In this document: positions 1-55,511 of the stretch, in pieces
Position numbering within the stretch: position 1 is the first letter of the stretch
Layout: each line of letters begins with the position of its first letter
NCBI GenBank assembly: GCA_017451225.1
Contig: JAFSPZ010000004.1
Coordinates: 1-55,511, forward strand
Reading direction: 5' to 3'
Origin: Muribaculaceae bacterium
GTDB taxonomy: Bacteria > Bacteroidota > Bacteroidia > Bacteroidales > Muribaculaceae
Length of the DNA stretch: 55,511 bases
Notes under the pieces: generated by a model
Seen by the model: only the letters and a program-made list of their open reading frames with translations
The model's database searches: none
What the model was told of the DNA's origin: nothing
Translations under genes and position numbers: made by a program

Positions 1-186
1 GCTCTTGGCATAGTTGTGGATATCGGTGAACGAAGCCGAGTCAATGTTCAGGGTTTGTACGTCGATCAAGATCTCGTTGTCGTAGATCTCGTCCATGTTG
101 TTGTCAAGCTTGTTAGCTGGTTGTGGCAGTACGCCCACTGGCTCAATTACTCGGTGAGTACCGAATCTATTTCCATGTTTCTGCAT
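1..186 (-). CDS. kdd: L-erythro-3,5-diaminohexanoate dehydrogenase, N-terminal part
   Basis: This is the first 62 codons of a gene that runs off the left edge; the window begins on a codon boundary. The start is the ATG at 186. The N-terminus contains FGTHRVIEP, a VLPQPA stretch, YDNEILIDVQTLNIDSASF and a THR...EP core typical of Kdd. Kdd oxidatively deaminates 3,5-diaminohexanoate to 5-amino-3-oxohexanoate with NAD(P)+ in the lysine fermentation pathway. It follows kce by 62 bases, which matches the order of reactions and supports the call. The full family is about 345 residues, so over 80 percent of the gene is missing and no catalytic residues can be inspected. The small plus-strand reading frame over this stretch is a shadow. 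Confidence 0.85.
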   Translation of the reverse strand, partial: MQKHGNRFGTHRVIEPVGVLPQPANKLDNNMDEIYDNEILIDVQTLNIDSASFTDIHNYAKS

Positions 187-248
187 TGTTTCTTTTGTTT
201 TTGTTTATTGTTAATATTCTTTTTATTTGCTTGCAATAGTGTTGAGGC

Positions 249-1082
249 TTATTTGCGGGGAGGAAGTCCTAGAATTTCGCGAGCCTCGTCGCTGGTGGCG
301 ATGGGACGGCCAAGTTCTTTGGCAATGCGAACCACTTTCTCTACTAGCTCGCCGTTGCTCTTAGCAAGAACGCCCTTCTCGAGGTAGAGGTTGTCCTCAA
401 ATCCTACACGAACGTTGCCACCCATAGCGATAGCGGCAGCTGCCATGGGGAAAGCGTGACGGCCAACACCGGTCACGGTCCAAGTAGAACCAGCAGGAAT
501 GCCGTTCACGAGCCAGCACAGGTTGGCAACAGTTGCTGGGGTGCAGCCAGGCACGCCAAGCACGAAGTTGAATTGCATGGGAGCTCCAGGAGCCTCGCCT
601 TTCTTCGCCATCTTGAGGATAGTGTCGAGGTGGCCCATCTCAAAGCACTCATACTCGGGCTTGATGCCGCGTTCCATCATGCGCTTGCCAAAGGCACGCA
701 TAGTGGGCATGGTGTTGTCGAAAATCTCGTCGCCAAAGTTGCAGGTACCGCAGTCGAGGGTTGCCATCTCGGGCAGAGGTGTGGTGTCGGTCGACTGAAG
801 GCGCTCGTCGGGGCTCATGCCCACAGCACCACCTGTCGAAGGTATCAAAATCACATTGGGGCACTCCTTGAGTATTGCCTCTTCGCACTCCTGGAAGCGG
901 GCACGGTCCTGAGTGGGAGTGCCGTCGTCCCAGCGCACATGCAGGTGCACGATAGCAGCACCGGCATCAACTGCGCTCTTGGCTTCGCGAACTATCTCTT
1001 CAACGGTGTAGGGAACATTTGGATTTTGCTCCTTAGTAACCTCGGCGCCGCAAATTGCGGCGGTAATAATCAGTTTATCCAT
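249..1082 (-). CDS. kce: 3-keto-5-aminohexanoate cleavage enzyme
   Basis: A 277-residue Zn-dependent TIM-barrel enzyme (DUF849/BKACE family). It converts 5-amino-3-oxohexanoate plus acetyl-CoA to 3-aminobutyryl-CoA plus acetoacetate in lysine fermentation. Visible family marks are the VHLHVR strand with His46 and His48 at the metal-ligand positions, PSTGGAVGMS at about 81-90, and VGFEDN at 226-231 with a conserved acidic pair. A longer in-frame start at 1142 would run into kal. The ATG at 1082 is preferred because it follows kal by 5 bases and has a purine-rich ribosome binding site (AAAGGAAAGGA). The kal-kce-kdd neighbourhood fixes which of the many BKACE activities applies. Confidence 0.93.
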   Translation of the reverse strand: MDKLIITAAICGAEVTKEQNPNVPYTVEEIVREAKSAVDAGAAIVHLHVRWDDGTPTQDRARFQECEEAILKECPNVILIPSTGGAVGMSPDERLQSTDTTPLPEMATLDCGTCNFGDEIFDNTMPTMRAFGKRMMERGIKPEYECFEMGHLDTILKMAKKGEAPGAPMQFNFVLGVPGCTPATVANLCWLVNGIPAGSTWTVTGVGRHAFPMAAAAIAMGGNVRVGFEDNLYLEKGVLAKSNGELVEKVVRIAKELGRPIATSDEAREILGLPPRK

Positions 1083-1087
1083 TGTTG

Positions 1088-1477
1088 TTATCCTTTCCTT
1101 TGGCAATCTTTTGGTGTTACACATGTTCCACTGGCGCGGCACACAACGATTGGCTCATCGAGCTCATCGGCAGCCGAAGCCGAAATGTCGGGGCGAGAAA
1201 TAGCCACCTTGCGAGCTTCAAACTGCATGTGACGTGAGGTATTGCCTTCCTTGTCAATCCATCCCTCGGCTTCAATGAAGTCTCCGGCATAAACTGGTGC
1301 CAGGAAATCGATGCTGTCGTAGGCACGGAAGAGTCCCTCGTCACCGTCACGCATTATTAAGAGTTCGGTTGCCACGTCACCAAAGAGGTGTACCATGTGA
1401 GCACCATCCACCAAGTTGCCGCCATAGTGGGCGTCTTTTGCGCTCATGCGCAGTCTAATTTTTGTTCTGTACTCCAT
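1088..1477 (-). CDS. kal: 3-aminobutyryl-CoA ammonia-lyase
   Basis: A 129-residue single hotdog-fold protein that eliminates ammonia from 3-aminobutyryl-CoA to give crotonyl-CoA, the step after Kce. The sequence has the Kal-type opening with [13 protein letters not shown], then [18 protein letters not shown] and a [20 protein letters not shown] strand typical of thioesterase-like hotdogs. Length matches the family (about 125-130). It lies between the CoA-transferase gene (78 bases upstream) and kce (5 bases downstream). Crotonyl-CoA would go on to butyryl-CoA; the enzymes for that are not in the window. The function rests on family resemblance plus operon context. Confidence 0.9.
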
Positions 1478-1555
1478 TATAAGGTTTTGTTATTTTTATT
1501 TTTAAATAAAATGCTCAAGCTCGTAAAACATTGAGCAAGCTCAGCTTTAACTCGC

Positions 1556-2212
1556 TTAATCGCATTTTTCCACATAAATGCCGTCAACATAAATTCCCGA
1601 AGCGTGAACTTGCTCAGGCTTGATTTCTCCCACCTTAACGAGCTTCTCGGCCTCTACAACTACATAGTCGGCAGCGGTAGCCATCAGGGGATTGAAATTG
1701 TTGGTAGTTCCCAGGAACACCATGTTGCCAAACTCGTCAACGATGTTGGCGCGCAAGAAAGCGATATCGGCCTTCAATGGTTTCTCCAGCAAATAGTCCT
1801 TGCCGTCGACAGTAACCACGTCCTTGCCATCGGCCATGATGGTTCCCATTCCAGTAGGAGTGAGAACGCCACCCAAACCAGCACCTGCCGCACGTATGCG
1901 CTCGGCCAGAGTGCCTTGAGGCACATACTCCACAATGAGAGTGCCATCGTTCTTCTGCAGTGCGGTCTGCTTGTTGGTACCGGTGTGCGAAACGATAGCT
2001 TTCTTCACTTGATGATTAGTCACTAACTTGCCATGAGCCACTTCGTCGTAGGCTGTGTCGTTGGCAATGATTGTTAAGTCCTTGACGCCCTTTTCTACGA
2101 TAGCGTCGATAATTTGTGTGGCACTACCCACACCCAGGAAGCCGCCAAACATGATGGTCATTCCATCGTGCACTTTCTCAACGGCTTGCTCGAGAGTGAT
2201 TTGTTTGTTCAT
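1556..2212 (-). CDS. atoD: Butyrate/acetoacetate CoA-transferase, alpha subunit
   Basis: A 218-residue class I CoA-transferase alpha subunit. The N-terminal GGFLGVGSATQIIDAI stretch, the VEYVPQGTLAERIRAAGAG motif at about 95-113, and PTGMGT shortly after are family signatures. In lysine fermenters this enzyme moves CoA between butyryl-CoA and acetoacetate, consuming the acetoacetate released by Kce. The catalytic Glu sits in the beta subunit, which is not adjacent here: kal follows instead, so atoA must be elsewhere, perhaps past the left edge. The gene is the first of the minus-strand operon and has a -7 box about 60 bases upstream. A 3-oxoacid CoA-transferase of other specificity is possible. 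Confidence 0.88.
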   Translation of the reverse strand: MNKQITLEQAVEKVHDGMTIMFGGFLGVGSATQIIDAIVEKGVKDLTIIANDTAYDEVAHGKLVTNHQVKKAIVSHTGTNKQTALQKNDGTLIVEYVPQGTLAERIRAAGAGLGGVLTPTGMGTIMADGKDVVTVDGKDYLLEKPLKADIAFLRANIVDEFGNMVFLGTTNNFNPLMATAADYVVVEAEKLVKVGEIKPEQVHASGIYVDGIYVEKCD

Positions 2213-2271
2213 AATGATTGTTTATGTTTACGATATTTTAATGTTTATGTCTTATAGTCTAATTGTGACTG

Positions 2272-2279
2272 CAAATATA
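2272..2279 (-). promoter_or_regulatory. Bacteroidota -7 box before the lysine-fermentation operon
   Basis: TATATTTG on the minus strand matches the TAnnTTTG -7 element, 60 bases before the atoD start. No clear TTTG lies 19-20 bases further upstream, so this is a partial promoter match. The stretch around it is AT-rich. Confidence 0.5.
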
Positions 2280-2348
2280 CTCAAAAATAATCATACTACC
2301 ATTCTTTTATTATTAATTTTTCTTATTTAATTTATGTATAAATTATAA

Positions 2349-2382
2349 AGGCAATAGCCACAGCACTTTGCAGCAATTGCCT
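2349..2382 (-). terminator. Possible weak terminator after nhaC
   Basis: Inverted arms AGGCAAT and ATTGCCT (7 bp, loop of 20) lie about 75 bases past the nhaC stop on the minus strand, followed by an AT-rich but not T-rich tract. The stem is short and the loop long, so this is a weak candidate. Confidence 0.25.
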
Positions 2383-2457
2383 CAATAGATATTTTTTCAA
2401 AAAAGGCTCCACGTCACCCTCCCATGAAGGTCATGACAGAGCAATCACGATGTTTTT

Positions 2458-3927
2458 TCATTTCTCACTGGCGGCCTCCACGCAAGTTTTTTTCCTCTTT
2501 ATGCGCCACCCAGTCGCTGCAACCAGCATAGTCATCACTGGGCACAGCAGGTTGAAGAAGCAGTAAGGCAAATAGACGAGGGTGGGCACGCCAAGCACTG
2601 TTGCCTGTGTCATGCCGCACGTGTTCCAGGGCACGAGCACCGACGTCACTGTAGCGGCATCCTCGGTGGTTCGGCTCAGTAATCGCGGCTCGAAACCCAT
2701 CTTGTCATACACGTCGCGGAACATGTCGGCAGTAAGCACAATGCTTATGAACTGATCACCTGTGGTGAGGTTTAGTAGCATGCCTGTTACCACCGTTGAC
2801 GACACAAGGCCAAACCGCGACTTTACTGCCTTGATTATCACCATTGTAATGCTCTGAATCATACCGCTGGCAACCATCACAGCTCCATAGCACATAGCGC
2901 AGATTATGAGCCATATTGTGTTCAGCATTCCTGCCATACCACCCGTCGACACTAAGTCGTTAAGAGCAGCATTTCCAGTATCGACCGACGTAGCGCCAAA
3001 GAAAGTGATTGCCAAGCCCTTTGTCAACGCCCCCGCTGTGCTCAGCGACGCATCGCCGGCTATCTGGCACAGAACATGGGGCTGCAATGCCAGTGCCACT
3101 ACCCCCGCCATCAACGACGAGGCAAAAAGCACTATGAGCGACGGCACTTTGCGAGCTATTAGCACACCGGTGAGCAGCGGCACAACAAGAGTCCACAGCG
3201 ATATGTTGAAGGTCTTTTCAAGGCCGTGAGTGTACTGCTCTACATGCAACGCAGCATCGCTGTTATGACCCAAACCAGCCACAAGGAAAACCACCAGCGC
3301 CACCGTCATCGCCATCACCGTGGTGTGGGTCATGTAGCGGATGTGGTCGAAAATATCGACACGCGTCGTCGACGAGGCCAGTATGGTGGTGTCGCTTAGG
3401 GGCGACATCTTGTCGCCAAAGTAAGAACCCGAGATAATGGCGCCAGCTGTCCACGCGTCACTAATGCCCAGCGCATGCCCCACCCCAAGCAATGCCACAC
3501 CAAGGGTTGCAACAGTTGTCCACGAGCTTCCCGAGAGCAGCGAAACAAGCGAACAAATGACGCAAGCACTTACCAGGAAAAAGCGCGGCGAGAGCAGCTG
3601 CACTCCATAGTAGATGAGGGTCGGCACCACGCCGCTCACCATCCACGAGCCTGCCAGCATTCCCACCGTGAGTAGTATCAAAAGGGTGACAGCTATGCTG
3701 CCTAGCGTCTTCGAAAGCTGCATCTCAAATGCCTTCCACGGCACTCGGTAAAACACCATCGAGATGGTCACACACACCGCCAGGCCCAGCAACAGGGCTA
3801 TCTGGCTACCGCCACTCAGCGCATCACTACCAAAGAGCATAATCACCACAACTAGCAACCCTATGAGTACCAACACTGGTATCAATGCCACCAGGGGGTG
3901 AGGCTGAGGTCGTGAATTACAGTCCAT
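2458..3927 (-). CDS. nhaC: NhaC-family Na+/H+ antiporter
   Basis: A 489-residue inner-membrane protein with about 11-12 hydrophobic segments. Family marks are the SGSSWTTVATLGVALLGVG stretch near residue 150, SGSYFGDKMSPLSDTT near 170, and GDQFISIVLTADMFRD in the C-terminal half; these hold the polar residues of the NhaC transport path. It probably exchanges Na+ for protons, though some NhaC members carry organic cations or amino acids. It shares the strand of the lysine-fermentation operon but has its own promoter and is separated from atoD by 245 bases, so co-function with lysine fermentation is suggested, not shown. Confidence 0.85.
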   Translation of the reverse strand: MDCNSRPQPHPLVALIPVLVLIGLLVVVIMLFGSDALSGGSQIALLLGLAVCVTISMVFYRVPWKAFEMQLSKTLGSIAVTLLILLTVGMLAGSWMVSGVVPTLIYYGVQLLSPRFFLVSACVICSLVSLLSGSSWTTVATLGVALLGVGHALGISDAWTAGAIISGSYFGDKMSPLSDTTILASSTTRVDIFDHIRYMTHTTVMAMTVALVVFLVAGLGHNSDAALHVEQYTHGLEKTFNISLWTLVVPLLTGVLIARKVPSLIVLFASSLMAGVVALALQPHVLCQIAGDASLSTAGALTKGLAITFFGATSVDTGNAALNDLVSTGGMAGMLNTIWLIICAMCYGAVMVASGMIQSITMVIIKAVKSRFGLVSSTVVTGMLLNLTTGDQFISIVLTADMFRDVYDKMGFEPRLLSRTTEDAATVTSVLVPWNTCGMTQATVLGVPTLVYLPYCFFNLLCPVMTMLVAATGWRIKRKKTCVEAASEK

Positions 3928-3955
3928 TTTATTAATCTTTTAAAGAATGAGACTG

Positions 3956-3986
3956 CAAATATACATTTTTTTTGTTTTTATCCAAA
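3956..3986 (-). promoter_or_regulatory. Bacteroidota promoter for nhaC
   Basis: On the minus strand TTTG (3983-3986) is followed after exactly 19 bases by TATATTTG (3956-3963). This is a full match to the Bacteroidota -33/-7 consensus, about 30 bases upstream of the nhaC start. Confidence 0.75.
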
Positions 3987-4292
3987 ATCTCAAGACAAAA
4001 GCCGCCTTTTGCATTAACAGAATATTCGAAGTTTAAAATGCTGTTTAAATGAAAAATACATACAGAACTTTAAAGAATTTATTTAACCTAAAAAATACCT
4101 AAAAACAGATTGCAACAGAACCAAAAAAACACCACCAATTTGAAACTTCGAAAGCACAAACCTGCAATCAAAATAAAACAACTAACTTCTTTTGTTATTT
4201 TATAATTGACAATATCTTTATATCCTCTTATTAAAAAATATTATATAATTATTATTTTCCGTAAAATTAGGTATGATGTCAAAAATAAGGTG

Positions 4293-4300
4293 TATCTTTG
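4293..4300 (+). promoter_or_regulatory. -7 box upstream of the aryl polyene operon
   Basis: TATCTTTG matches the TAnnTTTG -7 element, 73 bases before the first cluster gene. No good -33 TTTG is at the right distance, which may mean an activator is needed. The divergent intergenic region 3928-4372 is otherwise AT-rich with A/T runs and no other element I can support. No comparable box was found inside the following 27 kb, so this could drive the whole cluster. Confidence 0.5.
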
Positions 4301-4372
4301 CGAGTTTTCTAATTAAACAGAAAAGCTTAATGCATTGTATTTCAAGGTGCGATACAGTCAAGACAAAGTGAA

Positions 4373-5890
4373 ATGACACGAACAATTACTATAAACAACA
4401 TTAAAGATATAGTCCTAAAAGGCAGCCAATTAAAAGAAAACCTGCTGCCATGGGACAGAATCGAGGCGAGTTACCAGTTCCTGGAAAGTTTTGCCCGCGA
4501 CAAAATCATCTACGGCATCAACACAGGCTTTGGCCCCATGGCGCAATGGCGCGTCGACGACCAGAAGCTTAAGGATCTGCAATTCAACATTATCCGCAGC
4601 CACTCAACCGGTGCTGGCGAACCGCTCCCCCTCGACTGCGTGAAGAGCGCGATGATAGTTCGCCTGAGCCAGCTGGCGCAAGGCTACTCGGGCGTGCATC
4701 CCGACACTTTGCGTCTGCTGCTTACAATGCTCAACAATGACATCATCCCTTACATACCCCGTCACGGCAGCGTGGGAGCCAGCGGCGACCTTGTTCAGCT
4801 CGCCCATATTGCCCTGTGCATGCTAGGTGAAGGCAAAGTGCATTACCAAGGCGAATGGCATGCGACCTCCAAGGTATTCGCCCAATTGGGCATCAAACCA
4901 CTTGAAATACACATCCGCGAAGGATTGTCGCTCACCAACGGCACCTCGGTAATGACCGGCATAGGCATCATAAACCAGCTCCATGCCGAGAAACTTTTGG
5001 ACTGGGCAGTGCTCAGCTCAGTGTGGATGAACGAAGTGGCAGCTTCCTACGACGATTTTATGGCCGAACCGCTGCAGCAAGCGCGCCGCCACCCGGGACA
5101 AATGGAGATTGCCCGACGCATGCGCGAGTTGGCCCAAGACAGCCAGCTGATGAGCAGCCGAGAGCACATGCTCTATGACAAAGCCCACAACGACGTGAAA
5201 GTGTTCAAGCACAAGGTACAAGCCTACTACTCGCTGCGCTGCGTTCCACAGATTCTAGGCCCCATAGCCGAAACTCTCGAGAACAGCCGTCGCGTGCTGG
5301 AAGAGGAGCTCAACTGCGCAAGCGACAACCCCATCGTGGACCCCGAGACCCAGAATGTTTATCATGGTGGCAACTTCCATGGCGACTACACATCGCTCGA
5401 GCAGGACAAGCTCAAAATTGCTATGGTGCGCCTGACCATGACAGCCGAGCGACAGCTCAACTATTTGTTCCACGACCGCATCAATGGCATTCTGCCGCCA
5501 TTCCTCAACATGGGAACTCTTGGCTTGAACTATGGCATGCAAGCGTGCCAATTCACAGCTACGTCGACCACTGCCGAGAGTCAGACGCTGGCCATGCCGA
5601 ACTATGTACACAGCATTCCCAACAACAACGACAACCAGGACATAGTGAGCATGGGCACCAACACCGCCCTGCTGTGCAGACAAGTGCTTGACAACGCCTA
5701 TCAGGTGATGGCCATCCACATGGTGGCACTAGCTCAAGCAACCGACTGCCTGGGAATCGTGGCCAAGCTATCGACAGCAACACGCAAGCAATATGACGCT
5801 ATCAGGCAAATTATTGACTGCCGCGTCGGCGACGAGCCATTCTATGAAGAGCTTAGCAAAGTGGAACGCTACCTACGCGAAATTCATTGA
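4373..5890 (+). CDS. Tyrosine ammonia-lyase (flexirubin/APE type)
   Basis: A 505-residue aromatic amino acid ammonia-lyase. The MIO cofactor triad Ala136-Ser137-Gly138 lies in GSVGASGDLVQLAH, and the catalytic Tyr47 in IYGINTGFGPMAQ. The IRSHSTGAGEPL segment (74-85) and the SIPNNNDNQDIVSMGTN stretch near 415-430 closely resemble, from memory, the Flavobacterium johnsoniae enzyme that is tyrosine-specific and sits in the flexirubin cluster. It would release ammonia from L-tyrosine to give 4-coumarate, the aryl starter unit. As the first gene of the cluster, not next to hut genes, it is unlikely to be a histidine ammonia-lyase. Length fits the family (about 500-510). Substrate choice is inferred from resemblance. 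Confidence 0.88.
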   Translation: MTRTITINNIKDIVLKGSQLKENLLPWDRIEASYQFLESFARDKIIYGINTGFGPMAQWRVDDQKLKDLQFNIIRSHSTGAGEPLPLDCVKSAMIVRLSQLAQGYSGVHPDTLRLLLTMLNNDIIPYIPRHGSVGASGDLVQLAHIALCMLGEGKVHYQGEWHATSKVFAQLGIKPLEIHIREGLSLTNGTSVMTGIGIINQLHAEKLLDWAVLSSVWMNEVAASYDDFMAEPLQQARRHPGQMEIARRMRELAQDSQLMSSREHMLYDKAHNDVKVFKHKVQAYYSLRCVPQILGPIAETLENSRRVLEEELNCASDNPIVDPETQNVYHGGNFHGDYTSLEQDKLKIAMVRLTMTAERQLNYLFHDRINGILPPFLNMGTLGLNYGMQACQFTATSTTAESQTLAMPNYVHSIPNNNDNQDIVSMGTNTALLCRQVLDNAYQVMAIHMVALAQATDCLGIVAKLSTATRKQYDAIRQIIDCRVGDEPFYEELSKVERYLREIH

Positions 5891-5915
5891 AATAATATCA
5901 ACAAAAATCTATATA

Positions 5916-6680
5916 ATGAAAAAATTATTGATACTTTTCATGCTAAGCCTCTGCGCCATGCTCACGCCAGCACAGGCACAAGACGTGGTGTACCTCAGGA
6001 ACGGCAGTGTGATTAAAGGCACAATTGTGGAGCACATCCCCAACCAGATGGTGAGAATAGAGACATCGGAGGGGAATGTGCATGAGTTCACCATCGACGA
6101 AGTAGAAAGGATGGTATTCACGCCACAGGTCACCCCCTACCAGGCTGTATCGGCGTCAATTTCTCCCAGCAGTGGGGACTACCTGAAGAAAGGCTTCAGG
6201 GCATTTGTGGAGTTTGCAGCCGACATTCAGACCGATGCCGAGACTCCCGACTACTATAACGGCTTCATTTCGCTGCCGTTGACCGTAGGATACCAAGCCA
6301 ACAAGTTTTTCTTTGTGGGCGCAGGCATTGCTCCTGGCATCACATCCAATGGTCGAAACCGCTACTACGATTACTATGACGATTATTACTACGACTACCG
6401 TGATGACTATTATTATCATGGCCGTCATGCACTCGACAGCCACTTTGTCATGCCCATCTACGGAGCAGTGCGTTTCGACTTCGTGAATGCCCGGGTGTCG
6501 CCATTCCTAGACTTGAGAGCCGGCTACAGCGTTACCGACTATAGCCGTGGTGCCTATGCCTCGGCTGCTGTTGGATGCCGCATCTATCATTTCAACATCT
6601 CAATAGGATACACTTTCCAAGACCGTAAAGATTATGACAAGTTCAACCATGTGGCGCTGCGCCTGGGTTATGGATTTTAA
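5916..6680 (+). CDS. Outer-membrane beta-barrel-like protein with a Tyr/Asp-rich loop
   Basis: A 254-residue exported protein. The in-frame ATG at 5916 is chosen over an earlier start because it opens a clear signal peptide (MKKLLILFMLSLCAMLTPAQA) and clears the ammonia-lyase gene. After the signal is a small domain (VVYLRNGSVIKGTIVEH..., about 24-65) common at the N-terminus of Bacteroidota envelope proteins, then alternating strands ending in an aromatic-rich C-terminus (VALRLGYGF) as in 8-10 strand outer-membrane barrels. Between residues about 148 and 165 is a tract made almost only of Tyr, Asp and Arg. The stop overlaps the fabG start by one base. Function unknown; perhaps anchors or positions the pigment in the outer membrane. 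Confidence 0.7.
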   Translation: MKKLLILFMLSLCAMLTPAQAQDVVYLRNGSVIKGTIVEHIPNQMVRIETSEGNVHEFTIDEVERMVFTPQVTPYQAVSASISPSSGDYLKKGFRAFVEFAADIQTDAETPDYYNGFISLPLTVGYQANKFFFVGAGIAPGITSNGRNRYYDYYDDYYYDYRDDYYYHGRHALDSHFVMPIYGAVRFDFVNARVSPFLDLRAGYSVTDYSRGAYASAAVGCRIYHFNISIGYTFQDRKDYDKFNHVALRLGYGF

Positions 6681-7423
6681 TGATATATAGAAACATGGAA
6701 TTTGCACTAGTGACAGGAGGCTCACGCGGAATAGGGCGCGCTATTGCGCTCGAACTTGCCCGCCGTGGCATGCCAGTGATAATAAACTACCTGAGCAACA
6801 CCCAAGCGGCCGAGCAAACCAAGGCCGAAATAGAAGCTTTGGGAGTGACTGCCGAGCTGATGCAGTTTGACACTGCCAGCCCCGAGGCCATTGAAAAAGC
6901 ACTGGAACAATGGGCCGAGGCTCATCCCGACGACTACATCCAGGTGCTGGTGAATAACGCAGGAGTGCGCCGCGACAACCTAATGATATTCATGCAAGAC
7001 GAGGAGTGGCATCAAGTGCTCGACACCACGCTTAACGGCTTTTTCTACCTAACACGACGCCTGCTCAAGGACATGCTCACACACCGTAACGGACGCGTGA
7101 TAAATGTCACCTCGCTGAGCGGAATCAAGGGATTGCCAGGACAAGCCAACTACTCGGCAGCTAAAGCCGCGGTGATTGGCGCCACCAAGGCGCTGGCTCA
7201 GGAAGTGGCGCAGCGCAAAGTCACCGTAAATGCCGTAGCACCGGGCTTTATCGACACCGACATGACCAAGGACCTTGACGTGAGCGAGCTCAAGAAGCTG
7301 GTGCCCATGCGCCGCTTTGGCAAACCCGAAGAAGTGGCGTCGCTCGTTGGCTTCCTCGCTTCGCCCGAAGCTGCCTATATCACTGGCCAAGTTATCAGCA
7401 TTAATGGAGGACTATATACTTAA
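6680..7423 (+). CDS. fabG: 3-oxoacyl-ACP reductase (FabG/ApeQ-like)
   Basis: A 247-residue short-chain dehydrogenase. The cofactor loop TGGSRGIG is at 12-19, NNAG at 92-95, and the catalytic Ser145, Tyr158 and Lys162 are all present. It would reduce the beta-keto group of the growing polyene on the acyl carrier protein with NADPH, once per extension cycle; it is the only ketoreductase in the cluster. The start ATG overlaps the previous stop by one base (TAATG), indicating translational coupling. An internal ATG at codon 6 is also possible. After the gene comes the largest gap inside the cluster (135 bases). Confidence 0.88.
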   Translation: MIYRNMEFALVTGGSRGIGRAIALELARRGMPVIINYLSNTQAAEQTKAEIEALGVTAELMQFDTASPEAIEKALEQWAEAHPDDYIQVLVNNAGVRRDNLMIFMQDEEWHQVLDTTLNGFFYLTRRLLKDMLTHRNGRVINVTSLSGIKGLPGQANYSAAKAAVIGATKALAQEVAQRKVTVNAVAPGFIDTDMTKDLDVSELKKLVPMRRFGKPEEVASLVGFLASPEAAYITGQVISINGGLYT

Positions 7424-7490
7424 GGGTTAAGTGTTAAGTTTTAAGGGTTAAGTGTTAAGTGTTAAGTTCTAAGGATTAAGAGTTAAGTTG
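7424..7490 (+). repeat. Degenerate TTAAGTG tandem repeat
   Basis: About six imperfect copies of a GTTAAG(T/G) unit follow the fabG stop. A small inverted repeat, GACAATT and AATTGTC (7494-7513), comes next. A reverse-oriented copy of the same simple repeat lies at 35443-35462. No coding role is visible. Confidence 0.6.
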
Positions 7491-7558
7491 TCAGACAATT
7501 AAGGACAATTGTCGCTGGCAGCAGTTAATTATAAGTTTTAAGTTTTTTATAAAAAACT

Positions 7559-8785
7559 ATGAGCAGAAGAGTTGTAATCACCGGCATGGGCATCTGGTCC
7601 TGCCTGGGAAACAATATAGAAGAAGTTAAACAATCGCTGATGGAAGGCCGCAGCGGCATTGTGTTCGATCCCGAACGAGTGTCTTACGGCTATCAATCGG
7701 CACTTACCGGACATGTCGAGAAACCTCAACTCAAGGGGTTGCTCCACCGTCGCCTGCGTGTGGGCCTGTCGGAAGAAGCCGAATTTTCGTTCATGGCCAC
7801 CAAGCAGGCTTTTGAACAGGCTGGAATCGATGACGCATTCCTCGAAGCCAACGAGATGGGAATAATTTTCGGAAATGACTCATCGGCAAAGCCTGTTATC
7901 GAGGCAGCAAACCTCATGGACGAGAAGCACGACACAGCACTGCTTGGCTCTGGACTCATCTTCCAGTCGATGAACTCGACCGTGACGATGAATCTGAGCG
8001 CCATATACAAACTGCGTGGGGTGAACTTCACCGTGAGCGCCGCATGCGCAAGCGGTTCGCACTCCATAGGTCTCGGTTACATGATGATAAAGCAGGGACT
8101 GCAAGACATTGTGCTGTGCGGTGGAGCCCAAGAGACAAATTTCTACTCCATGGCGACCTTTGACGCACTGGGAGCTTTTTCCAAGCGCAACGACGATCCA
8201 TTGCACGCTTCACGACCCTTCGACCGCGACCGCGACGGTCTAATCCCCAGCGGTGGTGCTGCAGCGCTTGTTCTTGAAGACTATGACCACGCCGTGAAAC
8301 GCGGAGCCACAATACTTGGCGAAGTGTGCGGCTATGGCTTCTCTTCCAACGGCGGTGGCATCTCGCAACCTAGCGACGAAGGCTCGTTAATTGCTATGAG
8401 CCGCGCCATGCAAGATGCCGGAGTAGCGCCCAGCGACATTGATTATATCAATGCTCACGCCACAAGCACGCAACAGGGCGACATGTTTGAGGCAATGGCG
8501 ATTGACCGTCTCTTTGGCAAGGAACACGCACTGGTGAGCAGCACCAAGTCAATGACCGGCCACGAGTGCTGGATGGCAGGCGCTAGCGAGATTGTTTACT
8601 CACTCATCATGATGCACAATGATTTCGTGGCTCCAAACATCAACTTCGAGAATCCCGACGAATACAGCGAAAAGCTGAACCTCGCCACCAAGACAACTCC
8701 TGCCGAGCTCAACACCGTGCTAAGCAACAGCTTCGGCTTTGGCGGCACTAATTCGGCATTAGTAATAAAAAAACATTTAAAGTAA
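7559..8785 (+). CDS. Beta-ketoacyl-ACP synthase (FabF-like, APE ketosynthase 1)
   Basis: A 408-residue condensing enzyme with the full Cys-His-His triad: Cys163 in SAACASGS, His300 in NAHATSTQQGD and His335 in STKSMTGHECWMAG. The C-terminal NSFGFGGTNSALV glycine loop is intact. It would perform decarboxylative Claisen condensation with malonyl-ACP to extend the aryl polyene. Its His300 loop reads HATST rather than HGTGT, as in the KS groups found in APE and flexirubin clusters. It is one of three active-site-complete ketosynthases here, the others at 12628 and 14627; which one primes on coumaroyl-ACP cannot be told from sequence. Confidence 0.88.
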   Translation: MSRRVVITGMGIWSCLGNNIEEVKQSLMEGRSGIVFDPERVSYGYQSALTGHVEKPQLKGLLHRRLRVGLSEEAEFSFMATKQAFEQAGIDDAFLEANEMGIIFGNDSSAKPVIEAANLMDEKHDTALLGSGLIFQSMNSTVTMNLSAIYKLRGVNFTVSAACASGSHSIGLGYMMIKQGLQDIVLCGGAQETNFYSMATFDALGAFSKRNDDPLHASRPFDRDRDGLIPSGGAAALVLEDYDHAVKRGATILGEVCGYGFSSNGGGISQPSDEGSLIAMSRAMQDAGVAPSDIDYINAHATSTQQGDMFEAMAIDRLFGKEHALVSSTKSMTGHECWMAGASEIVYSLIMMHNDFVAPNINFENPDEYSEKLNLATKTTPAELNTVLSNSFGFGGTNSALVIKKHLK

Positions 8786-8792
8786 AACGAAT

Positions 8793-9341
8793 ATGAAAGC
8801 AACAAAAAAATTATTCTTAATCATCGCCATGTTCACACTTGGCGTGACGGCAATGAGCGCACGCGACAACTTGATAGTAGAGGGATCGTTTGCCAAGATT
8901 CAGGGAGTGAAAAGAATGAACCTCAACATCGACTGGAGCTATCTCCACATTGACGGACACACCCCCAGAGAGTGGATTGACGTCCGCAACAATGAGCAGC
9001 CCCAATATGATGCCGAACGAGAACTTGAGAAGGAGCTCAAAGTGCGCTGGCTTGACCTGGTAACCACATCAAACGAGAAACTCAACAAGAAACAGTTTTT
9101 CCTGCTCCCCTACTCAACCGAAGAAGATTACACTCTCACAATCACTCCTCATCAAGTGGACCGCCGAGGCAACCTTGAGGCATTCTGCACAATAACCAAC
9201 GGCGACGACGAGGTGGTAGTGAAATTTGTACTCACTGGCAAGGGAGGCGTCTTTGGCACCATGGGCAATTTGTGGGGTGATGGTTTCAAGAGCGCCGGCA
9301 AGAACTTGGCGAAGATAATCGAGAAATTCTTGCTTAAGTAG
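8793..9341 (+). CDS. Exported protein of unknown function
   Basis: A 182-residue protein with an N-terminal signal peptide (about 1-23, ending near AMSARD). The mature part begins with a short strand-rich domain containing VEGSFAKIQGVKRMNL and IDWSYLHIDG, followed by a charged helix (YDAERELEKELKVRW) and a C-terminal stretch with GKGGVFGTMGNLWGDGFKSAGKNLAKIIEK that looks amphipathic. I do not recognise the family. It lies 7 bases after the ketosynthase gene and 64 before the methyltransferase gene, so it is part of the same transcript. A periplasmic role in pigment handling would fit the position, but nothing in the sequence shows it. Confidence 0.65.
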   Translation: MKATKKLFLIIAMFTLGVTAMSARDNLIVEGSFAKIQGVKRMNLNIDWSYLHIDGHTPREWIDVRNNEQPQYDAERELEKELKVRWLDLVTTSNEKLNKKQFFLLPYSTEEDYTLTITPHQVDRRGNLEAFCTITNGDDEVVVKFVLTGKGGVFGTMGNLWGDGFKSAGKNLAKIIEKFLLK

Positions 9342-9405
9342 TATGTGTCAAACAATAGAGCACAGCTTTTTACGGCAAAACAATGAATTGTGAACTATAA
9401 CTGAT

Positions 9406-10509
9406 ATGGACTTATCACCAGCACTTCAAGAGAAATATACAAAAGAACAGCTCAGCGCTCGCGAGGCTCAACGCCTTGCCGAGTTCATCGCTTTCGGGCC
9501 CATAGTTTTCCAGGTGTCTCGATTGATGCTCAAATTTGGCATTCTCGACCTTTTGCGAGACAGCAATGAAGGTATGACTCTTGCCGAGTTGCAAGAAAAA
9601 ACCAAGCTCAGTGAGTACGCTCTGAAGATACTGCTCGAAGGCTCGTTGTCCATAGGCACGGTACTTGTAAATCCCGAAAACGACCGTTTCATGTTGTCGA
9701 AGACGGGCTGGTTCCTGCTCAATGACCCCGCTACGCGCGTCAACGTCGACTTCAACCATGACGTGAACTACATGGGCATGTTCAATCTTGAAGAGGCTTT
9801 GCTAACAGGTAAGCCTGCTGGCCTTAAGCATTTTGGCGACTGGCCCACGGTATATGAGGCGCTGTCGAGCCTTCCAGAACAGGTGCAGAAGAGCTGGTTC
9901 GCATTCGACCACTTCTATAGCGACTCATCATTTCCTCAAGCTCTTGAGATAATCTTCAAGGAGCATGGCGTGAAGTCGCTCTACGATGTAGGCGGTAACA
10001 CCGGCAAGTGGGCGTTGCAGTGTGTGGGCTATGACCCCGAAGTGCAAGTCACCATCCTCGACCTGCCACAGCAGGTTGAAATGATGCGCAGCAACATCGA
10101 GGGAAAACCAGGCGCCGAGCGCATATCGGGCTACGGCATCAACCTTCTCGACGAAAATGCTAAATTCCCCATGCGAGAGGGCGTCCTTGACGCCATTTGG
10201 ATGAGCCAGTTCCTGGACTGCTTCTCAATGGACCAAATTGTGGGCATTCTCACTCGAGCAAGAGCTGTTATGAGTGATGAATCCCGAATTTACATCATGG
10301 AGACCCTCTGGGACCGCCAGCGCTTTGAACCAGCCACACTGTGCCTTACAATGACAAGCGTCTACTTCACTGCCATTGCCAACGGAAACAGCAAGATGTA
10401 TAACACGTCCGACCTGCAGCAATGCATCGTTAGCGCTGGCCTTGAGATAGAGACCATCCACGACCATCTGGGACAAGGGCACTCGATAGTGGTGTGCAAG
10501 AAGAAATAA
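9406..10509 (+). CDS. SAM-dependent methyltransferase (O-methyltransferase-like)
   Basis: A 367-residue class I methyltransferase. Residues 1-110 form a helical dimerisation/winged-helix part like that of plant-type O-methyltransferases (LAEFIAFGPIVFQVSRLMLKFGILDLL). The SAM site is DVGGNTG at 194-200 followed by the acidic LDLP at 218-221. It could methylate the phenolic hydroxyl or the ring of the aryl head group; methylated and methoxylated heads are known among aryl polyenes. The target cannot be decided from sequence. It ends 23 bases before the first acyl carrier protein gene. Confidence 0.8.
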   Translation: MDLSPALQEKYTKEQLSAREAQRLAEFIAFGPIVFQVSRLMLKFGILDLLRDSNEGMTLAELQEKTKLSEYALKILLEGSLSIGTVLVNPENDRFMLSKTGWFLLNDPATRVNVDFNHDVNYMGMFNLEEALLTGKPAGLKHFGDWPTVYEALSSLPEQVQKSWFAFDHFYSDSSFPQALEIIFKEHGVKSLYDVGGNTGKWALQCVGYDPEVQVTILDLPQQVEMMRSNIEGKPGAERISGYGINLLDENAKFPMREGVLDAIWMSQFLDCFSMDQIVGILTRARAVMSDESRIYIMETLWDRQRFEPATLCLTMTSVYFTAIANGNSKMYNTSDLQQCIVSAGLEIETIHDHLGQGHSIVVCKKK

Positions 10510-10532
10510 TAATCACAATAATCAATAAAACT

Positions 10533-10778
10533 ATGACAAGACAAGAAATTGAAGAAAAAGTAAAAGAATTCCTTATCGAAGAACTGGAAATCGAAGAAGA
10601 GAACATCTTCCCCGAGGCAAAGCTCAAGGAAGACATGGGCATCGATAGCCTAGACTATGTAGACATCGTGGTGATTGTCGAGAAGTCCTTCGGTTTCAAA
10701 ATTAAACCCGAGGAAATGGCCAATGTCAAAACATTGAGCCAGTTCTGCGACTATATCGAGAGCAAGGTCAACGCCTAG
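10533..10778 (+). CDS. Acyl carrier protein 1
   Basis: An 81-residue acidic carrier protein with the phosphopantetheine-attachment motif GIDSLDYVD (Ser39). The in-frame ATG at 10533 is used; an earlier start would overlap the intergenic region without adding domain sequence. It carries the aryl starter and growing chain as thioesters. The cluster has a second carrier at 14364; APE systems normally have two, so division of labour between starter loading and extension is plausible. No phosphopantetheinyl transferase gene is visible in the window, so activation must be done by one encoded elsewhere. Confidence 0.9.
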   Translation: MTRQEIEEKVKEFLIEELEIEEENIFPEAKLKEDMGIDSLDYVDIVVIVEKSFGFKIKPEEMANVKTLSQFCDYIESKVNA

Positions 10779-10780
10779 AT

Positions 10781-10817
10781 AGTTGTCAGTTCAAGTTATC
10801 AGTTGTCAGTTTTTTTT
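10781..10817 (+). repeat. Simple GTTGTCAGTT-type repeat
   Basis: Three imperfect GTT(G/A)TCAGTT copies and a T-run lie between the carrier-protein gene and the acyltransferase gene. Similar short arrays occur at 37907-37957 and 49211-49248. Confidence 0.5.
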
Positions 10818-10842
10818 AGAGGCAAAAACACACGAGATTTTC

Positions 10843-11742
10843 ATGCAACAGGAGCCCGAACATAGCCAGTGGACAGGCAAGACCAAAGGTTTGCCGTTGA
10901 TGCATCGCATGCTCATCGGTTCGTGCCGCTTCATGCCCTTATGGTTTATCTACATGGGATTGGCAATCTTTGTGGTACCATCTTGCATGATTTTCTCTCA
11001 CAAAGGCTACATCGCCATCTATCACTATTTCCGTGAGCGTTGGCACTACAGCCCGTTGAAATCGCTGTGGTGGGTCTACAAGAACCACTATCGTTTTGGC
11101 CAGGTTATTATCGACCGCTTCTATGCCTATGCTGGCGGAACTTTCAACATCTCAATCGACAACTATGACCTGTATCTCGATCTAGAGAAGAAGCCTGAGG
11201 GCTTCATGATGGTGAGTTCGCACATTGGCAGTTATGAACTTGCAGGCTATAAGCTCAAAGCCCAGAACAAGCGTTTCAACGCCCTCGTCTATGGTGGCGA
11301 GGCGCAAGTAGTGATGCAGAACAGGCAGACCAAACTCACGCGAAACAACATTCGCATGATTCCTTACAGCAATGACATGACACATCTGTTCCTGCTCAGC
11401 TCGGCGCTGGGCGACGGAGAGGTTGTTAGCATTCCCGGCGACCGCCTGTTTGGCTCACCACGCAGCGTGGAGTGCCAGTTCTTTGGCACTAGTGCCCGCT
11501 TTCCACAAGGGCCGTTCTCCCTGGCGTCACAGCGCAATGTGCCCATGCTTGCCGTCAATGTCATGAGAGAGGGATACAAAAAATATCGCATCCACATCAC
11601 ACAGCTGCCCCAGCCCCATGCCAACGCCAGCCGCAAGGAGAGCGTGGAGATGCTTGCGCAAGCTTTTGCCAGCGAGCTAGAGCGGGTTTTGACCCTTTAC
11701 CCCGAACAGTGGTTTAACTATTTTGAATTTTGGAAACAATGA
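10843..11742 (+). CDS. LpxL/HtrB-type acyltransferase
   Basis: A 299-residue membrane-associated acyltransferase. The SSHIGSYELAGY stretch carries the HX4E catalytic pair His127 and Glu132 of the LpxL/HtrB family, and a hydrophobic segment lies at about 30-52. Such enzymes transfer an acyl chain from a carrier protein to a lipid hydroxyl; in APE clusters this type is thought to join the polyene to a lipid anchor. The ATG at 10843 is chosen over a TTG at 10783 that lies in the simple repeat. The gene ends with ATGA overlapping the next start by 4 bases. Confidence 0.82.
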   Translation: MQQEPEHSQWTGKTKGLPLMHRMLIGSCRFMPLWFIYMGLAIFVVPSCMIFSHKGYIAIYHYFRERWHYSPLKSLWWVYKNHYRFGQVIIDRFYAYAGGTFNISIDNYDLYLDLEKKPEGFMMVSSHIGSYELAGYKLKAQNKRFNALVYGGEAQVVMQNRQTKLTRNNIRMIPYSNDMTHLFLLSSALGDGEVVSIPGDRLFGSPRSVECQFFGTSARFPQGPFSLASQRNVPMLAVNVMREGYKKYRIHITQLPQPHANASRKESVEMLAQAFASELERVLTLYPEQWFNYFEFWKQ

Positions 11743-12179
11743 ACTGGGATTTCGAAAAAATAGACACACGCGAGTTATTACCTCAGCAACCGCCGTTTGT
11801 GATGGTCGACAAGCTAATGCACTTTGACGAGACTGTCACGACCACGACATTTGAGGTGAGAGCAGACAATATTTTTGTCGACGATGGCACCCTTAATGCC
11901 TGTGCCCTTGCCGAGAATATAGCTCAGACATGCGCAACACGCTTGGGATTCGTCAACAAATACATCCTCAAGCGTGCCATCCAACTTGGTTTCATTGGCT
12001 CCATACGCAATATGCAAGTGATGCGAACACCCTCCGTTGGCGAAAAATTGACAACAACCATAACGGTGCGTGAACAGATAATGGGACTCACACTCGTCGA
12101 CGCCACTATACTTGTGGGAGAAGAGACTATAGTTACCGCCGAAATGAAAATCGCACTCAGTGACCAAGAAATGCCCTAA
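11739..12179 (+). CDS. ApeP-like hotdog dehydratase
   Basis: A 146-residue FabZ/FabA-like hotdog protein that would dehydrate 3-hydroxyacyl-ACP. The opening ELLPQQPPFVMVDKL resembles the LLPHRPPFLLVD motif of FabZ, and LAENIAQTCA carries the helix Glu59. The usual HFPG(x)P loop with the catalytic His is absent: the equivalent stretch reads DNIFVDDGTLNA, as in ApeP-type dehydratases, which are known to lack the canonical loop. It starts at the ATG at 11739, overlapping the upstream stop. A second dehydratase with the intact His loop is at 18306, so the two may act together as in characterised APE systems. Confidence 0.78.
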   Translation: MNWDFEKIDTRELLPQQPPFVMVDKLMHFDETVTTTTFEVRADNIFVDDGTLNACALAENIAQTCATRLGFVNKYILKRAIQLGFIGSIRNMQVMRTPSVGEKLTTTITVREQIMGLTLVDATILVGEETIVTAEMKIALSDQEMP

Positions 12180-12184
12180 CAACA

Positions 12185-12631
12185 ATGAAAAAGAACAATA
12201 AAGATATATCAGCAACCAGCCTCAAAGCGTCGCGCACGTTTGAAATTCGCTTCAGCGAGGTCGACTCGATGAAGATAGTGTGGCACGGTTCCTATGCCAA
12301 GTATTTTGAAGACGCCCGCGAGGCATTTGGCAAGGAGTATGGACTGGGCTATTCGCTCATCTATGACAGCGGTTACTATGCTCCGCTGGTGGAGCTCTCG
12401 TTCCAGTACAAGCGCCCGTTGGTTTATGGCAGCAAGCCACGCATCGACATCATCTATCGCAAGACCGATGCCGCCAAGATTGTCTTTGACTACGAAATAT
12501 ACGACAGCGAGACCAACGAACTGGCGGCCACAGGCCACTCGGTCCAGGTTTTCATGGACCGCGACTATGAGCTGGTGTGGGAGAATCCTGAATTCTACGA
12601 GCAGTGGAAGAATAAATGGTTCAAAGAATGA
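12185..12631 (+). CDS. 4HBT-family thioesterase
   Basis: A 148-residue YbgC/FadM-like hotdog thioesterase. The active-site region RFSEVDSMKIVWHGSYAKYFEDARE matches the family pattern in which the Asp of EVD and the following His/Asn-Tyr segment form the site. It would release or edit acyl chains from the carrier protein, as does ApeK-type thioesterase in APE clusters. It starts 5 bases after the dehydratase stop and its own stop overlaps the next ketosynthase start by 4 bases, so these genes are translationally coupled. Confidence 0.82.
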   Translation: MKKNNKDISATSLKASRTFEIRFSEVDSMKIVWHGSYAKYFEDAREAFGKEYGLGYSLIYDSGYYAPLVELSFQYKRPLVYGSKPRIDIIYRKTDAAKIVFDYEIYDSETNELAATGHSVQVFMDRDYELVWENPEFYEQWKNKWFKE

Positions 12632-13770
12632 TAATAAAGATTGCCGACAATATAACCTCGCCACTAGGCATGGACACAGCAGCAAACTATGAGGCTGTGC
12701 TTGCCGGGCGCTCCACCCTCAAGTTGCACGAGGGCAAGTGGGGTGTGCCCGAGCCGTTCATGGCATCACTATTTGAGGATGGGGCTATTGCCGACAGCTT
12801 TATCGCAATTGGTGGTGATCCTAACCAATATTGCCGATTTGAGCAGCTGTGCATCCTGTCGCTAAACGAGGCATTAAGTAAAGCTACACAGGTCGATGTG
12901 GCAAGCGAGCGCACCGCCCTAGTGATTTCGACCACCAAAGGCAATGTTGAAGCTCTTGACAGCAACTATCGTGGTCAAGGCAATGAATATTTAGGTCATT
13001 CGGCACAAAAGGTCGCCGCTTATTTCGGTTTTACAACCACACCCATAGTGGTGTCAAACGCCTGCATCTCAGGGTTGTGTGCACAGATTGTGGCTATGCG
13101 CAGCCTTGAGAGCGACCGTTACAACACGGTGGTGGTGGTGGGCGCTGATGTTCAGTCACGATTCATCGTTACCGGCTTCCAGTCGTTCAAGGCTCTGTCG
13201 CAAGAGCAGTGCAAGCCCTTCGACATCAATCGCAACGGGCTGAATCTTGGCGAGGCGGCTGCCACAGTCATTTATCAAAAAGCCGATGGTGAAAACCATG
13301 ATGACTGGATGGCAATGAATGGCGCTATACGCAACGACGCAAACCACATATCGGGACCATCGCGCTCAGGCGAGGGCAGTTATCGTGCTATGCGGGCAGT
13401 GCTGAGAGATTTTGACATCAACAAAGTGGGTTTAGTGAACGTTCATGGCACTTCCACTCCTTATAATGACGAGATGGAAGCCATAGCCTTGAGTCGAATG
13501 GGACTCGACAAGACGCCTGTCAACACACTCAAGGGCTACTACGGCCACACCATGGGCGCTGCTGGAGTGCTTGAGGCCGTGTTGTCGATGCATGCACTCG
13601 ATGGTGGCATTGTCCTTGCTACGCGCGGCTATGAACAGTGTGGCACTTCGATTCCAGTGAATGTGAGTAACGAGCACCGCCAATCAAGTACTAGAGCTTT
13701 TGTCAAACTGCTTTCGGGCTTTGGTGGCTGCAACGCTGCAATGCTCTTCAAGAAAGGAGGTACGGCATGA
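12628..13770 (+). CDS. Beta-ketoacyl-ACP synthase (APE ketosynthase 2)
   Basis: A 380-residue condensing enzyme, shorter than FabF (about 410). Active-site residues are Cys146 in VSNACISGLCA, His273 in NVHGTSTPYND and His307 in LKGYYGHTMGAAG; the Lys of the usual STK is kept in TLK. The N-terminus is trimmed, starting directly with a degenerate form of the VVITG strand. The ATG at 12628 overlaps the previous stop (ATGA) and is preferred to the ATG at 12616. The C-terminus overlaps the short ketosynthase-like gene by 4 bases, which suggests the two products may work as a pair. Confidence 0.85.
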   Translation: MIIKIADNITSPLGMDTAANYEAVLAGRSTLKLHEGKWGVPEPFMASLFEDGAIADSFIAIGGDPNQYCRFEQLCILSLNEALSKATQVDVASERTALVISTTKGNVEALDSNYRGQGNEYLGHSAQKVAAYFGFTTTPIVVSNACISGLCAQIVAMRSLESDRYNTVVVVGADVQSRFIVTGFQSFKALSQEQCKPFDINRNGLNLGEAAATVIYQKADGENHDDWMAMNGAIRNDANHISGPSRSGEGSYRAMRAVLRDFDINKVGLVNVHGTSTPYNDEMEAIALSRMGLDKTPVNTLKGYYGHTMGAAGVLEAVLSMHALDGGIVLATRGYEQCGTSIPVNVSNEHRQSSTRAFVKLLSGFGGCNAAMLFKKGGTA

Positions 13771-14357
13771 ACTGGGTTAGAATAAGAAAAGACTCAATAG
13801 TAGTGAATGGCGATGTGCTATCCACCGAGAACACAGGTCAAGCCATGCTCAAAGAGGTGTACAAGAAACACATAGGCGGCTATCCCAAGTTTTTCAAGAT
13901 GGATGCCCTGTGCAAGTTGGGACTGATAGCGTCGGAGTTGTTGCTACAGCTAGAGTCACCCCGCGTGACCGATACTGAGCAACGAGCAGTTATACTGTTC
14001 AATCGAGCGTCATCACTCAGCGACGACCGCAACTATCAAGCCACCATTCAAGACGCTGGAAATTTCTTCCCAAGCCCAGCGGTATTTGTATACACTCTTC
14101 CAAACATCGTAACTGGCGAGATTTCAATTCGCAACAAGTACTATGGCGAGACATTGTTTGTTGTGCTTGACCACTTCAACGCTCAAGAAATGTTCAACGT
14201 GGTGCGTGAGGCTTTTCTCGATCCCATGACAAGCGATGTTATAACAGGCTGGGTAGACTGCGAGAACAAAGACGACTTTGAGGCATGCATGTTTCTTGCC
14301 TCGGCCGTGGACCAAGATTTTACACCTGAATTTATTAACGAGATATATAACAAATAA
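13767..14357 (+). CDS. Short ketosynthase-like protein (ketoacyl-synt_2 type)
   Basis: A 196-residue protein resembling only the N-terminal half of a ketosynthase. YPKFFKMDALCKLGLIASE, AVILFNRASSLSDD and SPAVFVYTLPNIVTGEISI follow the pattern of the Pfam ketoacyl-synt_2 group. The place where the catalytic Cys would sit holds no Cys, and there are no HGTGT or GH motifs, so it cannot condense by itself. It may be a structural partner or chain-length factor for the adjacent ketosynthase, whose gene it overlaps by 4 bases. It is not a truncation remnant in appearance: the frame is clean, codon use matches its neighbours, and it is embedded in the coupled operon. Confidence 0.7.
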   Translation: MNWVRIRKDSIVVNGDVLSTENTGQAMLKEVYKKHIGGYPKFFKMDALCKLGLIASELLLQLESPRVTDTEQRAVILFNRASSLSDDRNYQATIQDAGNFFPSPAVFVYTLPNIVTGEISIRNKYYGETLFVVLDHFNAQEMFNVVREAFLDPMTSDVITGWVDCENKDDFEACMFLASAVDQDFTPEFINEIYNK

Positions 14358-14363
14358 TTTAAA

Positions 14364-14621
14364 ATGGATAATCTTCAAGACATTCTGAAACAACAAATCA
14401 TTGATGCCCTAAACCTAGAAGAGATTGAGACTGCCGACATCGACAACGATGCTCCCCTCTTTGGCGAAGGCTTGGGGTTGGACTCAATAGACGCCCTGGA
14501 GCTTATTGTACTGCTCGAGCGCAACTATGGCATCAAGATTAAAGACCCAGCAGTGGGCAAAGAAATTTTCAAGTCGGTCAATGTGCTTGCCGACTATGTG
14601 AGCAAGAACCGCACAAAATAG
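14364..14621 (+). CDS. Acyl carrier protein 2
   Basis: An 85-residue acyl carrier protein with the attachment motif GLDSIDALEL (Ser41) and an acidic composition typical of the family. It lies 6 bases after the short ketosynthase-like gene and 5 before ketosynthase 3. Together with the carrier at 10533 it makes the pair expected for an APE pathway. The DSID form of the motif differs from DSLD in carrier 1, consistent with distinct partner enzymes. Confidence 0.9.
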   Translation: MDNLQDILKQQIIDALNLEEIETADIDNDAPLFGEGLGLDSIDALELIVLLERNYGIKIKDPAVGKEIFKSVNVLADYVSKNRTK

Positions 14622-14626
14622 AGCGC

Positions 14627-15826
14627 GTGAGTGAGAGAATAGTCATAACAGGTGCTGGCATAGTTTCGGCAATAGGTAACAACAAGCGGCAGTGTCTAGA
14701 AAATCTGAGGAACGGATTTTCGGGCATTGGCGAGGTGCGTTATCTGCCCACTGTACATCATGAGTTTCCTGTTGGCGAAGTGAAGTTGAGCAATGCGCAG
14801 ATACTTGACTTGTTGGGTATAGACCATAATCAAGTTTACAGTCGCACCACCCTCATGGGCATCATGGCTGTGAAAGAGGCGCTGGCACAAGCTGGCATTG
14901 ACAACAATCACAACCACATGACCCTTATCTCAGGCACAACAGTTGGCGGCATGGATGTGAGCGAACAACTGTTTTCCCAAGGCATGAGCCAAGAAGATTG
15001 CACCAACTGCATTGCGACTCACACATGCGGAGCCTCTACCTGTGCCATTGCAAATCATTTTGGCGGCATCTTCAACTCGACGATAACGCCATCAACTGCT
15101 TGCTCGTCGGCGCTTAACGCTATCATGCTTGGTAGCGACTTAATAAAGGCTGGCATGTCCCAGATGGTTGTGGCAGGTGGCAGCGAGTGCTTGACGTTGT
15201 TCCACCTCAACGGTTTCAAATCGCTCATGATACTCGACACCCAGCGGTGCAAGCCGTTTGACGAGCATCGCCAGGGATTGAATCTGGGCGAAGGAGCTGC
15301 TTTTGTTGTGCTCGAGAGCGAAGAGCACGCCATGAACAGGAAAGCACACATCATTGCCCACATTGCTGGCTATGGCAATGCTTGCGACGCTTTCCACCAA
15401 ACGGCCTCGTCACCCGATGGCGAGGGGGCATTCCTTGCCATGAGCAAAGCCCTGAACGAGGCGCACATGAAGCCTCAAGACATCGAGTACATCAATGCCC
15501 ACGGCACTGGCACACCCAACAATGACTTGAGCGAGAGCGCAGCAATACGCCGCCTTTTCGACAATAACGTGCCGCCAGTATCGTCTACGAAGTCGTTCAC
15601 TGGCCACACTACAAGCGCATCGGGCTCAATAGAAACTGTCATCTCACTTCTTGCCCTTCAAGAACAATTCCTACCCATCAATTTAGGTTGGAGCACTCCA
15701 ATTCAAGATGGAGGCATAATTCCTGTTACCGAGCCCCGTAAGGCCTCATTAAACAACGTGATGTGCAACTCTTTTGGTTTTGGAGGCAATGACTCATCCC
15801 TGATTTTATCAAAACACACAAAGTGA
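14627..15826 (+). CDS. Beta-ketoacyl-ACP synthase (APE ketosynthase 3)
   Basis: A 399-residue FabF-like condensing enzyme beginning at a GTG codon. Residues Cys159 (PSTACSSALN), His292 (NAHGTGTPNND) and His327 (STKSFTGHTTSASG) form the full triad, and the C-terminal NSFGFGGNDSSL loop is present. It is the most canonical of the three ketosynthases. The next gene encodes a Cys-less homologue whose start overlaps this stop (TGATG), an arrangement like the KS-alpha/KS-beta pairs of type II polyketide systems; a heterodimer is therefore likely. Confidence 0.9.
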   Translation: MSERIVITGAGIVSAIGNNKRQCLENLRNGFSGIGEVRYLPTVHHEFPVGEVKLSNAQILDLLGIDHNQVYSRTTLMGIMAVKEALAQAGIDNNHNHMTLISGTTVGGMDVSEQLFSQGMSQEDCTNCIATHTCGASTCAIANHFGGIFNSTITPSTACSSALNAIMLGSDLIKAGMSQMVVAGGSECLTLFHLNGFKSLMILDTQRCKPFDEHRQGLNLGEGAAFVVLESEEHAMNRKAHIIAHIAGYGNACDAFHQTASSPDGEGAFLAMSKALNEAHMKPQDIEYINAHGTGTPNNDLSESAAIRRLFDNNVPPVSSTKSFTGHTTSASGSIETVISLLALQEQFLPINLGWSTPIQDGGIIPVTEPRKASLNNVMCNSFGFGGNDSSLILSKHTK

Positions 15827-16830
15827 TGGCCGCAAACAAAGTATACATAAAGTCAATAGCCCACATATCGGCTCAACTACCGCTTAGCGACGAGTGGCTC
15901 TCAAGCCCCGTAGTTCTGCGTGGCGACTTTGTGCCAGCATGCGAGCCACTTTACAAGGACTACATCAGCCCCATGGCCGCTCGAAGGATGACTCCCATCT
16001 TGAAACGCGCCCTTGTCACAGCTCGGGCTGCGCTCGGCGACAAAGCGGTCGATGCCATTATCACTGGCACCGGTCTGGGCAGTGCAGCTTGTTCCGAAAA
16101 GCTCATCAACGCCATGATTGAAGAAGGCGAATCTTTCTCAATGCCCACCCAGTTCATGCAGTCAACCCACAACACCATTGGTTCGCTGGTAGCCATCAAC
16201 AGCAAGTGTCATGCCTACAATGCCACCTACTCACAAGACGGCATCTCGGCCGAATGCGCTTTGCTCGACGCTTTTGTGCAGATGAAATTGGCAAAAATCA
16301 AAAATGCCCTTGTTGGTGTCCACGACGAGTTGCCGCACGGCTGGCTTGAAGTCATGAAACGTGGCAAGATAACAGGCAATCCCAGTCAAGTCCCAGCGAG
16401 TGAGACATCTATATCGATGTTGCTTGACACCAATTGTGATGGAGCCAAATGCGAAATTGCAGGAATAGAACTCGCATTCAACACAAGTTTTGACAAGATG
16501 TTGTCCTCGCTCAAGGGACGCCTTGGCATGCCGCAAATTGACGCTGTCATGACTGGAAAGAACGGTTGGGAAGGACATGACAAACAATATGACGAGCTCA
16601 TTGACTCCCTGCCTGGTGTTCCCGAACTCCACTACAAGCACATCTCGGGTGAGTCGTGCGCAGCATCGTCTTTTGGAATATATGCCAGCGCATTGTGTCT
16701 TGAGCGTGGCATCGCTCCTGCATCATTGCAATGCGGCACCAATGCCGGCAACACACCAGTAAAGAGCATTTTGCTCGCTAGCGCATCAAGGCAAAACAAA
16801 ACATTAATACTCTTGAAATCATGCGACTGA
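15826..16830 (+). CDS. Chain-length-factor-like ketosynthase homologue
   Basis: A 334-residue ketosynthase relative. Its thiolase-like fold is suggested by GTGLGSAACSEKL and FMQSTHNTIGSLVAINSK, but the nucleophile position reads NATYSQDGISA with no Cys and the His motifs are missing. This matches KS-beta or chain-length factors, which pair with an active ketosynthase and set product length. The ATG at 15826 overlaps the partner stop. A GTG 3 bases earlier is possible. The C-terminus overlaps the next gene by 10 bases. Confidence 0.82.
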   Translation: MAANKVYIKSIAHISAQLPLSDEWLSSPVVLRGDFVPACEPLYKDYISPMAARRMTPILKRALVTARAALGDKAVDAIITGTGLGSAACSEKLINAMIEEGESFSMPTQFMQSTHNTIGSLVAINSKCHAYNATYSQDGISAECALLDAFVQMKLAKIKNALVGVHDELPHGWLEVMKRGKITGNPSQVPASETSISMLLDTNCDGAKCEIAGIELAFNTSFDKMLSSLKGRLGMPQIDAVMTGKNGWEGHDKQYDELIDSLPGVPELHYKHISGESCAASSFGIYASALCLERGIAPASLQCGTNAGNTPVKSILLASASRQNKTLILLKSCD

Positions 16831-17171
16831 TAATAATGGCCATAGTGCAATGCGTGCTGCTTGTGAGCGGACAAGTGTTTCTCAAGCTCGCACTGCAGGC
16901 TATGGGAAAATTTGAAGCTACAGCCCGGTTCTTCCTCTGCCAACTCACCAACTGGTGGTGGCTAGGATGCGGCCTGTGCTACCTGGCGGCTTCACTGTTG
17001 TGGATGTATATAGTAAAGAATTACCCTTTCAGCCAGTCCTACCCCATGATATCCATCAGCTATGTGCTTGGAATGATGGCTGCGATATTTGTCTTCCATG
17101 AAGACGTGTCGGCAACAAGGTGGCTAGGTGTGATGCTCATTATGGGAGGGTGTATTTTAATAGCAAAATAA
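16821..17171 (+). CDS. EamA/SMR-like small membrane protein
   Basis: A 116-residue protein with four predicted membrane segments (about 3-22, 42-63, 72-90 and 96-114), the size of small multidrug resistance and ArnE/ArnF half-EamA proteins. Such proteins form dimers that flip lipid-linked or cationic compounds. In this cluster it could flip a polyene-lipid or a glycosyl-lipid donor for the GT2 enzyme; that is inference from context. It overlaps the chain-length-factor gene by 10 bases and precedes the LolA-like gene by 7. Confidence 0.7.
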   Translation: MRLIIMAIVQCVLLVSGQVFLKLALQAMGKFEATARFFLCQLTNWWWLGCGLCYLAASLLWMYIVKNYPFSQSYPMISISYVLGMMAAIFVFHEDVSATRWLGVMLIMGGCILIAK

Positions 17172-17178
17172 GACAATT

Positions 17179-17817
17179 ATGAAACGATTATTTATCATTA
17201 TTCTGCTGCTCGGCATCATTCCCGCTGCGATGGCGCAAACCATGCGCAAAGCCACTGCTGCCGAGTCAAAATCAATGATTCAGAAAATCAATTCGATGGC
17301 AGCGTCGATAAAAACCATTTCATGCTCCTTTACTCAAGAAAAGAGCATGTCGATGCTCAACGACAAAATGACCTCAAGGGGGGTGATGTACTACACCAAC
17401 GCAGGGAAACTGCGATGGGAATACACTTCGCCCTACAGCTACATCTTTGTCATCAACAATAATAAGGTTACGATGAAGTCGGGCAACAAGAAAAGCACTG
17501 TCGACATGTCGTCGAACAAGCTCTTTCAAGCAATCGCGCGAATCATGGTCAGCAGTGTCACAGGCAAGAGCCTGAGCAACAGCCGCGACTTTGACGTGAC
17601 CATGTACTGCTACGAGCAGCACTGGACAGCCCATCTTGTTCCAAAGGAAGCCAACATGAAAAAGATGTTCAAGTACATCCGTCTCTTCTTCAACACCAGC
17701 CACACCATGGTGTTCAAAGTTGAGATAGTGGAAAAGAACGGCGACACAACAACCATTAGACTTAAAAACATTGAAACCAACAAGCAAATCAACAATTCGA
17801 AGTTTAGCGTTAACTAG
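17179..17817 (+). CDS. LolA-like outer-membrane lipoprotein carrier
   Basis: A 212-residue periplasmic protein with a signal peptide (1-19, ending AMA-Q). The mature part has LolA features: IKTISCSFTQEKSMSML near 44-60, GVMYYTNAGKLRWEYTSPYSY near 68-88, and alternating strands ending in a NNSKF(S) tail. LolA proteins bind lipid moieties in a half-barrel and carry them across the periplasm. LolA relatives are a standing part of APE clusters, where they are thought to escort the lipidated pigment to the outer membrane. It overlaps the next reading frame by 47 bases if that gene uses its TTG start. Confidence 0.8.
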   Translation: MKRLFIIILLLGIIPAAMAQTMRKATAAESKSMIQKINSMAASIKTISCSFTQEKSMSMLNDKMTSRGVMYYTNAGKLRWEYTSPYSYIFVINNNKVTMKSGNKKSTVDMSSNKLFQAIARIMVSSVTGKSLSNSRDFDVTMYCYEQHWTAHLVPKEANMKKMFKYIRLFFNTSHTMVFKVEIVEKNGDTTTIRLKNIETNKQINNSKFSVN

Positions 17818-18322
17818 CATCATGCTGTGTGTCGCATTGCTGGCCCAGGCTGGTGAGTGCGACTATCTGATGCATGTCGACAGCGCCCATCTCACCCACT
17901 ACCGAGTGCAGTTGCAAGCTCGCAATGCTTCGCTCGACGGGGTGTGTGCCATCAAGCTCATTGATGGCAGCATCAAGGGTGTGGTTGTCAACGACTTTGG
18001 AATTAAAGCGTTTGCTTTCATTATCTCTCCCGACCGCAAGAAGGTGAAACTGCAGGATGTGATCCACATGCTCGACCACTGGTACATCAAGCGAGTGATA
18101 AAGAACGACTTGAAACTCCTTTTCAACGCCACCACAAGCAACATCTCCAATCAAGACAAGAAAACAAAGATTGAAATCCTTGACGATGGCACGATAAAGA
18201 TGACCAATAGCAAGTATCACATCCAGTATCTCTTTACCTTGGCTCCCGAAACTGAACAGGAGGAGCCTGAAAATCAAAATGACGAACCTCAATTAATAAT
18301 TGAAGATGAAACTACTGAATAG
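17771..18322 (+). CDS. Exported protein of unknown function
   Basis: A 183-residue protein if translation starts at the TTG at 17771. This start gives a well-formed signal peptide (KPTSKSTIR basic part, a hydrophobic core, cleavage after AQA). The next ATG at 17822 would leave only about nine hydrophobic residues, hence the choice. The mature part has a strand-rich domain (KLIDGSIKGVVVNDFGIKAF), a middle helical stretch and an acidic C-terminal tail rich in Glu. It follows the LolA-like gene, and LolA-LolB-like pairing is possible, but no lipobox is clear and I do not recognise the family. Its end overlaps the next dehydratase gene by 17 bases. Confidence 0.6.
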   Translation: MKPTSKSTIRSLALTSIMLCVALLAQAGECDYLMHVDSAHLTHYRVQLQARNASLDGVCAIKLIDGSIKGVVVNDFGIKAFAFIISPDRKKVKLQDVIHMLDHWYIKRVIKNDLKLLFNATTSNISNQDKKTKIEILDDGTIKMTNSKYHIQYLFTLAPETEQEEPENQNDEPQLIIEDETTE

Positions 18323-18683
18323 TTTTTTCAACATCTTGAGCGAGAATGCCGATGACAATGGAGGGCATTTAGTCACCATTGGGCTTAATGCCGACCATAT
18401 AATCTACAAGGCCCATTTCCCAGGCAAGCCTGTGACACCTGGCGTGTGCATTATAGCCATGGTGACCGAAGTGCTGGAACACATCACTGGCGGTCATCTT
18501 CTGCTCAAAACGGTTAAAAACCTCAAGTTTGTAGGCATCATCTCACCACTAGAATGCCAGTCGGTCGACATTGTATTTCAAAGCATTGATTCGGCTAGCG
18601 AAGAAATAAAGGCAAAAGGTATTCTCAAGAAAGGGGATTCCGTTTTGACAAAATTCTCAATGATTTATAAAACCAGTAAGTAA
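18306..18683 (+). CDS. FabZ/ApeI-like hotdog dehydratase
   Basis: A 125-residue hotdog protein with the canonical KAHFPGKPVTPGVC loop, placing the catalytic His at residue 37. The Glu expected in the following helix may be the one in MVTEVLEHI. It would dehydrate 3-hydroxyacyl-ACP and so create the conjugated double bonds of the polyene. It is shorter than FabZ (about 145), lacking the N-terminal helix. The ATG at 18306 is preferred to a TTG 6 bases earlier. It pairs logically with the ApeP-like protein at 11739, which lacks this His. Confidence 0.82.
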   Translation: MKLLNSFFNILSENADDNGGHLVTIGLNADHIIYKAHFPGKPVTPGVCIIAMVTEVLEHITGGHLLLKTVKNLKFVGIISPLECQSVDIVFQSIDSASEEIKAKGILKKGDSVLTKFSMIYKTSK

Positions 18684-19445
18684 ATGAATCAGGTGGGTGA
18701 AATAATGAAGCAAAAAGGCATCGCTGTAGTGGTGCCTAGCTACAACAATGCCAAGACCGTAGTACAGGTGTTGCAAGAGCTCATGACCTACACCCACGAC
18801 ATCATCCTTGTTGACGACGGTTGCACCGATGGCACTCTAGAGCTGGTTAGGCAAGCCAATCTTGACATTGATGTGGTGAGCCTGAAGCCAAATCAAGGAA
18901 AGGGGAAAGCTTTGCTGGCAGGATTTGACCGAGCCCGCAAGAGGGGCTTTGACTTTGCTGTGACCATCGACAGCGATGGCCAGCACTACCCAAGCGACTT
19001 GCCCAAACTTGTGGATGCGTGCCGCGACAATGCCCTCGTTGTGGGACAGCGCACTTTCGACCACGAGAATATGCCCAGCGGCAACACTTTTGCCAACAAA
19101 TTCTCCAATTTCTGGTTCACACTTCAAACGGGCATCAAACTCGATGACACTCAAACTGGTTACCGCATTTATCCGCTCAACAAACTGCGCTGGCAATCAC
19201 TCATCACTTCACGATATGAGGCCGAACTGGAAATGATGGTCTTTGCCGCCTGGCATGGTGTTGACATAGTGAAAGTTCCTATCAGGGTTTACTATCCACC
19301 TGAAGGTGAGCGCGTCACCCACTTCAGACCTTATAAAGATTTTGGACGCATAAGCTTGTTAAACACTGCATTGTGTTTTGGAGCTGGTTTCTACGGCTGG
19401 CCCATGATTTTGTGGCGCAAACTTAAAAAAAGCATTAAACGATGA
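18684..19445 (+). CDS. GT2 family glycosyltransferase
   Basis: A 253-residue GT-A fold enzyme. The nucleotide-sugar site VDDGCTDGT is at 43-51 and the metal-binding DSDGQH at 96-101; TGYRIYP and the RYEAELEM stretch in the C-terminal third are typical of dolichyl-phosphate-mannose-synthase-like GT2 enzymes. It may glycosylate the polyene or make a polyprenyl-phosphate sugar. The ATG is directly after the dehydratase stop with no spacer, and the end overlaps the exporter gene by 4 bases. Confidence 0.85.
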   Translation: MNQVGEIMKQKGIAVVVPSYNNAKTVVQVLQELMTYTHDIILVDDGCTDGTLELVRQANLDIDVVSLKPNQGKGKALLAGFDRARKRGFDFAVTIDSDGQHYPSDLPKLVDACRDNALVVGQRTFDHENMPSGNTFANKFSNFWFTLQTGIKLDDTQTGYRIYPLNKLRWQSLITSRYEAELEMMVFAAWHGVDIVKVPIRVYYPPEGERVTHFRPYKDFGRISLLNTALCFGAGFYGWPMILWRKLKKSIKR

Positions 19446-22400
19446 CGAAGTTTTTCACAGGCATACATGACTTTCTTGTCAAGCACAAGGCAATTGCCGC
19501 AGTGGTAGCGTTGCTGATGTGTGCTGGTGCTGTGATGCTTGCTCTGAGGGTAAGCTATCAGGAAGACATCTCAAAATTCCTGCCTCACAATGCCGAGAGC
19601 GCACTCTACAGCGACCTTTACAAGGACATCATGCACCAAAACCGCATCGCAATCCTCTTCCACCCTACCGACACCACCCGCGACGACAACCAAGAAATCA
19701 TGAGTGGTGCCATGGACAGACTGTGTGAAAACTTAAGCGAACACGCCAAAGACTATGGCATTGAGGTTCAGGGTCAATTTGACGACTCGCAAGTGGATAA
19801 TGTGCTAGGTTTTGTAACAGAACATTACCCTTTGTTCCTCACCGATAGCGACTATGAGCGCATCGACTCCATGCTAGCCAGTCCAACCTTTATCGACGAG
19901 CAACTAGAAGAAGACAAACGCCTGCTTCAACTGCCCTCGGCGGGAATGCTCACAAGCACACTCAGCAACGATCCGTTGCACCTGTTTGACCCTGTTTTGA
20001 AGCGACTGGAATCATTCCAAGTCACTAGCAAGTTTACCATCAGCGACAACCACATCTTTGAAGAATCTGGTCGCTATGGCATGATATACATCACAACGAG
20101 CGAGACATCTTCCGAGTCACGAAACAATGACCGCCTCGTCGACTACCTTGAGACCGAGATGCACAAGGTAGAAAGCAAAGAGGCGCGAGTGTCGATGATT
20201 GGAGCTCCAGTGATTGCTGTGGGCAATGCCCGACAAATCAAGCGCGATAGCCTGATAGCGATGGCAATTGCTGTGACCATCATCTTGCTGCTGTTGCTAC
20301 TTCACTACCGACGCCTGTCGGAAATTTGGTGGATTATCGTCTCCATCTCGTTTGGATGGCTCATGGCTCTTGCCGGACTATCGTTGTTCCATGACGAGGT
20401 GTCGATGATTGTGCTGGGAATGGGCTCGGTTATTATAGGTATTGCTGTGAACTATCCTCTACACTACCTCGACCACTTGCTCGACGTGAAATCGAGGCGA
20501 CAGGCGCTTGCCGAGATGACAGTACCGCTGCTCATAGGAAATATAACCACCGTGAGCGCCTTCATGTGCCTTGTTTTCCTCGATGCCGAGGCATTGCGAA
20601 ACCTGGGACTATTTGGCTCGCTCATTTTGGTTGGCACAATACTCTTTGTGCTGGTGTTCCTGCCACTTTATGCCTCCAAGTCGCGCAAGCAAGTCACAGG
20701 GTTGAAGTTGAGCCTCAACATGCCTCAGCTGGGCAGTCGCAGCAAGCGGCGATGGTTCATCATTGCAATGTGTGTCATCACTCTAGTATTGCTCATTTTC
20801 AGTTTTAAGACATCGTTCGACAGCAACATCCAGCACATCAACTATATGACACAGGAGCAACGCGACGACATGGAGCGAATAGCCACCTCGGTCGACCAAG
20901 CTCAAATCTATGCCGTTGCTCGTGGAAACAATCTAGACGAAGCTCTCAAGGCTAACGAGAAGCTGCAAAACAAGATTTCCACACTACAGTCACATGACAG
21001 TGTGACAACGCACGGAGTGAGCAACTTCTTGCCAACAGCCGAGCGTCAGCAAGAGCGCATTGCCCGGTGGAAGAAGTTCTGGGAGGGGCGAGGAAGCAAG
21101 CTCGTCGATGCCATAAAAACTAAAGCTGCCGCACATGGTTTCTCGGACGAAGCTTTCGCTCCCTTCTACTCAACTATGAGTGATGAGCCTCAAGCATGTA
21201 ACGACACCGACTTTGAACCACCTCTTGCGGCACTGAGCAACTCGTTTGTAATCAACAAGAATGGCAAAGTCAACATAGTGACTTTCATGAGTGCAAAAGA
21301 CTCACAGCAAGAAGATAAACTAAAGAACTATCTGCGCAAGGAAGTTCCCAATTGTCCCATCTTTAGCAGCAAGGACATTGGTAACGAACTAGTTTCGATG
21401 CTCTCCGACAACTTCAACTACATAGGCTTCGTGTGCGGCTTTGTTGTATTCATCTTCCTGCTGCTCTCATTCGGTCGCATCGAGCTGTGTTTTGTCTCGT
21501 TCCTACCACTTGCAGTGGGCTGGATATGGATTTTGGGGCTAATGTACCTCTTTGGTGTACAGTTCAATATAGTCAACATCATCCTGGCCACTTTCATCTT
21601 TGGTCAAGGCGACGACTACAGCATTTTTATTACAGAAGGGCTGATTTATGAGAATGCCTATGGCAAGAAAAGGCTGCATGAATACTCCAACAGCGTACTC
21701 ATCTCGGCCATTATCATGTTTGTGGGCATAGGCAGCCTCATCGTTGCCAAGCATCCAGCGCTCAAGTCACTGGCATTGGTAACCTTCATTGGCATGTTCA
21801 CTGTTGTGCTGATGGCCTATTACCTGCCGCCCCTCACCTTCAAGTGGCTCACAACCATTCATGGCGAGCGACGCAAAATGCCTATTACCCTTAAGAGTTT
21901 CGCCTACTCACTGTTCTCCATACTTTACTTTGTCATCATGTCGTCGCTTGTTCTACAGCCTTACACTTGGCTCTATTTCAAGATTAAAGGCTGGAACGAC
22001 AAGAGCAAGGAGAACTATCACAGGCTGCTGATGAGCATTTCGCGCTTTGTGGTCAACCACACTCCAGGAGTGAAGGTCAATGTGGTAAACGCCAACAAAG
22101 AGGACTTCTCCAAGCCAGCTGTGATTGTGTGCAACCACCAATCGCACCTCGACTTGATGTGCCTAATGAGCCTCACCCACAAAATTGTTTTCTTCACCAA
22201 CAAGTGGACCTGGAACAACCCATTCTACGGCAATGTGATTCACAAGGCCGAATTCATGACCGTAACCAATGGATATGAAAGTAACATCCCGCAACTCAAG
22301 GACCTCGTGGGGCGGGGCTATACAATAGCAGTGTTCCCCGAGGGTACTCGCTCGCCCGAGAGCAGAATCTTGAGGTTCCACAAGGGAGCTTTCCTGCTTG

Positions 22401-22987
22401 CCGAACAACTGGGAGTAGACCTCCTGCCTGTGTTCCTGCATGGCGCCGGTGACGTTCTCTCGAAAAACGAATTCATGCTCGAAACAGGAACCATCACCCT
22501 TGAAGTGGGTGAACGACTCGCTCACGGCGACCTGAGCATGGGCGACACAGCGCGCGAGAAGACCAAGAGCTTCCACAGGCTGTTCTTGAGCCACTACGAT
22601 GAGATGAGAGACAATCTCGAGAACAGCAGCTACTGGGCTGCATTTGTCAAGAAACAATACCTCTACAAGGGTCATGATGTGTACAGTCGCTGCAAACGCA
22701 ACCTTCGCAACAATAAGAATTACAGCGATATCGTTGACGACGAAGCTAATAAACAGCTTCATTCTATCGCTTTTGAGAATTGCGGTCAGGGCGAGATGGC
22801 GATGCTCTTTGCCCTGGTCAACCGCCGTTGCCAAGTTCATGCAGTCACTTCAAACCAAGATGACTATGCACTGTTGAGCAATATGGCTCATCTACCCGAG
22901 AACATGCAAGTATACTATAGCGAGAATGGCAAAAAGACCATCAACATTGAGTGCGACAAAACCATTAATCTAGAAGACAAAGCATGA
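19442..22987 (+). CDS. MMPL-family exporter fused to a PlsC-type acyltransferase
   Basis: An 1181-residue fusion. Residues about 1-830 are an RND/MMPL exporter: an N-terminal membrane helix, a large periplasmic domain, clusters of five to six membrane segments near 275-420 and 665-810, and FGQGDDYSIF in the second cluster, the proton-relay position. Residues about 880-1080 form a PlsC-like acyltransferase with NHQSHLD (His899, Asp904) and FPEGTRS (from 965). The last 100 residues contain a glycine-motif remnant (CGQGEMAMLFALV) that resembles a degenerate Rossmann methyltransferase. The layout suggests acylation of the pigment head group coupled to export across the inner membrane. Confidence 0.87.
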   Translation: MTKFFTGIHDFLVKHKAIAAVVALLMCAGAVMLALRVSYQEDISKFLPHNAESALYSDLYKDIMHQNRIAILFHPTDTTRDDNQEIMSGAMDRLCENLSEHAKDYGIEVQGQFDDSQVDNVLGFVTEHYPLFLTDSDYERIDSMLASPTFIDEQLEEDKRLLQLPSAGMLTSTLSNDPLHLFDPVLKRLESFQVTSKFTISDNHIFEESGRYGMIYITTSETSSESRNNDRLVDYLETEMHKVESKEARVSMIGAPVIAVGNARQIKRDSLIAMAIAVTIILLLLLLHYRRLSEIWWIIVSISFGWLMALAGLSLFHDEVSMIVLGMGSVIIGIAVNYPLHYLDHLLDVKSRRQALAEMTVPLLIGNITTVSAFMCLVFLDAEALRNLGLFGSLILVGTILFVLVFLPLYASKSRKQVTGLKLSLNMPQLGSRSKRRWFIIAMCVITLVLLIFSFKTSFDSNIQHINYMTQEQRDDMERIATSVDQAQIYAVARGNNLDEALKANEKLQNKISTLQSHDSVTTHGVSNFLPTAERQQERIARWKKFWEGRGSKLVDAIKTKAAAHGFSDEAFAPFYSTMSDEPQACNDTDFEPPLAALSNSFVINKNGKVNIVTFMSAKDSQQEDKLKNYLRKEVPNCPIFSSKDIGNELVSMLSDNFNYIGFVCGFVVFIFLLLSFGRIELCFVSFLPLAVGWIWILGLMYLFGVQFNIVNIILATFIFGQGDDYSIFITEGLIYENAYGKKRLHEYSNSVLISAIIMFVGIGSLIVAKHPALKSLALVTFIGMFTVVLMAYYLPPLTFKWLTTIHGERRKMPITLKSFAYSLFSILYFVIMSSLVLQPYTWLYFKIKGWNDKSKENYHRLLMSISRFVVNHTPGVKVNVVNANKEDFSKPAVIVCNHQSHLDLMCLMSLTHKIVFFTNKWTWNNPFYGNVIHKAEFMTVTNGYESNIPQLKDLVGRGYTIAVFPEGTRSPESRILRFHKGAFLLAEQLGVDLLPVFLHGAGDVLSKNEFMLETGTITLEVGERLAHGDLSMGDTAREKTKSFHRLFLSHYDEMRDNLENSSYWAAFVKKQYLYKGHDVYSRCKRNLRNNKNYSDIVDDEANKQLHSIAFENCGQGEMAMLFALVNRRCQVHAVTSNQDDYALLSNMAHLPENMQVYYSENGKKTINIECDKTINLEDKA

Positions 22988-24480
22988 ATAAGAAATGTGT
23001 CATAATAGGAGGTGGACTTGGCGGACTTGCATGTGGAGTGATTCTTGCCAAGAATGGCTACAACGTGACTGTGCTCGAGCAGAACTACCAGACGGGTGGA
23101 TGCCTGCAGTGCTTCTACCGCAAGGGCACAAAGTTTGAGACGGGTATGCACTTCATTGGCAGCGCCCTACCTCAGCAGAACCTTCACAAACTGCTCAACT
23201 ACCTTGAGGTGACCGAAAATGTCAGGCTCAATCAACTTGACCCTGAACACTATGAGGTTTTTTCATTCAAAGGTGACCGATTTGAATTTGCCACTGGCAG
23301 GGAGGCATTTATAGAGAATCTCTCTGGGCAGTTCCCTCATGAAAAAGACAACATAGCCCGATATTACGACCTGGTAATGAAAATCTCCAATGCATCGTCG
23401 CTCCACAGCCTTGACCCTGCCCACAACGACGTGGCATTGAGCACAAAATATCAGCTTTGTTCCATCAATGAGGTACTAGACAGCATTTTTAGCGACGAGA
23501 TGCTCAAGAATGTTATTTGCGGTGAGAATCCTCTCTTCGCCGCCGAGCGCAACAAAACACCGTTCTCGTCTCATGCGTTCATCTTCGATTTCTACAATCA
23601 GAGTGCTTTCAGAGTGCAAGGTGGAAGTGATGCTATCTCGACTTCTCTGCTGAACACCATAAATAAATATGGTGGCACTGTTCTTACAAGAAGCAAAGTG
23701 ACAAAGATTCACTGCAACGAGAGCAAAGCCACATCTGTCGAGATTGAAGGCGGCAATGTGATTGATGCCGACTTTGTGATTGCCGGAATTCATCCTGCAC
23801 GACTCATAGAGCTTGTTGACAGTCACCTTATGCGTCCAGCCTTTCGCAAGCGCATGAGCAGTCTGCCCGAGACAGTGGGATGCTTCAGCACCTATCTAAA
23901 GTTTAAACCCGGCAAGCAGCCTTACTACAACTACAACATCTACGGCTACGACCAAATGTCGCCTTGGAACTGCGAAATCTACAGCAAGGACAACTGGCCT
24001 CGCGGATATCTATATATGCACCTCAATGAGCAGCCACACCAGCAGTGGACAAGCAGCGGAGTGATTCTCTCCTACATGAACTTTGAAGATGTGGCGCAGT
24101 GGAGAGGCACAAGAGTGGGACACCGCGGCGAGGACTACGAGCAGTTCAAGCTCGAGAAAGCCGAGCGGCTCATCGACCTTGTAGCTCGCGACCTGCCCGA
24201 ACTCAAGGACTCCATAGAGTGCTATTACACATCTACCCCTCTCACCTATCTCGATTACACGGGAACCGAGGCGGGAGCCATGTATGGTGTGGCAAAAGAT
24301 ATAAACTTGGGAATGTCGAGCCGTGTGCATCACCGTACCAAGATTCCCAATCTGCTGCTCACAGGTCAAAACATCAATTCTCACGGCATTCTTGGAGTGC
24401 TCGTGGGTAGCATTGTCACTTGTTCGGAATTCTTGAGCGAAAATGAGATATTAAAGCAAATTAGGGAGGCCAATGAGTGA
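22984..24480 (+). CDS. CrtI-like NAD(P)/FAD-dependent oxidoreductase 1
   Basis: A 498-residue flavoprotein of the phytoene desaturase/retinol saturase type. The N-terminal dinucleotide site is VIIGGGLGGLACG (6-18), followed by EQNYQTGGCLQCF and the typical ETGMHFIG segment; the C-terminus has LLTGQNINSHGILG, the usual FAD-closing motif. It could oxidise, reduce or isomerise the polyene or the aryl ring. The next gene is a paralogue overlapping by 8 bases, so the two may form a complex. It overlaps the exporter gene by 4 bases. Confidence 0.85.
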   Translation: MNKKCVIIGGGLGGLACGVILAKNGYNVTVLEQNYQTGGCLQCFYRKGTKFETGMHFIGSALPQQNLHKLLNYLEVTENVRLNQLDPEHYEVFSFKGDRFEFATGREAFIENLSGQFPHEKDNIARYYDLVMKISNASSLHSLDPAHNDVALSTKYQLCSINEVLDSIFSDEMLKNVICGENPLFAAERNKTPFSSHAFIFDFYNQSAFRVQGGSDAISTSLLNTINKYGGTVLTRSKVTKIHCNESKATSVEIEGGNVIDADFVIAGIHPARLIELVDSHLMRPAFRKRMSSLPETVGCFSTYLKFKPGKQPYYNYNIYGYDQMSPWNCEIYSKDNWPRGYLYMHLNEQPHQQWTSSGVILSYMNFEDVAQWRGTRVGHRGEDYEQFKLEKAERLIDLVARDLPELKDSIECYYTSTPLTYLDYTGTEAGAMYGVAKDINLGMSSRVHHRTKIPNLLLTGQNINSHGILGVLVGSIVTCSEFLSENEILKQIREANE

Positions 24481-25996
24481 GAAGGTAGTCATATTGGGAG
24501 GAGGACTCGGTGGACTATTCACCGGGGCTTTACTGGCGAGAGAGGGCTACACTGTAACTGTCATCGAGAAAAACCGCACCCTAGGCGGTGGGTTGCAGAT
24601 GTTCTCACGCCACGGCACTCTCTTTGAGACCGGAATGCACATGCTTGGCGGCTTGAGGCCTGGTGACTCAATCAGAAAGATTTGCGACTACCTTGGCATC
24701 ACCTCACAACTCGACATCATGCCCACCGACCACGACTGCATGGATTCTATCACCTATCTGAGCGATGGAAAAACCTACCGCATACCAGAAGGGAAAGACA
24801 ACTTCGTTGACTATTTCTCTAAACAATTCCCACATCAGGCAATAAACATAAAGGCCTATGTTGACAAACTATATGCCTTGACCGAGGAAGTGGATTTCTT
24901 CTACCTCAGGCACGAAACGGGCAGTATTTTCAACCACAGTGAGGAGTTCATTTGGCCAGCTAATAAACTTATTGCGCACTACATAGACGATGAGCGGCTG
25001 CAAGACGTGCTTGCCTACATGAACCCCATGTATGGCGGCGTGGAAAATCGCACTCCAGCCTTTGTGCACGCTCTCATCAATGTTTTATACATCAACGGCA
25101 CCGACCGTTTTGCGGGCGGCAGCCAGCAACTTGCCACCGCCTTGGTAGGGGTAATCACAAATCATGGTGGCGAAGTGTTAACAGACGAGAAGGTTACCCA
25201 AATAGAAGTTGACGACAACAAACTTGTGAAAAAGGTGACGACCAACAAGAATCGTGAATTCAGTGGCGACATCTACGTGGCGGCATTCCATCCGTGCGCT
25301 CTGCTCGACATTATCGACCCCCACGCTTTCAACAAGGCCTATAAAGACCGCATAATGAATGCCCCCAACAGCTACTCAACATTCAGCGTGTTCATTTCTT
25401 TCAAGCCCGAGACTTTCCCCTACATCAACCACACATGCTATTTCCAAGATGACTATGGTTCAGTGTGGAGCCACGGCGACTATGACGCAGCCACCTGGCC
25501 ACGAGGTTTCATGTACATGACCTCACCCGAGCACAATCAAGGCAAGTGGGCTACTAAGATGATTGTCAACAGCATCATGAAGTTTGATCAAGTGGAGCAA
25601 TGGAGCAATACCACCACCGGCCATCGTGGCGACAGCTACGAGCAGTGGAAGGAGAAGCACATCGCCATGGTGCTACGACGGTTGGAGCAGCTGCATCCGG
25701 GAATTGGAGCTTGCATCGACCACATCACAGCATCTTCTCCTCTAACCATACGCGACTACTTTAACGTGAAAGACGGTGCCATTTATGGGTTCAGCAAGGA
25801 TTGCAACAATCTGGCTCTTACTCAGCTCTCCATCTTCACAAAAGTCAAAAACTTCTATCTCACAGGTCAATGCATAAATCTGCATGGCATCTGCGGCGTG
25901 CCTCTCACTGCCGTCAACACTGTAGAGGCAATAGAGCGTTCGCACGACATTATTGACCGCATCAACAACCATTACCAAATGCTCACCAACTCATGA
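24473..25996 (+). CDS. CrtI-like NAD(P)/FAD-dependent oxidoreductase 2
   Basis: A 507-residue paralogue of the preceding protein. It shares VVILGGGLGGLFTG at 5-18, EKNRTLGGGLQMFSR, ETGMHMLGG and the C-terminal FYLTGQCINLHGICG. Both proteins also share a TGHRG(D/E)(S/D)YEQ stretch near residue 385. The two copies differ in several inserted loops, so the duplication is not recent. Role as for its neighbour: desaturation, saturation or isomerisation of the polyene is possible; direction and substrate are not evident. It overlaps the hydrolase gene by 4 bases. Confidence 0.85.
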   Translation: MSEKVVILGGGLGGLFTGALLAREGYTVTVIEKNRTLGGGLQMFSRHGTLFETGMHMLGGLRPGDSIRKICDYLGITSQLDIMPTDHDCMDSITYLSDGKTYRIPEGKDNFVDYFSKQFPHQAINIKAYVDKLYALTEEVDFFYLRHETGSIFNHSEEFIWPANKLIAHYIDDERLQDVLAYMNPMYGGVENRTPAFVHALINVLYINGTDRFAGGSQQLATALVGVITNHGGEVLTDEKVTQIEVDDNKLVKKVTTNKNREFSGDIYVAAFHPCALLDIIDPHAFNKAYKDRIMNAPNSYSTFSVFISFKPETFPYINHTCYFQDDYGSVWSHGDYDAATWPRGFMYMTSPEHNQGKWATKMIVNSIMKFDQVEQWSNTTTGHRGDSYEQWKEKHIAMVLRRLEQLHPGIGACIDHITASSPLTIRDYFNVKDGAIYGFSKDCNNLALTQLSIFTKVKNFYLTGQCINLHGICGVPLTAVNTVEAIERSHDIIDRINNHYQMLTNS

Positions 25997-26883
25997 AACG
26001 CGTAGCTACTATATTGACCATGATTATTGCTATTGCCACACTGGCAACGGCTCAGCCGCAAGTGATTCACACGTGGCACGGCACATCGGTCAACAAGGAA
26101 GATGTGACACTCACTGCCTATGTGCCCGAGCATCCCAACGGCACCGCCGTGATTGTGTGCCCAGGTGGCAGCTACCACTGGCTTGACCTCAACACCGAGG
26201 GACACGATGTCGCAAGGCGACTCAACCAGCATGGCATTACGGCATTTGTGCTCAAATACCGCGTGGCGGGTATCGCAGCATTTGTCACTCACTACCGAGT
26301 GGCTGGCGGAGGGAATCGCTTCCCGCACATGCTGCAAGACCTGCAACGCTCGCTGCAACTAGTGAGAGCGAACTCGGCCAACTACGGCATCAACCCTCAC
26401 AAAATTGGTGTTATGGGATTCTCGGCAGGAGGACACATGGCACTCATGGCAGCTGTTTTTGGCAACGACAACTATCTCGAGCGGCTGGGTATAACTACGA
26501 CAGTATCACTGGCGCCTGATTTCATCGCCCCCATCTATCCGGTGGTGTCGATGACCGACAAGTGCACTCACGGCCGCTCACGCCGCGGCATCATGGGCGA
26601 AGACCGCCTTGGCGACGAACAATTGCGCAACATTCTCTCGATGGAGCTGCAAGCCAGCAAAATCAAGTGCCCAGTTTTCTTGGTCAATTGTGTTGACGAC
26701 CCCATTGTCGACTACCGCAACTCGGTGCTTATGGACTCGGCTCTCACGGCATGCAATGTTGAGCACCAGTATCTGCAGTTTGCAACTGGCGGACACGGTT
26801 TCGGCGCCACTCCGTCAAAAACCAGTGCCGAAGCAGCCACTTGGTTTACATCTTTTTTAGAATGGATTGACTCTTTAAAATAA
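25993..26883 (+). CDS. Exported alpha/beta-hydrolase (esterase-like)
   Basis: A 296-residue protein with a signal peptide (1-20, ATLATA-Q). The nucleophile elbow GFSAGG (142-147, Ser144), the oxyanion CPGGSYHWL near 56-64, an Asp in VDDPIVDY and the His of GGHGFG form the triad of the BD-FAE/acetylxylan-esterase group. It might cleave an ester in the periplasm, such as a lipid-polyene bond. Residues 84-95 and 96-107 are an imperfect 12-residue tandem duplication (AFVLKYRVAGIA and AFVTHYRVAGGG) in a place where homologues normally have one copy. Its start overlaps the upstream stop. Confidence 0.8.
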   Translation: MKRVATILTMIIAIATLATAQPQVIHTWHGTSVNKEDVTLTAYVPEHPNGTAVIVCPGGSYHWLDLNTEGHDVARRLNQHGITAFVLKYRVAGIAAFVTHYRVAGGGNRFPHMLQDLQRSLQLVRANSANYGINPHKIGVMGFSAGGHMALMAAVFGNDNYLERLGITTTVSLAPDFIAPIYPVVSMTDKCTHGRSRRGIMGEDRLGDEQLRNILSMELQASKIKCPVFLVNCVDDPIVDYRNSVLMDSALTACNVEHQYLQFATGGHGFGATPSKTSAEAATWFTSFLEWIDSLK

Positions 26884-26897
26884 TATAATATAACAAC

Positions 26898-28214
26898 ATG
26901 ACTGATATCGAATTTCAACCACGGGAAGAGATAAAGGCGTTTCAAGACCGCAAGCTATGCGACGCCCTTGCCTACTTGAAAGAGAATTCACCCTATTATA
27001 AGCGGCTCTTCGACAAGTGCCACATCAATATTGACAAGATTACAAGCATTGAAGACCTTGTCGACATTCCTTTCACCGAGAAGAAAGACCTGCAGCTCTT
27101 TAACGAGGATTTCCTGTGCGTGCCACGCGAGAAGGTAATTGACTACATCACCACCAGCGGAACGCTTAGCGACCCTGTAACATTTGGATGCACCGAGAAA
27201 GACCTGCAACGTCTCGCCTACAACGAGAAAAAGAGCTTCATGTGCGCGGGCCTGCGACCTGGAAACATCCTTCAGCTCATGACCACCATCGACAAGCGAT
27301 TTATGGCTGGACTAGCCTATTTCCTGGGCATACGCGAGCTTGGAGCGTCAATCATCAGAGTGGGCAACGGAATCCCCGAGCTGCAATGGGACACCATCAA
27401 CCGCATCAAGCCCGACAGCATCATGTGTGTGCCATCGTTCATACCCAAGATTATCAAGTATGCCGAGGATCACGGCATTGACTACCGCAGTTCAAGCATA
27501 AAGAAAATCATTGGAATTGGCGAAGGTCTGCGCAATCAGGACTTCTCGCTCAACCTGCTTGGACAGCAAATCAAGTCGAAATGGGATGTAGAACTATATG
27601 CCACCTACTCCAGCACCGAGATGGGAGCCACCTTCAGCGAGTGTGAGTATGGCATGGGCGGTCACGTGCACCCTGAATTGATAATCGTTGAAATAATTGG
27701 CGAGGACAACATGCCTGTGCCCGATGGCAAGATAGGCGAAGTAGTCGTGACAACGCTCGGTGTGGAGGGAATGCCACTGCTCAGGTTCCGCACTGGTGAC
27801 ATGTGTGCCAAGATTGTGGACCAGTGCAAGTGCGGCCGCAACAGCTACCGACTCACACCACTGGTGGGACGCAAGAACAACATGATAAAGCTCAAGGGAA
27901 CAACGCTCTATCCGCCTGCCATCAACGATGTGCTCGACAATACAAACTATGTGCAAAACTATGTGGTCTATGTGCGCAACTCCGAGTCGGGCACCGACGA
28001 AGTGCTAGTGAAAGTGGGGCTTAACGAAGATGTCATCAACTCCCACCCCACTCTCTCCAAGCATCGCGACAGGGTTGTGGGTGAGCTCAAAAACCGATTC
28101 CGCGCCCACCTGCGTGTAGCGCCCATTGTTGAGGTTTGTCCCGTGGAGGAAGTACAAAAAATCAACTTCCCTCCCAAAACCAGGAAACCCATCAAGTTTA
28201 TTGACCAAAGATAA
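26898..28214 (+). CDS. PaaK-like adenylate-forming ligase
   Basis: A 438-residue AMP-binding enzyme of the phenylacetate-CoA ligase type. TTSGTLSDP (85-93) is the phosphate loop, YSSTEMG (237-243) the A5-like motif and RFRTGD (296-301) the ribose-binding A7 motif; CKCGR at 310-314 fits the Cys motif of PaaK relatives. It most likely activates the 4-coumarate made by the ammonia-lyase, as CoA thioester or directly on an acyl carrier protein. This is the only aryl-activating enzyme in the cluster, so it fills the starter-loading role. It starts 14 bases after the esterase gene. Confidence 0.85.
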   Translation: MTDIEFQPREEIKAFQDRKLCDALAYLKENSPYYKRLFDKCHINIDKITSIEDLVDIPFTEKKDLQLFNEDFLCVPREKVIDYITTSGTLSDPVTFGCTEKDLQRLAYNEKKSFMCAGLRPGNILQLMTTIDKRFMAGLAYFLGIRELGASIIRVGNGIPELQWDTINRIKPDSIMCVPSFIPKIIKYAEDHGIDYRSSSIKKIIGIGEGLRNQDFSLNLLGQQIKSKWDVELYATYSSTEMGATFSECEYGMGGHVHPELIIVEIIGEDNMPVPDGKIGEVVVTTLGVEGMPLLRFRTGDMCAKIVDQCKCGRNSYRLTPLVGRKNNMIKLKGTTLYPPAINDVLDNTNYVQNYVVYVRNSESGTDEVLVKVGLNEDVINSHPTLSKHRDRVVGELKNRFRAHLRVAPIVEVCPVEEVQKINFPPKTRKPIKFIDQR

Positions 28215-28226
28215 CAACATGCCATT

Positions 28227-29363
28227 ATGCTGAAACCATACGACAAAGAATTTAACGACATCAGGCCATTCTACGACGAAGAGATACCCGAAGCGATGAA
28301 ACGCATCATTAAAGCCGATGCATTCCCGCTCATTGCCTCATGGGTCTTCCCCGACAAAGAAATCAAAGAGGTGAAACAAATGTTGATGTCGTTCAAGGAG
28401 ATAGAGCAATTCCAAACCGAGGTAATGATTCCTGTGAATGAACAAGTCATCAAGCGCTCTATCGACAAGTTCTCTTTCCATGGACTGGCACAGCTTGACC
28501 CTGCCAAGCGATATCTCTTTGTGAGCAACCATCGTGATATCATGCTCGATGCCTGTCTGCTCAACTACATCCTGCTTTCCAACGGTCACCACACCACTCA
28601 AATCACATTTGGCGCCAACCTGATGTATCCCGGAGTGGTCACCGACATTGGCAAGAGCAACAAGATGTTCAGGGTGGAACGAGGTGGCAAATTGCGCGAC
28701 TTCTACCTCTCGTCGATGGTGATGAGCAAATACATTCGCACAACTATCACCGAGCGTAAGGAGAGCGTGTGGATTGCACAGCGCAACGGCCGTACCAAGG
28801 ATGGCATAGACCGCACCGAGCCAGCTCTTATCAATATGTTTTCTCTCAGCGAAAAATATGACAAAATATTATCCCTTAGCGAGTTGCACATAGTCCCTGT
28901 GAGCATCAGCTACGAGTGGGAACCTTGCGACATCCTCAAGGCTATTGAACTGTATGAGAGCCGCCATGAGCGTTATGTCAAAAAGCCCGGAGAGGACCTT
29001 AACAGCATTCTCACCGGCGTACTTCAACATAAGGGTAAAGTCAACTTTACTTTCTGTCCTGAGATTTCGGAGGCCGAGCTGCGCAAGTTTGAAAACTACA
29101 CCAAGAAGGACTACTATCGCGAGGTGGCTTCGCTCATTGACCGACGCATCAACAGTGCCTATGCGCTGTCGCCCAATAATTATATTGCCCACGACATTCG
29201 CTATGGACAGCGCAAATACTCTAAGTATTACACTCAGCAGCAATACGACAGCTTTGTAGAGCATGCCAAGAAGCTGAATGAATATGACGTCAACGAGCCA
29301 GCAGTGCTCATGGACATCTTTTTGGGTATATACTCTAATCCCATCAACAGTAAGCAACAATAG
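28227..29363 (+). CDS. Glycerol acyltransferase-like protein
   Basis: A 378-residue protein with an acyltransferase core: FVSNHRDIMLDACLLNYIL near 98-116 holds the His-Arg-Asp block with a following Asp, then GANLMYPG, FRVERGG and WIAQRNGRTKDG, which match blocks II-III of GPAT-like enzymes. The His to Asp spacing is HX5D if the last Asp is counted, as in many Bacteroidota homologues, rather than HX4D. It is the third distinct acyltransferase in the cluster, after those at 10843 and in the 19442 fusion. It may build the lipid to which the pigment is attached. It is 12 bases after the ligase gene. Confidence 0.75.
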   Translation: MLKPYDKEFNDIRPFYDEEIPEAMKRIIKADAFPLIASWVFPDKEIKEVKQMLMSFKEIEQFQTEVMIPVNEQVIKRSIDKFSFHGLAQLDPAKRYLFVSNHRDIMLDACLLNYILLSNGHHTTQITFGANLMYPGVVTDIGKSNKMFRVERGGKLRDFYLSSMVMSKYIRTTITERKESVWIAQRNGRTKDGIDRTEPALINMFSLSEKYDKILSLSELHIVPVSISYEWEPCDILKAIELYESRHERYVKKPGEDLNSILTGVLQHKGKVNFTFCPEISEAELRKFENYTKKDYYREVASLIDRRINSAYALSPNNYIAHDIRYGQRKYSKYYTQQQYDSFVEHAKKLNEYDVNEPAVLMDIFLGIYSNPINSKQQ

Positions 29364-29381
29364 ACGCTATAACCAACCGCA

Positions 29382-31856
29382 ATGAATGAGCGACTCTTGC
29401 ATATTGTAACATTGATGCTGCTTTGCCTGTTTTCACAATGGGCACAAGCAGCCGATAAGCTCATTCAAGGACATGTGGTCAACGCCATCGACAAATCCAC
29501 AGTCAAAGAGGCGACAATCCACGTCAATTCAAGAGGCCACATGACCAAGACCGACGACCTGGGGCTATTCGCCTTGGAATGCAAGCAGGGAGACACTATT
29601 AACGTGGAAGCCAACGGATATGAAAACCTGCAAAGGGTGATTACCGGAAAGGAACCTGCGCTGCTCTCTTTCGCCCTCATGCCCATCAATGTGGACCTAA
29701 ACGAAGTGGTTGTGAAGGCGGGAAAGTATTCAAAAAAAGACAACCCAGCAGTAGAACTCGCCAAGAAACTCATCAAGCGGCGAGACGAGGGAAAACTGGA
29801 AGACCTTGACTTCTATCAACGTACAAGCTCCCGACGGGTGGCGTATGGATTGAACAACTTCCAGGCACAGCGCGACAACCACATCCTCAACCGTTACACT
29901 TTTCTCGCCGACTATGCCGACACCGTGACAATCGATCAAGTCGAGCGGCCAGTGCTGCCCATTTCGGTCACCCACACAGTAACAAATGAGTCTTTCAGCA
30001 TGGCAGCAGGGCACCGCGACACTGTGCTCACCTCTACCCATGCCGGCCTAGATGAAAGCTTCGACCAAGATGGCATTCAAGCGTTCCTGTCAAAGATGAT
30101 TTGCGAGGTGGATATCTTCCAGAATGACATCCCTTTCATGAACAACAGGTTTGTTAGCCCATTGTCAACCATCGGCACCACCTACTACAAGTATTTTCTG
30201 GGCGACAGTGTGGTGGTTGATGGCGACAGCTGCGTGATTCTTGAGTTCACACCTTTCACCCCTCAAGCCATGGGATTCAACGGCAGGTTGTATGTCACCA
30301 CCGATACCACCCTTTTCATCAAACGGGTGGAACTCTCGCTACCTAAGTCCATCAATCTCAACTTCATTGGCGACATGGCTGTGACGCAGACCTACCAACT
30401 CTTGCATGGAGCAAGGGCGCCAATTAGCAAAGAGCTGATAGTAGAATTCGTTGTTTTCAAAAATGCGCAAAGCCTGTATGCACAGCAATCCACTATCTAC
30501 AATGATTATCACTTTACTACAGGTCCCTCTTTCACCAGTAGTGGCAACGACATCATCGATAGGTTGCATGGCGTCGATGACATTAGTCAAATGTTAGGAA
30601 AATTGCGCAGCAACAAGCGCTTCTTTTGGAGCGAATTTGCCATCAAAGCCTTCGCTCAGGGATATTTTCCCACTGCAAAGAAAGCTAGCGATAGCTACTT
30701 TGACTTTGGACCCATAGGGTCGCTGTTTTCTTCCAACAAGCTCGAGGGATTCAGGACACGATTGGGTGGCAGAACAACCACAAAGCTTAGCAGCCGTTTC
30801 TTCCTTGATGGATATCTGGCAATGGGATGGAAAGACCACAAACTCAAATACCGAGCCCGAGCGGTATACTCATTCACTCCCAAGAAGCAGTTTGTCGAAG
30901 AATATCCCATTAGCTCCATCACTTTACAACATCACTACGACACCCACCTGCTGGGTCACGACTTCCTGTACTCGCAAGCCGACAACATTCTCTTCTCTTT
31001 CTCACGAGCTCCCGACGACAAACGACTTTACCGCCGCATCACAATGCTCACCTTCAAGCAAGAAGTAAAACGAGGGTTAATATTCTCGCTCTCGCTCAGC
31101 CACAACATGTTTGAGCCAACGGTATATGTGCCATTCGTCGATGGACAAGGCAACGTGTTCAAAAATTACAAAGCTTGGGAAATAACCTTCGGACTACGAT
31201 TCTCCCCAGGAGAAAAATTTCTCGTAAACTATCATGGACGCTCTCCCGTAACCGAAGATGCACCCATCTTCACGCTCACCCACACTTTCACCCCAAGAAG
31301 CTCTGCCCTGGGCACAAGGCTCTCCAATCGCACCGAGATAGGAATGCAGAAACGCTTCTGGCTCTCGGCAGCAGGATATGTCGACATGATTGTCAAAGCT
31401 TCCAAACAGTGGAACAAAGTACACTACTTTGACCTCCTGTTGCCAAATGCCAACCTTACCTATAGCCTCCAGCCCGAAAGCTACGCACTGCTCAATCTCA
31501 TGGAGTTTATAAACGACCAGCAGCTCACATGGGATATCACCTACTGGCTTAATGGCGCCATCATGAACCGCATTCCCATTTTCAAAAAACTCAAGCTGCG
31601 CGAAGTAATAAGCTTCAGAGGCCTATGGGGTAGCCTCAAGAAGGACAACAACCCTAATTCCAATCATGAATTGTTCCAACTACCACCCGAAGTTGTCTAC
31701 CAGTCAATGGGAAAGAAACCCTACATGGAAATGGGAGTAGGCATTGACAATATACTCAAGCTCTTCCGCATCGACTACGTGTGGCGCCTCACCTACCGCG
31801 ACACCCCAGGCACCGACCGTCACGGAATCAGATTCTCACTCCATTTCTCATTCTGA
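29382..31856 (+). CDS. DUF5686-type outer-membrane protein with carboxypeptidase-like domain
   Basis: An 824-residue exported protein and last gene of the cluster. It has a signal peptide (1-23), then an Ig-like CarboxypepD_reg domain (about 25-112, GHVVNAIDKSTVKEATIHV... to LNEVVVKA), and a long strand-rich region with the DUF5686 pattern ending in an aromatic-terminated barrel strand (GIRFSLHFSF). DUF5686 proteins are common Bacteroidota outer-membrane proteins without a proven function. Its position suggests a role in placing the pigment at the cell surface. No strong terminator is evident after it; a 4-bp GC stem with nearby T-run (31871-31915) is the best candidate. Confidence 0.78.
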   Translation: MNERLLHIVTLMLLCLFSQWAQAADKLIQGHVVNAIDKSTVKEATIHVNSRGHMTKTDDLGLFALECKQGDTINVEANGYENLQRVITGKEPALLSFALMPINVDLNEVVVKAGKYSKKDNPAVELAKKLIKRRDEGKLEDLDFYQRTSSRRVAYGLNNFQAQRDNHILNRYTFLADYADTVTIDQVERPVLPISVTHTVTNESFSMAAGHRDTVLTSTHAGLDESFDQDGIQAFLSKMICEVDIFQNDIPFMNNRFVSPLSTIGTTYYKYFLGDSVVVDGDSCVILEFTPFTPQAMGFNGRLYVTTDTTLFIKRVELSLPKSINLNFIGDMAVTQTYQLLHGARAPISKELIVEFVVFKNAQSLYAQQSTIYNDYHFTTGPSFTSSGNDIIDRLHGVDDISQMLGKLRSNKRFFWSEFAIKAFAQGYFPTAKKASDSYFDFGPIGSLFSSNKLEGFRTRLGGRTTTKLSSRFFLDGYLAMGWKDHKLKYRARAVYSFTPKKQFVEEYPISSITLQHHYDTHLLGHDFLYSQADNILFSFSRAPDDKRLYRRITMLTFKQEVKRGLIFSLSLSHNMFEPTVYVPFVDGQGNVFKNYKAWEITFGLRFSPGEKFLVNYHGRSPVTEDAPIFTLTHTFTPRSSALGTRLSNRTEIGMQKRFWLSAAGYVDMIVKASKQWNKVHYFDLLLPNANLTYSLQPESYALLNLMEFINDQQLTWDITYWLNGAIMNRIPIFKKLKLREVISFRGLWGSLKKDNNPNSNHELFQLPPEVVYQSMGKKPYMEMGVGIDNILKLFRIDYVWRLTYRDTPGTDRHGIRFSLHFSF

Positions 31857-31946
31857 ATCCTGGAAACCGGCTTCTAAGTTCGCCGATTAATATAGGCTTT
31901 TGGTTTATTTTTTCTTTTTTATTCTGCTCACATTTCTAAATTGGTA

Positions 31947-31977
31947 TTGCACATTTTATTTTGATTTTGTATTTTTG
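31947..31977 (+). promoter_or_regulatory. Promoter for the dockerin-like secreted protein
   Basis: TTG (31947-31949), 20 bases, then TATTTTTG (31970-31977) is a good match to the Bacteroidota promoter. It lies 33 bases before the ATG at 32011. Confidence 0.65.
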
Positions 31978-32010
31978 CACACGATATTAAACACAATAGC
32001 TTAAGCAACA

Positions 32011-33510
32011 ATGAAAAAGACAATTTTTTTGGCACTGTTCATCGCGTGTGCCGCTTTTGGATATAAAGCAAGTGCCACCACAGGCGACGTGGACGGCGAC
32101 GGAATTGTGACAGCTGCCGATGTGACAGCACTCTATAACTATCTGCTCAATAATGATACAGAATTCCTTGCTACCAGCGATGTGGATGGTGACGGGAATG
32201 TCACTGCTGCCGACATAACAGTGATTTACAATATACTCCTGGGTGAAGACCCCGACCCAGGCATTGATGACAATATGGTCAACATAGAATATGACGGGGC
32301 AAGCGCTACTGTCACAGTTGCCAAAAACATCAAAAACCACGTGACAGTTGCTGTTAATGGAGCTCATGTCAACATCGTTGCCAGTGCAGCTCTTCAAGAC
32401 TCGGTAATCTACAACTTAAGCGGCTCGACCACAAGCGGTTCTTTCTATATGGACGGTGACTACAAGTGTTATGTCAACCTTAACGACCTCACTATCAACA
32501 ATCCCGACAGCGCAGCCATCAACATAGACAACGGCAAGCGCATTGACCTTACCATTAATGGCACCAACACCCTTACCGATGCCACTGGCGGAATGCAAAA
32601 GGCCTGCTGCTTCATCAACGGACACGTAGTGATTGCTGGCAATGGAACACTAAACATCACCGGCAACAGCAAGCACGCCTACTTCAGCGACGAGTATACC
32701 CGCATCACCAGTGGCACTATCAATGTGCTGGACTCTAAAAGCGACGGCATGCACATCAACCAGTACTTCCAGATGGATGGCGGCAACATCACCATCAACA
32801 CCACTGGAGGCGACGGCATAGACGTGGGAATGACAAAAGACGAAACCGACACCAACAATGGACAGTTCATCATGAACAACGGCACTCTTGTTGTGACAAC
32901 CACAGCCGATGCTGTAAAAGCCATCAAGTGCAAATCAATAATGACTGTTGCCGGAGGAACAATTAACGCCAGCACAAGTGGAAATGCCGTTTATGATGCA
33001 ACCGAAGACGACATAAGCAGCTGTGCAGCTATCAAGTGCGACAGCACATTCAACATGAGCGAGGGCAACATCTACCTTACCAGCACAGGACTTGGAGGGA
33101 AAGGATTGAATACCGACGGCAGCATTAACATCGGTGGTGGCACGTTTACCATAATTACCACTGGAAACATTTATGAATACTCCACTACCCACGACACTAA
33201 AGCTGGAGGAATGAAGGCCGACGGCGCAATCACCTTGAGCGGAGGAACCATTAAGGTTGCAGCAAGTAAATATGACGCTCGAGCATTCAATGGCGAATGC
33301 GGCTTCTACACTAATGGCGGATACATCATCGGCATTGGTGGCCGATCTTCGACCGTCAGTCCAGGATACACCCAGAAGTATAAATACCTCCGCAATCAGG
33401 TCGTAACCGCTGGCAGCACCTACACTGCCGAGGGCATGTCGTTTGACATTCCGTCAATCTACAATAATGCAGCAGCTATGGTGGTGGTGTCAACACCCGA
33501 CATGCAATAA
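32011..33510 (+). CDS. Secreted dockerin-like and carbohydrate-binding beta-helix protein
   Basis: A 499-residue exported protein. A signal peptide (1-22) is followed by a two-repeat type I dockerin-like module (about 25-76) with calcium-loop motifs DVDGDGIVTAADVTALYNYLL and DVDGDGNVTAADITVIYNILL. The remainder is a repetitive right-handed beta-helix-like region (LTINN, GTLNITGNS, GGTINAST, GGTFTIITTG) matching the Cthe_2159-type carbohydrate-binding domain (DUF4353). It may bind acidic polysaccharide outside the cell. It is monocistronic, with its own promoter and a strong terminator. Dockerin-like units at the N-terminus are unusual; no cohesin is visible in the window. Confidence 0.82.
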   Translation: MKKTIFLALFIACAAFGYKASATTGDVDGDGIVTAADVTALYNYLLNNDTEFLATSDVDGDGNVTAADITVIYNILLGEDPDPGIDDNMVNIEYDGASATVTVAKNIKNHVTVAVNGAHVNIVASAALQDSVIYNLSGSTTSGSFYMDGDYKCYVNLNDLTINNPDSAAINIDNGKRIDLTINGTNTLTDATGGMQKACCFINGHVVIAGNGTLNITGNSKHAYFSDEYTRITSGTINVLDSKSDGMHINQYFQMDGGNITINTTGGDGIDVGMTKDETDTNNGQFIMNNGTLVVTTTADAVKAIKCKSIMTVAGGTINASTSGNAVYDATEDDISSCAAIKCDSTFNMSEGNIYLTSTGLGGKGLNTDGSINIGGGTFTIITTGNIYEYSTTHDTKAGGMKADGAITLSGGTIKVAASKYDARAFNGECGFYTNGGYIIGIGGRSSTVSPGYTQKYKYLRNQVVTAGSTYTAEGMSFDIPSIYNNAAAMVVVSTPDMQ

Positions 33511-33531
33511 CATCCTATATAAATAAAAAGC

Positions 33532-33561
33532 AAGTCCTCAAAGTGATCACTTTGAGGACTT
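33532..33561. terminator. Perfect 30-bp palindromic bidirectional terminator
   Basis: AAGTCCTCAAAGTGA is followed directly by its exact reverse complement, giving a 15-bp arm hairpin with A-rich sequence on the left and T-rich on the right. It lies between convergent genes and can serve both. Confidence 0.85.
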
Positions 33562-33583
33562 ATATTTTCCAAACCTCTTTTCT

Positions 33584-33949
33584 TTATAGATTGATGTTAA
33601 TGCTTGCAGTGCGAAAACTGAAAAGATTGTCGCTCAGTTGCGTGTTGCCCGTGTTGAGCGAATAGTTCTTCTGCGACCTCGCTTTCACGACAGGAACCAC
33701 AAATTCCACATACTTTTTATCAGCAGAAACAAGATACTGAACTTGCTGGTTCTTCTCGTTAAGCAATACAAGAGAATCCACATTCTGTACATCAAGATGC
33801 TGCAAAATCTCATCGACAGGAACTTTTACCGTCACACTTGTCATGTCGGCTGGATGAGAGTTAGAAATCAATATGTTGACGTTGTTCCTGTTGACGCAAG
33901 AGACAAGCATCAACATCATCATTGACAATAAAACCGTTATTTTTTTCAT
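33584..33949 (-). CDS. Small lipoprotein of unknown function
   Basis: A 121-residue lipoprotein precursor. The ATG at 33949 is selected because it opens MKKITVLLSMMMLMLVSC with a lipobox ending at Cys18 and overlaps the upstream stop by 4 bases (ATGA). The mature part begins VNRNNVNILISNSHPADMTSVTV and resembles a single beta-sandwich domain. I do not recognise a family. It is the last gene of a three-gene minus-strand operon, with the palindromic terminator just downstream. Confidence 0.7.
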   Translation of the reverse strand: MKKITVLLSMMMLMLVSCVNRNNVNILISNSHPADMTSVTVKVPVDEILQHLDVQNVDSLVLLNEKNQQVQYLVSADKKYVEFVVPVVKARSQKNYSLNTGNTQLSDNLFSFRTASININL

Positions 33950-35088
33950 TGCTGTTTCTCCTCTATGCTTTTGATGCCATCGCGACACAGGCACACACGA
34001 TAGCGTTTGTATTCATTTATGCCCTCATACTTGCACTGGATAATGAAATTAAGATAGTAGGCCTTGTCGCCGTTGGTGAAATTAAGAGCTGCATCACCCT
34101 GGTTAACATAGAGCGGCACCTTGGGGTTGTCCATCTTGCGCATGAAACCGGCAAGATTGAAACGCACGATGTTGTTGATTCCGTTAATGGGATAGGCCGA
34201 CAACCGATCTACAGCCTTGCGCCTGAGGTGGACATACTTGCGGTACTGTATCACCTGCTCATCGACACCGCGATTCACAACAAGTGGATTTTTGCGAGCG
34301 CGCTTTTCATTGACATGGCGCGACACATCTTGCGGAGAAACAAAGTCGAAACCTTCTTTCACCTTTCCTATCTTGCGAAGTCCCACCCTAATGGTAATGA
34401 GATAGTCGTAGAAACGGCTGCCAAGACCATGCGCAAAGTAGTTGCGTATCAAGTCCTTGATACGGTCTTTGAACATATAACTGATTACCAGTGCTATGAA
34501 GAATGGAAGCGTGAAGTTGCCATAGGTTTGCTGGAAGGCAAACGACACCACTGTGGCAAAGACCATAGAGATGCCTGCAGCCACACTAAATGCCACCTGC
34601 TCTAGGAAAGCTGTGTTGCGTCGCTTGTGAGTGGGAAGATAGAGGTTGCTCTCTATATACTTCTTGAGCTGGCTAGCGTGATACACAAACTGACGGTTGT
34701 CGTCGGCACTATTGGGTTCCACATCAAGATAGTTTCGGCTTTGGCGGTACTTGTGCTCACTATCGAGAAGCTGGGTGAGCATCGACAGCAATGGGCTCCC
34801 TACCACACTTGACGCTCGTGGATTCAGCAGTTTGACAATTCGGCCCAAATGCTGTTCTACAATATTGGAAATAAACTCATCGCCAAAGTCGTAGAATGTC
34901 GACACGTCCTTGCCTCCATCGTTCTCCAAGAGTATTGGCCTTAGAGAGCGATACATCGTCGTTACCGCCCTGGCATGCTCCACCAGGTCACACGACATAT
35001 CATACTGTATCTCACGGTTTGTTTGATGCAGGATTTTATGATAGGCGTCTCGTATGCTACTCTTGACGATTGATGCATACATCTTCAC
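33946..35088 (-). CDS. Membrane protein of unknown function
   Basis: A 380-residue protein with two close hydrophobic segments in the middle (about 165-188 and 191-205, AFSVAAGISMVFATVVSFAF and LPFFIALVISYMF), soluble regions on both sides, and many charged residues. The N-terminal 150 residues look helical; the C-terminal 150 contain strand-rich sequence. The GTG at 35088 overlaps the upstream stop (GTGA), so it is preferred to the ATG at 35082. No known motif was recognised. Coupled to an upstream cytoplasmic protein and a downstream lipoprotein, it may span a small envelope complex. Confidence 0.7.
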   Translation of the reverse strand: MKMYASIVKSSIRDAYHKILHQTNREIQYDMSCDLVEHARAVTTMYRSLRPILLENDGGKDVSTFYDFGDEFISNIVEQHLGRIVKLLNPRASSVVGSPLLSMLTQLLDSEHKYRQSRNYLDVEPNSADDNRQFVYHASQLKKYIESNLYLPTHKRRNTAFLEQVAFSVAAGISMVFATVVSFAFQQTYGNFTLPFFIALVISYMFKDRIKDLIRNYFAHGLGSRFYDYLITIRVGLRKIGKVKEGFDFVSPQDVSRHVNEKRARKNPLVVNRGVDEQVIQYRKYVHLRRKAVDRLSAYPINGINNIVRFNLAGFMRKMDNPKVPLYVNQGDAALNFTNGDKAYYLNFIIQCKYEGINEYKRYRVCLCRDGIKSIEEKQQ

Positions 35089-35396
35089 TTCGGTCTCAAA
35101 CTCTTTGCTTGTGTTGACGGGATTCTCGCAAGCCTTTTAATGCGAATGAAAGGAAGTGAGTGCTCATCGGTGAGTTCACGCAACTCATAGCGAGGAGTTA
35201 TGAGACGCAAATAGGAAATAGTGTCGCAATAAAAAGAATCTTTACTATAGGTGTGCTTATTAACATCAAGCCTCTCGGGAATAAATATCCATGTGTTCAT
35301 GTAAAAGTCATCATAGGTCTTCCCGTCGTTAGGCAGGAAACCCACTTTGAACTCCAGCGTGTTGCTGTCATGAATCTTTGGCTTGATGTTTATCAT
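35085..35396 (-). CDS. Small protein of unknown function
   Basis: A 103-residue soluble protein without signal peptide. It contains LEFKVGFLPNDGKTYDDFYMNTWIFIPERLDVN and LRLITPRYELRELTD; it reads as a mixed alpha/beta fold. It is the first gene of the three-gene operon, and its stop overlaps the GTG of the next gene. The 63 bases upstream hold part of a simple repeat and the end of the transporter gene lies on the other side in the same orientation. No family recognised. Confidence 0.6.
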   Translation of the reverse strand: MINIKPKIHDSNTLEFKVGFLPNDGKTYDDFYMNTWIFIPERLDVNKHTYSKDSFYCDTISYLRLITPRYELRELTDEHSLPFIRIKRLARIPSTQAKSLRPK

Positions 35397-35442
35397 CTCA
35401 CTATTCTTTGCTAGTTATCGTCGTTTGTTAGCAGGCGCAGCC

Positions 35443-35462
35443 CACTTAACATTTAACACTTA
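35443..35462 (-). repeat. Short TTAAGTGTTAA-type repeat
   Basis: Two and a half copies of the unit also seen at 7424-7490, here in the opposite orientation and overlapping the stop codon of the symporter gene. Confidence 0.4.
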
Positions 35463-37187
35463 AAAGAAAACTCCGTTGGTATAACCAAACCAGCGAAGCA
35501 CAGTATCGCCCCACAGAATCACCATAAGCCAACTAATGAACATCATGGTGATACCAAACTTGAAGGTGTCGCTAATGCTATATTGGTTGGTTGTATACAA
35601 TAGCGCTGCTGGCTTGCTGTTGAACGGGAGCACATAGACATGGCCTACGAGCAACGCCACAGGGAATGCCAAACTCATGATTGGGTAGCCATTGCTCTGT
35701 GCCACGCCAATAGCGATGGGAACAAAGATGAGTGTGAGCATCGTCTTAGACTCAAAGATGAGTGAGAACAATAGGATACTCGCTGTGAGAATGAGGTAAA
35801 TAACCCAGAATGGTGTGCTGGCACCTATGCCAAGTGCACCAAAGAGAGCATTAATCATAGTACCTGGCAGGCCTGTAGCCTCAAGGCCTGCTCCCAGAGT
35901 GTAAGCACCTGCCGAGAAGAGAAGCAAATGCCATGGAATATCAACGTCGTTCCACTTAACAATACCAATCTTGGGCAACAATGCCACAACAGCGCCCATA
36001 AACGCTACTGCAGTTTGATTGATGCCGTGCTGCTTGTCGGTAGCCCAAAGGATGAGCACCACAAGGAAAATGGCTATAGCCTTGTATTCCTGTGCGCTCA
36101 TCTTTCCCAGCTTGTGTAACTCGTCGCGCAAGCGATCGAGGCCACCTTCAATCTGAGGCTTGTCCTCGCCTTTTTTGAGCCTGAAGTAAATCTTCGAACC
36201 CACAAACCAACCAATAAGAATCAAAATTATGTTCATTGGGAAGGCACATTTGAACCAATCCTGATAGCTGAAAGCACCTATGCCCAAAGCACCAGCGATG
36301 AGCGAACCAGCCAACAGGGTGGCCCCTGAGCCAGTAAGGAATGAATTTGCTCCCAAGTTAATCTGGAAAAGGTTCTGCAGCACTAGGTTGCGTCCAAAAT
36401 TATTGCGTTTACCCTGTGATGCGCCATAAATTGCTGCCACAACCATAAAAATAGGTAGCAGAATAGCGGCTTTGGCGGTAGTAGCCGAAATGAATGCCGA
36501 AAGCACTATGTTTATGACGATAAAGCTCAGGATTATGCCACTGGCGCTCTTGCCGAACTTAAGTACAAACCAAATGGCGAAACGCTTTGCCACTTGAGTC
36601 TTGACAAGCATGCTCGCCAAGATAAACGATAGGATATTAAGCCACATAACGGGGTGGCCGAGCTGAGCGTAAGCCTCTTTATCGCTCGTCACCCCGGTTA
36701 GCACAATCATCAGTATCACTATCAATGAGGTCAAATAGTTGGGAATGGCCTCTGTTATCCACAAAATTATAGCAGCGACAAAAATTGCAAGCATCGCATA
36801 GTTGATGCGCAAGAAACGATTGTGAGTGTCGGCCTTGAGCTTAGCCTGCTCTTTTTCGGTGAGTTCATGCTTTGTTTCCTTACCGCTGGCGTCAACCACA
36901 ACAGCAAGTTTTTTCTCCGATTTCTTGTACATCTCGTCATAGCGCTTCACGGCTCCCTCGGCAAGTGCTGTAGTCTCCTTATTGGTATCGATACGATTGA
37001 TGAATGGTATATCGGCAAACCAATAGATGAACACAAAGACGATGATAGCCAGTGGACCGCCTATGCGCTGTAATATCTTTTCAAAGCCCGATTTCTGCAT
37101 CTTAGGCAGCTTCTCAAGCTTATAATTGTTCATATCAAGCGGGTCAAAGTGAGTCGTCTTCCCGCTGGTGGTAACTTGTTCCGCCAT
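35460..37187 (-). CDS. DASS/SLC13-family sodium:anion symporter
   Basis: A 575-residue inner-membrane protein with about 12 hydrophobic segments. The SAFISATTAKAAILLPI stretch near 235-251 corresponds to the first SNT-type substrate motif of the family, and FNSKPAALLYTTNQYS near 525-540 to the second. An unusual hydrophilic insertion of about 60 residues (about 68-128, rich in Lys and Glu) sits between the first two membrane segments. Family members move sulfate, phosphate, or di- and tricarboxylates with Na+. The neighbouring phosphate-related genes make phosphate or another inorganic anion attractive, but the sequence alone does not decide. Confidence 0.82.
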   Translation of the reverse strand: MAEQVTTSGKTTHFDPLDMNNYKLEKLPKMQKSGFEKILQRIGGPLAIIVFVFIYWFADIPFINRIDTNKETTALAEGAVKRYDEMYKKSEKKLAVVVDASGKETKHELTEKEQAKLKADTHNRFLRINYAMLAIFVAAIILWITEAIPNYLTSLIVILMIVLTGVTSDKEAYAQLGHPVMWLNILSFILASMLVKTQVAKRFAIWFVLKFGKSASGIILSFIVINIVLSAFISATTAKAAILLPIFMVVAAIYGASQGKRNNFGRNLVLQNLFQINLGANSFLTGSGATLLAGSLIAGALGIGAFSYQDWFKCAFPMNIILILIGWFVGSKIYFRLKKGEDKPQIEGGLDRLRDELHKLGKMSAQEYKAIAIFLVVLILWATDKQHGINQTAVAFMGAVVALLPKIGIVKWNDVDIPWHLLLFSAGAYTLGAGLEATGLPGTMINALFGALGIGASTPFWVIYLILTASILLFSLIFESKTMLTLIFVPIAIGVAQSNGYPIMSLAFPVALLVGHVYVLPFNSKPAALLYTTNQYSISDTFKFGITMMFISWLMVILWGDTVLRWFGYTNGVFF

Positions 37188-37362
37188 AATCTTGTTTTTT
37201 AATCCTAAGATAAATTAAGGAGGTGTGCCATAAGGCTCTTTAAGGTAATAATATATAAATAAAAGTGCATGTAGGTTGTGTTTACTGTGTGGAGAGAAAA
37301 AATCTCAATAACGCTGCCCAGGCACCCCTCCTTGCAAGTGTGTTCGGTGGTCTCAAACATAT

Positions 37363-37418
37363 GAAATCTGACTACTAAACCATATGCCAGACTTCTAACA
37401 TCTGACTTCTGACCACTA
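37363..37418. repeat. Degenerate CTGACTTCT repeat
   Basis: Imperfect repeats of TCTGACTNCT and AGACTTCTAAC lie in the 244-base gap 37188-37431 between the symporter and CYTH genes. The rest of that gap is AT-rich, with no promoter I can support. Confidence 0.4.
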
Positions 37419-37431
37419 TTTTGATAATAGA

Positions 37432-37902
37432 TTATTTCCAGTTTTTATAGGGATTCTTCATGAGCATGGAGTTGTAGTACTTGGGATCGCCAGTAACTTC
37501 CTCGCCAAGCCAGGCGGGACGGTCAAAGGCGGCATCCTCGCTAGGCAGCTCCACCTCGGCAACGGTCAAGCCCTCATTATCGCCATAGAACTCGTCAACC
37601 TCAAAGGTGCGCTCACCGGCTTTCACCAGATAGCGTGTCTTGTCGATAACACCAGGCTCGCAAATCTTAAGCAAGTCCATCACCTCCTCGGCGGGAATCT
37701 CTTTCTCCCACTCAAAGCGGCTTGCTCCACTCTCGTTGCCAATGCCCTTAACAGTGATAAAGCCTTTCTCACCTTTTACACGCACGCGTACAGTGCGTTC
37801 AGGTACCGAACTAAGATAACCTTGAGTGATGCGGGTTGCCTTGAAGGCCTCATCCTTGAATTCTCCCTTTACAAGGAATTTTCTTTCTATTTCTTGTGCC
37901 AT
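37432..37902 (-). CDS. CYTH-domain protein (putative inorganic triphosphatase)
   Basis: A 156-residue CYTH/triphosphate-tunnel protein. The signature EIERKFLV is at 4-11, followed by RVRVKGEKGFITVKG (alternating basic residues lining the tunnel), RFEWEKEIP, KTRYLV and FEVDEFYG, and the acidic EVELPSED. Small bacterial members hydrolyse tripolyphosphate with Mg2+. The length is standard for the CygB/ygiF N-domain class. It lies between another CYTH-like gene upstream and the anion symporter downstream, all on the minus strand, which suggests a role in phosphate metabolism. Confidence 0.87.
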   Translation of the reverse strand: MAQEIERKFLVKGEFKDEAFKATRITQGYLSSVPERTVRVRVKGEKGFITVKGIGNESGASRFEWEKEIPAEEVMDLLKICEPGVIDKTRYLVKAGERTFEVDEFYGDNEGLTVAEVELPSEDAAFDRPAWLGEEVTGDPKYYNSMLMKNPYKNWK

Positions 37903-37906
37903 AATA

Positions 37907-37957
37907 GTTATCAGTTTTCAGTTGTCAGATATCAGATTTCAGAAATCAGATATTAGA
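37907..37957. repeat. Simple TCAGTTTTCAGTTGTCAGAT repeat
   Basis: A run of about six imperfect TCAG(A/T)(T/N)-type units immediately upstream of the CYTH gene start. It resembles the arrays at 10781 and 49211. Confidence 0.5.
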
Positions 37958-38015
37958 CATTTGTTTTGAAATGATTAGTTTTGTTTTCTTTAGTCTCAAT
38001 CGGAGTAAAGCACAA

Positions 38016-38660
38016 TTAATTAGCAAGGGGTTTATTAATCATACCAATCACGCGCTTGATAGCTTGCAGATAGTTGATGTTCTCAACTCCCTCAAGACCT
38101 ACGTCGGCGATGGTTTTCTTGATATCCTCAATCTCGGTGCTCTCGCTGTTGATGGTGCGAACCATGGCTCCGTTGATGTAAACCTCGCCAGTCTCGCAGA
38201 TGGTATCGTTGACCATGTAGCCATAGCGAGCCTTCTCAACCTTAACGGCTTGAAGGTCGGGGTGCTCGTCAATCATCTGAAGGAACTCCTCAAGGGTATA
38301 GGTTTCTTTGGTGAGCTCGGGCATGCCTTCAACCTTGAAAGCAGGGAACACCTCGTTCTTTAGAACCTGAGCGCTAATAGGGAACTCGCCCTTCATCAAT
38401 GGATTCCACTGCTCAAGGCCGTCAACTTCCTGAACGAAAGTTTTGATATCCATCTTACCGTCGCGAATCTTTGTATTATTCACGTCGTTGGTACGGCTCA
38501 CGATGTAGGTCTCGGTGCTGTGACGCTCCCACACTTTCTCAGGAACTGGAGCACTAAGACGAGCCATACGCTTTCCTGCCTCGCAGAAGCAGCGGCCAAA
38601 ACTGCGGAACTCAAAACGTGGTTTAGAAATTTCACCTATCTTTAATTCTTCTTTTGCCAT
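38016..38660 (-). CDS. Probable second CYTH-like protein
   Basis: A 214-residue cytoplasmic protein. The CYTH fold is suggested by RFEFRSFG near the N-terminus, ETYIVSRTNDVNNTKIRDGKMDIK at about 50-73 (KIR...DIK is the basic tunnel pattern), GLEQWNP, then GEVYINGAMVRTINSES and a closing VENINYLQAIKRVIG. The classic ExExK at the start is replaced by FEFRS, so catalytic competence is doubtful. The Cys pair in GRCFCEAG is notable. It lies 113 bases upstream of the clear CYTH gene and just after a terminator. A divergent triphosphatase or a VTC-like polyphosphate-related protein is possible; this is inference. Confidence 0.6.
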   Translation of the reverse strand: MAKEELKIGEISKPRFEFRSFGRCFCEAGKRMARLSAPVPEKVWERHSTETYIVSRTNDVNNTKIRDGKMDIKTFVQEVDGLEQWNPLMKGEFPISAQVLKNEVFPAFKVEGMPELTKETYTLEEFLQMIDEHPDLQAVKVEKARYGYMVNDTICETGEVYINGAMVRTINSESTEIEDIKKTIADVGLEGVENINYLQAIKRVIGMINKPLAN

Positions 38661-38702
38661 TTTCTAGGATTTTATTTGGATTTACTTTTTGCTTGTTTTG
38701 AA

Positions 38703-38741
38703 AAGACTTGGCAGGCAAGCTAGAAAGGCCTGCCAAGTCTT
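38703..38741 (-). terminator. Rho-independent terminator
   Basis: A 14-bp perfect stem (AAGACTTGGCAGGC and its complement) with an 11-base loop, followed on the minus strand by a T-run. It ends the DUF47-regulator-porin-lipoprotein transcription unit. Confidence 0.88.
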
Positions 38742-38771
38742 AATCGTTTTATAGATAGAAGTTTACTGTAT

Positions 38772-39635
38772 TTACTGAACTACAGTTGGGTCTTCGGCAC
38801 CAGTGTCGGGATTCTTAGTGCCCAGAGTCTTATCGGCAATCATGAACTTGCCAGTGCCATTAGGACAGCGGCTCCAAGTCTGCTTGTTCTCTGTGAGAGA
38901 TTGGTTGCCCCATCCATCAAGTTTCTCGCCACGCTCAAACTTAGTAACGAGAGTGCTGTTAGGATCAAACACTTGGAAGAGTACGCTCTTCTTGGCCGAG
39001 AGACCCTTAGTCATTGGGCGTGGGTTAGGACCACTACCGCCCTCTCCAGGAGTATTCTTGGCTCCAACAATGCAGAAGTAGCCATGGCCCATGATAATCT
39101 CGCCAGCTTCGCCAACCCAAACGTCGTCGGCCTCGTCCTTACGAATAACTACGCCCTGCAGTTTGATTGGATCGTCACCATTATTGTAGAGTTCAAGATA
39201 TTTCTCGTTGTCGCCACCAGCGCCATAAACCTCGTTGATAACGAGCTTAGAGTAGTCGCTTGGCTTGTCGCCCACGGTGTAATCTTTCTCAACAGTGCTT
39301 GTAAAACCTGCTTCGTTAGTAATAGTTACTGTGTAGTTAACCTTGGTGCCGTCTTCTTGTGCAGGAATAGTGGCGGTGAAGGTCTTGCCGTCGCCAACCA
39401 TATCAACCTCGTCAACGAAATCACCGTCAACTGAATAACTCATAACGGCTTTTGTAACTTTCAGAAGTCCACTAACCTTGGCGGTTACAACCACATCTTC
39501 AAATGAAGTGGGAGCATCGGGAGCAATCGAAACGGCCTCGATGGTATTAGGGCCCTCATATACTTTGTCTTCAACGCATGATGTAATCGCAAGTGTAGCG
39601 ATAATGAGCGCGAATGCTAATTTTATAGTTCTCAT
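38772..39635 (-). CDS. Lamin-tail-domain lipoprotein
   Basis: A 287-residue lipoprotein precursor: signal peptide with lipobox ending at Cys20 (AITSC). Residues about 30-125 form one or two Ig-like beta-sandwich units (APTSFEDVVVTAKVSG and VNYTVTITNEAGFTSTV). Residues about 130-275 are a lamin-tail domain (KLVINEVYGAGGDNEKYLELYNNGD, typical opening; WSRCPNGTGKFMI near the end). It is 33 bases after the porin gene and precedes a strong terminator, so it is co-transcribed with the porin and may sit with it at the outer membrane. Its function is unknown. Confidence 0.8.
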   Translation of the reverse strand: MRTIKLAFALIIATLAITSCVEDKVYEGPNTIEAVSIAPDAPTSFEDVVVTAKVSGLLKVTKAVMSYSVDGDFVDEVDMVGDGKTFTATIPAQEDGTKVNYTVTITNEAGFTSTVEKDYTVGDKPSDYSKLVINEVYGAGGDNEKYLELYNNGDDPIKLQGVVIRKDEADDVWVGEAGEIIMGHGYFCIVGAKNTPGEGGSGPNPRPMTKGLSAKKSVLFQVFDPNSTLVTKFERGEKLDGWGNQSLTENKQTWSRCPNGTGKFMIADKTLGTKNPDTGAEDPTVVQ

Positions 39636-39668
39636 TGTCTTTTTATCTTTAAACAGTTAAACAATAGA

Positions 39669-41033
39669 TTAGAAGTTAACCTCTAAGCGAAGGCCTAACA
39701 TACTGTAGTTCACACCACCTTTGCCCTTGGCTTCTACAATCTTGGTGTAGTCGGCAGTGGGCTTGCCGTCGGCATCGTGGCCAGTGAAGAGCTTGCCCTT
39801 ACCGTTGGCATAGCGGTCGTTGTTAGTGTACTGATAGTTAAGAACAATCTTAACGCTGTTGTTAATCCAGTAGTTCAGACCCACTGTGAAGTTCTCACCT
39901 GCACCACCATATACGTCCTTGTTGTTGAGGTTGAGGTAGTCATAACGAAGTGCGAGCTCAATGTCACCCCACTTGCGTCCACGCTGTGGCTGAGTAAACT
40001 CGCCCTCAGCTGTGTTGAAGCGTTGCTTACCACCAAAGAGCAAGCAAGAAGCGTGAACATACCAACCACCAAAGTTATAGGTATTCTTGGCTGCATCTAC
40101 GCTGTTGCGAATCCACTCGGTCTGGAGGCGGGCAGGACCATAGTAAGCTGCACCCTCAAGACCATAGAGAAGAGTGTGGTCAACATCTTTGATCACGTCG
40201 GTGTCAAGATATTTCTTGCGGTTGATGCTGGTAGCATTACGGGTGCTGAAACGCTCACCACCCCACTCGCCAGTAGCAACGTCGGTCTTGGGAGTGCGGT
40301 AAGAAATCTTACCACCCAGGTAGAGACCCCAGCTGCGATCCTTAGCATAAGGCATCCAGCCTACTTTACCGGTGAACGAGTAACCCTGGTTGCGGCCAAA
40401 ATCCTTGTTGTTGTCCTGAACATAGGTCAGCTCTTCCTCGCCAGCGATGGTCTGGAAAAAGACACCACCAGTGGCGCGGAAGTGATTGAGCAGGTAAGAA
40501 ATCTGCAAACCAATGTGACGCGAAGGAACAAGAGCTTTACAAACCATTGGACGCTCCATGAAGGTCAGATAACGCGACGAAGTGGTCTGCTCCATCGAGA
40601 AATCTTCCTTGAAGTTACCAGCTTTGATTGATACATTCTTGATACCGTCAAACTGGACAATAGCGTCCTTGAGCTCAAACTTGCCATCGGCAAAATCTAC
40701 GTCAACCTCACCATACCAGTTGTGTGGAAGACGGGCCTTAATAGCAAAACGAGCACGACGAATAGAGGCATTATTGCCAATGTCGTTGTAATCTTTGTTA
40801 TTACCAAAAAACATAGCACCATCCACTTGCACACGGTTGTCAAACCACAGGCGATACTCCTTGTTCTTCGACTCAAACGTGAGGATGTTGTTGCGCTGCT
40901 CCGAGATCAGCTCTTCACGATCGACTTTCACGCCATACTGATTGTAGACGGCGGTCTCGTCTGATTCTTGTGCCCACACACTGCCCCAAGCAGATAGTGC
41001 CAGCACGAAGGATAGGGTTAATAATTTTTTCAT
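39669..41033 (-). CDS. Phosphate-selective porin O/P family protein
   Basis: A 454-residue outer-membrane porin. The ATG at 41033 opens the signal peptide MKKLLTLSFVLALSAWGSVWAQ, chosen over one 12 bases earlier. A short coiled part (EELISEQRNN) precedes the barrel, which has the Porin_O_P features RVQVDGAMFFG, ASIRRARFAIKARL, and MERPMVCKALVPSRHIGLQ, plus a C-terminal Phe (LRLEVNF). OprP of Pseudomonas binds phosphate, OprO polyphosphate or pyrophosphate; family members in Bacteroidota are broader. Position between a PiT-like regulator and phosphate-linked genes supports a phosphate or polyphosphate role. Confidence 0.85.
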   Translation of the reverse strand: MKKLLTLSFVLALSAWGSVWAQESDETAVYNQYGVKVDREELISEQRNNILTFESKNKEYRLWFDNRVQVDGAMFFGNNKDYNDIGNNASIRRARFAIKARLPHNWYGEVDVDFADGKFELKDAIVQFDGIKNVSIKAGNFKEDFSMEQTTSSRYLTFMERPMVCKALVPSRHIGLQISYLLNHFRATGGVFFQTIAGEEELTYVQDNNKDFGRNQGYSFTGKVGWMPYAKDRSWGLYLGGKISYRTPKTDVATGEWGGERFSTRNATSINRKKYLDTDVIKDVDHTLLYGLEGAAYYGPARLQTEWIRNSVDAAKNTYNFGGWYVHASCLLFGGKQRFNTAEGEFTQPQRGRKWGDIELALRYDYLNLNNKDVYGGAGENFTVGLNYWINNSVKIVLNYQYTNNDRYANGKGKLFTGHDADGKPTADYTKIVEAKGKGGVNYSMLGLRLEVNF

Positions 41034-41074
41034 TGTAAAAAACATTTAGTTAATAAAAAAAGGTATTTACTATA

Positions 41075-42646
41075 TTATATCATTTGAAGATATTCGACAA
41101 TGTTGGTACTGCGATCAAGCTTGAGCTTGCGGCGAAAACGGTAGCGGCTCACCTCCACGCTCTTGGGCTCAACGTTGAGCATACCAGAAATGTCTTTGCT
41201 GGAGAAGCCCAGGCGCAACATAATAGCCAGGCGCTTCTCCTTCTCCGACAAGTTGGGACAACGCATGAGCAGGCGGCTCACGAAATTCTTGTGAAGATCC
41301 TCTACTTGTGTGTAGAATTGGTCCATTTCACCAGTGAGCCGCATGTTCTCGTTGAGTTTTTGTGCTGTATCGCACAATTGTTGGCGCAGCTTTTCGACGT
41401 CTTCCTCTTTGGACAAATCATTGAGGTTCTTGCTCAAGTCCTCAAGATACTGACGCTGCTGCTTAATATATAATGAAAGGTTTACTAGCTCTTTGTGCTT
41501 GATGTCAATTTCATTGGTCATCACGTTGAATTGAGATGTAACCGCGGCGACATCAAGGCGATTGCGTTCATCACCGGTCTCAGTGCTATGGGTGAGCTCG
41601 TCATCAAGCGCTTTCTTGGTCTGGTTGTGCTTGCGCTGCTGCTTTGAATACATCATTACAAACAAGCAAGTGACAAGAATAAAACATGTGATAATCAATA
41701 TGAGAATCGAGTTTTTCACTATTGACATCATTATTATCACAAGTAAGAAAGCGATCAAGGGGGTTGCAACAGAGATACTCATCAGATTGACCAGACTGCG
41801 ATGAGAACCATTAGAAATCTTGCTGCATTCGCGCAACTGGCTGGGCGAGACAATTATTGGAGTCATACCAAGCAACAGTGTGCCGGCGATATTACCTGCC
41901 AGCAACACCGTGATTAGGGCATAGAGCGAAGGCAGCGCCCAACTCATGGGTTTTGCCATCGAGTTCTCGTTGCGAAGCACTGCTGTCATGGGAATTACCA
42001 TCGCCATACTCAAGACTGCCATAAAAATGAACAAGAATGGAAGCCAAGTGACATCAATCTGCGTCAAAAACGACGACAAAAAAGGAGAGGAAAAGAGTGC
42101 GAAATTTACAGCAATGGTTAATCCGCCCAAAATTATTCCAGCAAGTGCCAAGCGCTTCATGTATAGATTCTTGAGCAACAAGTGACGGTCGGTTTTGAAA
42201 ATGATACTGTCAAACAAGCGCTCATAGAGCAAAAAAAACAGCAGCCCCAATAATGGTGCTGCCACCAATGACAGCAAAGCAGCTGTCATAGAGGGGTGAA
42301 AGGGCCAACTGCCGTTATAGGCAAGACCGGCTAAAGCACCCCAGAAGGCCGTCACTGCCGATGTGTACTGGTCTGCGCTACGCACAATAACGACAGTCAT
42401 AATAATGGCACACATTATAATATATGCCTGTGAGATGGTTAGGTTATTCACCTCTGAATGCGTCTCGTCATTGATAAAAAGAACAAGCAGACATAGGGCC
42501 GCAACGACAAAAAATTGCAATAACCCCATGACTCGTGTCGATATCAAGTCGCGGATGTGGATACCCAAGAAACTGACGCCATTCTCTCGGTATCCAAGCC
42601 ACGCTCCTATCATAAGGAGAAGCAATATCGACATTGTGAATTCCAT
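41075..42646 (-). CDS. PiT-like membrane protein fused to a LuxR-type DNA-binding domain
   Basis: A 523-residue protein. Residues 1-345 hold about nine to ten membrane segments. Parts of these recall PiT/PHO4 phosphate transporters in layout (STRVM...; YTSAVTAFWGALAGLAY; LLSLVAAPLLGLLFFLLY), though the ND motifs for transport are not seen. Residues about 365-455 are a coiled coil (KQQRQYLEDLSKNLNDLSKEEDVEKL). Residues about 455-523 are a LuxR/GerE-like helix-turn-helix (LSEKEKRLAIMLRLGFSSKDISGMLNVEPKSVEVSRYRFRRKL). It follows a DUF47 gene by 22 bases, the usual partner of PiT. It likely senses at the membrane and binds DNA; the ligand is unknown. Confidence 0.75.
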   Translation of the reverse strand: MEFTMSILLLLMIGAWLGYRENGVSFLGIHIRDLISTRVMGLLQFFVVAALCLLVLFINDETHSEVNNLTISQAYIIMCAIIMTVVIVRSADQYTSAVTAFWGALAGLAYNGSWPFHPSMTAALLSLVAAPLLGLLFFLLYERLFDSIIFKTDRHLLLKNLYMKRLALAGIILGGLTIAVNFALFSSPFLSSFLTQIDVTWLPFLFIFMAVLSMAMVIPMTAVLRNENSMAKPMSWALPSLYALITVLLAGNIAGTLLLGMTPIIVSPSQLRECSKISNGSHRSLVNLMSISVATPLIAFLLVIIMMSIVKNSILILIITCFILVTCLFVMMYSKQQRKHNQTKKALDDELTHSTETGDERNRLDVAAVTSQFNVMTNEIDIKHKELVNLSLYIKQQRQYLEDLSKNLNDLSKEEDVEKLRQQLCDTAQKLNENMRLTGEMDQFYTQVEDLHKNFVSRLLMRCPNLSEKEKRLAIMLRLGFSSKDISGMLNVEPKSVEVSRYRFRRKLKLDRSTNIVEYLQMI

Positions 42647-42668
42647 AGATGATTTATGATAATAAAGA

Positions 42669-43316
42669 TTAGTTGTTCTGCTTTATAATCATGATTGACA
42701 AGTGATCAGCTACGCGTACAGCCTCCTCGGCTAGTTCCTCAACGTGCAATGTAAAGTAACGCAAGTGGAACTTCTGGCTGAGTTTGAAATTATCCATTTC
42801 GTGAAAGACGTGACGCTTAATTGATTGAGCAAGTTTACTTACCTCTTTCTCAAAGAAATAAATGCGATGGATTTTCTCAGTCACAAATCGAGGGGCCTTG
42901 AAATAGTCGCGAGAAGCTTGAATAGTGCCTTCCACTGCCAAACCTGTGATTTCAACAAGTTTCAAAAAGTCGACATTTAGCTCCGACGGGAAGAACGGAA
43001 TCTCGATATCATATTGCCACAAGTTTTTGTAAAGCAAGTTGACAATCATGTCAAGGCGCTCAAGCAACTGCATGATCTCTACACGCTGGTCCGACACAAG
43101 GGAGTAGGTGTAAAGTTCGTTCTCGATTGTTCGGCGCAACTCAATTGTGTTGTCTCGCAACTTGGTTATCGATTCCAGATTGTCATCAAAATCTTTCTTA
43201 TTTCCGTCAAGATAGTTTTTGATGCCGCTCTTATAGGTGAGCACGCATTCGTCAAGATAATCGAGGAAACTATCAAGGTCGCTTATGGTCTTATTTGTCT
43301 TCTTAAATCCAAACAT
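42669..43316 (-). CDS. DUF47 (PhoU-like) protein
   Basis: A 215-residue all-helical protein of the PhoU-like DUF47 family. MFGFKKTNKTISDLDSFLDYLDECV is the family opening, and the helices carry the spaced acidic residues (E/DxxxD) that bind metal in PhoU. These proteins normally accompany PiT phosphate transporters and regulate them. The ATG at 43316 is chosen because an earlier in-frame ATG at 43346 lies inside the -7 promoter element. It heads the operon with the PiT-like regulator, porin and lipoprotein genes. Confidence 0.85.
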   Translation of the reverse strand: MFGFKKTNKTISDLDSFLDYLDECVLTYKSGIKNYLDGNKKDFDDNLESITKLRDNTIELRRTIENELYTYSLVSDQRVEIMQLLERLDMIVNLLYKNLWQYDIEIPFFPSELNVDFLKLVEITGLAVEGTIQASRDYFKAPRFVTEKIHRIYFFEKEVSKLAQSIKRHVFHEMDNFKLSQKFHLRYFTLHVEELAEEAVRVADHLSIMIIKQNN

Positions 43317-43343
43317 AGCATTTATCGCCTTTGTTATTAAATG

Positions 43344-43375
43344 CAAAAATAATATGTAAATTTTAAAAATGCAAA
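43344..43375 (-). promoter_or_regulatory. Promoter for the DUF47-regulator-porin operon
   Basis: On the minus strand TTTG (43372-43375), 20 bases, then TATTTTTG (43344-43351). It fixes the DUF47 start at 43316, giving a short leader. The region 43380-43545 beyond it is AT-rich and shows nothing else. Confidence 0.72.
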
Positions 43376-43557
43376 TACGTTGTGTGTTTTAACTTTTACA
43401 CCAATAAGACAATGTAGTGTTTTTACAAAATAGATATTATTGAAAATCAGAAATATATATTTATTATTGTAGTGATAGTAAAATCGCACAAAAAATTAAT
43501 GTAGTGTTTAAGTATCTTTATTGTATACATAAGCAATAACAAAAAACATAAAAAAAA

Positions 43558-43585
43558 TGTCTGGCAAGTTCACTCTTGCCAGACA
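43558..43585 (-). terminator. Rho-independent terminator after the amylase gene
   Basis: An 11-bp stem (TGTCTGGCAAG and complement) with a 6-base loop, followed on the minus strand by seven T residues. It is 32 bases past the amylase stop. Confidence 0.88.
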
Positions 43586-43616
43586 CTGAAATAAGGTTTT
43601 TGAGTATTGATTGTTT

Positions 43617-45863
43617 CTATTTTTTCACTAGCACACGATACCCCTTGGCATCAAGTAGGAATGTACTATTTGCAGCAAGAGTCATGTTACTCTGACTGGC
43701 ACCGCTAGTTATCGTGCTACTGTCGAGCCACAGCGAGTATTCACCTGCAGGGATTCCACTAATAGTTGCAGTCGCGTCAAGATTTCCAAGGTTGAGCAGT
43801 ACAATCACTGTGTTATCGCCGCTTTTCTTAGTATAAGCAAGCACATTGCCGTTGTCGCTATTCAGGAAAGTGGTGGTAGTTCCATTGGCCAGAGCAGGCT
43901 GAGTGTGGCGCAGTGCAACTAGAGTGGCGATAGTGTTCTTCATCTTGGCATCGGTAGAGTTCCAGTTTATCTTGGTATCATGGAAATAATCCAGAATCTG
44001 GTCGTTGCCAACTTCCTGCCCGTTATACAGCAAGGGCATACCATATATTGTGAAATAGAGGGTAGTTAGAGCATATTTGTTGGCGCCATACATACTTTCA
44101 ATGGTCTTGCCGCCGTCATTGAAATTCTGGTCATGGTTAGTGAGATAGGTCATGCGGTCAAAGCTTTTGTCTTGACTTTCATTAATGAACGATTGGCAAT
44201 AACCCTTTAGTGTGCTTGCGCTGGTACCAGTGGGACCGAATCGCTCGAGTTTTCCACTTTGGAAATTCCATGCATAGTCATAGTCGAATCCCACATTGAG
44301 TAATTTATTGGCATCGTGCACTATGTCGGCCTCAGCAACCATTGTGATAGTCTTACCACCAGCGTAGTTGCGCAGCATTGGGATGGTGCTTGCCCAATAA
44401 CTGCCTGGGATGGTAGGACTCGACACATAGTCGCAACGGTAACCGTCGACGCCTGCCTGGTCAATCCAGAATCGAAGGCAGTCGTTCATCGCCTCGCGCA
44501 AGGCGGCATTATTGTAGTTGAGCTCATACACGTCGCCATAGTTGTTTGGGTGTACCATCTGGCCATTTTGGGTGGTGTAATACTCGGGATGTTCAGTCAC
44601 CCACACAGCATTGGTAGCAGTGTGGTTAGGAACCCAATCAAGGATTACTTCCATACCAAGTTCATGGGCACGGTCGACTAGACTCTTCAACTGGGCAATA
44701 GAGCCGTAGCTAGGATTTGTCGCCTTGAAATTGGTTGCAGCATAGGGGCTATTGATACCTCCACCGCGTGGATAGATGGGCATAAGCCACAGGATGTCTA
44801 TGCCCAAGCTTCGCAAGTCATTGAGCTTGTCGCTAGCAGCTGCAAATGTACCAGCGCTTGTGAAGCTGCCCACGTTCATTTCATAAATCACACGATTCTT
44901 GCTACTTGCAGCTGTGGTCCACGTCACATCAAGTGGCTGTGGCTCGCCTGGTGTCACAACATCTCCCGTAGGCTGCGAACTGGCATCCGACACGGTATAT
45001 GAGCCATCGCCTGCCACTCTCACATAGATATCTTTATCATAGCTGAAATTCTGCATCAAATCGACCTGACTGCCATTGTTATTATTGTTGAGAATCCAGT
45101 TAGTACCGCTTGTGGTGTAATAGATTTTGGGCAACTCAAACACATACCACAGTTCGCCATCTATAGTCTTGGTCGAAGTGTAGTGCTCGCCTGGCCATGC
45201 CGCATTCACTGGTGCTGCATTTTTCCAAACATACAAGCAATAGTCGCTCCACCCCAATTCGCTATGGAGATAGACCACTGGGGGCGGTGTGCCATCGTCA
45301 TCAATAATATAACTGTAAGAACCTGCCGAGCCGCTGATGGTGAGGTATATGTCGTTCTCCCCCATCGTATAGTCGCTCATAAGATCAAGCTGACGGTTAG
45401 TACCGCCATTCACAGCAGCATAGTTGTTGGCGATATAATTAAGAGCGGTATTGTAATAGTTGTCGCCAAGCTCAAACATATAATAGCTCTTGCCTTCTTT
45501 TGTCACAGTGCCGCTGTGGTGAATGCCAGGCCATGAGGTCAAGTTGGCATCGGGCCAGGCATATAGTGCCATATCGCCCCAACCGGCGTTATCGCATATG
45601 TAAATCTTACCATGCTTGGGAACTGGAGTGGTATTACCCAATATAATATTGTAAATAATGGTGATGTCGGTTGCAGTCACCACACCATCTCCGTCGACAT
45701 CGGCAGCAGTTGCATAGGTGAGGTCGTTTCCCAACAATACGTTATAGATGGCTGTGACATCTACCGAAGTCACGACATCGTCGCCGTTAACGTCGCCCAA
45801 AACGGCCGCCCGACTTACTCCGAATAAAACAAGCAAAAATAAAACCAGCGAATTTTTTTTCAT
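43617..45863 (-). CDS. Secreted GH13 alpha-amylase with dockerin-like and starch-binding-like modules
   Basis: A 748-residue exported enzyme. Signal peptide 1-19; two dockerin-like calcium repeats at about 23-75 (DVNGDDVVTSVDVTAIYNVLL and DVDGDGVVTATDITIIYNIIL); two CBM26-like modules at about 85-187 and 196-292 (CDNAGWGDMALYAW, WPG motifs); then the GH13 barrel. Catalytic residues are Asp478 (GVDGYRCD), Glu511 (TMVAEAD) and Asp578 (LTNHDQN), with DWVPNHT at 409-415. A C-terminal beta domain ends the protein. It would hydrolyse alpha-1,4-glucan outside the cell. It is not beside susC/susD genes here. The dockerin-like part matches the protein at 32011. Confidence 0.9.
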   Translation of the reverse strand: MKKNSLVLFLLVLFGVSRAAVLGDVNGDDVVTSVDVTAIYNVLLGNDLTYATAADVDGDGVVTATDITIIYNIILGNTTPVPKHGKIYICDNAGWGDMALYAWPDANLTSWPGIHHSGTVTKEGKSYYMFELGDNYYNTALNYIANNYAAVNGGTNRQLDLMSDYTMGENDIYLTISGSAGSYSYIIDDDGTPPPVVYLHSELGWSDYCLYVWKNAAPVNAAWPGEHYTSTKTIDGELWYVFELPKIYYTTSGTNWILNNNNNGSQVDLMQNFSYDKDIYVRVAGDGSYTVSDASSQPTGDVVTPGEPQPLDVTWTTAASSKNRVIYEMNVGSFTSAGTFAAASDKLNDLRSLGIDILWLMPIYPRGGGINSPYAATNFKATNPSYGSIAQLKSLVDRAHELGMEVILDWVPNHTATNAVWVTEHPEYYTTQNGQMVHPNNYGDVYELNYNNAALREAMNDCLRFWIDQAGVDGYRCDYVSSPTIPGSYWASTIPMLRNYAGGKTITMVAEADIVHDANKLLNVGFDYDYAWNFQSGKLERFGPTGTSASTLKGYCQSFINESQDKSFDRMTYLTNHDQNFNDGGKTIESMYGANKYALTTLYFTIYGMPLLYNGQEVGNDQILDYFHDTKINWNSTDAKMKNTIATLVALRHTQPALANGTTTTFLNSDNGNVLAYTKKSGDNTVIVLLNLGNLDATATISGIPAGEYSLWLDSSTITSGASQSNMTLAANSTFLLDAKGYRVLVKK

Positions 45864-45916
45864 TATCGTAAATAACTAAATTAATAAATACTCCACTTTT
45901 GTTGTGAATTGCGTTG

Positions 45917-45947
45917 TAAAGTTAATACAATGTTTAATAAAAACAAA
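45917..45947 (-). promoter_or_regulatory. Promoter for the amylase gene
   Basis: On the minus strand TTTG (45944-45947), 19 bases, then TAACTTTA (45917-45924), one mismatch from TAnnTTTG. It lies 54 bases upstream of the ATG. Confidence 0.5.
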
Positions 45948-45972
45948 AAACCTTTATTTGTTTTGTCTATTT

Positions 45973-46003
45973 TTTGCATATTAATTATTTATATTTATCT
46001 TTG
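45973..46003 (+). promoter_or_regulatory. Promoter for the Lys/Cys-rich protein
   Basis: TTTG (45973-45976), exactly 19 bases, then TATCTTTG (45996-46003): a full consensus match, about 100 bases before the ATG at 46108. It is divergent from the amylase promoter. Confidence 0.75.
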
Positions 46004-46107
46004 CAGTGTTAATTGATAGTTAACGCTTTAGACTTTTTAGAATTTTGATTTTTGTTTAATCGGCAGTGTACATTCCTGTACATGCGCCAATAAAAGAAAG
46101 TAACGAC

Positions 46108-46617
46108 ATGAAAAAGATTATTGCTATGATTGCTCTTGGCCTCTTTACTTTTAGTGCCACCAGCGGTTTTTATTCTAATGCCCAACTAAAGAAAGTTGAG
46201 TCAGCTAAAGTTCAGAAGGCCACACCTGTTAAAGCAGAAAAGGCAGCTGATGTAAAAGCTAAACCATGCGAGATGCAGAAAACTGAATTTAAACGCAGTG
46301 AGGTTAAAGACACCAAGCAAGTTTGCAAGGAGAAAGCCGGTGAATGCAAAGAAGGTGCATGCAAAGAAAAGGCTGAAGAGTGCAAGAAGGCTGAAGAGTG
46401 CAAGAAAGCTGCTGAGTGCAAGAAAGCTGCTGAGTGCAAAGAAAAAGGCGCTGAGTGCAAGGACAAAGCAGCTGAGTGCAAAGGCGATTGCAAAGGCAAA
46501 GAGGCTGGACATCAGTGCGCTCACAAGTCTCCATGCTGCAAGGAAGGTGCCTGCAAGATGGATGGCAGCTGCGGCAAGGAAAAATGCAAACCTGGAAGTG
46601 AAAAGTGCTGCAAATAA
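46108..46617 (+). CDS. Secreted Lys/Cys-rich repeat protein
   Basis: A 169-residue protein. Signal peptide (MKKIIAMIALGLFTFSATSG..., about 1-26), then a Lys/Ala-rich part, then from about residue 73 repeats of AEECKK, AAECKK and related units, ending in a Cys-dense tail (CCKEGACKMDGSC...KCCK). I count 19 Cys, mostly 6-8 residues apart, and very few hydrophobic residues. This could bind metal or form a disulfide-linked coiled structure; metallothionein-like function is only a guess. An earlier in-frame start would prefix 14 residues before the signal, so 46108 is chosen. It is monocistronic with its own promoter and terminator. Confidence 0.75.
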   Translation: MKKIIAMIALGLFTFSATSGFYSNAQLKKVESAKVQKATPVKAEKAADVKAKPCEMQKTEFKRSEVKDTKQVCKEKAGECKEGACKEKAEECKKAEECKKAAECKKAAECKEKGAECKDKAAECKGDCKGKEAGHQCAHKSPCCKEGACKMDGSCGKEKCKPGSEKCCK

Positions 46618-46656
46618 TTGACTAGACGCACACTAATACACTTTGACAACACACAA

Positions 46657-46699
46657 CATCTGGATGCCACTACATGAGTGAGCATCCAGATGCTTTTTT
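46657..46699 (+). terminator. Rho-independent terminator
   Basis: An 11-bp stem (CATCTGGATGC and complement), with an extra inner CACT/AGTG pairing, followed by six T residues. It lies between convergent genes and ends the Lys/Cys-rich gene. Confidence 0.88.
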
Positions 46700-46724
46700 G
46701 TATCTAATAGTTTATCTAAGAATA

Positions 46725-49208
46725 CTATTCGCGAAAGTACACGCGCTTTACACGAGGCGAGATGCTGGTGAGGATTTCATAGCCTATTGTACCGCGAGCA
46801 TCACTAAGCTGGTCAATGGGATTGTGACGTCCAAAGATTTCCACTTTGTCACCCAGTTCGCATTGAGCATCGGTAATATCCACCATGCAAGCATCCATGC
46901 AGATGTTTCCAACGATTGGGCACATTGTGCCATTAACCCAAACCTTAACGGCTCCATTACCAAAGTGGCGGTCCATGCCGTCGGCATAGCCTATCGACAC
47001 TGTGGCAATGCGAGAGTCACGCTCAAGCAGGCCTCTACGGCCATACCCTACCATTGTGCCGGCCGGCCATTCCTTGATGCTGATTACCACGGCCCTCAGC
47101 TCTGCCACTGGCAGCAATCCATCTTCGCTTCCATCAAAAACTGTCTTAATACCATAAAGTCCTACACCCATGCGCACCATGTCCATTTGATACTCGGGGA
47201 ATCGAACTATTCCATTGGTATTCAAGATGTGTTTTAATATTTTGTGCGAGAAGTTTGCCTGAAGTTGAGTAGCGCAAATCTCGAAATATTCCACTTGCTC
47301 GCGGGTGAAATCGTCCTGCTCAGGCTCATCGGCAGAGCTCAAATGCGAGAACACGCTCACGGGCATAATCACGTCCTGCTCAAGCAACAAATCCACAAGT
47401 TCGGGAATCTGCTCCAAAGTGAAACCCAAGCGATGCATGCCGCTGTCTATCTTGATGTGAACAGGGAAGTTCTTAGCACCATATTTGCGTCCTTCCTTGA
47501 TGAGTTGCCGTGCTTCCTCAATGCTGTAAACCTCGGGTTCAAGATAGCGGTCAAACATCGCCTTATAGTTCACAGTCGATGGATTAAGCACTATAATGGG
47601 AAGCGTGATTCCAGCTTTGCGCAAGTCCACTCCCTCGTCCTGAACAGCCACGGCAAGATAGGTAGCACCACAATCCTGAAGCGTCTTAGCAATCTCATAA
47701 GAACCTGTTCCATAGCCCGAAGCCTTGACCATCGCCACAGTCTTGGTGTTGAAATCAACTTTTGACTTAAGGAACTTGAAATTATGAGCAAGAGCATTGA
47801 GGTCGATTTCTTCAACCGTTTGATGACGGCTAACTTCAAGCATTTCCACAATTTGGAAGAACTCATATTTTGAAGCGCCCTTGACGAGCACAGTTTCATT
47901 GTCAAAGTCGCCCTGGCTCATTTTCTCAAGGAACTCACTCGTAGACTCAAAGAAGAGATCACGACCTGAATTGAAATACTTGCTGTAATGGCACATTTCG
48001 GGGCCAACACCTATCAAACGGGTAATTCCCTTGCTTCGCAAGAGCTCGCTCACACGAATATAGAGTTCGTCCTCAACAAATGTCTCGGGCAACAAATCAC
48101 TAAGTATCACCGTGGTGTGCTGATGCGGATTGCAGCGTCGCAACATGAAGTCAAGGGCTGGCGACAGCGAATTATAGTCGCTTGTATAGCCATCGGCGAT
48201 AATCGTGCACTCGTTCACACCCTCAATAACGTTGATGCGTGTTCCCACTGGAGTGAGGCGTTGCACACGTTCGACTATCACGCTAGAGCTCAACCCCAAG
48301 TAAAGCAGCACGGCCACGCATGTCGACACGTTCTCAAGGTCGCGGTCACTAGTAAATGGAACATCGAGCACAAACTCGGTTTCCTCATGAACGCATTCCA
48401 TTATCGAATGATTGTCACGCTTGACAACATTTCTCACATAGAGCCACTTATCCTCGTCCTTGCGCGACCAACCCACGTCTTGAGCCACATAGAGAATGGG
48501 GTCGATTGTGCTGGACACCAATTCGTCGTCGGCACAATAAACAATGCTCTCGCAGCTGTTTAGGATTTTTGCTTTTTCCTCTACTTTTTCCTGCATCGAG
48601 GCAAAACCTTCGTTGTGCTCGTCGCCTATGTTGGTGATAATGCCTATTGTGGGCCTAATCATAGCCTGGACGCGAGCCATTTCGCCGGTTTTGCTAACAC
48701 CAGCCTCGATTATTGCCAACGAGGTGTTGTCGTCGAGATCCCACAACGATAATGGTACCCCTATCTGTGAATTATAGCTTCGAGGCGACCTTACGATGTG
48801 GTAGTCATCCTTCAAGAGCTGATAGAGCCATTCCTTGACGGTGGTTTTGCCCTTGCTGCCAGTAATGCCAATGATGGGGATGTGGAAACGCTTGCGATGG
48901 TAGGTGGCGATGGCCTGCATGGCGTCGAGCGTGTTGCTCACACGCAAGAAGTTGGCCTCTCGCATCGCATGGATATCGATGTTGCCACTGTACTCTATCA
49001 CAAAGTTCCTAACACCCTTATTATAAAGGTGCTTTACATATCGGTGACCATCATCGTTCTGCGTAGCGATGGCAAAAAACAATGTCTCGGCAGGATATGT
49101 AAGTGACCGCGAATCGATGAGCAGTTGACTCACCTCGGCGTTCTTGTCACGAAGTTCACTGGATTCAACACCCAGCACTTGAGCTATCTCTTGAATGGAA
49201 TATTTCAT
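46725..49208 (-). CDS. Bifunctional MurF ligase / alanine racemase
   Basis: An 827-residue fusion typical of Bacteroidota. Residues about 1-455 are MurF, which adds D-Ala-D-Ala to UDP-MurNAc-tripeptide: ATP loop GITGSKGKTT at 114-123, and NIGDEHNEGF in the central domain. Residues about 460-827 are a PLP-dependent alanine racemase: the PLP Lys is Lys495 in VAMVKASGYGTG, with HIKIDSGMHRLGF and IGYADGMDRH further on. The fusion supplies D-Ala and uses its dipeptide in the same pathway. The ATG at 49208 is chosen since upstream residues in the frame are low-complexity repeat. The gene is 65 bases after the GSCFA gene. Confidence 0.93.
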   Translation of the reverse strand: MKYSIQEIAQVLGVESSELRDKNAEVSQLLIDSRSLTYPAETLFFAIATQNDDGHRYVKHLYNKGVRNFVIEYSGNIDIHAMREANFLRVSNTLDAMQAIATYHRKRFHIPIIGITGSKGKTTVKEWLYQLLKDDYHIVRSPRSYNSQIGVPLSLWDLDDNTSLAIIEAGVSKTGEMARVQAMIRPTIGIITNIGDEHNEGFASMQEKVEEKAKILNSCESIVYCADDELVSSTIDPILYVAQDVGWSRKDEDKWLYVRNVVKRDNHSIMECVHEETEFVLDVPFTSDRDLENVSTCVAVLLYLGLSSSVIVERVQRLTPVGTRINVIEGVNECTIIADGYTSDYNSLSPALDFMLRRCNPHQHTTVILSDLLPETFVEDELYIRVSELLRSKGITRLIGVGPEMCHYSKYFNSGRDLFFESTSEFLEKMSQGDFDNETVLVKGASKYEFFQIVEMLEVSRHQTVEEIDLNALAHNFKFLKSKVDFNTKTVAMVKASGYGTGSYEIAKTLQDCGATYLAVAVQDEGVDLRKAGITLPIIVLNPSTVNYKAMFDRYLEPEVYSIEEARQLIKEGRKYGAKNFPVHIKIDSGMHRLGFTLEQIPELVDLLLEQDVIMPVSVFSHLSSADEPEQDDFTREQVEYFEICATQLQANFSHKILKHILNTNGIVRFPEYQMDMVRMGVGLYGIKTVFDGSEDGLLPVAELRAVVISIKEWPAGTMVGYGRRGLLERDSRIATVSIGYADGMDRHFGNGAVKVWVNGTMCPIVGNICMDACMVDITDAQCELGDKVEIFGRHNPIDQLSDARGTIGYEILTSISPRVKRVYFRE

Positions 49209-49210
49209 AC

Positions 49211-49248
49211 TTGTTGTCGGTTGTCGGTTTTCAGTTGTCAGTTTTTTT
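49211..49248. repeat. Simple GTTGTCGGTTGTCGG repeat
   Basis: Four imperfect TTGTC(A/G)G units and a T-run in the gap between the GSCFA and murF-alr genes. It matches the arrays at 10781 and 37907. Confidence 0.5.
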
Positions 49249-49273
49249 AAATTTAGAAATCCCAGATTGTGCA

Positions 49274-50224
49274 TTATGCATTTATGTAAGGGTATTCTTT
49301 CTTCAAGTTTGCAATCACGGCTTCGGTATCGGCGTTGAAGCGGGCAACCACATCGGGATTGTTGCTCATGGGGCGATGTTTCAACCGCTTGCTCACTCGC
49401 TCGCATCGTGCTATCGCCTGAGTGGAACGGTCGTCAAAATAGGTTGCCTGAAACGTCTGCCAGATGTACTCAATAGCGACATCACTGGGATGCACCATGT
49501 CGGCAGTATAGAAGCGGTAGTCGCGCAAGTCGTCAATAACAATTTCATAGGCTGGAAAATAACCCGACCACTCTTTATTGGCCCTAACCACATTGTTAAC
49601 CGCCACGCGCAACACTGCTTTGCTCAACGAGTTCATTTCCAGACCGTCGGCAATGTGACGGATGGGGCTCACTGTAAACAGCACCCGCAGCTCGGGATTG
49701 AACTCGTGCAGACGGGCCATCACGGCATTTAGAGCCTCGGTGCATTCTTCAACGCTTGCAAGGCGACGAGTGAATTCATGTTGTGGAACCTTGTGGCAGT
49801 TGTTCACCACCTCGCCTGTGTCGCGACGACGATACACCACTGCTGTGCCCAGCGTGAGCACCAGAGTCTTGCACTGGCGCAAATGATTGTGGGCAACTTT
49901 TATGCTGTCATTCATGCGCTCGAGAGCAGCGTCTTTGTTTGCCATCGAGAAACGTGAGTGAAAATCATAACAGTTCCACACCCCATTGGCAAGAAAGAGG
50001 TCCATCCCCGCCACAACCTCACAATCAATGAGCTTGTGAACCGAGCTAGCGATGCTCAATGGGTTGAAGATGGTGCCAAATGGGTTGACCACCACATCGA
50101 CCATGGCATCTTTCAACCTTGCTCCTATGTTGTCGCTGAAACACGACCCCATGAGCATCATCTTGTCGCTGTGACGCATGAAGTTGTCGCCCTCGCGAGG
50201 ATGTATCGTTGTCCGGAATTCCAT
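49274..50224 (-). CDS. GSCFA-domain protein
   Basis: A 316-residue protein with the defining MGSCFSDNIG motif (25-34) of the GSCFA family, related to SGNH hydrolases. Other conserved parts are NPFGTIFNP, LTLGTAVVYR and FTVSPIRHIADG (residues about 187-198), and a DMVHPSD near 235-245 that may hold the Asp-His pair. It often sits next to murF-alr in Bacteroidota, as here, so a cell-wall or polysaccharide esterase/transferase role is suspected but not proven. It has its own promoter. Confidence 0.85.
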   Translation of the reverse strand: MEFRTTIHPREGDNFMRHSDKMMLMGSCFSDNIGARLKDAMVDVVVNPFGTIFNPLSIASSVHKLIDCEVVAGMDLFLANGVWNCYDFHSRFSMANKDAALERMNDSIKVAHNHLRQCKTLVLTLGTAVVYRRRDTGEVVNNCHKVPQHEFTRRLASVEECTEALNAVMARLHEFNPELRVLFTVSPIRHIADGLEMNSLSKAVLRVAVNNVVRANKEWSGYFPAYEIVIDDLRDYRFYTADMVHPSDVAIEYIWQTFQATYFDDRSTQAIARCERVSKRLKHRPMSNNPDVVARFNADTEAVIANLKKEYPYINA

Positions 50225-50244
50225 AACACAAAACTTTTAAAATG

Positions 50245-50276
50245 CAAATATAGCGAAACCTAATTAAAAACGCAAA
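50245..50276 (-). promoter_or_regulatory. Promoter for the GSCFA-murF-alr unit
   Basis: On the minus strand TTTG (50273-50276), 20 bases, then TATATTTG (50245-50252). It is 20 bases before the GSCFA start. Confidence 0.7.
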
Positions 50277-50367
50277 TTTTCTTTCAATTTGGTCTTAGAG
50301 GGACATTTCTTTTGAGTTCAATTTTTATTTTTGTGAAAGAAATGGGGTTTGTATTAAAAATAATGTG

Positions 50368-50375
50368 TAATTTTG
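50368..50375 (+). promoter_or_regulatory. -7 box upstream of glyS
   Basis: TAATTTTG matches TAnnTTTG, 40 bases before the ATG. A TTTG lies 16 bases upstream of it, closer than the normal 19-20. Confidence 0.5.
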
Positions 50376-50415
50376 CAGTTTGTAAATTGAATAATTAAAA
50401 TCATAATATACACAA

Positions 50416-51960
50416 ATGGCACAGAACGAAGACGTTTTCAAGAAAATTGTTTCGCATTGCAAAGAGTATGGGTTTGTTTTCCCCTCAAGTGAGATTTATG
50501 ACGGACTGGGCGCAGTATATGACTACGGACAGAACGGAGTGGAATTGAAGAACAACATCAAGCGCTACTGGTGGGAAGCCATGACGCTGCTTCACGAGAA
50601 CATCGTGGGCATCGACTCGGCAGTGTTTATGCACCCAACCATTTGGAAGGCCAGTGGCCATGTCGACGCTTTCAACGACCCATTGATTGACAACCGCGAC
50701 AGCAAGAAGCGTTATCGTGCCGACGTGCTCATCGAGGACCAACTCGCCAAAATCGAGGAGAAGATGGACAAAGAGGTGGCCAAGGCAAAGAAACGTTTTG
50801 GCGACAGCTTTGACGAGGCAATGTTCCGCGAGACCAACCCCCGCGTGCTTGCCAACAAGGCCAAGTGGGATGAGCTGCACAGCCGTTTTGAAAAAGCTAT
50901 GAACGACAACAACCTCGAGGAGCTCAAGCAAATCATCCTCGACTATGAGATTGTCGACCCCATCAGCGGCACCCGCAACTGGACCGACGTGCGCCAGTTC
51001 AACCTCATGTTTAAAACACAGATGGGCAGCAGTAGCGACAACACCATGGATGTGTATCTGCGTCCAGAGACCGCTCAGGGCATCTTCGTGAACTTCCTCA
51101 ATGTTCAGAAGACAGGCCGCATGCGTCTTCCATTTGGTATCGCCCAGATTGGCAAGGCATTTCGTAACGAGATTGTCGCCCGCCAGTTTGTGTTCCGCAT
51201 GCGCGAATTTGAGCAGATGGAGATGCAATTCTTTGTACGTCCTGGCGAGGAGCTCAAGTGGTTTGAGACATGGAAAGAGCGCCGCCTCAAGTGGCACAAA
51301 GCACTGGGCTTGGGCGACGAGAAATACCGCTTCCACGACCACGAGAAGCTCGCTCACTATGCCAACGCCGCAACCGACATCGAGTTCCAGATGCCATTCG
51401 GTTTCAAAGAGGTTGAAGGCATCCACAGCCGCACAAATTTCGACCTCTCGCAGCACGAGAAGTACAGCGGCAAGAAGATTCAGTACTTCGATCCCGAGTT
51501 GAACGAGAGCTATACTCCCTATGTGATAGAGACCTCGATTGGTGTGGACCGCATGTTCCTCTCGGTTATGTGCTCGAGCTACGAGGAGCAGAAGCTTGAC
51601 GGAGGTGACACACGCGTTGTTCTTCACTTGCCCAAGGCTCTTGCACCTGTCAAGTGCGCCATCCTGCCTCTAGTTCGCAAGGACGGAATGCCCGAGAAAG
51701 CACGTGAAATCATGGATATGCTCAAGTTTGACTTCGCTTGCCGCTATGACGAGAAGGACAGCGTGGGCAAACGCTACCGCCGCATGGACGCCATAGGCAC
51801 GCCCTACTGCATCACCATCGATGGGCAAACTGTTGAGGACAACACCGTGACACTGCGCGACCGCGACACCATGGAGCAACAACGCGTAGCCATTGCCGAC
51901 CTTCCAGCTATCATTGGCGAGCAATGCAGCCTCAACAACCTGCTCAAGAACAACGCTTAA
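50416..51960 (+). CDS. glyS: Glycyl-tRNA synthetase (alpha2 type)
   Basis: A 514-residue class II aminoacyl-tRNA synthetase of the homodimeric type. Key parts are FVFPSSEIYDGLGAVYDYG (20-38), MHPTIWKASGHVDAF, RPETAQGIFVNF (about 219-230), FRNEIVARQFVFRMREFEQMEMQFF (motif 2 region), and ETSIGVDRMFL near the C-terminal motif 3, followed by the anticodon-binding domain. It charges tRNA-Gly. A Lys/Glu-rich insertion at about 110-165 between the core motifs is usual. A long antisense open frame of 380 codons is a codon-bias shadow. Confidence 0.96.
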   Translation: MAQNEDVFKKIVSHCKEYGFVFPSSEIYDGLGAVYDYGQNGVELKNNIKRYWWEAMTLLHENIVGIDSAVFMHPTIWKASGHVDAFNDPLIDNRDSKKRYRADVLIEDQLAKIEEKMDKEVAKAKKRFGDSFDEAMFRETNPRVLANKAKWDELHSRFEKAMNDNNLEELKQIILDYEIVDPISGTRNWTDVRQFNLMFKTQMGSSSDNTMDVYLRPETAQGIFVNFLNVQKTGRMRLPFGIAQIGKAFRNEIVARQFVFRMREFEQMEMQFFVRPGEELKWFETWKERRLKWHKALGLGDEKYRFHDHEKLAHYANAATDIEFQMPFGFKEVEGIHSRTNFDLSQHEKYSGKKIQYFDPELNESYTPYVIETSIGVDRMFLSVMCSSYEEQKLDGGDTRVVLHLPKALAPVKCAILPLVRKDGMPEKAREIMDMLKFDFACRYDEKDSVGKRYRRMDAIGTPYCITIDGQTVEDNTVTLRDRDTMEQQRVAIADLPAIIGEQCSLNNLLKNNA

Positions 51961-52007
51961 ATTAAATCTAGAAACATCGTGATAATCTAGAAATAAAATC
52001 AACAATA

Positions 52008-52559
52008 ATGAAGAAATTTCCTTTTGTAATATTGATTGTTGCTGTGCTGGGAGGCATGTTGACATCTTGTTTCAAGGATGAAGACAACTTCGACAAGTAC
52101 GCCGACTGGTTCGAGAAGAACATCGATTGGTATGAAGCTCAAGCCGACCGCACCGAGGATGGAGTAAAGTACTTTACAGCTTATACAGCTCCTTGGGACC
52201 CAGCCGCCGAGGTACTGATTCACTGGTTCAACGATACCTCCTTAACAAAGAACAACCTCAAACCGTTGTTCACCTCAATGGTAGACGTGAAATACCACCT
52301 GCGACTGTATGACGGAACTCCCATTGACTCCTCTTACCTGAGCACCTCGCCAGCCGACAGCCTCTTCCGCTGCCGCCTCAACACTGGCGTTATCGAAGGG
52401 TGGGGAATAGCAATACCCCATATGCACATTGGCGACAGCTGCCGAGTTATCATACCTTACAACGTGGGTTATGGCACTACTGCCAGTGGCGACATAAAGC
52501 CCTACTCTACTCTACAGTTCGATATCAAGCTCGTGGGAATCCCCAAATATGAGCGATAA
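52008..52559 (+). CDS. FKBP-type peptidyl-prolyl isomerase-like lipoprotein
   Basis: A 183-residue lipoprotein precursor with lipobox ending at Cys21 (LTSC). The C-terminal half has an FKBP fold: VKYHLRLYDGTPIDSSY, the flap-like GVIEGWGIAIPHMHIGDSCRVIIPYNVGYG and a final STLQFDIKLVGI. The usual aromatic residues of the active pocket are partly changed. It resembles the Bacteroidota GldI/FKBP lipoproteins. It follows glyS by 47 bases and precedes a terminator, so it may be co-transcribed. Role: perhaps folding of envelope proteins. Confidence 0.8.
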   Translation: MKKFPFVILIVAVLGGMLTSCFKDEDNFDKYADWFEKNIDWYEAQADRTEDGVKYFTAYTAPWDPAAEVLIHWFNDTSLTKNNLKPLFTSMVDVKYHLRLYDGTPIDSSYLSTSPADSLFRCRLNTGVIEGWGIAIPHMHIGDSCRVIIPYNVGYGTTASGDIKPYSTLQFDIKLVGIPKYER

Positions 52560-52579
52560 GAATTATCGACCTTTAGCAC

Positions 52580-52619
52580 AAAAGCCATGGTTGTTGTCAC
52601 ATCTTCAACCATGGTTTTT
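52580..52619 (+). terminator. Rho-independent terminator
   Basis: CCATGGTTG pairs with CAACCATGG (9 bp, 12-base loop), flanked by an A-run and a T-run of five. It ends the glyS-FKBP unit. Confidence 0.82.
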
Positions 52620-52646
52620 CTTTTGCAATTAATCCAAATATTTAGA

Positions 52647-52664
52647 TTGACTCAGTTGACTAGG
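52647..52664. repeat. Two outlying copies of the 9-bp repeat
   Basis: TTGACTCAG followed by TTGACTAGG, the same unit as the array 86 bases further on. Confidence 0.55.
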
Positions 52665-52750
52665 TTTCTTTTTAAAACAACTAAGGACAAAGGTTAGTTT
52701 TCCATAAGACATCGTCATCTAGTCTTGCGACTTTTGGTTATTAAAGACAA

Positions 52751-52840
52751 TTGACTCGGGTGGCTCACTTGACCCAGTGGACTCACTTGATTCAGTTGAC
52801 TCCGCTGACTCGGTTGACTCAGCTGACTCAGCTGACTCAA
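52751..52840. repeat. Ten-copy 9-bp tandem repeat (consensus TTGACTCAG)
   Basis: Ten in-register units of 9 bp with consensus (T/C)TGACTCAG. The last three are nearly identical, and the first five are more diverged. It lies in a 663-base non-coding stretch (52560-53222) that also holds a terminator, an unsupported small reading frame and the downstream promoter. Each unit contains TGACTCA, a near-palindrome. Confidence 0.85.
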
Positions 52841-53136
52841 AATTTGTGGTATAATTTATGAATACATCTGATTATTAGGCGAGTATAGGATTTATTTAAT
52901 AGAATATTTGCATTATTTCACAAAAAAATGCCATAGTTTTTCGATATGTACTACATGTAAAAAATATTTCAAAGAACTCTCTCGGTATAGACCCAGGCAA
53001 AAATATGGAACATGTATAGCGGGAACAAGATTAAAAAGATCATTGCAAGTTTCGACTAGCACTGTCTCAACACATCAACCGATTCACTCTTCGCCCTTAA
53101 TAAATGACACTTTGAAAGAATTTTTAAGCTTTTTTC

Positions 53137-53167
53137 TTTGGATTTACAACTTTTATTGATAAATTTG
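53137..53167 (+). promoter_or_regulatory. Promoter for the leucine-rich-repeat protein
   Basis: TTTG (53137-53140), exactly 19 bases, then TAAATTTG (53160-53167). It is 56 bases before the ATG at 53223. Confidence 0.72.
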
Positions 53168-53222
53168 CCGTGATTTAATAACGGCTTTTGAGGAAACATT
53201 AACCATTTAATATAAATACAAC

Positions 53223-55511
53223 ATGAAACAAAATTTACTAACTAAACACTGCGCCATGCTCCTACTGCTAGCACTCGCCACAGCTTGGAGCACCCCAACC
53301 AGAGCCGACGTGACCATTAACGTCAAAGCCCCATCGGCCCCGCACATGTATGTGTGGAATAGCAGCCAGACTCCATTAAATGGAGCATGGCCGGGTGATG
53401 TAGTTACCAACACTAAAGTTGTAAATGGTGAAACGTACTACACTAAAACCTTTAACGAGAACACCGTCAGTGTCATCTTTGCAAAAGACAACAGCACTCA
53501 AACAGGTGACTTTTCTGGTTTAACAGGCGAAGTATTCTTCCATTATGATGGGGAAACTTTAGCATACGGCAATCTGCCTGATAATGCAACTTATGAGTCA
53601 ACAGGCAAATTTGTGTATTTTGTCAACTCAAAGGATTGGTCCACAGTAAATTGTCATGTATATAATGGCAACTCTACTAATACTGAAGCCATGACATATA
53701 TTGGAAATGACAAAGCTGGTCAAAAAGTCTATAAATGGGGACCAAAAAGCAATCTTGGATTTGATCCTTCAAACGTTATTTTCAACAATGGCACTTGGGC
53801 AGACCAAGGTGGTGTGCAAACTCCAAGCCAATCATACACAAATGGTGGATATTATGTTTATAGTGAAACAAACAATGGAAGCAATACACGATTAGACCTA
53901 GCTGCAACCATTGATGCAAGCCGAATCACTAATACAACAACATATTTTGCTGATGATCATTTCCGTGAAGGTATCACTAAGAGTATTGGCGTTGCTGAGG
54001 GCGCTGCTTTCAATCCCACCGACTATACTGTCTTAGACCTCAGTTACGATAGTGATGCAATGACTGGAAAAATCAGCAATATCTCTGGCATTTCTCACTT
54101 CACAAACCTTGAGGAACTCAATATCTCTAATAACAACATTTCTTATGGTGACATTACTAGTCTAACGAGACTGAAAAAAATTATTGCAGCTGGAAACTCA
54201 GGACTTCAGGGCTTTGGCGTTAATGAACCAGATCCCAATAGTAATCCAGTTCTTAGGATATCCTCTTCATCAGTGCTTGAATATGTTGATGTGTCAAACT
54301 GTGACACATATTATCTAAATGCATTAAATAATAAGTGTGGAACAACATTAAAGACTCTTATTGCAGCAAACAATTCAAGATTTGATTATAGTACTTTCAC
54401 CAATTGCTCTGTTTTGGAATATCTTGACTTTAGCAATTGTGGATTGGTTAGTGACGCATTAAGAGAGGATCGCTTCAAAGGTGCTGGAGGTGCCAATCTC
54501 AAGTATCTTGATGTAAGTAATAACTCATTATTATATAACGTATATGTTAAGGACAAGACAGGTCTTGAAACAATAATAATGAAGAATTGTACAGCTTATG
54601 ACTATGGTTCGTTTGAGTATTGCACCAACCTCAAACATGCTGATTTCAGCGGATGTACTGCATTAGCTTCTGATATGTGGAACCATATAAAACCTGAGGT
54701 ACACACTCAACTTCAATATCTGAATTTGAGCAACGGTACTACAAATGTTAGTGGTCACACATTTAGTTTCCCTGCACTTGACACACTAATGGTCAATAAC
54801 CACAGCACAATTACCGCACTTAACATTGACACTCACTGCCCGAGCATTATTGATATAACTAATGATACTCATTTGACAAACCTGTCCATCACCAATTGTG
54901 GCTTGCCAACTTTGCCAACTATTACATCTACTGGTGCGACATCGCTATATAAACTTGATTTGACTGATAATGTATTTACAGATGTGCCCACTACTGGAAT
55001 CTCGTCACTTACAACCCTTGTGATGAATAACAACCAGCTAGAAGACATAAATGTAAGTGAGAGCAACATTCAATATCTCTATGCTCAGAACAATAATTTC
55101 CAGGCTGGTGACTACACTTTGCCACAGACCTCACTTGTAGGTCTTGACTTGGGCAATAACGGTTTTACCAAGTTTAAAGCAGAGAACAACACCTCGCTCA
55201 AGTCTTTGGCATTGGCAGGAAACACGGACCTCACCGAGATTGAGCTTCACGGAAACACCGCATTGACCCAAACCAGCCCCGATGGCGTTATCGAGAGCGA
55301 CAACGGTCTTTATATCAAGGGTCTGAGTAGCTTGAAGACCCTCAACATCGAGAACAGTAAGTTCAACAAGCTCGGTCAGCAGTCTTCGCTTGAAGGTTGC
55401 ACCGGTCTCACGAAGCTTCAAGCTCGCCACAACGAGTTCACCACCTTTACCAATGGTGTTTATGCACTTGACGTATCAAACAGCGGTAATTATCGCATCC
55501 CCGACCCTACA
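53223..55511 (+). CDS. Secreted starch-binding-like and leucine-rich-repeat protein, N-terminal part
   Basis: The first 763 codons of a gene that runs off the right edge in frame. Residues 1-27 are a signal peptide (ending TRA-D). Residues about 28-120 and 125-220 resemble CBM26 starch-binding modules (HMYVWNSSQTPLNGAWPGD; KFVYFVNSKDWSTVNCHVYN), like those of the amylase at 43617. From about residue 275 there are leucine-rich repeats (FTNLEELNISNNNI, LKYLDVSNNSLL, SLVGLDLGNNGF) continuing to the window end. Such proteins in gut Bacteroidota are often surface-exposed and secreted by the type IX route; the C-terminal sorting signal would lie outside the window. Binding target unknown. Confidence 0.82.
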   Translation, partial: MKQNLLTKHCAMLLLLALATAWSTPTRADVTINVKAPSAPHMYVWNSSQTPLNGAWPGDVVTNTKVVNGETYYTKTFNENTVSVIFAKDNSTQTGDFSGLTGEVFFHYDGETLAYGNLPDNATYESTGKFVYFVNSKDWSTVNCHVYNGNSTNTEAMTYIGNDKAGQKVYKWGPKSNLGFDPSNVIFNNGTWADQGGVQTPSQSYTNGGYYVYSETNNGSNTRLDLAATIDASRITNTTTYFADDHFREGITKSIGVAEGAAFNPTDYTVLDLSYDSDAMTGKISNISGISHFTNLEELNISNNNISYGDITSLTRLKKIIAAGNSGLQGFGVNEPDPNSNPVLRISSSSVLEYVDVSNCDTYYLNALNNKCGTTLKTLIAANNSRFDYSTFTNCSVLEYLDFSNCGLVSDALREDRFKGAGGANLKYLDVSNNSLLYNVYVKDKTGLETIIMKNCTAYDYGSFEYCTNLKHADFSGCTALASDMWNHIKPEVHTQLQYLNLSNGTTNVSGHTFSFPALDTLMVNNHSTITALNIDTHCPSIIDITNDTHLTNLSITNCGLPTLPTITSTGATSLYKLDLTDNVFTDVPTTGISSLTTLVMNNNQLEDINVSESNIQYLYAQNNNFQAGDYTLPQTSLVGLDLGNNGFTKFKAENNTSLKSLALAGNTDLTEIELHGNTALTQTSPDGVIESDNGLYIKGLSSLKTLNIENSKFNKLGQQSSLEGCTGLTKLQARHNEFTTFTNGVYALDVSNSGNYRIPDPT

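Follow-up and report, generated by a model that had tools for sequence, protein, structure and literature searches.

The 55,511 nucleotides of Muribaculaceae DNA analysed here (the window) carry a gene whose 523-residue product joins membrane segments to a DNA-binding domain and which follows a DUF47/PhoU-like gene, raising the question of how such a protein could take part in phosphate-related control. Bacterial phosphate sensing is known mainly from the Pst-PhoU-PhoR-PhoB system, and the reading of transport by the kinase is still debated. We consider it about 70% probable that the protein is the transport-dead descendant of a fusion between a PiT transporter and a LuxR-type regulator and that it acts at the membrane as a sensor-only autoregulator of its own operon. 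If this is true, a single molecule built from a transporter and a DNA-binding domain both senses and responds, and the question of how transport is read out becomes testable with one protein and a defined operator, on a set of natural forms that runs from motif-intact to motif-free. It would also show a route from transporter to pure receptor and give a way into the phosphate control of Bacteroidales from rumen and gut.

The features of the locus are collected in Table 1. A sequence-only reading had divided the protein into a membrane part, a coil, and a DNA-binding domain and had placed a DUF47/PhoU-like gene 22 bases before it. Both claims were confirmed: the GerE profile matches residues 465 to 518 (27.6 bits; Pfam cut-off, 23.5), a simple scan finds eight hydrophobic segments, and the partner open reading frame, separated by 22 bp, matches PhoU_div/DUF47 (36.4 bits; cut-off, 24.4). 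The operon extends beyond positions 41075 to 43316, as genes for a Porin_O_P porin, a lamin-tail protein, a 214-residue protein, and a CYTH protein follow downstream on the same strand. No histidine kinase domain is among the matches listed. Directly upstream of the operon lies a gene for an alpha-amylase that also contains CBM26 and dockerin type I domains (43617 to 45863, minus strand), and a terminator-like inverted repeat with a T run can be seen by eye near 43559 to 43586. Further along are a 183-residue protein with many EC-K repeats, rich in Glu, Cys, and Lys (46066 to 46617, plus strand), and a single protein with Mur ligase and alanine racemase domains (46725 to 49406, minus strand).

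Table 1. Features of the regulator locus and its upstream region (window coordinates)
Feature	Position	Strand	Remark
PiT-derived membrane-bound LuxR-type regulator, 523 aa	41075..42646	-	gene including stop codon
Degenerate PiT membrane domain, residues 1-332	41651..42646	-	
Long helical, probably coiled-coil segment, residues 333-460	41267..41650	-	presumably on the cytoplasmic side
LuxR/GerE helix-turn-helix domain, residues 461-523	41078..41266	-	
DUF47/PhoU_div-like protein	42669..43346 as listed; likely start ATG 43316	-	PhoU_div profile
Porin_O_P outer-membrane porin	39669..41045	-	PF07396, E 6.5e-40
Lipoprotein-like protein with lamin-tail domain, same gene string	38772..39635	-	PF00932; lipoprotein start read by eye
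214-aa conserved protein, same gene string	38016..38660	-	no Pfam match at E 0.01
CYTH protein, same gene string	37432..37902	-	PF01928, E 5.9e-15
Putative operator repeat CACTACA, copy 1	43500..43506	-	
Putative operator repeat CACTACA, copy 2	43468..43474	-	32 bp on from copy 1
Putative operator repeat CACTACA, copy 3	43413..43419	-	55 bp on from copy 2
Promoter-like pair ATTTGC ... TATTTTTGCA	43342..43376	-	

The descent of the protein became apparent when 295 genomes of the order were searched with the window family. This search led to proteins of some 580 residues in which a PiT transporter is joined to the coil and LuxR region known from the window protein, and one of them matches the PiT structure TmPiT (6l85) across both repeats (E 8.8e-24). 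An alignment of 17 members (12 fusions, L086, and 4 window-type proteins) has a GerE match in every member and a PHO4 match in 12. As this number equals that of the intact fusions in the alignment, and as PHO4 (PF01384) gives no Pfam match up to E 1 in the 523-residue protein, the latter appears to be a derived branch of the PiT-LuxR family. A profile of the fusions applied to 393 genomes found at least 22 whole-length fusions besides the proteins of the window and of genome G378 (one with an internal stop), as well as two fusions in two stretches of one frame; these counts are lower bounds, since three candidates were scored per genome. A draw of 395 genomes across the phylum gave no full-length fusion at E 1e-100 other than that of the window, and 12 other proteins matched over the PiT part only. 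Four of seven such loci passed a motif filter (L188 to L191), and no LuxR-like end was seen in them by eye. Elsewhere in the Bacteroidota, PiT proteins with C-terminal extensions unlike LuxR occur (L191 and frames of 492 to 528 residues). Among the titles and abstract openings of open-licence articles, we found no description of a PiT-LuxR fusion.

Gene order points in the same direction. Thirty loci were fetched, and the PiT fusion is complete in 22 of them (L140 to L158, L160, L162, and L163, the degenerate L159 being excluded). DUF47 lies upstream on the same strand in all 22, at a gap of -4 to 205 bp, and Porin_O_P lies downstream in 20; L157 lacks it, and the contig end truncates L163. 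The string of lipoprotein, 214-residue protein, and CYTH protein was seen within the stretch in L145, L149, L154, L160, the degenerate L159, and the clade of the window. The window protein thus shares with the fusions both the coil-LuxR region and the order DUF47, fusion, Porin_O_P, and this synteny makes it their positional and sequence orthologue, in a tree that has long branches and in which the 94/84 branch is not starred. CYTH-like proteins, recognized by eye from starts such as MAxEIERK and MPKEIERK, also lie near plain DUF47-PiT operons (L175, L178, L179, and L183 to L185), so the CYTH association is not restricted to fusions.

A scan of the collection gave 14 related loci, all from rumen-type Muribaculaceae, Prevotellaceae, or Bacteroidales metagenome-assembled genomes; 13 match the whole or nearly the whole query at 46 to 83% identity, and L015 matches over the C-terminal part only. 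Full-length matches occur in 20 of 101 genomes of the genus and in 2 of 59 genomes drawn from the family, both of the same genus. In 15 pairs, with dS near saturation, dN/dS was about 0.07 to 0.19 for the membrane half, 0.04 to 0.10 for the coil, and 0 to 0.05 for the helix-turn-helix (one value was not computable). Judged from these ratios, the whole protein is under purifying selection and the membrane half evolves faster than the coil and helix-turn-helix. The full-length relatives and the low dN/dS indicate that the open reading frame is not a chance one.

What has happened to the transporter part is best seen in the motifs. The former GANDAAN now reads GYRENGV (residues 18 to 24), and the former GANNIAN, around N181, reads IAVN-FAL. 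Neither ND-type motif was found in any of the seven degenerate loci (L159 and L164 to L169), which bears out the claim of the sequence-only reading that the transport motifs are missing. In most of the genus, the first ND motif has given way to a conserved R-E motif, and in L014 even its Glu is gone (GYRG). The scaffold has been kept: S96, G103, and S267 are invariant across degenerate, fusion, and plain PiT rows, and P131, G134, H155, N181, T295, and P296 are nearly so. The sequence-only reading had also matched the membrane half to PiT segment by segment. An AF2 model predicts a PiT fold, and the model rests partly on the assumed homology, because the run with a 14-row alignment lacking PiT rows failed (pLDDT 43.9; model discarded). 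Foldseek with the second AF2 model returned no match at E 0.001 or below, and 6l85 was not among the 50 matches listed; when PDB sequences were searched with a window-family profile, only helix-turn-helix rows appeared (best E 0.066) and no PiT. In the HMMER search of the order with the window family, the fusions were matched only from about position 290 on. A match between the membrane half and the 760-residue PiT type of the same family (E 0.41) was not counted as support. The polytopic null set was purged of residual PiTs (L082, L085, L084, and L079), one of which had scored 51.1 against the fusion profile; it then comprised 28 rows, several of which repeat one protein from separate loci, and retained L075, which resembles a PiT piece.

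The region upstream of DUF47 suggests where the regulator may act. At 21 loci of the genus, including two pairs from the same genome (L014/L166 and L036/L167), a CACTACA-like direct-repeat array precedes a promoter-like pair of the Bacteroidota kind. The 23 upstream regions of fusions (the 22 complete ones and L161, cut by the contig end) contain 50 occurrences of CTACA, compared with 9.8 in shuffles and 7 on the other strand, and 30 occurrences of CWCTACA, in 18 of the 23 loci, compared with 1.3 in shuffles. The distances between CTACA copies cluster at 22, 32, 43, 54 to 55, and 97 bp, which corresponds to a period of 10.8 bp. None of 2,000 random placements that preserved the number of sites was phased as well, either for the 23 loci or for 15 loci, one per family. 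This control replaced an earlier one (0 of 131 shuffles), which was dropped because the shuffled sequences contained about 2 pairs and the real ones 54. In plain DUF47-PiT operons, which lack LuxR, CTACA occurs in 2 of 12 upstream regions and CWCTACA in none; the counts differ from those of the fusions with a one-sided p of 2.6e-6, and a phased pair is present in 11 of 23 fusion upstreams versus 0 of 12 plain ones (p 0.0055). L187 was excluded from the plain set since no DUF47 frame was found there. CWCTACA was also absent from 17 upstreams of the 760-residue PiT type and from all seven upstreams of TPR-LuxR genes, some of which are short. Fewer than two copies of CTACA were found in 5 of 22 fusions, one of which has only 99 bp upstream. 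As fused and plain PiTs are intermingled in the PiT tree (five changes), the link between LuxR domain and array is not limited to one lineage, the independent contrasts on starred branches being just two. Within one genus, the array distinguishes a fusion (L162) from a plain PiT (L185), and within one genome a fusion with one CTACA (L142) stands beside a plain PiT with none (L186).

These comparisons make it probable that the 523-residue protein, sitting in the membrane, regulates the phosphate-related operon to which its own gene belongs, and the array is presumably bound by the protein itself. A scan of its own genome with the paired pattern showed no clear second target. Two of the four matches belong to the window operon, one reads as coding by eye, and the last is an intergenic CTCTACA pair 43 bp apart (C19:3036-3085) with FKBP-like and AraC-like neighbours by eye, which may be due to chance. 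Because the reversed pattern gave three matches, we do not claim a wider regulon.

PhoB-like proteins bind direct repeats in register with the helix, and the CTACA array could therefore be the box of another phosphate regulator, with PiT-LuxR acting elsewhere. The periodicity of the direct repeats, about 10.8 bp, would suit this explanation, and one study describes a working PhoRB system in Bacteroides fragilis (PMC3547664). We nevertheless regard it as improbable, as the array follows the LuxR domain, being missing in its CWCTACA form from the plain operons and the 760-residue PiT upstreams, and as the contrasts within one genus and within one genome run the same way. Moreover, the paired pattern is rare in the genome of the window, unlike what a broad Pho regulon would give.

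The changes in the membrane half can likewise be read in other ways. Possibly, the protein still transports something, for example a phosphate ester or an anion other than phosphate, and is a transceptor whose substrate has changed. The purifying selection on the membrane half, the retained scaffold residues, the first ND site conserved as a new R-E motif, and the porin remaining in the operon agree with such a change. We find it unlikely, to much the same degree as a PhoB-like box, because neither motif was found in any of the seven degenerate loci, the Glu of the new motif is missing in L014, the second half of the membrane domain is shortened, and Arg in the place of Asn would be expected to disable the Na/Pi site. 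Even less probable is that the membrane half is a mere anchor, the remnant of a decayed PiT, with the signal carried by the coil or DUF47. Its faster evolution would fit an anchor, whereas the purifying selection on it and the near-invariant stretches that the former substrate regions hold within the genus argue against this. A sensor-only descendant of a PiT-LuxR fusion is the reading that we prefer.

How such a regulator would work can be outlined. PiT ends outside the membrane after twelve helices. In the ancestral form, found in many Bacteroidales, PiT would be followed by an extra membrane helix, a cytoplasmic coiled coil, and the LuxR-type domain; this extra hydrophobic segment would place the coil and helix-turn-helix in the cytoplasm. 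Phosphate would set the conformation of the transporter, probably together with DUF47, and thereby shift the dimer state of the DNA-binding domain, which would bind the helically phased CTACA direct repeats upstream of the genes for DUF47, itself, Porin_O_P, and neighbours. The operon could thus be controlled from the membrane without a kinase or response regulator. In the clade of the window, the Na/Pi-site motifs have been replaced (ND to RE), NptA and other transporters would take over uptake, and the protein would persist as a sensor-only regulator. The earlier proposal of a transporter turned into a membrane-bound transcription factor that may read phosphate or polyphosphate is thus borne out for fusion ancestry, synteny, and motif loss, whereas we infer the loss of transport and the signal, phosphate or a phosphate compound. 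As to the role of DUF47, a two-hybrid study in Staphylococcus aureus did not see contact between PitR and PitA (PMC11705898). More tentatively, and with somewhat less than an even chance, Bacteroidales may possess a class of phosphate transceptors in which a working PiT is the membrane part of a transcription factor and its transport state is read onto phased operators; the clade of the window would then hold pure sensors, in which Arg-Glu in place of Asn-Asp mimics bound sodium and fixes the signalling conformation.

The protein belongs with membrane one-component regulators and transceptors and is a single chain that descends from a transporter and carries a DNA-binding domain. It resembles PiT (Pfam PHO4; TmPiT 6l85) in descent, predicted fold, DUF47 partner gene, and scaffold residues and differs in lacking a PHO4 match and the ND motifs and in having the LuxR domain added. 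Polytopic membrane LuxR-type regulators occur in Eggerthella, and they share the many-helix membrane part and C-terminal LuxR helix-turn-helix; we know of no PiT descent or DUF47 partner for them. The Bacteroidota TPR-coiled coil-LuxR regulators (e.g., L098 to L101) have a related coil and LuxR region, with a TPR-like input, judged by eye, where the fusions carry PiT. CbrA/CrbS-type proteins (SLC5 plus histidine kinase) also combine a secondary transporter and a signalling output in one polypeptide, and CbrA transports histidine according to two reports (PMC7096432, PMC13022988); in the window protein, the output is DNA binding, no kinase was found, the transporter is PiT and not SLC5, and the transport motifs are gone. 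Another study describes CadC, a membrane-integrated transcription factor that reads the conformation of the lysine permease LysP and is steered by it (PMC5936718). That pair likewise couples a membrane transcription factor to transporter conformation, but it consists of two proteins, and CadC is ToxR-like, with a single span and an N-terminal winged helix-turn-helix, whereas the window protein is one polytopic chain with eight hydrophobic segments and a C-terminal LuxR helix-turn-helix.

Loss of transport would be affordable given the other uptake routes, as NptA-type Na/Pi cotransporters are present in 99 of 101 genomes of the genus, including that of the window. PstB was found in at least 2 of the 101 (part of the candidates scored). 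PHO4 occurs in 12 of the 101, and these do not overlap with the 20 that have the window protein; the idea that PiT and the window protein exclude each other was set aside, as 12/101 and 20/101 are small counts taken from incomplete genomes. PHO4 was not found in the genome of the window; absences there are soft, because this genome is 85.5% complete and 23 of 47 PstB candidates were scored. In two fusions, the first motif is partly changed (GSKDTVN) in L152 and lost in L160 and the second is intact, and these may be separate steps of motif decay.
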